Notes under the pieces: model-generated
Seen by the model: the letters and a program-made list of their open reading frames with translations, nothing else
What the model was told of the DNA's origin: nothing
Database searches by the model: none
Part shown: positions 1 through 37,809 of the stretch, piece by piece
Numbering within the stretch: the stretch's first letter is position 1
How the letters are laid out: each line of letters begins with the position of its first letter
Translations under genes and position numbers: made by a program
Assembly (NCBI GenBank): GCA_017889625.1
Contig: JAGGAD010000020.1
Coordinates: forward strand, 1 to 37,809
Direction of reading: 5' to 3'
From: Bacillota bacterium
GTDB lineage: Bacteria; Bacillota; Negativicutes; Sporomusales; CTSoil-080
Length of the DNA: 37,809 bases

Positions 1-47
1 CCGACGGATTTTAAGTCCGTTGCGTCTGCCTGTTCCGCCACCCCGGC
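1..47 (-). tRNA. tRNA-Leu (TAA), 3' part outside window
   Basis: The reverse complement gives the 5' half of a class II tRNA: acceptor strand GCCGGGG, a D arm with GGCGGAAC, and an anticodon arm with loop CTTAAAA, anticodon TAA (Leu). The variable arm, T arm and 3' end lie beyond the left edge. A promoter is seen just upstream at 80-108. Confidence 0.9.
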
Positions 48-79
48 ATGTATTTGTTGTTTCGTTCAGGAACATTATT

Positions 80-108
80 AGTATACAATAGGTTTATGAA
101 ATTTGCAA
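80..108 (-). promoter_or_regulatory. sigma-A promoter of tRNA-Leu(TAA)
   Basis: On the minus strand TTGCAA (103-108) and TATACT (80-85) are separated by 17 bases and lie about 35 bases before the tRNA 5' end. Confidence 0.7.
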
Positions 109-187
109 TACCTTTTTTCTATGTAAACTATATTTTTTTATTTTAAAGTTTCACGCCGGCATTGTCCGCAAACTTATGTAAAGATGT

Positions 188-218
188 GTAGTGGCAGAAC
201 TATGAATTCTGCCACTAC
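188..218 (-). terminator. hairpin after ilvD
   Basis: A perfect 12-bp inverted repeat (GTAGTGGCAGAA at 188-199 with its complement at 207-218, 7-base loop) lies 20 bases after the ilvD stop. The downstream T tract on the minus strand is weak, so termination is inferred from position and stem strength. Confidence 0.65.
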
Positions 219-237
219 AAAACTATCGCTTTTACTT

Positions 238-1890
238 TTATTTAAGTACTGCCCCGGTATTAGCTGAAGTTACCATTCTAGCATAACGAGCCAAATAGCC
301 TGTCGTTATTTTTGGCGTTGGTTTTACCCAAGCAGCTTTACGTTTTGCCAATTCTTCGTCACTAACCTTAACATTCAACTTACGGCCTGGTATATCTATC
401 GCAATTAGATCGCCTTCATTAATTAGAGCAATCGTACCGCATTCTGCTGCTTCTGGCGAAATATGTCCGATACACGCCCCTCTGGTTGCTCCGCTGAACC
501 GTCCATCGGTAAGCAACGCCACCTTTAAGCCCATGCCCGTAATTACTGCCGTAGGATTAAGCATCTCTCTCATCCCCGGTCCACCTTTAGGTCCTTCGTA
601 ACGAATAACTACAACATCGCCATCTTTAATTTTCTTGGCCAAAATAGCTTCAATTGCATCATCTTCAGAATCAAACACGCGAGCAGTACCTTCAAATACC
701 AACATATCATCAGCTACCGCGCTTTCCTTAACCACCGCGCCATCTGGAGCAAGATTGCCCTTAAGAATAGCAATCCCCCCCGTCTTGCGATATGGATCTT
801 CAACCGTATGAATAACATCCGGCCGTAAAATCGCGGCATTTTTTATCCGATCAGCCATTGTACCCTGGACGGTGATGACGTCAGTATGTATATTACCAGT
901 CTTAGCCAGTTCCTTCATAACTGCCGAAATACCGCCCGCTTCATTTAAATCTTGCAAATGATGGATACCACCAGGGCTGAGTTTAGTAACATATGGCATG
1001 CTGGCACTAATTTTATCAAACAGTTCCAGCGGTAATTCCAAGCCTACTTCATGAGCAATAGCCGGTAAATGCAAGACCGTGTTACTAGAACCGCCAATCC
1101 CCATATCAACAGCGATTGCATTTTCAAAAGCCTTCATCGTCATAATATCGCGAGGACGAATATTCTTCGCCACCAATTCAACAGCCACTGCCCCCGCATT
1201 TTTCGCCAAAGCCCGTCTAGCTCCACTGTAAGCAGCTGGGATAGTACCATTGCCAGGCAAGCCCATTCCCAGAGCTTCCGTTAAACAGTTCATTGTATTA
1301 GCCGTAAATAAACCAGAACAAGATCCACAGCCAGGACAAGCGGCTTGTTCCATCTTATCCATTTCTTCGGCACTAATTTTCCCGGCTTCATAAAGTCCAG
1401 CAGCTTCAAACATACTGCTCAAGCTAACATCTTTGCCACCATAACGACCAGCCAGCATCGGGCCACCGCTAACAAAAACCGCAGGCACATTAAGCCTTGC
1501 CGCCGCCATCAGCATACCGGGAATTATTTTATCACAATTTGGAATCAATACTAAGCCGTCAAAAGCATGTGCTATTGCCATCGATTCAGTTGAATCAGCG
1601 ATTAACTCGCGGCTGGCTAAAGAGTACTTCATTCCTTCGTGCCCCATTGCAATGCCATCACAAATACCGATAGCAGGAAACTCCACTGGCGTGCCGCCGG
1701 CAGCTGCCACCCCAAGTTTTACAGCTTCAGCTATTTCTCTGAGATGAAAGTGTCCAGGAATAATCTCATTAAAAGAATTTACAATACCAATAAGCGGCTT
1801 GTCCAAATCCTCTGGACGATAACCCATTGCATAAAATAACGAGCGGTGAGCCGCCCGAGTCGAACCCTTCTTGACAACATTGCTCTTCAT
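238..1890 (-). CDS. ilvD: dihydroxy-acid dehydratase
   Basis: IlvD dehydrates 2,3-dihydroxy-isovalerate and 2,3-dihydroxy-3-methylvalerate to the 2-keto acids, the penultimate step of valine and isoleucine synthesis and a supplier of leucine and pantothenate precursors. About 550 residues is the normal family length. The Fe-S and Mg-binding signatures are present: NCDKIIPGM in the N-terminal third and [16 protein letters not shown] around residues 190-205, and the C-terminal [14 protein letters not shown] block is intact. The start is placed at the second of two close ATGs because AAGGGAG lies 6 bases before it and touches the first one. No other ilv or leu gene is adjacent, so the gene seems to be transcribed alone; I see no T-box in the short leader. 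Confidence 0.97.
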
Positions 1891-2014
1891 TGACATCTCC
1901 CTTTCCTGACCTAATTAAAATTTATTTCTCAGCGAATTCGCCGGACAACCCTATCTTTCTCAATCATTAGCTGCCTCGCAATAGAACAATTGCATTTTTT
2001 GTATATGCAACAAA

Positions 2015-2036
2015 GAGCCACCCTATAAGGTGACTC
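2015..2036 (-). terminator. terminator of the Asp-Phe-Gly-Cys tRNA operon
   Basis: On the minus strand GAGTCACC and GGTGGCTC form an 8-bp stem (one G-T pair) with a 6-base loop, followed by TTTGTTG. It lies 16 bases after the CCA end of tRNA-Cys. Confidence 0.7.
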
Positions 2037-2051
2037 GTTCATATTTTTTTT

Positions 2052-2126
<75 letters not shown>

Positions 2127-2134
2127 AAATTGAA

Positions 2135-2209
2135 TGGAGCGGAAGACGAGATTCGAACTCGCGACCCTCGCCTTGGCAAGGCGATGCTCTACCACTGAGC
2201 TACTTCCGC
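2135..2209 (-). tRNA. tRNA-Gly (GCC)
   Basis: Complete cloverleaf with acceptor GCGGAAG, anticodon loop TTGCCAA (GCC) and encoded CCA. An apparently identical copy is at 22272-22346. Confidence 0.97.
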
Positions 2210-2212
2210 AAC

Positions 2213-2288
<76 letters not shown>

Positions 2289-2301
2289 AAAATAACTAAA
2301 A

Positions 2302-2378
2302 TGGCGACCCCGAACGGATTTGAACCGTCGATCTCCGCCGTGACAGGGCGGCATGTTAGACCACTACACCACGGGGCC
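2302..2378 (-). tRNA. tRNA-Asp (GTC)
   Basis: Complete cloverleaf: acceptor GGCCCCG, anticodon loop CTGTCAC (GTC), encoded CCA. First gene of the operon. A near-identical copy lies at 22351-22427 and differs by one base in the D-arm region. Confidence 0.97.
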
Positions 2379-2397
2379 ATTAACTACTGCATAATAT

Positions 2398-2426
2398 AGT
2401 ATACATAATATAACGGTTTCTGTCAA
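2398..2426 (-). promoter_or_regulatory. proximal promoter of the tRNA operon
   Basis: On the minus strand a perfect TTGACA (2421-2426) and TATACT (2398-2403) are 17 bases apart, 20 bases before tRNA-Asp. Confidence 0.8.
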
Positions 2427-2521
2427 CTATCTTCTATTGTTGTAAAATATTAGTTCCTTTACAACTAAAAAGCCGACTTAACCTTATACCACATTTACCT
2501 GTCGCAATTGCTACGAAAATC

Positions 2522-2549
2522 ATTATACCATCTAGTTTAACAAAGTCAA
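2522..2549 (-). promoter_or_regulatory. distal promoter towards the tRNA operon
   Basis: On the minus strand TTGACT (2544-2549) and TATAAT (2522-2527, with an extended TGG in front) are 16 bases apart. No convincing gene follows before the tRNA operon, so this is either a second tRNA promoter or the promoter of a short RNA. Confidence 0.55.
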
Positions 2550-2561
2550 TACTTATTTTGC

Positions 2562-2930
2562 TTATTTGTGTTTAGTTAGGACATTTTCGATGATTTCTAT
2601 AACATTTTCCGGTTCAAATGGTTTAACAATAAAATCCATCGCCCCAGCATCAATCGCTTCCGTTACTACATCCTTCTGACCTATCGCACTAACCATAACG
2701 ATATGGGCTTTAGGATCTCGGGCCAAAATCTCCCTAACTGCAGAAACTCCATCAAGTTCAGGCATTGTTATATCCATAGTAACAACATCTGGCTTCAAGT
2801 TCTGATAAAGCGTTACTGCCTCCCGGCCATTACCAGCTTCACCAACAATCGTATGTCCATTTCCCACAAGTATCTTCTTAACCATCATCCGCATGAACAT
2901 TGAATCATCACAAACCAGTATCTTCGCCAT
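2562..2930 (-). CDS. CheY-like single-domain response regulator
   Basis: A 122-residue receiver domain with no output domain. The conserved residues are all present: acidic pair D8-D9, phospho-acceptor D53 in VVTMDITMPELDG, S81 in MVSAIG and K103 in FIVKPF. Such proteins bind a target such as a flagellar motor protein when phosphorylated, or relay phosphate. A longer reading frame exists upstream, but AGGGAGTG lies 6 bases before the chosen ATG and this start gives the canonical [10 protein letters not shown] beginning. The first 23 bases overlap the end of thiD on the same strand, which suggests translational coupling. No chemotaxis genes are adjacent, so its partner kinase is unknown; CheY proper and a stand-alone relay protein are both possible. 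Confidence 0.93.
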   Translation of the reverse strand: MAKILVCDDSMFMRMMVKKILVGNGHTIVGEAGNGREAVTLYQNLKPDVVTMDITMPELDGVSAVREILARDPKAHIVMVSAIGQKDVVTEAIDAGAMDFIVKPFEPENVIEIIENVLTKHK

Positions 2931-3753
2931 TATAACACTCCCTATTATCAAGCAGTCCCGCCATTTTATAAACTTCAAAAAAATGATGTGTTGGTCCTAC
3001 ACCCATTCCCAACTTAAAGCCATGGCTAATTGCCATCGTAATATAACGCTTCGCTTCACTAACCGCAGCTTCTACACTAAACCCCTTCGCTAAGCCTGCC
3101 GCAATCGCCGCGGAAAAAGTACACCCGGTACCATGAGTATTAATACTATTAATCCGTTTATTACTGAACGCGGTAAACTTTTTACCATCATATAAAATGT
3201 CACAGGCATCACCCGCAAGATGGCCACCTTTAATTAGCACATAGCGTGGCCCAAGTTTTTTCAATTTAACCGCCGCCGCTTCCATTGAGGCTCGGTCATT
3301 AACTTGAAACCCAACAATTTCTGCGGCCTCCGGAAGATTAGGGGTCACTACCCAAGTAAGCGGAAAGAGTCTTTTTATCATCGTTTCAACCGCTTCCTGC
3401 TTTAAAAGACACTTACCATTCTTTGAGGTCATAACCGTATCCAACACCAACCGTTTAACCCCATGCCTGTTTAAGGCCTCAGCCACAGCCTCAACTATGA
3501 CCGTGCTAGACAACATTCCTATTTTTAAAGCATCTACCTTAATATCACTGCACACCGCATCAATCTGGGCAGTAATGATTTCCTGGTCCAGCTCTCTAAT
3601 CTTGGTAACTCCGCAAGTATTCTGAGCCGTTACTGCTGTTATTGCACTCATCCCAAAGACGCCTAACGCAGCAAAAGTCTTCAAATCTGCCTGGATCCCA
3701 GCACCACCACCCGAATCAGATCCAGCAATTGTCAACGCAGTCTTAATATCCAT
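2908..3753 (-). CDS. thiD: hydroxymethylpyrimidine/phosphomethylpyrimidine kinase
   Basis: ThiD phosphorylates 4-amino-5-hydroxymethyl-2-methylpyrimidine twice to give the pyrophosphate used by thiamine phosphate synthase. The 281 residues show the ribokinase-fold N terminus [20 protein letters not shown] and the C-terminal anion-hole/catalytic block [20 protein letters not shown]. The ATG shares one base with the stop codon of the upstream unknown gene (TAATG), and the 3' end overlaps the cheY-like gene by 23 bases, so the three form one operon. A C-terminal tail of about 15 residues extends past the usual end of the family. No other thiamine gene is nearby, so salvage of the pyrimidine moiety is a reasonable role. 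Confidence 0.95.
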
Positions 3754-4424
3754 TATTCCTCACTATCAGCCGATATCATACGACGCAGCGACTCCAGTTC
3801 CGGCACAAGATTATTTTCAAGTTTATTCGCCAGATCATCCAGTTGCCTTGCATCAAAAAGTACTGTCATCATCGGGGTCATTTTAGGTCTAAGTTCACCA
3901 AAAAATTCGTCTCGAAAAACATTGTAATAAATGATTAGATTACTAGCAGCACTAAAGTCACTATAATCAAGCACGATGTATGAACCATTTATCATCTTTA
4001 CAGCCTGACTAGGGCTAATAAAAAGTTCAAATCCTACCGCTTTAGCAGGTAGCTTAGCTATATACGGCCATTCAAGAATCTGCTTTTCCCGAAAAATACT
4101 TTCATAATGCTGCTTACCGCCCAATTCATTGAGGGTATCTTCCAGCCGGGTTTTTAGGGTTTCTTCCAATGCCTCAAGATTACCAACAATATAATTGATA
4201 TCGTAATACTCAGTCATCCCGACCTTTATCCGTACCAAATAATCCTTCGTAAGGTTATCATATAGTAATGAAAGGCTTCGTCTCTTTTCATTATTTGAGT
4301 AGGAAAATATATTATACTGTTCACCTAATTGATTTTTCTCGACTCCCAAAGTAAAACCCGCCCACGTTTTTGGCAAACTCTCCATAAACGTCCATTTATC
4401 TACCGTTTCAACAATTTCATCCAT
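3753..4424 (-). CDS. protein of unknown function upstream of thiD
   Basis: A 223-residue acidic protein that I do not recognise. It has no signal peptide or membrane segment, so it is probably cytoplasmic. Mixed alpha/beta character is suggested by the alternation of a charged helix (residues about 77-100, [19 protein letters not shown]) with short hydrophobic strands such as KAVGFELFI and SYIVLDYS. The ATG is preferred over a GTG two codons earlier, although the ribosome binding site (GGATGAG) is only moderate. Its stop codon overlaps the thiD start by one base and a good promoter lies at 4461-4489, so it heads the thiD-cheY operon. That linkage is the only functional hint; it does not resemble ThiE, ThiM or another thiamine enzyme. 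Confidence 0.8.
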
Positions 4425-4460
4425 TATCACTCATCCGCTCTCTCAGGTATATATCTTACT

Positions 4461-4489
4461 ATTATCCACTAAAAGCTAAGCAAATTCAA
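4461..4489 (-). promoter_or_regulatory. promoter of the unknown-thiD-cheY operon
   Basis: On the minus strand TTGAAT (4484-4489) and GATAAT (4461-4466) are 17 bases apart, about 37 bases before the first start codon. Confidence 0.6.
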
Positions 4490-4541
4490 GTATTAAAATG
4501 AAGATATACCAAGACATTACCGACAATTATCAGAATAACTT

Positions 4542-4868
4542 TTAATTATTTATATTATGTTTACCCCATTCGCTCATCGCATTCAGAATCGGAATTAGTG
4601 TCTGTCCTTTTTCCGAAAGAGAATACTCTACTTTAGGCGGAATTTGATGATATTCCTTACGATGGATGAGATCATATTCCACCAATTCTTTAAGCTGCTG
4701 ACTAAGCATTTTATGCGTAATTCCACCAACGCTTCGCTTAAGGTCACCATAACGCAGTACCCCGTGATTAGTCAAATGCCACAAAATAATAGCCTTCCAT
4801 TTTCCGCCCATTATAGATAATACATATGTTAATGGACAATTTGATTTTTCCTCAGTATAGGCTTCCAT
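4542..4868 (-). CDS. HxlR-family transcriptional regulator
   Basis: A 108-residue winged-helix protein of the HxlR type: N-terminal Cys in CPLTYVLSIMGGKW (Cys11), then LRYGDLKRSVGGITHKMLSQ as the recognition-helix region and the EYSLSEKG wing. Members usually respond to oxidative or electrophile stress, often through that N-terminal cysteine, and control an adjacent divergent oxidoreductase. The start with GGGGG 6 bases upstream is preferred over one 12 codons earlier. It is divergent from a nitroreductase with a 108-bp shared intergenic region containing a palindrome, so control of that gene is the simplest inference. Confidence 0.92.
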   Translation of the reverse strand: MEAYTEEKSNCPLTYVLSIMGGKWKAIILWHLTNHGVLRYGDLKRSVGGITHKMLSQQLKELVEYDLIHRKEYHQIPPKVEYSLSEKGQTLIPILNAMSEWGKHNINN

Positions 4869-4905
4869 ATTCCCCCTACTTTCTATATGTATAGTATCTA
4901 ACAAA

Positions 4906-4944
4906 AAAGTGCATACTTTATTTATTTCTAATATATTATATAAT
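4906..4944 (+). promoter_or_regulatory. candidate HxlR operator and nitroreductase promoter
   Basis: AAAGT-GCAT-ACTTT (4906-4919) is an inverted repeat located where the -35 box of the nitroreductase promoter would be; TATAAT at 4939-4944 is the -10. A repressor on the palindrome would block RNA polymerase. The operator is inferred from symmetry and position only. Confidence 0.5.
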
Positions 4945-4976
4945 TTTAGTAACAGAACGCAATAGGAGGAATCATA

Positions 4977-5540
4977 ATGTCTAATGATACCTTAAAAACA
5001 ATTAAAAGTCGGCGGGCCATTCGAAGCTTCACCACCGAACAAATTAAAGACGCCGAGTTGCAGACGATTCTCGAAGCTGCCCGGTACGCGCCTTCCGCTA
5101 TGAACCGCCAGCTTTGGCACTTCACAGTTATTCAGGATCAAACCTTGCTCAAGGATATGACAGCCACAACTAAAAAAGACGCGATTAAAACCGCGCCTGA
5201 CTTTATGCAGGAAAGAATGAAATCAGATACTTTCAGTTTCTGGCACAACGCCCCAACGGTAATCATTATTTCCGGCGCTGACGAAAACCGGTTTGCCGCT
5301 ACCGACTGCGCTAATGCAACTTATAGCATGATGCTTGCTGCTGAATCGCTAAAAATCGGTACTTGCTGGATCGCCTCGGGCATGATGCTTTTCGAAACAG
5401 CAAACGCCCAAGCGTATAAAGAACGGCTTAAGATTCCAGCAGGCTATACCCCGCTTTATTCCATAGCCGTCGGCTATATTAATGGTGATGAACCAGCCTT
5501 TCCCGAACGCAAAGCTGACGTTGTCACCTATTTTAAATAA
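4977..5540 (+). CDS. nitroreductase family FMN oxidoreductase
   Basis: A 187-residue protein with the nitroreductase signatures: N-terminal SRRAIRSF (FMN phosphate binding), EAARYAPSAMNRQLWHF, and the C-terminal GTCWIASG and IAVGYINGDEP blocks. These cytoplasmic homodimers bind FMN and reduce nitroaromatics, quinones or flavins with NAD(P)H. A strong ribosome binding site (AGGAGGAATCATA) precedes the ATG. Physiological substrate cannot be told from sequence. The divergent HxlR gene suggests induction by an electrophile or redox stress. Confidence 0.94.
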   Translation: MSNDTLKTIKSRRAIRSFTTEQIKDAELQTILEAARYAPSAMNRQLWHFTVIQDQTLLKDMTATTKKDAIKTAPDFMQERMKSDTFSFWHNAPTVIIISGADENRFAATDCANATYSMMLAAESLKIGTCWIASGMMLFETANAQAYKERLKIPAGYTPLYSIAVGYINGDEPAFPERKADVVTYFK

Positions 5541-5568
5541 TACATATAATTTTTTAACCCAACTTTCC

Positions 5569-5608
5569 AACCAGCCTTGGCCTATACAAGCCAAGGCTGG
5601 TTTATTCT
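5569..5608 (+). terminator. terminator after the nitroreductase gene
   Basis: Perfect 13-bp stem (AACCAGCCTTGGC at 5569-5581 and its complement at 5590-5602), 8-base loop, followed by a T-rich tail. Confidence 0.85.
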
Positions 5609-5700
5609 TTCCCAGACTAATCGCCATACTTTCGTCACCTCAAAAACCGCCCCCACATAGAATATTGAAAAATCAACTTACATTAACGGGAGATGATGCC

Positions 5701-6210
5701 ATGCCCAAACCACCTATCGATTATCCTGATGATTATTCGGATCATTACCCGCCCCGGATCGCGGTGGCCATCCTCAAAAGCGGCCCTTTAGCCCCCAATC
5801 TTAAAGGCCGCGTGTTTTTTACTACTGTCCCCGGAGGCACCGAAGTCCTAGTCGAAGTTTCAGGCCTGCCACCCTACCACCCAGCTGAAGGCAACCAACC
5901 CCAGGTTGGCCCCCACGGCTTCCACATTCATGAAAATGGCAATTGCGAAGTAGGCGATTGCGCCAACCCCTTTAGTTCGGCTGGCAGTCACTGGAATCCT
6001 CACAACCAGCCTCACGGCAATCACGCCGGCGATTTTCCGGCATTATTCTCAAATCACGGTTATAGCTGTATTACCTTTTTCACCGACAAATTTCAAGTCT
6101 CCGACATCATTGGAAAATCCGTTGTTATTCATCAAAGCCCGGATGATTACCATTCACAGCCAGCGGGATCCTCCGGCAAACGTTTGGCCTGCGGTATCAT
6201 TAAAGCTTAG
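5701..6210 (+). CDS. sodC: Cu/Zn-type superoxide dismutase, no signal peptide
   Basis: A 169-residue member of the Cu/Zn superoxide dismutase family, which disproportionates superoxide to oxygen and hydrogen peroxide. All metal ligands are in place by comparison with the family: copper H75, H77, H97 (bridging) and H144; zinc H97, H105, H108 and D111. A disulfide candidate (C82 or C87 with C164 in LACGII) is present. Most bacterial SodC proteins are exported; this one begins with a Pro/Asp/Tyr-rich stretch and has no export signal. The ATG with GGGAG upstream is chosen over longer upstream extensions that would overlap the nitroreductase gene and terminator. Monocistronic, with its own terminator. 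Confidence 0.92.
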   Translation: MPKPPIDYPDDYSDHYPPRIAVAILKSGPLAPNLKGRVFFTTVPGGTEVLVEVSGLPPYHPAEGNQPQVGPHGFHIHENGNCEVGDCANPFSSAGSHWNPHNQPHGNHAGDFPALFSNHGYSCITFFTDKFQVSDIIGKSVVIHQSPDDYHSQPAGSSGKRLACGIIKA

Positions 6211-6215
6211 CAAAG

Positions 6216-6261
6216 ACAGCCGTCCGACAGACTATCTAAGTCCTCCGAACGGCTGTTTTTT
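6216..6261 (+). terminator. terminator after sodC
   Basis: ACAGCCGT (6216-6223) pairs with ACGGCTGT (6249-6256), followed by six T residues. On the other strand it could also end the convergent gene. Confidence 0.85.
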
Positions 6262-6275
6262 ATTTTCTCCAGTTA

Positions 6276-6941
6276 TCAACTAGGCATCAGCGTCTGCTGT
6301 GCCAAGAATCCACCCTTAGGATCTTCAAAAATAATATTTATTTCGTGCCGAAAATCGAGCGTTCCCCTTGGAATACGCACAAAATCATCAACCTTAGCTT
6401 GATTTGTTCCTGAGTTTTTTACCCTAATGGTAACAGTGACATTATTTTCGACCTGTCCAATACTACTTATCGCAATATCCCGGCCTCCAGTCGCCCCAGC
6501 ACCAATGTGAGCATAAAAAACCAAATTACGGGTAAAATCAACCCCATCTACCAACTTCAGCGAACTTTCCGGTAAGTTACCCGCCGCGCCGCTGGTTTTT
6601 GGATCGCTAGCCAACATTCCCAGAACCATATCTGACGGATAACTTGGATCGTTCCACTGCCAATCATTATAAATATCCGTATTATACAGCAGCAGCTTGG
6701 CAACTTCGATATTTTGCGCATTGGCGATTGTACTGCTAACACTTTCGCTAGGGAGTTTCACGTTCTGATTAGCATACACATTTTGACCATAGGCATAAAC
6801 TTTTTCCACATCTATTCCTGAAATAAGCGTCGATGACAGCGCAGCCGCGCCAGCAACTGCCGCCAGCAATTTTTTATACCGTTGTTTGGGATGTTCCTTA
6901 CCGTCCGTTTTTTTTATGACAATCACCCCTTGCACATTCAT
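6276..6941 (-). CDS. exported protein, possibly PrcB-like fold
   Basis: About 221 residues with a lysine-rich N terminus and a hydrophobic segment (LLAAVAGAAALSSTLISG, residues about 25-42), read as a signal peptide or anchor. The mature part is rich in N, S and V. Residues about 135-200 (VFYAHIGAGATGGRDIAIS then alternating beta-strand-like stretches) resemble the C-terminal domain of the PrcB family, where a TGG-Y/R motif precedes strands; this is a resemblance from memory only. The start is uncertain: the ATG has no ribosome binding site, whereas AAGGGG lies within the first codons and would suit an in-frame non-ATG start just downstream. Convergent to sodC. Confidence 0.75.
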   Translation of the reverse strand: MNVQGVIVIKKTDGKEHPKQRYKKLLAAVAGAAALSSTLISGIDVEKVYAYGQNVYANQNVKLPSESVSSTIANAQNIEVAKLLLYNTDIYNDWQWNDPSYPSDMVLGMLASDPKTSGAAGNLPESSLKLVDGVDFTRNLVFYAHIGAGATGGRDIAISSIGQVENNVTVTIRVKNSGTNQAKVDDFVRIPRGTLDFRHEINIIFEDPKGGFLAQQTLMPS

Positions 6942-7008
6942 GCATTTATAGTCTTCGCATTACAAACGCTCAAATACCATGTATTTTTAGGATAGTAAAT
7001 ATTATAGC

Positions 7009-8184
7009 TCACCGAAAAGCCTTATTATCCAATACTTTGCCGACCAAAAACGTAAACCCGAACACTGCCCCCATCAGCACTAACGACAATAGCATTGTCG
7101 CCGAAAAATCAAACAACTGTTTAATATAGCTAGAAACTATAAAGGACAAAATTCCAGCTCCCGCACCAATCGTAAGAAAAAATGTTGTCAGTTTTGGCGA
7201 TGGCCTGCTGAGAAGATCAGTGCCATAGGCAACCAGTGTAGCATATAACCCGGAATATCCTAACCCCAGCACCGCCACCATGGCCATGCTAAGATACGTG
7301 CTTTGCACGGAAAGTATGCCAAAAAACGTGATAAACGCCACCCCTGAAGCCCCTAAAAGATAATTTACTGTATTGACCTTAGCAATAAAAACTCCGGTAG
7401 AAAATCGGCCAATAGCCATAAACCCCCAAAATATTGACAAAAACATGCTAGCTACCGCGATATCCAAGTCCAGCTTCTCCATCATATACGTTACCACCCA
7501 ATAACTAAATGTCATTTCCGATACCACATAACACCCCATCGCCAAGCCAATGACATAAATTTTTGCATTCCAAGGCTCATTATCCGACCACGCCTCTGTC
7601 GCCGGCTCATCAGCAAGTTTTACGGCCCGCCGCTGACCAAGCGCCATAAGAATTACCGCCAGCACCGGCAACAATGTTCCGATAAGTACCGTCTTCCAGC
7701 TTATCCCATGTTCTAAAGCTAATCCCGCCAATATGGGAGTAACAATCGCCCCGACACTAAAGAAAAAGTTAAGGATATTTAGTTTGCTGGAACGCTCGGC
7801 TTCATTACAATACAACTTAACAATCAACGCGTACCCCAGTGAACAAAGCACCCCATAACCTAACCCATATATAAAAACAAAAAAACTAAACGTCATCAGC
7901 GACTTCATTGAAATTGCGCCAATAACAGCAACAGTTGCCACAAGCGATGCCACCATCGTCTCTTTCCGTACATCAACCTTCGCTAAAATAAACCCATTTC
8001 CCAAAATAGCTATTGCATAGCCAACTGAAAAAAGACTAAAACAATATCCCACTGTTGCATTATCCACCCCGAACGCAGTTGCTACTTGGTTAGTAATTAC
8101 CCCTACTACATTAAGCGCCGCGCCAATTGCCACAAGCATCAAATACGCCAAAAGTGTAAATCTTCCAATTACTTTATTCGTCAA
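7009..8184 (-). CDS. MFS transporter (TsgA/FucP-like)
   Basis: A 391-residue polytopic membrane protein with about 12 hydrophobic segments and a central polar loop (residues about 185-205, QRRAVKLADEPATEAW). The pattern VGYCFSLFSVGYAIAILGNG in helix 2 and SKLNILNFFFSVGAIVTPIL in helix 5 resembles TsgA and sugar-proton symporters of the FucP type. Substrate unknown. The start is the TTG preceded by GGTGGGG at 5 bases rather than another TTG six codons earlier. It is monocistronic and divergent from the tyrS leader. Confidence 0.88.
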   Translation of the reverse strand: MTNKVIGRFTLLAYLMLVAIGAALNVVGVITNQVATAFGVDNATVGYCFSLFSVGYAIAILGNGFILAKVDVRKETMVASLVATVAVIGAISMKSLMTFSFFVFIYGLGYGVLCSLGYALIVKLYCNEAERSSKLNILNFFFSVGAIVTPILAGLALEHGISWKTVLIGTLLPVLAVILMALGQRRAVKLADEPATEAWSDNEPWNAKIYVIGLAMGCYVVSEMTFSYWVVTYMMEKLDLDIAVASMFLSIFWGFMAIGRFSTGVFIAKVNTVNYLLGASGVAFITFFGILSVQSTYLSMAMVAVLGLGYSGLYATLVAYGTDLLSRPSPKLTTFFLTIGAGAGILSFIVSSYIKQLFDFSATMLLSLVLMGAVFGFTFLVGKVLDNKAFR

Positions 8185-8379
8185 TCTAACCCCACCGTTC
8201 AATAGTTCATATATTTCTTAATACATACTTTTTAATATTATTTCATTCAAACTATTATATTAGCAACATGTTAAAATGTAATTTTTATCAATTTTCCCAG
8301 CCATTTTTACATACTATGCTCCGGTTAAAAATATAATTCTAGGGCAAAAAGTATTTTGGTTCCACCGCTAATTCGTCCA

Positions 8380-8408
8380 TTGACATTGAGAGTCGTTACT
8401 GCTATATT
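8380..8408 (+). promoter_or_regulatory. promoter of the tyrS T-box transcript
   Basis: Perfect TTGACA (8380-8385), 17 bases, TATATT (8403-8408). Transcription should start near 8415, about 27 bases before stem I of the T-box. Confidence 0.8.
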
Positions 8409-8414
8409 ACTGGT

Positions 8415-8678
8415 AATACCATATTTGACTAAATGCAATGCGCGGGACAAGTACGCCAGTTTTGTTTTTTAGAGAGCCGGGGGATGGTGCAACCCAGCAT
8501 ACAAACTGACCGAAATACACCCGCAAGCAACAGGCTGAAAAAGATAGTAGGCCCCAGTCGGCAGCCACCGTTAACGGCTTGAAGGTTTATTGGCCTTCGT
8601 TAAAGCGGCATTTGTACTGGCAACAAGGGTGGTACCGCGGGTGTATAACTCGTCCCTCATTAGAGGGATGGGTTTTTT
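8415..8678 (+). ncRNA. T-box leader, specifier TAC (Tyr)
   Basis: This is a cis-acting tRNA-responsive leader. The T-box sequence AAGGGTGGTACCGCGG is at 8625-8640 and the intrinsic terminator is a 10-bp stem (8649-8658 with 8663-8672) followed by six T residues. Stem I can be drawn with GCGGG (8442-8446) pairing CCCGC (8520-8524), and AGTTTTGT with ACAAACT above it. The specifier loop between them contains TAC (8516-8518), a tyrosine codon, matching tyrS downstream. By family knowledge uncharged tRNA-Tyr binds and stabilises the antiterminator so that tyrS is transcribed. Confidence 0.93.
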
Positions 8679-8722
8679 ATTTTATTAAAATACTTTCACT
8701 AGTCATTAAGGAGGCTGTTATT

Positions 8723-9940
8723 ATGTCCGTTTTTGATGTATTACAAGAGCGCGGCTTTATCCAACAACTAACTCATGAAGATGAAATTCGCGAATTGCTT
8801 GCTAAAGAAAAAATTACCTTCTATATCGGTTTTGATCCAACCGCAGATAGTCTGCATGTTGGCCATTTTCTGGGAATGATGGTCATGGCTCATATGCAGC
8901 AGCATGGTCATCGCCCCATCTGTCTTATTGGCGGCGGTACCGCAATGGTCGGTGACCCCTCGGGAAAAACCGACATGCGCAAAATGATGACACGGGAAAC
9001 CATCAACCATAACGGTGATCGCTTTAAACTTCAAATGCAACGGTTTATTGATTTCTCAGATGACAAAGCCCTAATGATGAATAACGCCGACTGGCTGTTA
9101 GAACTTAATTATGTCGAATTTCTTCGTGATGTAGGCGCTCACTTCTCAGTAAACCGAATGCTTACCGCCGAATGCTTTAAACAACGCTTGGAAAAAGGCC
9201 TATCTTTCTTAGAATTCAACTACATGCTAATGCAATCATACGACTTTCTTGAACTAAATCGCCGCGTTAACTGCACAATGCAAATGGGTGGCGATGACCA
9301 ATGGTCCAATATTATCCAAGGCGTTGACCTTATTCGCCGCAAAGACAGCAAACCGGCTTATGGCCTTACTTTTACCCTATTGACTACCAGCGATGGCCGC
9401 AAAATGGGCAAGACTGAAAAGGGTGCCCTTTGGCTCGACCCGGAAAAAACTTCACCTTATGAATTCTACCAGTACTGGCGAAATATCGATGACGCCGACG
9501 TAGAAAAATGCCTAGCTCTCTTAACTTTCCTGCCCATGGATGAAGTACGACGCCTAGGCGCGCTACAAGATAAAGAAATCAATACCGCCAAACAAGTCCT
9601 GGCTTTTGAAATTACTAAAATAGTCCACGGCGTTGAAGAAGCGGAAAAAGCCCAGCAGGCAGCGCAAGCCCTCTTCGGCGGAACCGGCGCGCTTGAAAAT
9701 GCCCCAACTACTACTATTAGTGCGGCAGATGCTTCCAGCAAACTTATTGACCTATTAGCGACCAATGCCATCTTCGCCTCCAAAAGCGAAGGGCGTCGTC
9801 TTATCGCCCAAGGCGGTCTCTACCTTGGCGACACCAAAATTACTGATCCTGACTTTACGCTTAGCACCAACTTATTTACCAACGGCAGTCTCTTAGTCCG
9901 CAAAGGCAAAAAAACATATCATCGCTTAGTTATCGAATAA
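8723..9940 (+). CDS. tyrS: tyrosyl-tRNA synthetase
   Basis: This class I aminoacyl-tRNA synthetase charges tRNA-Tyr. The 405 residues contain the HIGH signature as HVGH (residues 45-48), the KMSKS loop as KMGKT (227-231), the tyrosine-pocket region [11 protein letters not shown], and a C-terminal S4 RNA-binding domain (about 335-405, [15 protein letters not shown]). The start is the ATG behind AAGGAGG; the open frame extends upstream into the T-box terminator and that part is not coding. It is regulated by the T-box and ends at a strong hairpin immediately after the stop. Confidence 0.97.
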
Positions 9941-9982
9941 TATAAAGACGACTGTCCAGCTTTTTAGGCAGTCGTCTTTATA
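9941..9982 (+). terminator. terminator hairpin after tyrS
   Basis: A perfect 14-bp stem (TATAAAGACGACTG at 9941-9954 with its complement at 9969-9982) begins directly after the tyrS stop codon. The tail is only moderately T-rich. Confidence 0.75.
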
Positions 9983-10005
9983 CTTTCTATTGAGGAGTGA
10001 AATTG

Positions 10006-10422
10006 ATGGATCACCTTTGGCTTATCTTTGGACTTTTGTCAGCAATAACTGCTGCTCTTGCCGGTGTTCCAGTGGGCTGACCCCAACACTGCAACCGCAA
10101 TCCGAGCCATGATTATGACAATAATTTTCCTGTTTTTAGTCGCGCCAGCCAGGGCATTCTCAGTCAAATGACCAACATTTTTTCTGATAAGAGAACCATC
10201 TTATTTATAACCCTAAGCGGCATCGCCGGTGCACTATCCTGGTTATTCTACTTTTGAGCACTAAAATTCGGCAAAGTGTCTCAGGTCGCCACGATCGACA
10301 AACTTAGTGTCGTATTAGCTACCATCCTAGCGATTATCTTTCTGGGTGAAAAAATCAACTTGCTAAACGCCTTGGGCGTAGGACTAATAGCCATCGGAGC
10401 AATCATTGTAGCCCTTAGCTAA
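10006..10422 (+). pseudogene. decayed EamA/DMT-family transporter
   Basis: The stretch starts with a good ribosome binding site (GAGGAGTGA) and ATG and would encode a single-EamA-domain protein of about 138 residues. The first about 20 residues (MDHLWLIFGLLSAITAA) and everything after about 10172 are in one frame, but the middle (WADPNTATAIRAMIM, then LFLVAPARAF) is readable only in the +1 frame. Two compensating indels are therefore implied. In addition TGA at 10255-10257 replaces the residue expected to be Arg in WLFYF-R-ALKFG. Downstream the conserved IDKLSVVLA and FLGEKI motifs are still clear. Other genes here end in TGA, so recoding is unlikely. A terminator follows at 10446. Confidence 0.85.
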
Positions 10423-10445
10423 CACTTTTTTCAATGGTATCAGAT

Positions 10446-10481
10446 ATATTCCCCTACCATAATGTTCGGGGAATATTTTTT
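10446..10481 (+). terminator. terminator after the EamA pseudogene
   Basis: ATATTCCCC (10446-10454) pairs with GGGGAATAT (10468-10476) and runs into six T residues. Confidence 0.85.
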
Positions 10482-10555
10482 ATCTACTTTAATATTAGTC
10501 TCACACCGGTTTAGAATCGCACTAAATTCACTAGTTATCTTCTAAAAACAAATGG

Positions 10556-10561
10556 TATAAT
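10556..10561 (+). promoter_or_regulatory. extended -10 promoter of the hemolysin III gene
   Basis: TGGTATAAT ending at 10561 is an extended -10 element. No good -35 is present at the usual distance, which is tolerated for extended -10 promoters. Confidence 0.45.
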
Positions 10562-10653
10562 ATTCAATAAGACTAACACCACATATTTTTTCTTTTTGCA
10601 TATAACAATATTATCATGCTGATCAATATACCAATCCAGAAAGAAGGTTTATT

Positions 10654-11313
10654 ATGTCTACATTAACCACACATCAAGAACACCTCGAGGAAATACTTAA
10701 CGCCCTGTCGCATGGCGTTGGTGCTGCATTAGCCCTGGCTGGTCTAACCGCCTTAGTTATAACCTCTTATATTTACGGTACTATCTGGCACCAAGTAAGC
10801 TTTATCATCTATGGCGTTTCACTTTTTCTTTTATACCTTGCCTCAACTCTATACCACAGCTTTAAAAATGAGCGGCTTAAATATATATTTAAAATCTGCG
10901 ACCACTCCGCCATATATCTTTTAATTGCCGGTTCTTATACCCCTTTCGCTCTGGTACTGTTCCGCGGCGTACTCGGCTGGACGATTTTTGGGATTGTTTG
11001 GAGTCTAGCCGCGATTGGGGTTATCCTAAAAATATTTTTTGTAAAAAAATTTAAAGTTATTTCTACCTTATGCTACCTTGGAATGGGCTGGTTAGCCATA
11101 ATATTCATCAAGCCGCTTCTTGCCGCTTTGCCGGTTACCGGCTTATACTGGCTAATCGCTGGCGGACTATCATATACCATCGGCGCAGTATTTTATCTTT
11201 GCCGTCAGCTCCCCTATAACCATACCGTGTGGCACTTCTTCGTTATCGCCGGAAGCGCTTGCCATTTTATAACAATATTATTTTTTGTTCTACCAATCGC
11301 TACTCCAGCATAA
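10654..11313 (+). CDS. hemolysin III / PAQR-family membrane protein
   Basis: A 219-residue protein with seven predicted hydrophobic segments. The family's polar motifs are present: N-terminal HGVGAALALAG, then YHSFKNERLKYIFKICDHSAIYLLIAGSY split across helices 2-3, and C-terminal HTVWHFFVIAGSACHF. The Ser, Asp and three His residues in these motifs form the zinc site of PAQR proteins, which are thought to be ceramidase-like or other hydrolases. The name hemolysin comes from the Bacillus cereus homologue, and haemolysis should not be assumed. AAGAAGG precedes the ATG. Single gene. Confidence 0.93.
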   Translation: MSTLTTHQEHLEEILNALSHGVGAALALAGLTALVITSYIYGTIWHQVSFIIYGVSLFLLYLASTLYHSFKNERLKYIFKICDHSAIYLLIAGSYTPFALVLFRGVLGWTIFGIVWSLAAIGVILKIFFVKKFKVISTLCYLGMGWLAIIFIKPLLAALPVTGLYWLIAGGLSYTIGAVFYLCRQLPYNHTVWHFFVIAGSACHFITILFFVLPIATPA

Positions 11314-11353
11314 ACTAATAAAGTCAGCCCGAATTAGAAAGTAGTCCTTATTG

Positions 11354-11382
11354 TTGACATTAAAAATATTTTATGCTACTAT
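11354..11382 (+). promoter_or_regulatory. promoter of the small orphan gene
   Basis: Perfect TTGACA (11354-11359), 17 bases, TACTAT (11377-11382). It implies a 5' leader of about 165 bases before the start codon at 11554. Confidence 0.75.
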
Positions 11383-11389
11383 TACGAAG

Positions 11390-11553
11390 ATTATTTCCTG
11401 ATACCCTTAGTTGAATATACTGTATTATAGAGCATGATGCTGGCTCTGAATTCTAATTCTGACTCAGTATTGGTAATAGTCGAATGGTAATTCGCGGCTG
11501 ATGACGCAGCCCTGCGTCAAAAATTACCGATAATTGGGAACGGAGGGGAAAGT
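11390..11553 (+). ncRNA. structured 5' leader of unknown class
   Basis: The leader can form a small hairpin AGCAT-G-ATGCT and, near its 3' end, an outer helix GGTAATT (11486-11492) with AATTACC (11522-11528). Inside that helix two stems compete for the same bases: GGCTG (11496-11500) with CAGCC (11507-11511), and GACGCAG (11503-11509) with CTGCGTC (11512-11518). The outer helix ends about 12 bases before the ribosome binding site GGAGGGG. I do not recognise a known riboswitch family. Confidence 0.5.
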
Positions 11554-11754
11554 ATGAAACATCGCATCCAGCAATTATTGAAACGCCTTACTCTTTTAGG
11601 ATATTGCTCGTTTGAAATTAATTCAATTCTTCAAGAAGCAATTGGCCCACAAGAGTTTGACTCTGGCAACGATCTACACTGCGCCAATGCCATCGCTGTA
11701 TTAGAGAAATATGAGCGGCTCGGCGCGCACTTTGTTAATTGTTATAGCAAGTAA
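11554..11754 (+). CDS. small protein of unknown function (66 aa)
   Basis: The product begins MKHRIQQLLKRLTLLGY and is probably helical, with a basic amphipathic N terminus, three cysteines (C18, C43, C64) and no signal peptide. I do not recognise it. Support for a real gene is strong: a consensus promoter, a GGAGGGG ribosome binding site at good spacing, and an intrinsic terminator 12 bases after the stop. The long leader suggests post-transcriptional control. The spacing of hydrophobic residues would fit a small helical bundle or DNA/RNA-binding protein, but this is a guess. Confidence 0.75.
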   Translation: MKHRIQQLLKRLTLLGYCSFEINSILQEAIGPQEFDSGNDLHCANAIAVLEKYERLGAHFVNCYSK

Positions 11755-11765
11755 ATAGTTATCCC

Positions 11766-11806
11766 AAAAGTACAACCGCCGATATATTCGGAAGTTGTAC
11801 TTTTTT
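11766..11806 (+). terminator. terminator of the small orphan gene
   Basis: AAAAGTACAAC (11766-11776) pairs with GTTGTACTTTT (11794-11804), with a T run at the end and an inner CCG/CGG pair. Confidence 0.85.
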
Positions 11807-11878
11807 ATGAAAAACGACATAGTATTCATAATACATGGACAAAAGTATAAAAATTTTAGTATTTTTTCTTAAAAGCTA

Positions 11879-11908
11879 TTGTCTTGTCTTAAGTAAGTTT
11901 CGTATAAT
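11879..11908 (+). promoter_or_regulatory. promoter of the aminotransferase gene
   Basis: TTGTCT (11879-11884), 18 bases, TATAAT (11903-11908), about 28 bases before the start codon. Confidence 0.6.
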
Positions 11909-11936
11909 GGTAAAAGGGCTAAAGGAGCGATGCACA

Positions 11937-13232
11937 ATGATTGAATTGCAAAATATTACTACATCGGATCTTGAAACATATCACTCATCATTATCACGCA
12001 AATACCAAGATATACAAAACAAAAAACTTAACTTAGATATGTCCCGCGGTAAACCTTGCAAAGAACAGCTTGATTTATCCAACGGACTTCTCGAAAGTCT
12101 CGATAGTTCAGACTATCGGTCTGCTAATGGTACCGACTGCCGCAATTACGGCATACTCGACGGACTACCTGAACTAAAAGCCCTTTGCGCCGAGTTACTC
12201 GAGGTACAAACACAGGAAGTCATCGTTGGCGGTAACTCCAGTTTAACGCAAATGTATGATCTAATTGCTAAAATGTTGCTGCACCGTCTACCTGACAGTG
12301 ACACACCCTGGTGCAAACTGTCTAAAATCAAATTTTTATGTCCCAGTCCCGGTTATGACCGCCATTTTGCGATCTCAGCTAACTTTGGTATAGAGATGAT
12401 TCCTATCGACTATCATAGTGACGGCCCGGATATGGACACTATCGAACGTTTAGTTGCCAATGACCCTGAAATCAAAGGCATCTGGTGCGTTCCCAAATAC
12501 AGCAACCCAACCGGCATTACATATTCGGACAATGTTGTTACCCGCTTGGCAAAAATGTCTGCCAAAGCTCCAGATTTCACTATCTTCTGGGACAACGCCT
12601 ATATCGTGCATCATCTTGATAGCACCCATCCAAAGCTACTTAATATATTGACCGCTTGCCGCGAAGCCAATCATCCTAACCGGGTTTTCATCTTCTCCTC
12701 AACTTCCAAAATAAGCTTCCCTGGCAGCGGAATTGCTATGCTAGCAAGCAGCGAAGCTAACATTTCCTGGCTGAAAAAACTAATGTCAGTTCAATCTATT
12801 GGCCCTGATAAAATAAATCAGCTGCGTCATCTTCGATTCTTTAAAAATATCGCTGGAATTGAAGCACATATGGAACGCCACGCTGCTATCCTCAGCCCCA
12901 AATTCAAGATAGTCTTAAATATTTTACAAGACAACTTCGCTAATGACCACACTATATCCTGGAGCAAACCTCATGGCGGCTATTTTATCAGCCTAGATAC
13001 CCCACCAGGTTGTGCTAAAAAAGTCGTAGCCAAGGCTAAAGCAGCCGGCGTAGTACTAACCCCAGCTGGAGCCAGCTTCCCCTATGGCAATGACCCGGAA
13101 GATAGAAACATCAGGATTGCTCCGACAATGCCGTCGTTGGCCGAACTTCAGCAAGCAATGGAATTATTAGTTCTTTGCATTAAATTGGTTAGTGCCGAAG
13201 AAGAACTGGCCAAACGCCAAACAGCATCATAA
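11937..13232 (+). CDS. class I aminotransferase, aspartate aminotransferase (PF12897-like)
   Basis: A 431-residue PLP-dependent fold-type I enzyme. Key parts: LDMSRGKPCKEQLDLS near the N terminus, GGNSSLTQM (phosphate-binding turn), CPSPGYDRHF, the VPKYSNPTGI Asn motif, DNAYIVHH (Asp on the pyridine nitrogen), SSTSKISFPGSG with the PLP lysine, and a C-terminal RIAPTMPS Arg for the substrate carboxylate. The start signature and large size match the aspartate/glutamate aminotransferase group of actinobacteria and Negativicutes rather than classical AspC. The start follows AAAGGAG; a longer frame upstream would cover the promoter and is rejected. It is monocistronic and convergent to hisC with a shared terminator. 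Confidence 0.9.
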   Translation: MIELQNITTSDLETYHSSLSRKYQDIQNKKLNLDMSRGKPCKEQLDLSNGLLESLDSSDYRSANGTDCRNYGILDGLPELKALCAELLEVQTQEVIVGGNSSLTQMYDLIAKMLLHRLPDSDTPWCKLSKIKFLCPSPGYDRHFAISANFGIEMIPIDYHSDGPDMDTIERLVANDPEIKGIWCVPKYSNPTGITYSDNVVTRLAKMSAKAPDFTIFWDNAYIVHHLDSTHPKLLNILTACREANHPNRVFIFSSTSKISFPGSGIAMLASSEANISWLKKLMSVQSIGPDKINQLRHLRFFKNIAGIEAHMERHAAILSPKFKIVLNILQDNFANDHTISWSKPHGGYFISLDTPPGCAKKVVAKAKAAGVVLTPAGASFPYGNDPEDRNIRIAPTMPSLAELQQAMELLVLCIKLVSAEEELAKRQTAS

Positions 13233-13253
13233 AAATTGCTAATACACTTTAAA

Positions 13254-13286
13254 AGGCCCATCCTGCGCTTCACGCTGGATGGGCCT
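13254..13286. terminator. bidirectional terminator between convergent aminotransferase genes
   Basis: AGGCCCATCC (13254-13263) and its complement (13277-13286) form a strong stem, extended inside by GCG/CGC. AAAA precedes it and a weaker T-rich stretch follows, so it serves hisC at least as well as the plus-strand gene. Confidence 0.75.
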
Positions 13287-13296
13287 CTATTCATTT

Positions 13297-14355
13297 CTAC
13301 CGTACAATCGTCGTTAACTGCTCTACCAAGCTTTTCATTTCGCGGTCATTGCCAATGCTTACCCGTAAAAAATTATTAATTCGCGGCTTATTAAAATACC
13401 GCACCAAGATACCTTCTTCCCTCAACTGCTGATAGATATCAGCCGCCAAGACTCGGGAATGACTAATAAAAATGAAATTAGCCAACGAAGGAATAACCGT
13501 GAACCCCAACCGCTGAAGATCAACAATAGTCTTTTCCCTGGTAGCCATAATCATATTACGGGTGGTCTGAAAATATGCTTCATCCTTAAACGCCGCTTCT
13601 GCTCCGGCCATCGCCGCCCGATCAAGCGTATACGAATTTATCGAATTTTTAACACGTTCTAACCCTTCAATCAAATCTTTATGCCCTATGGCAAGTCCCA
13701 CCCTCAGCCCTGCCAGTGACCGTGATTTTGACAACGTCTGAACTACCAGCAGATTCGGGTAACGATTAATAAATTTTACTGCAGATTGGCCGCCAAAATC
13801 AATATATGCTTCATCCACAATTACCACTTGATCAATATTTTTTTCTAAGATAGTTTCTACCGCTTCAAGCGGCATATACCTGCCGGTAGGAGCATTAGGA
13901 TTGGGAAAAATCACGCCCCCGTTTGGACTGCAGAATTTATCCCACGCCAGCGAAAAATCATCTTCCAAAGGAATAAGCTTATAATCAATATTATACAATT
14001 TGGCATAAACCGGATAAAAACTATAGCTGATATCCGGAAAAAGAATTGGCGTTCCCGGATTAAAAAACGCCTGAAAACAAAACGCTAAAACTTCATCCGA
14101 GCCATTACCTACAAAAACTTGTTCTTTAGTCAGTCCATGATATTCAGCAATACACGCTCTCAGTTCCCGGCACTCCGGATCAGGATACAATCTTAAAGTT
14201 TCCGTTGTCACCTGATTAATCGCGGCAAGTACTTTGGGCGACGGCGGATATGGATTTTCGTTTGTATTTAACTTAATATAACGCTTATCTTGGGGCTGCT
14301 CCCCCGGCACGTAGGGATCGATTTTTTTGGCAACTTCACTCCAATATTTACTCAT
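13297..14355 (-). CDS. hisC: histidinol-phosphate aminotransferase
   Basis: This PLP enzyme converts imidazole acetol phosphate and glutamate to histidinol phosphate in histidine synthesis. The 352 residues show KLNTNENPYPPSP at the N terminus, VGNGSDEVLAF, FPNPNAPTGRYM, VVDEAYIDF, the PLP lysine motif TLSKSRSLAGLRVG, and the C-terminal NFLRVSIG. GAAGGAG lies 10 bases before the ATG. It stands outside any his operon, so it may also serve aromatic amino acid transamination, as HisC does in some Firmicutes. Confidence 0.94.
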   Translation of the reverse strand: MSKYWSEVAKKIDPYVPGEQPQDKRYIKLNTNENPYPPSPKVLAAINQVTTETLRLYPDPECRELRACIAEYHGLTKEQVFVGNGSDEVLAFCFQAFFNPGTPILFPDISYSFYPVYAKLYNIDYKLIPLEDDFSLAWDKFCSPNGGVIFPNPNAPTGRYMPLEAVETILEKNIDQVVIVDEAYIDFGGQSAVKFINRYPNLLVVQTLSKSRSLAGLRVGLAIGHKDLIEGLERVKNSINSYTLDRAAMAGAEAAFKDEAYFQTTRNMIMATREKTIVDLQRLGFTVIPSLANFIFISHSRVLAADIYQQLREEGILVRYFNKPRINNFLRVSIGNDREMKSLVEQLTTIVR

Positions 14356-14417
14356 CTATGTCAACTCCTTCATTATTATGCTTTAGCATTTTAAAGTATA
14401 ACTAAGTTAATATGTCG

Positions 14418-14446
14418 ATTATACCATTAGTTGCCGTTAAATCCAA
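14418..14446 (-). promoter_or_regulatory. promoter of hisC
   Basis: On the minus strand TTGGAT (14441-14446), 17 bases, TATAAT (14418-14423) with TGG in front (extended -10). Confidence 0.6.
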
Positions 14447-14529
14447 CACCTTTTTTGCCGGTCTGTAAATACCGGCCACTATTATATAATTACCAATATA
14501 CGACAATTATCAAATAAATATCACATTTT

Positions 14530-14559
14530 TTGTTATTATCAATGAAATTGTAGTAAAAT
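14530..14559 (+). promoter_or_regulatory. candidate promoter of the TauE/SafE-like gene
   Basis: TTGTTA (14530-14535), 18 bases, TAAAAT (14554-14559), 40 bases before the start codon. The region is AT-rich, so support is moderate. Confidence 0.4.
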
Positions 14560-14598
14560 AATATCTACCGGACTAATAATTTGTTGGGGGTCTTAAAA

Positions 14599-14958
14599 AT
14601 GGAAATTGCTTTTTACGCCTTAATCGGCGCAATCGCCGGAATAATGAGTGGATTTTTCGGAATTGGCGGCGGAATAATAATTGTCCCTGCCTTGATGTAT
14701 GCCTGCGGCTTTACGCAATTAAAAGCGCAGGGAACATCATTGGCAATCATGCTGCCCCCCGTAGGAATACTGGCATTTTGGCAGTATTATAAAAACAACA
14801 ACGTCGATATCACCGCTGGCATCATTATTTGTCTAACGCTACTTATCGGTGCTTTCTTCGGTGGCAAACTTGCTCAAGTTATTCCCACAGAGATACTAAA
14901 AAAAGCCTTTGCTGTTTTCTTGATGTTTGTAGCCGTAAAAATGTTAATCAGCAAATAA
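14599..14958 (+). CDS. TauE/SafE-family membrane protein, half-size
   Basis: A 119-residue membrane protein with about four hydrophobic segments. The first contains the family glycine motif SGFFGIGGGIIIVPAL (residues about 16-31). TauE/SafE proteins move sulfite, sulfonates or other organic anions and normally have two such repeats in about 250 residues; this one has a single repeat with intact ends. Half-size members are known to occur in pairs, but no partner is adjacent: the IS30 element begins 150 bp downstream. It may work as a homodimer, or a second half may have been separated. GGGGG precedes the ATG; a TTG 18 bases upstream is less likely. Confidence 0.85.
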   Translation: MEIAFYALIGAIAGIMSGFFGIGGGIIIVPALMYACGFTQLKAQGTSLAIMLPPVGILAFWQYYKNNNVDITAGIIICLTLLIGAFFGGKLAQVIPTEILKKAFAVFLMFVAVKMLISK

Positions 14959-15088
14959 AACAACGCCTGACAAAAACGTACCGTTTCAGCTTCAGCCAAT
15001 AACAATTATTTATAAACTAATTCATGAGTGACTTCTCCTTCTCAACTGTTTTCTATCATCTTTACTATATCATTTATGTTTTTCACAT

Positions 15089-15101
15089 TTTCTATTTTAT
15101 T
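15089..15101 (+). repeat. left copy of a 13-bp direct repeat flanking the IS
   Basis: TTTCTATTTTATT here recurs exactly at 16320-16332. Each copy lies 5 bases outside the recognisable inverted-repeat end. The AT-rich composition weakens the case for a target duplication. Confidence 0.5.
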
Positions 15102-15117
15102 GGCCGATTGTAAAATG

Positions 15118-15171
15118 AAGTTGAACACCTAAGGAAAAAGTCCATAGGTGACTTTTCCTCATATGGTAGAA
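15118..15171 (+). repeat. left inverted repeat of the IS, split by a 33-bp hairpin segment
   Basis: The blocks AAGTTGAACAC and TATGGTAGAA that are contiguous at the right end are separated here by 15129-15161. The segment and its edge can form CACCTA/TAGGTG or, alternatively, AGGAAAAAGTC/GACTTTTCCT (one bulged A). Confidence 0.75.
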
Positions 15172-15213
15172 TGGAGTTTCCACACAACCATCACCAATGA
15201 GGAGGCAATCACT

Positions 15214-16269
15214 ATGGACTGCTATGATTATATCACAGTAGAACCTGAACGCAAACGCGGTCAGCACTTAGGACAAGAAGATCGCGGGGTAATTCAGCAA
15301 TTAAACAAACAAGGATACTCTCTCAGAGCGATTGCCAAAGAAATCAACTGCTCGCCAAGCACCGTTATGAATGAATTGCGCCGTGGTACGCCACCTCGTA
15401 AAAGCCACCGGGGGCGTCGACCTGAATATAGCGCCAAACGAGGAAGGGTAGTTTATGAAGTCAATCGAACGCGATGCAGAAGATACCATCGGATTGCTCA
15501 TTGTTTTGACTTCATTCGATGGGTAGTAAAGCAAGTCCGTGAACACCGCTGGTCGTTAGATGCTTGCGTAGGTTACGCCAGGTTGCACAGTCTGTTCGAT
15601 CAAAGTGCGATGGTGTGCACGAAAACCCTCTATAATGAGTTGGAGGCCAAAAATCTGCCATTATCCCTTTTTGAACTGCCGGAGGTCCTCAAACGCAAGC
15701 GCCACAAAGGAAAGAGCCGAGTTCATAAACGGCCAAAGGGCAACAGCATTGACGAGCGGCCCGATATCGTGGATGACCGCACAGAGCTTGGACATTGGGA
15801 AGCCGACACGGTGGTCGGACGTCGCAACGGTAAGGAAGCTGTTATCCTGACGTTGGTTGAGCGTGTCACCACCAACTACCTTGCCATTCGTATTCCCGGT
15901 AAAACTAGCGAGGCCGTCATCGACGCCATGAACGTTTTGTACGCTGAGTACGGCGAACGGTTCAGCAAGGTATTCAAGACCATTACGACCGACAATGGTT
16001 TTGAATTTGAGGATTTTGCACAGCTCCTTAAATGAGGCACGAACGTCTACTTCTCTCATCCGTACTCGTCTTGGGAGCGTCCTGTGAATGAAAGGCACAA
16101 TGGCCTCTTACGCCAGTATATTCCTAAAGGCGTTTCCATCGAGCAGTATGCACCAGCAGATGTGTTGGGCTTTGCCGATGAACTGAATGACCGTCCACGC
16201 AGACGTCTTGGCTATCGGACTCCAGCCGAACTTTTCGACGCTTTCCTTGACGACGTTTATTCTGCGTGA
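15214..16269 (+). pseudogene. IS30-family transposase, interrupted by TGA
   Basis: The 352-codon frame has an N-terminal helix-turn-helix (YSLRAIAKEINCSPSTVMNEL) and the DDE catalytic domain: first Asp in GHWEADTVVG, second in TTDNGFEF, and Glu in NERHNG. A TGA at 16033-16035 stands between DFAQLLK and GTNVYFSHPYSSWER, where IS30 proteins usually have Trp (a TGG-to-TGA change). The truncated 273-residue product lacks the catalytic Glu. The frame is otherwise open to 16269, so the lesion looks recent. The start follows TGAGGAGG. Confidence 0.9.
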
Positions 16270-16282
16270 CCTCCAGTTATCG

Positions 16283-16303
16283 TTCTACCATAGTGTTCAA
16301 CTT
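16283..16303 (+). repeat. right inverted repeat of the IS
   Basis: TTCTACCATA followed by GTGTTCAACTT, the inverse complement of the two left-end blocks in contiguous form. Confidence 0.8.
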
Positions 16304-16319
16304 GCACTTGCAATTTACG

Positions 16320-16332
16320 TTTCTATTTTATT
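16320..16332 (+). repeat. right copy of a 13-bp direct repeat flanking the IS
   Basis: TTTCTATTTTATT, identical to 15089-15101 and 5 bases outside the right IS end. Confidence 0.5.
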
Positions 16333-16421
16333 TATAGTTTTGTGTCAAATTACAGGATAGCTTATTTCCATAGCCTTCACCCTTCCGATGCGGTATAATA
16401 ATTCTAATAGGAGGTGAACCG

Positions 16422-16589
16422 ATGTCAAATGAACTTCATGTTAACACAAAGAAAAAAATCCAATCTCCAAATGAATTAAAAGAAGAACTACAAAATCGTA
16501 TTAAACAACTTGATAAAAACACATCGGACACTAAAAATAGTAGCAATAGCTTAGTAATAAATTTAATTCGGCAATATTTAAACGACTAG
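16422..16589 (+). CDS. small protein of unknown function (55 aa)
   Basis: A short, hydrophilic, Lys/Asn-rich product beginning MSNELHVNTKKK. A predicted helix with heptad-like spacing (residues about 17-33, NELKEELQNRIKQLDK) is followed by a Ser/Asn-rich linker and a short hydrophobic helix (LVINLIRQYL). No signal peptide. I do not recognise it. Evidence for expression: TATAAT about 25 bases upstream, a perfect AGGAGGTGA ribosome binding site, and a strong terminator 30 bases after the stop. It lies between the IS and a sensor kinase; its composition resembles small anti-sigma or FlgM-like proteins only loosely. Confidence 0.75.
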   Translation: MSNELHVNTKKKIQSPNELKEELQNRIKQLDKNTSDTKNSSNSLVINLIRQYLND

Positions 16590-16620
16590 CTATAATGATA
16601 ACTACATATGACCATTGACA

Positions 16621-16668
16621 TAAAATCCGCCTAACTTTGAATTAAACCCAAAAGCGAGGCGGATTTTA
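16621..16668 (+). terminator. terminator after the 55-aa gene
   Basis: TAAAATCCGCCT (16621-16632) pairs with AGGCGGATTTTA (16657-16668), a 12-bp stem with a long loop and T tract within the 3' arm. Confidence 0.8.
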
Positions 16669-16684
16669 TATTTATATTAACAAA

Positions 16685-16713
16685 TTGTAAATTATTTCTA
16701 ATTATGTTATACT
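16685..16713 (+). promoter_or_regulatory. promoter of the FIST histidine kinase gene
   Basis: TTGTAA (16685-16690), 17 bases, TATACT (16708-16713), about 80 bases before the start codon. Confidence 0.6.
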
Positions 16714-16792
16714 TTAGGACAGTTGCTATTGTTTTATATTATAGAAATTTTAGCAAATAACGCCAGCTTACTCGGGCAGGAGGTTTTACCGG

Positions 16793-18709
16793 ATGAAGAG
16801 CATCAATACCTATTATGATGATTTTAAAAGTCTGGTAGAATTTATCACCAAAAATCAAGATTGTATTTTTGACCGTAACGCATCGGCAGTTTTTGTTCAA
16901 ATTTTTAGCGGTCACTGCGAAGGTGAGTATCTTTCACAAGTATCCGCAGAAGTTTCTCGTCTAGTTCCTCACGCCTGCATTATCGGTTCCACAACCGGCG
17001 GCGAAATTACAAACGGCAAGGTAAGTGTACTGAAGACCGTCCTTTCTTTTTCAATTTTTTATTACAGCAAAGTACGCTGCACTCTTCTGGAGAAAAACAA
17101 AGACGATGATTACAGTTTAGGACTTTCACTGGCAACCCAATTAACTAGCCCCACCGCAAAAATAATGCTAATATTTGCAACTAGCTTAAGTGTGGATGTC
17201 AACAAACTTCTATTAGGTATTCATAAAGGCAATCCAAACTTGCCGGTTGCAGGGGGATGTGCCGGAGACATCTGTAATATGAAACAAGCAATTGTATGCT
17301 GTAACGGAAAAATTTCCGAGGCCGGCGTAGTCGGCGCTGTTTTTGAAGGAGAAAAGTTAACCGCTACTCGTTACTGGAATTTAGGCTGGCAGCCCATTGG
17401 TAAAACCATGACCATTACCAAGGCGGAAGGCGTACGCATATACACCATCGATCATCAGCCTGCATATCAAGTTTTTCAAAAATATCTTGGCTTAGATCCC
17501 ACAGAAAAATTGCACAACGCTATTGAATATCCCCTTATTGTCAGCAGGTGTGGTATTCAAGTTGCTAGAGTCCCAATGATTCTTCATGATGATAATTCCA
17601 TTAGTTTTGCCGGCGACGTGCTTGATGGCGAAACAGTTAGATTAAGTTTTGGCAACATCGGACTGATTCTTGATGAAACCAATAGATTCTTCGAGAAAAT
17701 CAAACAGCAACCTGTTGAAAGTATTTTTGTTTATTCTTGTTCTAGTCGCAAAAGTTATTTACAAAATTCAGCTCATCTTGAATATGAGCACCTTCAAGCC
17801 ATCGCGCCAACAGCAGGTTTCTTTACAAGTGGAGAGTTTTTCCACCTTAACGATACTAACCAGTTGCTCAATGTTACAATGACAATTCTAGCACTATCGG
17901 AAGATTGTCAAGAATTAAAAACAGCTAACAGAAAGAAAAATTTTTCAAAGGTACAACTAGACAAATTGGCTGAAGATAATCTCGGCGTATTAAAGGTGCT
18001 AACCCATCTGATTAATACGGTGACTTCCGAATTAGAGCAAGCCAATGCCCAACTACAATATAATGTAATCGGTGAAATGGCCGCGGCTCTCGGGCATGAG
18101 GTTCGTAACCCCATGACGACAGTTCGCGGTTATTTACAATTGTTTCAGCAAAAAGAACTTTTTTCCATATACAACAAACAACTTTCCACAATGATAGAAG
18201 AGTTGGACCGTGCTAATTCAATTATTACCGAATTTTTATCACTTTCAAAACGCAAACTTGTTGAGATGAAATGCGGCAATATAAATAATGTGCTAAATGA
18301 TCTTTTCCCATTACTTCAGGCAACAGCTTTGCCTCATGGCCACGATATTCGTATGGCAACAGGCATCATTCCGAATATTGAGTTTGACAATAAGGAAATC
18401 CGACAACTGATTATTAATCTTGTGCGCAATGGTCTAGAAGCTATGCAAAGATCAGGCGTGCTGACTATTAGTACGTCCTTTAACGCGGACGATAATGAAA
18501 TCATATTAAGAGTACAAGATACAGGCCCAGGCATTTCTCCAGAAATTATGAACCAATTGGGAACTCCGTTTATAACCACTAAAGATAAAGGAACTGGTCT
18601 AGGCTTATCTATTTGCTACCGGATTGCCGACCGCCATGGCGCCAAAATTACTATTACAACTGGCACAACAGGAACTACATTTAACGTAAAATTTAAAGCT
18701 TGCCAATAA
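16793..18709 (+). CDS. soluble sensor histidine kinase with FIST domains
   Basis: A 638-residue protein with no membrane segment. Residues about 28-220 match FIST_N (SAVFVQIFSG, ACIIGSTTGGEI, LPVAGGCAGD) and about 222-365 FIST_C (HQPAYQVFQKYLG, then SIFVYSCSSRKSYL, TAGFFTSGEFF). A helical linker (395-425) leads to HisKA with H435 in GEMAAALGHEVRNPMTTVRGYL. The ATPase domain has N box NLVRNGLEAM, DTGPGI and GTGLGL. FIST is a proposed small-ligand sensor, possibly for amino acids. The H-E-x-x-N-P phosphoacceptor and single ATPase are of the sporulation-kinase/NtrB-like kind. No response regulator is adjacent, so it is an orphan kinase. AGGAGG precedes the ATG. Confidence 0.94.
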   Translation: MKSINTYYDDFKSLVEFITKNQDCIFDRNASAVFVQIFSGHCEGEYLSQVSAEVSRLVPHACIIGSTTGGEITNGKVSVLKTVLSFSIFYYSKVRCTLLEKNKDDDYSLGLSLATQLTSPTAKIMLIFATSLSVDVNKLLLGIHKGNPNLPVAGGCAGDICNMKQAIVCCNGKISEAGVVGAVFEGEKLTATRYWNLGWQPIGKTMTITKAEGVRIYTIDHQPAYQVFQKYLGLDPTEKLHNAIEYPLIVSRCGIQVARVPMILHDDNSISFAGDVLDGETVRLSFGNIGLILDETNRFFEKIKQQPVESIFVYSCSSRKSYLQNSAHLEYEHLQAIAPTAGFFTSGEFFHLNDTNQLLNVTMTILALSEDCQELKTANRKKNFSKVQLDKLAEDNLGVLKVLTHLINTVTSELEQANAQLQYNVIGEMAAALGHEVRNPMTTVRGYLQLFQQKELFSIYNKQLSTMIEELDRANSIITEFLSLSKRKLVEMKCGNINNVLNDLFPLLQATALPHGHDIRMATGIIPNIEFDNKEIRQLIINLVRNGLEAMQRSGVLTISTSFNADDNEIILRVQDTGPGISPEIMNQLGTPFITTKDKGTGLGLSICYRIADRHGAKITITTGTTGTTFNVKFKACQ

Positions 18710-18763
18710 TGGTTGAGGGAAAACTATGATAATTACTTATCATAGTTTTCCCTCAACCATTAT
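18706..18763. terminator. 27-bp perfect hairpin, bidirectional terminator
   Basis: The arm 18706-18732 is exactly complementary to 18737-18763 with a TTAC loop. It begins one base before the kinase stop codon TAA and lies between convergent genes. Both arms contain an A4/T4 tract, but there is no long T run after the stem on the plus strand. Confidence 0.75.
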
Positions 18764-18792
18764 ATCAATCAGTATATTATCCTATTCTAATT

Positions 18793-19743
18793 CTATACAG
18801 ATAAATAGCTAAATAGTACCATATACATTGGAATTGCTAACATTGCGATTATTGTCGTAACCGTTGTCATTACCGCTGCATATTTATAATCGGCATTATA
18901 AGCTTTAGCAACAATTGACGAACTGGTTATTATTGGCATTGCCGATTGAACAATAAACACTTTTCTCATTAGTATCGGCATCGGTATCAATAAAGAAAAC
19001 AAAAACACCAACAGCGGGGCTATGATAAATCTGCCCAAAATAATCGCAACCATATCTTTGCTTAACTTTACTTCACTAGGCTTGACATTATATATTGATA
19101 TTCCGATAAACAGCATTGATAATGGAGTTGTGCAGCTTCCCAAATATTTACAACTATCGGCAATAAAAGGCGGCAGTTTAACCTCAGTAACAACCAATAA
19201 AAGCCCTACCAAAAAACCCATAAGTGGCGGTGAAAATATTTTTTTTATCGTCTGATAACTAATTAACTTAGGTTTAGGTCCGTTGCCATCTCGACTAATC
19301 GAATAAATTCCTAATGTCCAGAATAATGACGTATTAGCTATGTAATACAAAAGAACATAAGGAATACTTTTTTCACCAAACAGTGACAAATTTATCGGCA
19401 ACCCAATAAAGATAGTGTTAGAAACAAAAAATATACAATTAAAAACCCCTTGGCGCTTATAGTCAACCCCAATTAGCTTACTGATTAAAGAACCAAGCAA
19501 ATAGCAGGCCAACATTGACATAAAAGGAATCACTAACCCACCAATCAAACTAAATAGTGTTTCCTTATCAAATGTATTCGTAAGATTCCAAATCATATAC
19601 GCGGGTAAAGATATTTTGAGAACCATCGTTGTAAAAGTTTTAGCTGTATTATCGCTAAAAATCCCTTTGCGCGTCAAGATATATCCTAGAAATATCATTA
19701 TTATTATACTTAAAATGCTTTCCAGGGAATTTACAAAGACCAT
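18793..19743 (-). CDS. AEC-family transporter (malate permease/auxin efflux type)
   Basis: A 316-residue membrane protein with about ten hydrophobic segments in two five-helix halves, the AEC layout. Typical features are the N-terminal ILSIIIMIFLGYILTRKG, LPAYMIWNL in helix 2, and the LGSCTTPLSMLFIGI crossover motif in the second half. Family members carry malate, malonate or other organic anions; substrate unknown. The start behind GGAAGGATG is used, not an upstream frame that would run through the tRNA-like sequence. Monocistronic, ending at the 27-bp hairpin. Confidence 0.9.
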   Translation of the reverse strand: MVFVNSLESILSIIIMIFLGYILTRKGIFSDNTAKTFTTMVLKISLPAYMIWNLTNTFDKETLFSLIGGLVIPFMSMLACYLLGSLISKLIGVDYKRQGVFNCIFFVSNTIFIGLPINLSLFGEKSIPYVLLYYIANTSLFWTLGIYSISRDGNGPKPKLISYQTIKKIFSPPLMGFLVGLLLVVTEVKLPPFIADSCKYLGSCTTPLSMLFIGISIYNVKPSEVKLSKDMVAIILGRFIIAPLLVFLFSLLIPMPILMRKVFIVQSAMPIITSSSIVAKAYNADYKYAAVMTTVTTIIAMLAIPMYMVLFSYLSV

Positions 19744-19784
19744 TATTGCAACATCCTTCCAAATTGCTATTATTGTTATATATA

Positions 19785-19829
19785 AAAACAAGAAACGACA
19801 AAGGCTAAAACCCGTGTCGTTTCTTGTTT
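19785..19829 (-). terminator. terminator of the decayed tRNA-Trp unit
   Basis: AAAACAAGAAACGAC (19785-19799) is perfectly complementary to 19815-19829; on the minus strand it starts two bases after the CCA end of the tRNA relic and is followed by TTTTTATATAT-like sequence. It resembles the terminator at 22146-22187 in design. Confidence 0.8.
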
Positions 19830-19831
19830 TC

Positions 19832-19904
19832 CTGGCAGGGGCAGTAGTTTGAACCAATAACCAACCGCTTGGGAGACCACTACCCGATCAATTGAGTTAT
19901 CCCA
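19832..19904 (-). pseudogene. tRNA-Trp pseudogene (anticodon changed to CCC)
   Basis: The minus strand aligns along its whole length with the intact tRNA-Trp genes at 21059 and 22189: CTCAATTG in the D arm, GGTCTCC before the anticodon, GGTTGGTT after it, GGTTCAA in the T loop and GCCCCTGCCA at the 3' end. The 5' acceptor strand no longer pairs, the T stem is broken, the anticodon stem has mismatches and the anticodon reads CCC instead of CCA. It should not fold as a functional tRNA. Its promoter and terminator are still present. Confidence 0.85.
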
Positions 19905-19999
19905 ATATGTGGTATGATTGGAGCAGGAGAGCAACGGAACAAACATGCGATATACAAGTAGTTTCTCAGCCGTACACTACTTAAAATTGTCTTGATATA

Positions 20000-20029
20000 A
20001 TTATATCATAGATATTAGGATGATGTCCA
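20000..20029 (-). promoter_or_regulatory. relic promoter of the tRNA-Trp pseudogene
   Basis: On the minus strand TGGACA (20024-20029), 18 bases, TATAAT (20000-20005). Box sequence and spacing equal those of the intact tRNA-Trp promoter at 21157-21186, but the distance to the tRNA relic is about 95 bases instead of about 22. Confidence 0.65.
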
Positions 20030-20177
20030 AAAGTGAAAATACCGCTAACTTAAAGTTGCCAGACCGAAAATATAACTTATCACATAAACATAGAAAAACC
20101 CGTTTCCATTTTCCATCAATTTACCGAATGAATTGCAGCAACACATTTTCTTTTAAATCCGCCAACCAAATAAAAAA

Positions 20178-20219
20178 AGCCGCATGTGGTATGGCGTAAC
20201 AGCCATACCACATGCGGCT
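20178..20219 (-). terminator. terminator of the small exported protein gene
   Basis: An 18-bp perfect stem (AGCCGCATGTGGTATGGC at 20178-20195 with 20202-20219, 6-base loop) followed by seven T residues on the minus strand. Confidence 0.92.
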
Positions 20220-20232
20220 CGCTAATTTTCCC

Positions 20233-20631
20233 TTAACCTATTTGGTTAGCCTTAGAAGCATACTGGTTATAAGTATCTTGATCTACTCCCATATCATTAG
20301 CTATATCCTGCCAAGTATTGCTACTAGTCTTTTTAACTAGAATTTCATTTATCGCATTAACATGTGTATTAATAGTAGGGTTTTGGTCAGCCAACCGTCC
20401 AGCTAACAGTCCAGCCATTACTATATCCCTAGGTGCGTATCCTTCATCCATCAGATAAGCTACAAAATCTTTAGTAACTGATATAGTACTTCCAATACTC
20501 TCCAGCATCAAAGATTTCTGATTGTACCATTGAACAATATCTTGAGAACCGGATGCACTACAAACATTTATACTTGCTGTCCCTCCAAATATGAATAATC
20601 CCATGAGCATTGCCACAAATATCTTTTTCAT
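20233..20631 (-). CDS. small exported protein of unknown function
   Basis: A 132-residue product with a clear signal peptide (MKKIFVAMLMGLFIFGG, cleavage probably near CSASG) and a mature part of about 105 residues. The mature part is predicted helical and contains repeated small motifs around DIVMAGLLAGRLADQNPTIN and WQDIANDMGVDQDTYNQY, with no cysteine after the cleavage site. I do not recognise the family. The second of two close ATGs is chosen because AAGGAG is 9 bases before it and only 3 before the first. It lies between the decayed and the first intact tRNA-Trp copies and has its own strong terminator; the upstream 400 bases contain no other gene. Confidence 0.8.
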   Translation of the reverse strand: MKKIFVAMLMGLFIFGGTASINVCSASGSQDIVQWYNQKSLMLESIGSTISVTKDFVAYLMDEGYAPRDIVMAGLLAGRLADQNPTINTHVNAINEILVKKTSSNTWQDIANDMGVDQDTYNQYASKANQIG

Positions 20632-20639
20632 CGACATTA

Positions 20640-21020
20640 TCTCCTTTATACCATTTGGTTCACTTTCCTTTACTTTAACAATAAAAAGTTACATTGTTGT
20701 TTCATTTATATCACATTTATATAACCGATATTAGACAATTATTACTATTTTAACAACACTAAATATTCAGCAAAAACCGACGAAAACAGAGAATTTTTTC
20801 TTAACTCTAACACAGCTATTATTATTCAGGCTTCAAAAGGACTATCCTATTCCTGTTTCTTATTATCACTGAGATTTGTCTCGTACTCCTTGGCTGTTTT
20901 CCCGCTCAATTTCGGCATTAATTTTCAGACATTTGTCATGCGTGTCCACCCCTGTTTTGTATTAAACGCGAATATTGCAGATGTATAGAACCGCGCTTAA
21001 AATCACCCGAAAATAAAAAT
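20640..21020. other. gene-free interval between the exported-protein gene and tRNA-Trp
   Basis: No open frame with a ribosome binding site, no tRNA-like fold and no strong inverted repeat was found in this AT-rich stretch. It presumably holds the promoter of the exported-protein gene, which I could not place with confidence. Confidence 0.4.
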
Positions 21021-21023
21021 TAT

Positions 21024-21049
21024 CGGAATCACTCGACTGAGTAATTCCG
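21024..21049 (-). terminator. terminator of tRNA-Trp copy 1
   Basis: On the minus strand CGGAATTACTC-AGTC-GAGTGATTCCG forms an 11-bp stem with one wobble pair, followed by ATAATTTTTATTTT. It starts 10 bases after the CCA end. Confidence 0.8.
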
Positions 21050-21058
21050 TGCGTTTCC

Positions 21059-21134
21059 TGGCAGGGGCAGAAGGACTTGAACCCTCAACCAACGGTTTTG
21101 GAGACCGCTACTCTACCAATTGAGCTATACCCCT
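21059..21134 (-). tRNA. tRNA-Trp (CCA), copy 1
   Basis: Complete cloverleaf: acceptor AGGGGTA/TGCCCCT, anticodon loop CTCCAAA (CCA), T arm GAGGGTTCAAGTCCTTC, encoded CCA. It differs from copy 2 only by a compensated base pair in the anticodon stem (C-G here, T-A there). It is transcribed alone between its own promoter and terminator. Confidence 0.97.
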
Positions 21135-21156
21135 ATATTATTATTTTTCCATAGTT

Positions 21157-21186
21157 ATTATACCATAACTTCCAGGTGAATGTCCA
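21157..21186 (-). promoter_or_regulatory. promoter of tRNA-Trp copy 1
   Basis: On the minus strand TGGACA (21181-21186), 18 bases, TATAAT (21157-21162) with TGG in front, 22 bases before the tRNA. Confidence 0.75.
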
Positions 21187-21253
21187 AAAAAATATTATGT
21201 CAATTAGTTTTTCATTTTTCCCCGATTTTCAATTATCATTTACTCGTTATAAT

Positions 21254-21979
21254 TTATCTTTTACCATTAATTTCTGTACTTTTTCTCGTAATTTTTTCGA
21301 TAATATTGTTGGCCATTATCGCCAATAATGAGGCAATTGCACCAATTATAATATAGAGTTTAAACGGGGCAGCTTGGCTAATAGTACTTTGTTCAAAGTT
21401 CGGGGTTATGGCGTAAAAAATAATCACGATAATAGTTACAGTTACAGCAAATTCATCCGACGTACTCCCTTTTCTTTTCCCAAGTATACCAATATAATTA
21501 TCACTTTCTCTAGTTTTGAAATCTGCAACATTATTTGATCCTACATTAGTTTGATCAGCAACTTTTTCTATATACTGCCCCAAATTATTAGCTGGTATAT
21601 CATTTTTATTTCCAATAGTAACTAACTTTTCCCCAGAATATATTTCCCGTAGATTTGTTAAGATGTTTTCTTTTTTATCGATATCTAACAAAGGGCTTCC
21701 AATAACTTCCGTCACTAGGTCATCTATGATCTCTCCTACCCTAATATTTAATTTGGTTTCATTAATTTTAGAATTAATAACTGACTGAATTTCAAAAGTA
21801 GTTAAAGTTTTGCTTTCACCAAGTTTGCATAGTAAAATGCAAACTATTGATCGCCTAATTTTTAAATATTTGCTTTCATTATTTAATTTATTAAAAAACA
21901 AAGCCAACGGAATACTAAGAATGGAGGCGACAATTCCTAGCCCCTCAAAAGAAAATACTTGGCTAAAAAAGTCGGCCAT
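21254..21979 (-). CDS. membrane protein of unknown function
   Basis: A 241-residue protein with one N-terminal hydrophobic segment (residues about 13-30, LGIVASILSIPLALFF) and two near the C terminus (about 178-196 and 206-225). Between them lies a soluble domain of about 140 residues, rich in Asn, Lys, Glu and Ile, whose first half (KTLTTFEIQSVINSKINE) has helix-turn-helix-like hydrophobic spacing. I do not recognise the family. The gene looks more AT-rich than its metabolic neighbours, uses many AT-ending codons and sits alone between two tRNA-Trp copies, which suggests acquisition by transfer. GGGAGTG lies 6 bases before the ATG. Confidence 0.8.
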   Translation of the reverse strand: MADFFSQVFSFEGLGIVASILSIPLALFFNKLNNESKYLKIRRSIVCILLCKLGESKTLTTFEIQSVINSKINETKLNIRVGEIIDDLVTEVIGSPLLDIDKKENILTNLREIYSGEKLVTIGNKNDIPANNLGQYIEKVADQTNVGSNNVADFKTRESDNYIGILGKRKGSTSDEFAVTVTIIVIIFYAITPNFEQSTISQAAPFKLYIIIGAIASLLAIMANNIIEKITRKSTEINGKR

Positions 21980-22145
21980 ACGTTCACTCCCTACTTTAGT
22001 ACTGTTAGCATAACATCCACCTAAAAACTTCTTTTATTCTTCATAATTATACGTATTAAATTTTAGAGTATACCTCAATTTCTATCAGTCGACGTGCCTG
22101 TCCCATCTTATTGTCGATGAATTTATAACGTTCTTATTCTTATAC

Positions 22146-22187
22146 AAAACAAAGGAATCTCTCATACACGAGAGATTCCTTTGTTTT
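22146..22187 (-). terminator. terminator of the Asp-Gly-Trp tRNA cluster
   Basis: AAAACAAAGGAATCTCTC (22146-22163) is perfectly complementary to 22170-22187 with a 6-base loop. On the minus strand the stem ends in a run of T and begins one base after the CCA end. Confidence 0.85.
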
Positions 22188-22188
22188 C

Positions 22189-22264
22189 TGGCAGGGGCAG
22201 AAGGACTTGAACCCTCAACCAATGGTTTTGGAGACCACTACTCTACCAATTGAGCTATACCCCT
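22189..22264 (-). tRNA. tRNA-Trp (CCA), copy 2
   Basis: Complete cloverleaf identical to copy 1 except for a T-A pair in the anticodon stem. Last gene of a three-tRNA cluster. Confidence 0.97.
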
Positions 22265-22271
22265 ATAAACT

Positions 22272-22346
22272 TGGAGCGGAAGACGAGATTCGAACTCGCG
22301 ACCCTCGCCTTGGCAAGGCGATGCTCTACCACTGAGCTACTTCCGC
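22272..22346 (-). tRNA. tRNA-Gly (GCC), copy 2
   Basis: Same sequence as the tRNA-Gly at 2135-2209, including encoded CCA; anticodon loop TTGCCAA. Confidence 0.97.
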
Positions 22347-22350
22347 AAAC

Positions 22351-22427
22351 TGGCGACCCCGAACGGATTTGAACCGTCGATCTCCGCCGTGACAGGGCGG
22401 CATGTTAGACCGCTACACCACGGGGCC
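22351..22427 (-). tRNA. tRNA-Asp (GTC), copy 2
   Basis: Same as the tRNA-Asp at 2302-2378 except for one base in the D arm (cgctac instead of cactac on the plus strand). First gene of the cluster. A weak promoter (TTGCTA, 17, TAACAT on the minus strand near 22444-22470) may drive it. Confidence 0.97.
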
Positions 22428-22632
22428 TCACAAGACATTATGTTACCATGATTTTTTCAGGTTAGCAATACCGATATTTAGCGTTTTATCGCGTTTATCA
22501 CTAATTTACTTTACATATTGTCTATTTTTATTGAATTGCGCTAACTTTTCATAATATGTCGCTAACATATAATTTTCCCCGCTTTAATAAATATAAAATG
22601 AACGAATTGCAGGATAAGCGGAGGGGACTAGC

Positions 22633-23655
22633 ATGACGCTCAGTTGCAACGCAGTGTTTGAAGGCGGAGGCGTAAAAGGAGTAGCCATCGCGGGTGCGGT
22701 TTTAGGCATGGAAAAAGCCGGCTATACTTTCAGTAATCTGGCCGGAACCTCAGCCGGTGCAATTGTCGCCGCCCTGCTTTCTGCCGGATATTCGGGAAAA
22801 GAAATCCATAACCTATTAAGTAATCTTAATTATAAAAAATTCCGTGATAAAAGCTATTTTTGTGGTCTAATGGGTAAAGCTGTAACCTTAACATTAAAAT
22901 ATGGCCTGTATCCCGGCGACTATTTTACCAACTGGCTTGATGATTTGCTTAAAGCTAAAGGAGTACGCACCTTTGGCGATATTAAACAACCTAATGCCAA
23001 ATTAGATAAGTATACCTATAAGTTTCAAGCGATAGCTTCAGACATTAGCAGCCAAAGGTTATTAGTCCTTCCCAGCGACTTAAAATATTTCGGCATTAAT
23101 CCTGATAAGTTTAGTATATCCCAAGCCGTCAGAATGAGTATGAGTATCCCCCTTCTTTTTGTTCCATTTAAATTAAAAGACATTAAAGGCAATATCCATC
23201 TTATTGTCGACGGTGCAGTATTGAGCAACTATCCGGTTTGGCTATTGGATGACGACACACTTAACCCTAAACAACCTACTTTTGGTTTTAAATTGCTTGA
23301 GGCAGACAACAATATTACCTGGCAATGTAATAAAATTCAAATCACCGGCCTATATGATTACTTAAAAAAGCTCTTGAACACAATGCTAGAAGCCCATGAC
23401 AATTATTATTCTGCCCATGCTAAAGGAGATGTGGCACGGACTATTGCTATTCCAACAACAGTCAACTTGCCCGGCGAAACACCAAAGAATATTAGCGCTA
23501 TCGATTTTGACATTACCTTTCAGGAAAGCGTGGCGCTCTTTAATAACGGCTTTAATGCCGCCACAACCTTTCTAAGAACCTGGGATTTTGAAATTTGGAA
23601 AAATAACTACCGTGAACTTTTACGTAATCGTAGCCAAAAATATCCGCCAGTATGA
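22633..23655 (+). CDS. patatin-like phospholipase
   Basis: A 340-residue protein of the bacterial patatin family, Ser-Asp dyad lipid acyl hydrolases. The oxyanion-hole motif EGGGVKGVA is at residues 10-18, the nucleophile elbow AGTSAG has Ser40, and the catalytic Asp is D193 in VDGAVLSNYPVWLLD. No signal peptide or membrane helix is evident, so it acts in the cytosol or at the inner face of the membrane. A GGAGGGG ribosome binding site precedes the ATG. It is monocistronic and convergent with pyrE. Patatins also occur as effectors in signalling-linked defence systems, but no cyclase or sensor gene is adjacent. Confidence 0.93.
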   Translation: MTLSCNAVFEGGGVKGVAIAGAVLGMEKAGYTFSNLAGTSAGAIVAALLSAGYSGKEIHNLLSNLNYKKFRDKSYFCGLMGKAVTLTLKYGLYPGDYFTNWLDDLLKAKGVRTFGDIKQPNAKLDKYTYKFQAIASDISSQRLLVLPSDLKYFGINPDKFSISQAVRMSMSIPLLFVPFKLKDIKGNIHLIVDGAVLSNYPVWLLDDDTLNPKQPTFGFKLLEADNNITWQCNKIQITGLYDYLKKLLNTMLEAHDNYYSAHAKGDVARTIAIPTTVNLPGETPKNISAIDFDITFQESVALFNNGFNAATTFLRTWDFEIWKNNYRELLRNRSQKYPPV

Positions 23656-23756
23656 ACAACTGTTAACCTGCTAAAAAATAATGATACACCAAAAACTAAT
23701 TTCCGAGTTACAATGATATTGTAAGTGACTTTACCAAAAGCAGAAACCAGCTAAAT

Positions 23757-23793
23757 AAAAATCCGCCTAAACAATTAGTTTAAGCGGATTTTT
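23757..23793. terminator. bidirectional terminator between the patatin gene and pyrE
   Basis: AAAAATCCGC (23757-23766) pairs with GCGGATTTTT (23784-23793), with an inner TAAAC/GTTTA stem. The A and T tracts allow termination in both directions, ending the pyr operon on the minus strand. Confidence 0.85.
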
Positions 23794-23803
23794 GGTATCT
23801 AAG

Positions 23804-24376
23804 TTACTTACCAGTGCGTCCACGTTTCGTTATCGGAATACCGGCAGCACATAGCGGACAATTATCCGGCTGATGGGTCGGTACAGCGAGATGCAACAAC
23901 CCTTCGGTACGCACGCCAAAATTCACCTTGCCGCCACTGCGATCTACTAAAAGGCCAACACCAACAAGTTCGCCCCCCTGTGCTTTAACTACCTCGATAA
24001 CTTCTTGAACCGAACCACCTGTAGTTACAATATCTTCTACAACTAAAACCCGTTCACCTTTGTTTATTACAAACCCCCGGCGAAGCGTCATCTTGCCGTT
24101 TTCCCGTTCGGTGAAGATTGCCCTGGTTCCTAAGTTTTTACCAACTTCATGGGCCAGGAGAATTCCCCCAGTTACCGGGCCAACAACCACATCAATATTA
24201 TCATCCTTGAACCGTTCAGCTAAAGCCGCACACATTTTTGCCGTATGCTCCGGCCACTGTAATGCCTGAAATTTTTCTACATATAGCGGACTATGCAGTC
24301 CTGATGTCAGTAAAAAATGCCCCTCTAAAATTGCCCCGGTATCAATTAATAGCTGTTTTACTTGAACTTCTTCCAT
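23804..24376 (-). CDS. pyrE: orotate phosphoribosyltransferase
   Basis: PyrE joins orotate and PRPP to give orotidine 5'-phosphate. The 190 residues include the PRPP-binding motif VLVVEDIVTTGGS and the flexible loop region TERENGKMTLRRGF. The C-terminal tail has CPLCAAG, a Cys pair seen in a subset of clostridial-type PyrE. Its ATG directly follows the pyrF stop codon (TAA-ATG), and it is the last gene of the operon. Confidence 0.96.
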   Translation of the reverse strand: MEEVQVKQLLIDTGAILEGHFLLTSGLHSPLYVEKFQALQWPEHTAKMCAALAERFKDDNIDVVVGPVTGGILLAHEVGKNLGTRAIFTERENGKMTLRRGFVINKGERVLVVEDIVTTGGSVQEVIEVVKAQGGELVGVGLLVDRSGGKVNFGVRTEGLLHLAVPTHQPDNCPLCAAGIPITKRGRTGK

Positions 24377-25093
24377 TTATCGTCCCCCCATTTCCCGTAC
24401 AATGGCTTCAGCCGAGGCCTGCGGGTTACTAGCCCCAGTTATTGGCCGACCTACCACCAAATGACTCGATCCTGATTTTATCGCACCAGCCGGAGTCGCT
24501 ATGCGGCTCTGGTCATTTACCGCACTGCCTAACGGACGTACCCCGGGAGTAACAATCAAAAATTCCGGACCACATTCTTTTCTAATAGCTTCCGCTTCTT
24601 GCGGCGATGCTACTACACCATCAAGCCCAGCCTTTTTAACCATTCTCGCTAAATGCAGAGCCTGTCCAACCACTGATGTATTATAACCTAGCTCACGCCA
24701 CTCAGCCTCATCCATACTCGTTAAAATAGTAACAGCAATAAGCTTGGGTCGGGGCAAAGACGCGTTTTCAGCTGCCTGCGCCACAGCTAAAGCCGTAGCT
24801 TTCATCATACTTGGCCCGCCAGCCGCATGAATATTCATCATGGAAACCCCAAGATTAGTCAGTACCGCCGCTGACCTGGATACGGTATTGGGAATATCAT
24901 GAAGTTTAAGATCAAGAAACACTTCTTTTTTTTGCTGACGCAAAAAGTCTACCGCTTCCCGTCCTACACTATAAAACAGTTCCATTCCCACTTTGTAATA
25001 TCGTACTGTATCGCCAAGTTGGTTTACCATGTCACGAACTTGATCCATGGTGTTAAAATCAAGAGCCACAATCAATCGATTATCGGCCTTCAT
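24377..25093 (-). CDS. pyrF: orotidine 5'-phosphate decarboxylase
   Basis: PyrF decarboxylates OMP to UMP, the final step of the pathway. In 238 residues the (beta/alpha)8 signature DLKLHDIPNTV carries the catalytic Lys-Asp-x-x Asp network, and VTPGVRPLGS and VVGRPITGA are the C-terminal phosphate-binding loops. The start is the ATG behind GGGAGGTG; an in-frame GTG three codons earlier lies inside that ribosome binding site. Confidence 0.96.
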   Translation of the reverse strand: MKADNRLIVALDFNTMDQVRDMVNQLGDTVRYYKVGMELFYSVGREAVDFLRQQKKEVFLDLKLHDIPNTVSRSAAVLTNLGVSMMNIHAAGGPSMMKATALAVAQAAENASLPRPKLIAVTILTSMDEAEWRELGYNTSVVGQALHLARMVKKAGLDGVVASPQEAEAIRKECGPEFLIVTPGVRPLGSAVNDQSRIATPAGAIKSGSSHLVVGRPITGASNPQASAEAIVREMGGR

Positions 25094-25125
25094 AAAATCC
25101 ACCTCCCACTTATTACCGCAAGGTA

Positions 25126-26034
25126 TTACAGCTTATTATTGACTTGTCCCACTAGGTCTTGCACCTGCTTAAGACCACGGCTTACAAGATAGTCTTTTAG
25201 TCCTTCCGCAATATCAACACTAGCACGAGGATTCACGAAATTTGCAGTTCCGATTGCCACTGCACTGGCTCCAGCTAATAGAAATTCCACAGCATCAAGC
25301 GCAGTCATTATCCCCCCCATGCCAATTACCGGCACCCGAACGGCTTTAGCAACTTGCCAAACCATTCGAAGCGCTACCGGTTTTACCGCCGGCCCCGACA
25401 AGCCGCCTACCGTATTGCCAAGTACGGGCCGCCAAGACTTAGTATCAATCGCCATCCCCAAAAGAGTATTAATAAGCGATATCGCATCCGCCCCAGCCTC
25501 TTCTACCGCCTTCGCCATGATAACAATATCAGTGACATTAGGCGATAGTTTGGCGATCACTGGCAGGGTAGTGTTTTTCTTTACTTCCCGTACAACAGAC
25601 GCCGCGCTTTGTGGCACTGTGCCAAAAGCAATGCCCCCTTCTTTAACATTGGGACAAGATATATTTAATTCAAACCCGGCCACACCAGTTACACTTAGTT
25701 TGGCGGCCAGTTGACCATATTCTTCTACTGTATTGCCAGAGATATTTATAATAACCGGCACATCATAATTCGCCAGTTTAGGTAATGTCATTGTTAAAAA
25801 TTGATCAGCTCCGGGATTTTCCAGTCCGATGCAATTTAGCATGCCTGCCGGAGTCTCAGCGATGCGACATCCTCTGTTACCTGATCTAGCCGACAAAGTC
25901 GTTCCTTTAACAACAATAGCGCCAACTTGGTTTAAATCAACAAAATCACTGTATTCCGGCCCAAACCCAAACGTTCCTGAGGCCGTCATTACCGGAGTCT
26001 TCATTTTTATTCCTGCAATATCTACCGCCAACAT
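25126..26034 (-). CDS. pyrD: dihydroorotate dehydrogenase B, catalytic subunit
   Basis: This is the class 1B enzyme that oxidises dihydroorotate to orotate on FMN and passes electrons through PyrK to NAD+. The 302 residues contain the FMN-binding [10 protein letters not shown] and VVKGTTL, the class 1 catalytic cysteine in [13 protein letters not shown], and the C-terminal [15 protein letters not shown]. Its ATG overlaps the pyrK stop by one base, as expected for a heterotetramer with PyrK. Confidence 0.96.
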
Positions 26035-26807
26035 TAGTCAAACACCTCCTCGGCCCAAAATACCGGACCGTCGGTGCATACTTTACGGCGCTTGCCGTCA
26101 GTTGCAGCGCAGGTGCAAGACAGACACGCCCCTACACCACACGCCATATGGTCTTCCAATGATACCTGACATCTCACGTTGCGCTCTTTAGCCAGCCTGG
26201 CTACACCTTCCAGCATTGGCCGTGGACCGCAGGCATATACCATATCAAAGCTATCTCCCGTCAAAATATCGTCAATCACATCAACCGTAAACCCTTGCCG
26301 CCCCATTGAGCCGTCATCAGTGGTGATATGGATATTCTGACAAATACTTTGGAAAATATCTTGCCAATACATCTCGTTTTTATTTCTGCCGCCCATAACT
26401 ATCGTAATCGGGCTGGTACACAATGCTTTTGCCAAATATACTAGTGGAGCTAGACCAATACCGCCGCCTACTAGCAGCGGCCGTTCGGCTTCCAGAACAA
26501 ATCCGTTGCCCAACGGACCCATAAGGTCAAGCCTACTGCCAGGCAAAGTCTGAGCCAAAAGTTCAGTACCATGACCGACAATACGATAAATGAGAGTGAG
26601 CGTACCTGCTGCGGCATTGGCATCAGCAATACTGATAGGACGCCGCAAAAGCGGCACTATCGTATCAGCCACCCGCACATGAACAAACTGACCGGGCCGT
26701 GCCATTTGCACCAAGCCGGAAGCCTTCAAGGTAAGCTCGCATACCTCAGGACCTATAAGTTTATGTGCCAGAACTTCGGCTTTAACTATTGTTTTAGGCA
26801 AGGTCAT
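26034..26807 (-). CDS. pyrK: dihydroorotate dehydrogenase B, electron transfer subunit
   Basis: PyrK carries FAD and a 2Fe-2S cluster and links PyrD to NAD+. In 257 residues the FAD-binding motif RRPISIAD and the NAD-binding [16 protein letters not shown] precede the C-terminal cluster motif, Cys residues spaced in [12 protein letters not shown] and KVCTDG. The ATG lies inside the end of carB (14-base overlap), with GGAGG just before it; a longer frame within carB is rejected. Confidence 0.95.
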
Positions 26808-29800
26808 TTCCTCCGCCCACGTAATCCTGCAACGCCAATGCGTAAACCAGCCGTCGTTCACGCATTAAGTCAAGTACACGCATTACCTCATGCGCAGTAT
26901 CTATCGAAGTCAAGCATGGAATAGCATGTTCTACCGTTGAGCGGCGAATCTGGAAACCATCCCGTTCAGGCTCTTTGCCATGAGTTAGAGTGTTAACAAC
27001 CATATTAATTTTGCCAGTTTTAATCATATCAATAATATTTAAGCCGCTCTCACGTACCTTCGATACTGTTTCCACTTCCAAGCCAAGTGATTTAATATAC
27101 TTAGCCGTGCCTTCGGTAGCCACAAGTTTGTAGCCAAGTTTGGCAAAGCCTTGCGCTAAATCTCCTGCTTCCTCCTTGTCCTTATCCGCAACAGTAAACA
27201 GGATCGTGCCTTCTAACGGAATATTCATACCAGCAGCGGTTATCGCCTTATATAGCGCACGAGCATAATTGTAGTCTAACCCCATAACCTCACCGGTGGA
27301 TTTCATTTCTGGCCCTAACGAAATGTCAACCTTCTGCATTTTTGCGAAAGAGAACACCGGCGCTTTTACTGCGATAAATTCAGGTGCCGGCAGTAGCCCA
27401 CTTTCATAACCCATTTCCGTTAGCTTTTTACCCATTGCCACCCGAGTGGCGATATTAACCATCGGCACATTTGTTACTTTACTAAGGAAAGGAATCGTCC
27501 GGCTAGACCGCGGATTTACTTCGATAACATAAACCTCTTCATCAACTACAACATATTGAATGTTGACAAGGCCTTTAACCGCCAGTCCCCTCGCCAACCG
27601 TTGGGTATAGTCGACAATCGTATTAATAACCTTTTTCGACAAGTTTTGCGGCGGATATACGGCGATGCTGTCGCCAGAATGTACTCCCGCTCGTTCAACA
27701 TGCTCCATTATCCCTGGAATAATTACGATTTCGCCATCAGAAATAGCGTCAATCTCAACCTCAGTACCTTGCATATACCGGTCCACCAATACCGGATGCT
27801 CAGCTGACGCCTTAACAGCATATTTCATATAATCTCTAAGTTCTTTATTATTATATACAATCTCCATGGCGCGCCCACCCAATACATACGAAGGGCGTAC
27901 CACTACTGGGAAACCAACTTTCTCAGCGGCAGCAATAGCTTCATCCGCACTAGTTACCGTCCCCCCCTGTGGTCTGGGTATATGAAGTTCCTCAAGCAGC
28001 GCATCAAAGCGTTCCCTGTCTTCGGCCCGGTCAATACCGTCTACCGAAGTACCCATAATCTTTACTCCGGCTTTAGCCAGCGGCCCGGCTAAATTAATAG
28101 CAGTCTGCCCCCCGAACTGGACAACAACTCCTTCCGGTTTTTCCTTTTCAATAATATTTAAAACATCTTCTGTCGTTAACGGCTCAAAATACAGCCGATC
28201 AGAAGTATCAAAATCGGTAGAAACCGTTTCCGGGTTATTATTTACAATAATAGATTCATAGCCAAGCTGCTTCAGAGCCCATACCGAATGAACCGAGCAG
28301 TAGTCAAATTCAACACCCTGACCGATACGAATTGGACCTGACCCCAGCACCATTACTTTAGGCCGGTCAGTAACCGTAACTTCATCTTCCTGTGCATAGG
28401 TGGAGTAATAGTAAGGAGTTACAGCCTCAAATTCAGCGGCACAAGTGTCAACCATTTTATAACACGGAGCAATCGCCGACTGTTTCCTTAGGTTCCGGAT
28501 TTCATCCGTTTCTTTACCTGTAAGTTCAGCAATAGACCGGTCGGCAAAATGCATTTTTTTGGCACTGGCCAGAAGTTCTGGCGTTAATGATTGGTTAGAA
28601 AGTTTGTTCTCTATATTGATGATATTTTGGATTTTCCACAAAAACCATCGGTCGATAGCGGTAATTTCATGGATTTCTTCAACAGTTATACCGCGTCTTA
28701 AAGCCTCTGCCACCACAAATAGCCGTTCGTCATTAGCTAACTTGAGATTTGCATGCAGCTGCGGCGTCCCCAAAGCCGCAATTTCCGGAATTGACAAACG
28801 ATGCAGACCAATTTCAAGCGAACGCACCGCTTTCAGCAAGGCGCCTTCAAAGGAGCGGTCAATTGCCATAACCTCACCGGTTGCCTTCATCTGGGTTCCT
28901 AAAATCCGGTCAGCAAAATTAAATTTATCAAACGGCCAACGCGGGAACTTAACTACCAGATAGTCCAGTGCTGGTTCAAAACAAGCCTTGGTTTTCTGGG
29001 TAACCGCATTGGTTATTTCATCTAAATGATAACCAATAGCAATTTTACTCGCCACCTTGGCAATCGGATACCCCGTAGCCTTTGAGGCTAGGGCCGAAGA
29101 ACGGCTAACCCGTGGATTAACCTCAATTACATAATATTGGGTGCTGTGAGGGTCAAGCGCATACTGCACATTGCAACCACCCTCAATTCCCAGCGAACGG
29201 ATAATCGTTAGCGATGCACTGCGCAACATCTGATATTCGTGATCATTTAATGTCTGAGATGGTGCTACGACAATACTGTCACCGGTATGGATACCAACCG
29301 GATCAAAGTTTTCCATGTTACACACCGTTATACAATTATCGGCGGCATCACGAATAACCTCATACTCGATTTCCTTCCATCCAGCAACACTTCGTTCAAT
29401 TAACACCTGGCTAATCAAGCTGTATTTCAGACCACGGATAGTTACATCTCTAAGTTCCTCATCATTATGTACAATACCGCCGCCGGTACCGCCCAGCGTA
29501 TAGGCCGGACGCACAATCAGCGGATAGCCAATTTCATCAGCAAACGCCTTGGCACCTGCTAAATCTTCAACAATAGCGCTCTCCGGAATTGGTTGATTGA
29601 TTTTTTGCATAGTTTCTTTAAACAATTCGCGGTCTTCCGCTTTTTCAATGGATTCCAGCGGCGTACCCAACAATTCAACATTATACTTTTCTAATACGCC
29701 CCGTTTAGCTACTTCCACCGCCATATTCAGGCCAACCTGACCACCAAGGGTAGGAAGCAATCCATCCGGACGTTCTTTCTCGATAATTGCTTCCACAAAC

Positions 29801-30015
29801 TCAGGCGTAATCGGCTCAATATATACCCGATCAGCAATGTTAGCGTCAGTCATAATAGTAGCCGGATTAGAATTAATAAGGACAACCTCCAACCCTTCAT
29901 CTTTAAGGGCTCGGCAGGCTTGAGTTCCGGCATAATCAAACTCGGCGGCCTGACCGATGACTATAGGACCAGAGCCAATAACCATAACTTTACGTAAATA
30001 TGTTTTTTTCGGCAT
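26794..30015 (-). CDS. carB: carbamoyl-phosphate synthase, large subunit
   Basis: CarB makes carbamoyl phosphate from bicarbonate, two ATP and ammonia delivered by CarA. The 1073 residues show the full duplicated layout: two ATP-grasp halves ([17 protein letters not shown] near residue 12 and [16 protein letters not shown] near 560), an oligomerisation region between them, and a C-terminal MGS-like allosteric domain (about 930-1073). The latter normally binds UMP or ornithine/IMP effectors. Three bases separate it from carA. Confidence 0.97.
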
Positions 30016-30018
30016 CGG

Positions 30019-31086
30019 TTAAACCCCCTTCTTTAAGATCGCCATAAATTCATCAAATAAGTAAGTGTTGTCATCCGGTCCCGGAGCAGCTTCGGGATGA
30101 TATTGCACAGAGAATACCGGCAAATTCCGGTGTTTCATACCTTCTACGGTTTCATCATTTACCGCGCGGTGCGTTATTACAAGATCGTGATCTGGCAAAG
30201 TTTTTTCTTCTACCGCATAACCATGATTCTGAGAGGTAATATATACCCGGCCACTGGCCAAGTCTTTAACCGGGTGATTTGCTCCCCGATGGCCGAATTT
30301 CAATTTATAAGTATTAGCACCCATTGCCAAAGCTAACAATTGGTGCCCCAGGCAAATACCGAAGATAGGTTTTTTACCAATCAGTTGTTTAACTGTTTCA
30401 ACCGATTTAGGAACATCCTTGGGATCACCAGGCCCATTTGACAAAAATACGCCATCAGTATTCAGCGCCAATACCTCTTCGGCGGTGGTAAAGGCAGGCA
30501 GTACCGTGAGATTGCATCCGGCTTTAACCAGCGAATTTAAAATATTACGTTTGATGCCATAATCAAGTACCGCTACCTTAGGACCATTACCCTCGCCCAT
30601 GTGGTAAATCTCTTTAGTAGTAACTTCGGCAACTACCTGAGTTTCAAGCGGCGAAGCCAACAACGCAGTAATTTCATTAGTTGTAATTGTATCCGGTACA
30701 ATAATTCCCTTCATCGTTCCTGTTGAGCGGATTTTCCTGGTTATAGCCCTGGTATCAACCCCATACAGACAAGGAATAGCATTTTTTTCTAAGTAGTCTG
30801 GCAAATTTGTTTCAGCCTGCCAATTGCTGTGTTCAAGACAAAGTTCACCAATAACAAAGCCACGAACATACGACTTAGCTGCCTGGTTAAACAGAGTTGC
30901 TGTTCCATAATTGCCGATAAGCGGATATGTCATTGTAACAATCTGACCACAGTAGGATGGGTCGGTCAACACTTCCTGATAACCCGTCATACCAGTATTA
31001 AACACTACCTCGCCTACAGACTGTGCATTACTCAAAAGTTCACCAGCAAAAGTGCTGCCATCTTCAAGAATTAGTTTACCATTCAT
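30019..31086 (-). CDS. carA: carbamoyl-phosphate synthase, small (glutaminase) subunit
   Basis: CarA hydrolyses glutamine and feeds ammonia to CarB. In 355 residues the N-terminal CPSase domain (FNTGMTGYQEVLTDPSY) is followed by a class I glutamine amidotransferase domain with nucleophile Cys in FGICLGHQLLALA and His-Glu in VQYHPEAAPGP. The start overlaps the pyrC stop by 4 bases (ATGA). Confidence 0.97.
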   Translation of the reverse strand: MNGKLILEDGSTFAGELLSNAQSVGEVVFNTGMTGYQEVLTDPSYCGQIVTMTYPLIGNYGTATLFNQAAKSYVRGFVIGELCLEHSNWQAETNLPDYLEKNAIPCLYGVDTRAITRKIRSTGTMKGIIVPDTITTNEITALLASPLETQVVAEVTTKEIYHMGEGNGPKVAVLDYGIKRNILNSLVKAGCNLTVLPAFTTAEEVLALNTDGVFLSNGPGDPKDVPKSVETVKQLIGKKPIFGICLGHQLLALAMGANTYKLKFGHRGANHPVKDLASGRVYITSQNHGYAVEEKTLPDHDLVITHRAVNDETVEGMKHRNLPVFSVQYHPEAAPGPDDNTYLFDEFMAILKKGV

Positions 31087-32378
31087 TCCTTTACCTCCCC
31101 GCCCTGCATCACAACACGACCGCCAACAATTGTGGCCACCGCCCTGCCTCTAAGCGTATTGCCTTCATAAGGGGTACATTTTCCCCTAGTATAAAAATTA
31201 TTGCTGTCTATAGTCCATTCCTTTTCAGGATCAATAACCACAATATCTGCCGGAGCACCAACTTTCAAGGTACCCGCCTCCAGCCCTAAAATTTTAGCCG
31301 GAGTTGTTGACATCCGGTCAATAACTTCATTTAATGTGAATTTACCAGTATGATAAAAGCTATTCAAGATAACGCCCAGCGCTGTTTCCAGTCCGGAAAA
31401 GCCACTCGGGGCATAGCGAAATTCCATGTCCTTTTCTTCAAACGCATGTGGTGCGTGGTCAGTAGCAATGGCATCGATCGTGCCGTCTTTTAACCCGGCG
31501 ATTAACGCTTCGACATGTTCGGTTGACCTTAGCGGCGGATTTACTTTAGTAGCAGTGTTAAACCCGATGACCGCTTCATCAGTCAAGGTCAAGTGATGCG
31601 GCGTAGCTTCCGCTGTAACTTTAACGCCCCGCAGTTTGGCCTGACGAATACATTCTACCGCTCCAGCCGTACTGACATGGGCAATATGGATAGTACCGCC
31701 AGTATATTCGGCTAAGAGAACATCTCTAGCCACCGCAATATCTTCAGCTACCGCCGGCCGCCCCCGCAATCCCAACATCGCTGAAACCGCGCCTTCATGC
31801 ATAAAGCCATCACCGGCTAGACTTTCTTCTTCAGCATGTGAAATAACTAAACCGCCAAACATCCGAGCATATTCTAAGCCAGTTTTGAGGATATAGGCAC
31901 TTTCGACATAATGGCCATCATCAGAAAGAGCAACTGCACCATTTAACATCATGTCTCCGATTTCAGCCAGTTCCTTGCCTTGCTGTCCTTTGCTTAGCGC
32001 GCCAATAATTTGAACATTTACGACCCCTTCTTCACGGGCCTTCTGTTTCATACCGGCTACCAAAATTGCGTTATCAATAACCGGTTTCGTATTAGGCATC
32101 GGACAAACAGTGGTATACCCGCCCGCTGCTGCTGCCCTAGTACCTGAGGCTATATCTTCTTTAGCCTCTAACCCCGGATCGCGCAGGTGAACATGCATAT
32201 CTACCAGCCCCGGTGCAATTACCAAGCCGCTCACATCTATTATTCTGGCCCCATCGGCGGCCTCAGCTAAGCCAACGCCAGCCGCTTCAATACGGCCGTC
32301 TACTACCACCACATCACCAACTATATCAAGCTGCTGCGACGGATCAATAATCCGTCCGCCTTTAAGCACTAACTTCAA
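31083..32378 (-). CDS. pyrC: dihydroorotase
   Basis: PyrC cyclises carbamoyl aspartate to dihydroorotate. The 431-residue protein is of the long, class I type: metal-binding HVHLRDPG near residue 60, ISHAEE and IAHVSTAGA with zinc-ligand histidines, and TDHAPH with the catalytic Asp. The start overlaps the end of pyrB by 17 bases. Confidence 0.97.
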
Positions 32379-33318
32379 TGTCGTTACCTCCCATCAGCAC
32401 CAAGAACAGTATCGCCATCCGTACAGCCAAACCGTTTTTCACCTGTTCCTGGATAGCCGATTGTGCTGAATAAGCTACATCCGGCGCAATTTCAAGGCCG
32501 CGATTCATCGGACCAGGATGCATAACCAGCACATCGTCTTTGGCTAGCGAAAGCCTGTCCTTATTTACCCCAAAAATCCTGGCGTATTCACGCGTGGTCG
32601 GGAAAAGTCCCTTCTGCTGCCGTTCGCGCTGTATGCGAAGAATGTTTACCACATCGGCTCCCTCAAGCGCCGCTTCTACACGGTCATAAACCTTCACACC
32701 ATGCTTTTCAAGATCACGCGGCAACAACGTCCGTGGTCCAGCCACACTAACATCTGCTCCCATTTTTAACAAAGCCCAAATATTCGACCGCGCCACTCGA
32801 CTGTGTAAAATATCACCGATAATCGCCACCTTTAAACCGCTGATATTCCCCTTTTTCTCACGGATAGTGAACATATCCAAAAGCCCCTGCGTCGGATGCT
32901 CATGTGCTCCATCACCAGCATTAACAATAACCGGACTCACTGCAGATGCGGCAAACTCTGCCGAACCTTCCGCTTCATGACGCATGACGATAATATCCAC
33001 GCCCATTGCCTCTACTGTCAGTAGTGTATCCCGCAAGCTCTCTCCTTTTACCACACTCGAAGCGCTGGTAGTAACATTAACCACATCTGCTCCTAAATAT
33101 TTACCAGCAAGTTCAAAGGAAGTACGGGTTCGGGTGCTTGGTTCGAAAAATAAATTTACAATAGATTTCCCACGCAAAGTGGGAACCTTTTTTATATCAC
33201 GATCAATGATATTTTTCATTTCTTTAGCCGAATCAAGGATTAGCCCCATCTCGTCTACAGTCATTCCCTGCAACCCAAGAATGTCTTTGCCCCGCAATGA
33301 TACCTGGCCTTTGGTCAT
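32362..33318 (-). CDS. pyrB: aspartate carbamoyltransferase, catalytic subunit
   Basis: PyrB joins carbamoyl phosphate and aspartate, the committed step. In 318 residues the carbamoyl-phosphate site [15 protein letters not shown], the HPTQGLLDM His-Gln pair and the C-terminal MHPGPMNRG aspartate-binding loop are all present. The start behind AGGAGG is preferred over an upstream frame that would cover the leader. No regulatory subunit pyrI follows, so feedback control is probably by the PyrR-type leader. First gene of the eight-gene operon. Confidence 0.96.
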
Positions 33319-33404
33319 CGTCACTCGCCTCCTGTTACAATCCCTAATATAATATACCCTGACCACGGCTTCCAAGCCGCCTTATATAGCTGGTTTTGCC
33401 TAAA

Positions 33405-33442
33405 TAAAAACCTTCTTAGCACACAAAGAGCAAGAAGGTTTT
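33405..33442 (-). terminator. pyr leader terminator 2
   Basis: On the minus strand ACCTTCTTGC pairs with a GC-AAGAAGGT arm and runs into TTTTTATTT. It lies downstream of the second PyrR site and 87 bases before pyrB; formation would stop transcription before the operon. Confidence 0.85.
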
Positions 33443-33464
33443 ACTTCACCCACCTGTATAATAC

Positions 33465-33494
33465 CCTTCCGGCCTCGCAGGACCAGATTAAAGG
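33465..33494 (-). promoter_or_regulatory. PyrR-binding hairpin 2
   Basis: The minus strand contains CCTTTAA, then a loop with GTCCTGCGAGGCC, then GGAAGG. This matches the anti-antiterminator bound by PyrR-UMP in Bacillus-type pyr leaders (conserved CCnGnGAGG in the loop). Binding would favour terminator 2. Confidence 0.85.
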
Positions 33495-33505
33495 TCTTCC
33501 TGTAC

Positions 33506-33540
33506 AAAAAAGCCTTCCCGCGTGAAGACGCAAGAAGGCC
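33506..33540 (-). terminator. pyr leader terminator 1
   Basis: On the minus strand GGCCTTCTTGCGT pairs with ACGCGGGAAGGCT, followed by six T residues. Confidence 0.9.
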
Positions 33541-33566
33541 AACTATACCAACTAACTGTACATTTT

Positions 33567-33597
33567 CCTTCCTGACCTCACAGGGTCAGTTTAAAGG
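33567..33597 (-). promoter_or_regulatory. PyrR-binding hairpin 1
   Basis: The minus strand reads CCTTTAAA, then CTGACCCTGTGAGGTCAG, then GAAGG, the same architecture and conserved loop as site 2. It begins about 20 bases after the promoter -10 box. Confidence 0.85.
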
Positions 33598-33615
33598 CCA
33601 TATAGCATTTGTGTT

Positions 33616-33645
33616 ATTATACCAAACTACCAAAACCATTGTCAA
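33616..33645 (-). promoter_or_regulatory. promoter of the pyr operon
   Basis: On the minus strand TTGACA (33640-33645), 18 bases, TATAAT (33616-33621). The leader to pyrB is about 290 bases and contains both attenuators. Confidence 0.88.
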
Positions 33646-33668
33646 GGTTTAACTTTTCTTAACAAATA

Positions 33669-33707
33669 GGCGACATTGAAACACCTAACCATTGTTCCAA
33701 TGCCGTC
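33669..33707 (-). terminator. weak hairpin after crt
   Basis: GGCGACATTG (33669-33678) pairs imperfectly with CAATGCCGTC (33698-33707). It lies between the crt stop and the pyr promoter. The T tail is weak. Confidence 0.4.
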
Positions 33708-33727
33708 TATTTTAACCCATTTAGTAC

Positions 33728-34513
33728 TTATTTACCAACAAAACCAGCTTTACGTTTTTCTATAAATGCCGTCATACCTTCCTTTTGGTCATTAGTTGCA
33801 AAGCACAAGCTAAAGACTTCAGCTTCATAGGCTACGCCAGTTTCAAGGTCAGTATCCATACCTTCATTTATCGCAGCTTTACAAAATTCTATCGCCCGTG
33901 GTGCTCTAGACATAATTTTTTCAGCCAAAGCTTTAGCTGCTTCCATAAGTTCTTCGCGAGGAAGAACCCGGTTAACTAAACCTATCCTATAGGCCTCAGC
34001 GGCATCAATAGTGTCGCCGGTAAATAGCAATTCCTTAGCCCGGCCTTTTCCAATAATCCGCGGCATACGCTGGGTACCGCCAAAGCCAGGCGTAATACCC
34101 AATGAAACTTCCGGCTGTCCAAATTTAGCATTTTCAGCAGCAAGGCGAATATCACAGGCCATTGCTAATTCACAACCGCCACCAAGAGCAAAGCCATTAA
34201 TTGCGGCAATAACCGGTTGGGGCAAGTTTTCTAATTTATTGAAGACAGCCTGACCAGCCTTAGCAAAACTGCGGCCTTCAAGCGCCGTCATCGGCTGCAT
34301 CGCCGCTATATCAGCACCGGCAACAAAAGCTTTCTCGCCACTGCCAGTAATAATTACTACTTTTACTGCATTATCCTGAGCAACAGCATCAAGTAAATTA
34401 TCCAATTCTTTCAGCGTTTCACTATTGAGAGCATTCAACACCTTAGGACGATTGATGGTAATAAGACCTATCCCGTTTTCATTGGTAAACAAAAGATTTG
34501 TATATTCAAGCAC
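33728..34513 (-). CDS. crt: enoyl-CoA hydratase (crotonase)
   Basis: Crotonase hydrates crotonyl-CoA to 3-hydroxybutyryl-CoA, or the reverse. In about 261 residues the CoA-binding AGADIAAM, the oxyanion block INGFALGGGCELAMACD, and the catalytic Glu in GQPEVSLGITPGFGGTQRM are intact. A GTG start is chosen because AGGAG is 8 bases before it; an ATG three codons earlier touches the AGGAG. It follows hbd with a 16-base gap. No thiolase or CoA transferase is present, so the direction (butyrate formation or oxidation) cannot be decided here. Confidence 0.92.
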   Translation of the reverse strand: MLEYTNLLFTNENGIGLITINRPKVLNALNSETLKELDNLLDAVAQDNAVKVVIITGSGEKAFVAGADIAAMQPMTALEGRSFAKAGQAVFNKLENLPQPVIAAINGFALGGGCELAMACDIRLAAENAKFGQPEVSLGITPGFGGTQRMPRIIGKGRAKELLFTGDTIDAAEAYRIGLVNRVLPREELMEAAKALAEKIMSRAPRAIEFCKAAINEGMDTDLETGVAYEAEVFSLCFATNDQKEGMTAFIEKRKAGFVGK

Positions 34514-34529
34514 ATTGTTCATCTCCTAA

Positions 34530-35387
34530 TCATTTTGCATAATCATAGAAACCTTTTCCGCTCTTACGTCCCAAATATCCGGCCTGAACCATCTTTTTCA
34601 GCAACGGACACGGACGATATTTAGAATCACCATATCCTTCATAAAGCACTTCCATAATTGATAAAATGGTGTCATTACCGATTAAATCAGACAGTGCTAA
34701 CGGGCCCATTGGATGATTAAACCCAAGCTTAGCCACATTATCAATATCTTCTGCTGATGCAACACCTTCCATTAAAGTGAAAATCGCTTCATTTATCATC
34801 GGAACCATGATCCTGTTGCCTGCAAAACCAGGAAAATCGTTGACTTCAACCGGAGTTTTGCCAATGGTTTCAGCTAGAGTTTTAACTGCAGTAAATGTTT
34901 CCGCGCTTGTTCCCAGCCCTTTAATAACTTCCACTAGTTTCATAACCGGAACCGGATTAAAAAAATGCATACCAATAAATTTATCCGGACGGCTGGTTAA
35001 GGCTCCCAGCTGGGTTATTGGCAACGACGAAGTATTGCTGGCAAAAACAGCGTGTGCTGGGCAAATTTTATCTAACGCCTGGAATATTTCTTTTTTTACA
35101 TCAATATTCTCAATTGCAGCCTCAATTACCAGATCAACCTTGGCACTTGTGGCATCAAGTTCAACTACACCGGAAACACGACCAAGAATAGCGTTTTTTT
35201 CATCTTCCGCCATCTTGCCTTTTTCAACAAGCCGGCCTAAGTTCTTATTAATGTTGGCAATGCCTTTCTTTACGAATTCATCCTTAATATCCCTGATGGT
35301 TACTTGAATACCATTTTGCGCCAAAACCTGAGCAATACCGTTCCCCATTTGTCCTGCACCAATGACTAATACTTTTTTAAATTCCAT
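34530..35387 (-). CDS. hbd: 3-hydroxybutyryl-CoA dehydrogenase
   Basis: Hbd interconverts acetoacetyl-CoA and 3-hydroxybutyryl-CoA with NAD(P)H. The 285 residues show the Rossmann motif [14 protein letters not shown], the catalytic His in [17 protein letters not shown], and the C-terminal [24 protein letters not shown] precedes the ATG. It lies between bcd and crt on the same strand. Confidence 0.95.
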
Positions 35388-35563
35388 ATTTCACCACTCC
35401 TTTTTCACTGTAATTTTGATATCTAACTGCTAAGCCCAAACTCGATATACCTACAAGCCTTGGATTAACTCCGTTCTTTTTTTCACATATTGGCAAATAG
35501 AGAGCAGGCATTATTAAATACTGCCCCCTATACCATTCACCAAGTTGTCGGTCTGAATAATAC

Positions 35564-36703
35564 TTACTTCAACAACGCACCAGAAATAACCATTCTCTGA
35601 ACTTGATTAGTTCCTTCATAAATCTGGGTTATTTTTGCATTACGCATCAGACGTTCTACAGGATATTCACGACTGTAGCCATAACCACCAAAAATTTGCA
35701 CTGCATCAGTAGTAACTGACATAGCCGCATCAGAAGCATACAATTTTGCCATCGCAGCTTCTTTGGAATATGGCAAACCTTTGTCTTTCATGTAGGCAGC
35801 CCGATAGGTAAGAAAACGAGCAGCTTCAACCTTAGTCGCCATATCAGCCAACATAAACGCAATCGCTTGGTTATTTGCAATCGGTTTACCAAACTGAACC
35901 CGTTCTTTAGAGTATTTAACGGCAAGATCAAGTGCCCCTTGCGCAATCCCCAGCGCTTGAGCAGCGATACCAATACGTCCGCCATCCAAAGTGCTCATAG
36001 CAATTTTAAAGCCTTCGCCTTCTTTTCCAAGCATGTTTTCTGCCGGAACTTTTACATCTTGGAAAATCAGTTCCATAGTTAGTGAGGTATGAATGCCCAT
36101 CTTATGCTCTTTTTTACCAGAAGTAAACCCAGGCATACCTTTTTCCAGAATAAACGCCGATATGCCACGCGTACCTTTAGACTTATCCGTCATGGCAAAA
36201 ACTACATTAATCTCAGCTTCACCGCCGTTAGTAATAAAGATTTTGCTGCCATTAAGAATATAGTGATCACCTTCACGTACGGCAATAGTCTGTTGAGCAG
36301 CAGCATCAGTACCAGCATTAGGTTCAGTTAAGCCGAAGCAACCAAGTTTTTCACCAAGTGCCAGTGGAGTAAGATATTTTTGTTTTTGTTCTTCAGTACC
36401 ATAAGCATAAATCGGCCAAGCACATAGCGACACAGCCGCCGACAAAGTAACGCCCATACCGTCATCTACCTTGCTCAACTCTTCTACCGCCAAAATATAG
36501 CTTAATACATCACCATCAGCACCGCCATATTGTTCGGGGTAACAAACACCTGACAATCCAAGTTCTCCTATTTGATTATACAGTTCACGGGAAAAAACCG
36601 CATTTTCATCGCGTTCGGCAACAGTTGGAGCCAATTCCTTTTCGGCAAACTCACGGGCCATTTTTTGTAGCATTTTTTGTTCATCATTGAGTTCAAAAAT
36701 CAT
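35564..36703 (-). CDS. bcd: acyl-CoA dehydrogenase (butyryl-CoA type)
   Basis: A 379-residue flavoenzyme reducing crotonyl-CoA or oxidising a short acyl-CoA, with electrons exchanged via an electron-transferring flavoprotein. Signatures: [18 protein letters not shown] (FAD/substrate), [18 protein letters not shown], and the C-terminal [19 protein letters not shown] with catalytic Glu in [17 protein letters not shown] lies 9 bases before the chosen ATG; another ATG three codons earlier overlaps it. No etfAB genes are next to it, unlike the classical bcs operon. A 176-base gap separates it from hbd; I see no terminator or clear promoter there. Confidence 0.94.
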
Positions 36704-36739
36704 TCCAGTCATCTCCTCTAAAAAATTAATATAATTTTT

Positions 36740-36755
36740 AACTGTTTACACAGTT
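36740..36755. promoter_or_regulatory. palindrome upstream of bcd, candidate operator
   Basis: AACTGT-TTAC-ACAGTT, 6-bp arms and a 4-base centre, lies 37 bases before the bcd start. Size and symmetry fit a dimeric repressor site; the regulator is unknown. Confidence 0.4.
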
Positions 36756-37042
36756 TAATAACCTGCTTATAAATGGTATATTTAGGTAAGACATCCTACA
36801 TCTTATTACTTCGTGGTAAATAAATAAATTCCTACCATTTTAAATTATTTTTTGTGAATTTTTTAACAAACTTTTGTTCTCTATAGCCTTTGTAACATAT
36901 TCATTATATGAATTTAATCAGCATTTATACACCCTGATCAAATTCAAGCCTTCACTTTTCAAGTACAAACATTTTTGGGAAAACTATATAAGTTTGGGTA
37001 CAAGTTAGACGCTGACTACCATTCACTAAAATCTTTTAAATG

Positions 37043-37080
37043 CATATTATGTAAAAAAAGACCTTTTAGAACATAAAGGT
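37043..37080 (+). promoter_or_regulatory. candidate sporulation-type promoter and RBS hairpin
   Basis: CATATTAT (37043-37050) with AC 16 bases upstream resembles a sigma-K promoter. Just after it ACCTTT (37061-37066) can pair with AAAGGT (37075-37080), which contains part of the ribosome binding site. Both are inferred. Confidence 0.35.
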
Positions 37081-37090
37081 GGTGAACAAT

Positions 37091-37348
37091 ATGTCCCCAC
37101 GACATTACTGGGAAGAGCCTGTGATCGAGGCTTGGGAAAAAGATATTGACTACTACGATAACCGCTGCAGTCCCACCGCAGTCACCGCAGTCGCCGCACT
37201 TGGCGTTTTAGGCATTGCAGCCCTTTGTCAGCCCACGAGTTATCGGTATCCTTATCAGTGCTCGCCATTTTACACCCAACATGCCTGTCACCCTTATCGT
37301 TCCTGCACGCCAACCTACGTTTACACCTGCCATCCACGAAATTGCTAA
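37091..37348 (+). CDS. small Cys/Tyr/Pro-rich protein of unknown function
   Basis: An 85-residue product with three parts: an acidic aromatic N terminus (WEEPVIEAWEKDIDYYD), a short hydrophobic segment (residues about 32-49, AVTAVAALGVLGIAALC), and a C-terminal part with repeated Tyr-Pro, His-Pro and Cys. Seven cysteines in all, the last as the terminal residue. AAAGGTGG precedes the ATG; an upstream GTG lies within the ribosome binding site. I do not recognise the family. Composition is like that of small spore-coat or envelope proteins of Firmicutes, and the promoter is compatible with that, but this is inference. A terminator follows. Confidence 0.75.
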   Translation: MSPRHYWEEPVIEAWEKDIDYYDNRCSPTAVTAVAALGVLGIAALCQPTSYRYPYQCSPFYTQHACHPYRSCTPTYVYTCHPRNC

Positions 37349-37392
37349 TCCTATGTAAGGCTACTTAACAACGTCTAACATTGCTACTTATT

Positions 37393-37417
37393 AACCGCTT
37401 TACAAAAGCGGTTTTTT
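37393..37417 (+). terminator. terminator after the Cys-rich gene
   Basis: AACCGCTT pairs with AAGCGGTT over 8 bp with a 5-base loop, followed by a run of T residues. Confidence 0.88.
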
Positions 37418-37597
37418 TCTTACCCCAACATCAAAATTATTTATAGCAGAAACCGTCCCATTTACAGGTTTAATTTAAAATGTTTCACCGATAAATTAAT
37501 CAGAACTAGTTCTTGCTAGACTTCATTATATTTTTGAGTTAGTTATTTTTTTCACATTATGTTGCAAATAAAAACAACCTCAGGTTTATACCTAAAA

Positions 37598-37621
37598 GCA
37601 CCAAATATACTAATTTGGTGC
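37598..37621 (-). terminator. hairpin overlapping the 3' end of tRNA-Leu(GAG)
   Basis: GCACCAAAT (37598-37606) is perfectly complementary to ATTTGGTGC (37613-37621). The minus-strand RNA would fold the tRNA discriminator and CCA into a stem followed by TTTT. Confidence 0.5.
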
Positions 37622-37699
37622 GGTTGATGGGATTTGAACCCATACGAGTCTCCTCGCCACCCCCTCAAGATGGTGCGTCTGCCGTTCCGCCACAACCGC
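37616..37699 (-). tRNA. tRNA-Leu (GAG)
   Basis: Class II tRNA: acceptor GCGGTTG/CAACCGC, D arm with GTGGCGGAAC, anticodon stem CCATC/GGTGG with loop TTGAGGG (GAG), a variable arm with GGAGACTC, and encoded CCA. Confidence 0.95.
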
Positions 37700-37715
37700 A
37701 TACAACATATAAAAT

Positions 37716-37801
37716 TGGTGCGGTCGAGTGGATTTGAACCACCACGAGATTGCTCTCACTAGCTCCTGAGGCTAGCGCGTCTGCCGTTCCGCCACGACCG
37801 C
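37716..37801 (-). tRNA. tRNA-Leu (CAG)
   Basis: Class II tRNA: acceptor GCGGTCG/CGACCGC, anticodon stem CTAGC/GCTAG with loop CTCAGGA (CAG), a variable arm with GAGAGCAATCTC, and encoded CCA. It is 16 bases upstream of tRNA-Leu(GAG) on the same strand and probably cotranscribed. Confidence 0.96.
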
Positions 37802-37809
37802 ATACTGAA

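Follow-up and report, generated by a model that had tools for sequence, protein, structure and literature searches.

The leader of the YSK small-protein gene is a conserved RNA, probably with two mutually exclusive folds, and a candidate switch of translation

The window, the whole stretch of 37,809 nucleotides of Bacillota DNA that was analysed, carries a gene for a 66-residue protein of the YSK family behind a leader of about 165 nt. Comparison of homologous leaders gives good support for a conserved structured RNA with two mutually exclusive folds, and we consider it probable that this RNA acts in cis to switch translation of the small-protein gene. Four strands, defined across homologues, make up the two folds: a (GATTATTnnCCA), b (TTGGTAATAGTC), c (GGTAAT) and d (ATTACCAA). 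State A consists of helices a.b and c.d, and state B of helix b.d; the two are mutually exclusive because b and d have two partners each. The features in the window are the following.

11354-11382, + strand: promoter, TTGACA (11354-11359), 17-nt spacer and TACTAT (11377-11382), from a consensus scan
11389-11398, + strand: strand a, GATTATTTCC, at the predicted transcript 5′ end; partner of b in state A
11457-11461, + strand: putative anti-Shine–Dalgarno strand, TTCTG in the window and a UCUCU/CUUC tract in homologues; pairs with the Shine–Dalgarno region in imposed state B
11470-11481, + strand: strand b, first GGTAAT copy, TTGGTAATAGTC; conserved block contested by a and d, covarying with both
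11486-11492, + strand: strand c, GGTAATT, containing the second GGTAAT copy; partner of d in state A
11494-11501, + strand: conserved core GCGGCTGA, unpaired in state A
11503-11518, + strand: hairpin P3, GACGCAG/CTGCGTC (11503-11509 with 11512-11518), with covariation
11522-11531, + strand: strand d, AATTACCGAT; partner of c in state A and of b in state B
11542-11546, + strand: Shine–Dalgarno sequence GGAGG, from sequence and its position ahead of the ATG at 11554; conserved among homologues
11554-11754, + strand: gene of the 66-residue YSK-family protein, from open reading frame, alignment and three predicted helices
11767-11807, + strand: inverted repeat followed by a T run (AAAGTACAAC...GTTGTACTTTTTT), a probable terminator read from the sequence

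The consensus promoter and the leader of about 165 nt put forward in an earlier, sequence-only reading of this DNA are both borne out, with the predicted transcription start at 11388/11389. In most homologues the −35 TTGAC and the −10 box lie at a constant distance from the conserved AGATTATT start. Judging from the probable terminator downstream, the YSK gene is probably its own transcription unit.

A covariance model of the leader core (R1) was searched in 380 genomes of the class, which we take to be the Negativicutes, at a threshold of E < 1e-5. It gave 35 matches in 34 of the genomes, from 15 family-level groups, and the leader is conserved over these groups though the proteins are mostly only 38–55% identical to that of the window. 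All 35 strong matches lie directly upstream of a YSK gene and end within about 40 nt, one overlong match extending into the gene start. Among 299 genomes of the phylum, R1 matched only the genome of the window itself. In families f34 and f35 the YSK protein is present and the R1 leader was not found; f35 (L069, L071-L075) has another conserved leader, GTATGTGGTAATAACCCAACCAC...GTTGGTTTTAACCCAAATCGCTG, some 150 nt ahead of its YSK gene, which stands between pth and a NUDIX-like gene, with a decarboxylase gene and tmk following. One genome (G003) carries two divergent YSK genes side by side (L052, 3131-3300 on the − strand and 3502-3637 on the + strand), one with a standard leader and the other with a diverged one in which GGTAAT/ATTACC has seemingly become GGCG/CGCC.

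The leaders of homologues share one order of elements. Directly after the promoter come, in turn, a AGATTATTnnCCA start, a variable 5′ domain with a pyrimidine tract, TTGGTAATAGTC-GAA-GGTAATT-GCGGCTGA and a hairpin whose sequence varies; ATTACCAA then precedes the ribosome binding site. Common to the 15 family-level groups is a leader of about 165 nt with TTGGTAATAGTCGAAGGTAATTGCGGCTGA, a hairpin, ATTACCAA and the ribosome binding site. At the 5′ end of the transcript, strand a follows the pattern GATTATTnnCC, with GGTAAT copy 1 as its partner. Within the core GCGGCTGA, GCTG is invariant in 31 leaders and the remainder is conserved at 90% or more, or nearly so; we take the core as the likely site at which a trigger of the switch would bind.

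The sequence-only reading had proposed that GGCTG/CAGCC and GACGCAG/CTGCGTC compete for shared bases inside an outer GGTAATT/AATTACC helix. The outer helix holds (11486-11492 with 11522-11528, our c.d). The competing pair does not: the CAGCC partner occurs only in the window sequence, GGCTG is nearly invariant in the alignment, and this stem fails the covariation check that GACGCAG/CTGCGTC passes. The latter is P3, a constant hairpin that is compatible with both states (and is missing in L034, L036 and L037). Two features had been overlooked, namely the upstream GGTAAT copy at 11470-11481, which is able to take the same AATTACC strand, and the pairing of the transcript 5′ end GATTATTTCC with it. 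The idea of a two-state switch acting on translation survives in part: it draws support from covariation, from partner swaps and from the calculated masking of the ribosome binding site, and the competing pair named for it was wrong.

Folded alone, the window leader is unremarkable (z = −1.31; 20 of 200 shuffles fold equally well), so that the case rests on comparison. We counted two-sided (compensatory) changes in 31 distinct leaders and set them against shuffles. For state A with P3, 94.7% of the cells are paired, with 57 two-sided cells compared with 18.3 in shuffles; for state B the figures are 93.3%, 58 and 19.1. None of 500 shuffles reaches the observed count in either case, and slid controls for state A are at most 58.6% paired. 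Covariation is observed in P3, a.b and b.d. All six counted pairs of P3 show two-sided changes. Helix a.b has 93.6% of its cells paired over the 31 homologues and two-sided changes in three of ten pairs, which come from few lineages (L021, L051, L018 and L082, plus the uncertainly aligned L058) and hence represent few independent events. Helix b.d has 93.5% paired cells, with seven two-sided cells at its outermost pair. Helix c.d, at 98.7%, is mostly invariant and shows one two-sided change, GATAAT with ATTATC in L021. The changes in b fall at different positions, on the AGTC side for a and in the upstream flank for d. The leader is thus a conserved, structured 5′ RNA supported by covariation, as is generally expected of a riboswitch.

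Since kinship can inflate covariation counts, we also used a partner-swap test, in which each strand is confronted with its own partner and with the strands of other families (18 groups, family f2 being counted twice and the families not being fully independent). The own partner was better for a and b in 15 of the 18 groups (p = 0.004), or in 14 of 16 (p = 0.001) if f12 and f6 are left out, and for b and d likewise in 15 of 18 (p = 0.001). These results bear on the simplest alternative, a single static structure, in which either b.d or a.b with c.d would be real and the other a by-product of the repeated GGUAAU. It would account for the choice of b.d alone by RNAalifold, for the few independent changes in a.b and for the near-invariance of c, which leaves c.d with little covariation of its own. 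Against it, a.b and b.d both win their swap tests, both have two-sided changes, and the changes linked to a and to d occupy different positions of b; we judge a static structure quite improbable. Some lineages have lost the competition between the helices: in two f21 leaders and in the f12 leaders, the latter devoid of the GCGGCUGA core and of strand a, c has a 3′ strand of its own and b.d is still kept with a separate partner. As far as can be read from these sequences, the retention of both helices where competition is gone argues that both are needed.

We infer an effect on translation from what state B would do to the ribosome binding site. When state B is imposed, its helix extends outward, and the Shine–Dalgarno sequence becomes paired with the pyrimidine tract, which reads TTCTG in the window and UCUCU or CUUC in homologues. 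The calculated mean occupancy of this sequence is 0.82 in state B compared with 0.22 in state A, and it exceeds 0.5 in 30 of 31 homologues in state B compared with two of 31 in state A, where the calculated partner of the pyrimidine tract is mostly a purine tract further upstream. Shuffling the 5′ domain as a control still gives 0.51–0.68, and the occlusion is therefore partly unspecific; in the swap test, the extension on the Shine–Dalgarno side does better with its own partner in 13 of 18 groups (p = 0.059), which is marginal at the family level. An RNA thermometer would also place the Shine–Dalgarno sequence in a helix adjoining the start codon, as state B does, and would expose it on warming; the calculated accessibility stays level between 20 and 55 °C (mean 0.24–0.29), which makes this reading very improbable. 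Attenuation through a leader peptide is scarcely credible: the leaders of the window and of L110 do contain a reading frame started by ATG, yet an upstream frame of at least five codons preceded by a Shine–Dalgarno sequence is found in only four of the 31 leaders, at differing places and with unrelated peptide sequences.

The order of folding was calculated on the growing transcript. Helix a.b is predicted (p > 0.5) in 29 of 31 leaders right after b is made, in 16 before d and in three at full length; in the window its probability falls from 0.80 to 0.69 and then to 0.00. State A of the window leader is calculated to be 8.9 kcal/mol less stable than state B and would therefore need kinetic trapping or a bound trigger. 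The calculations thus have state A forming first and giving way to state B at equilibrium, unless state A is stabilised in some way.

Our preferred reading, the translational switch, would work as follows. During synthesis, the 5′ end of the transcript (a) would pair first with GGUAAU copy 1 (b). In state A, presumably the ON state, the newly made d would pair with c, so that a.b stays in place and the ribosome binding site remains accessible. In state B (OFF), d would displace a and pair with b, and the b.d helix would continue into the pairing of the pyrimidine tract with the Shine–Dalgarno sequence, closing the gene. A trigger, if our model is right in assuming one, would probably bind the conserved GGUAAU-GCGGCUGA core beside these strands and hold one of the states. 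Against this reading stand the few lineages behind the changes in a.b, the unspecific share of the occlusion, the calculated preference of the window leader for state B, and the families that have the YSK protein behind no such leader (f34, f35) or that lack the GCGGCUGA core and strand a (f12).

The gene under this putative control was confirmed as an open reading frame of 66 residues at 11554-11754. It had been taken for an orphan; relatives occur in 30 of 41 close genomes and, paralogues included, in 70 of the 380 genomes of the class, the nearest being in a soil Bacillota metagenome-assembled genome. A 29-member alignment shows invariant L, GY, L, Y and L together with the terminal YSK. 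The AlphaFold2 model (mean pLDDT 83.7) has helices at residues 2–15, 19–30 and 40–64. The protein had no match in Pfam or NCBIfam, nothing convincing in PHROGs, none at E ≤ 0.001 with Foldseek on the predicted structure and nothing below E 0.03 in a sequence search of the PDB; the best VIA-align hit (4nso chain B, Z 6.8, rmsd 2.7, 63 aligned) is in the chance range for helical bundles. Plasmid records gave no match, and no neighbouring gene is conserved as a partner across families.

Shorter-tailed paralogues (LKxQLLxLGYxxxQIDxII..., without YSK) are common, and the genome of the window has one of them (L090, G000:C52:28540-28689). Those in L098, L099, L100, L102, L103, L105, L109, L092 and L104 adjoin genes of exopolysaccharide clusters, whose products we read from sequence as presumably CpsB phosphatase-like, Wza export-like and Wzz chain-length-like. 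Some paralogues, drawn from this and other classes of the phylum, stand directly behind riboswitches identified by Rfam matches.

L093:1897-1983; L103:2295-2383 (− strand); L106:2282-2370 (− strand): c-di-GMP-I
L096:1911-1994; L149:1286-1369: c-di-GMP-II
L143:1684-1770 (− strand); L144:1686-1773 (− strand); L147:1693-1779 (− strand): c-di-GMP-II-GAG

This unnamed small-protein family therefore seems to be part of the c-di-GMP regulon. Families f34 and f35, which keep the YSK protein, have almost no GGDEF proteins (0–1) and no c-di-GMP-I riboswitch, compared with 9–49 GGDEF proteins in lineages with the leader. This contrast is confounded with ancestry and genome size; it also suggests that the YSK protein itself does not need c-di-GMP.

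Two versions of the trigger fit within the switch explanation, and as a guess we rank the product of the gene itself first and a small molecule second. The exclusive link of the leader to one gene favours either autogenous control or a narrow riboswitch. In autogenous control, which we put forward tentatively, the YSK protein would bind its own leader at the GGUAAU-GCGGCUGA core, holding the closed or the open state. The leader is single-copy per genome and, as in autogenous systems, restricted to the gene of the protein that would do the regulating; this gene probably forms its own transcription unit, and its product is small with a basic first helix. Families f34 and f35 nevertheless keep the same invariant protein without the leader, so that the protein must have another role, and no RNA-binding fold was found, although the fold search was uninformative. 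A small-molecule riboswitch strikes us as somewhat unlikely. Its ligand would most likely be a second messenger because relatives of the protein sit under all three c-di-GMP riboswitch types; the unpaired state of the conserved core and the 9–49 GGDEF proteins in lineages with the leader, compared with 0–1 in f34 and f35, point the same way. However, there is one leader per genome compared with up to 25 c-di-GMP-I riboswitches in the same genomes, no known c-di-GMP aptamer is matched, f12 and f17 are rich in GGDEF proteins without having the canonical leader, and the GGDEF contrast carries the confounding already mentioned. More specifically, the leader might belong to a new riboswitch class acting by strand exchange, whose ligand might be a second messenger such as a cyclic dinucleotide, with a GCGGCUGA-bound ligand deciding which strand takes GGUAAU copy 1; we regard this as unlikely.

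The leader has no Rfam match at gathering scores, in keeping with the earlier suggestion of a possibly undescribed regulatory RNA. Up to E 10, three leaders gave chance-level and mutually unrelated matches; in the window, the best of these weak matches fall on the hairpin at 11767-11807. The T-box model (RF00230) is matched in the window at 8429-8660 and not at the YSK leader. This T-box precedes a tyrS-like gene (8579-9940) whose mechanically assigned TTG start overlaps it, and the true start is therefore probably an ATG further in. Elsewhere, the window contains a transposase-like open reading frame (HTH_38/rve, 15148-16035) and two tRNA clusters (2055-2378 and 21062-22427), which include tRNAs with identical model scores in two places. 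A literature search of freely available main texts found other Negativicutes motifs and not the YSK leader.

With this leader comes a cis-regulatory RNA family that is apparently undescribed and whose proposed switching layout is well defined. The small-protein family it accompanies is unnamed in Pfam and NCBIfam, and other members of that family are found repeatedly behind c-di-GMP riboswitches and beside exopolysaccharide genes. The trigger of the leader, once found, would assign functions to RNA and protein alike, and would tell whether a c-di-GMP riboswitch was replaced, in one lineage, by a different sensor before the same kind of gene.

Among the closest known systems are the c-di-GMP-I, c-di-GMP-II and c-di-GMP-II-GAG riboswitches (RF01051, RF01786 and RF03169), which directly precede paralogues of the same small-protein family. 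The YSK leader nevertheless matches none of their models even at permissive thresholds (up to E 10), whereas the same search finds them before the paralogues. With translational riboswitches that sequester the Shine–Dalgarno sequence, it shares a conserved core predicted to be unpaired, a putative switching helix, a putative anti-Shine–Dalgarno strand and a single downstream gene; here, however, the strand in dispute would be one copy of a duplicated hexamer and would find its other partner at the extreme 5′ terminus of the RNA. Like the leaders of ribosomal-protein genes, it occurs before one small-protein gene only, once per genome, although the YSK protein is not a protein of the ribosome and no RNA-binding domain is known in it. 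By analogy, the layout would work like a translational riboswitch or an autogenous leader, and it is a candidate for either class. The Negativicutes motifs gltD, ldh2, ilvD and potE, described upstream of gltD, Ldh_2, ilvD and potE (PMC8632094), and the SLH motif, mostly found upstream of SLH-domain genes with some examples before genes of unknown function (PMC6429828), are likewise lineage-restricted cis-regulatory candidates, from which the YSK leader seems to be set apart by their described gene context. We regard the YSK leader as a cis-regulatory RNA that is restricted to certain lineages, is apparently undescribed and plausibly affects translation.
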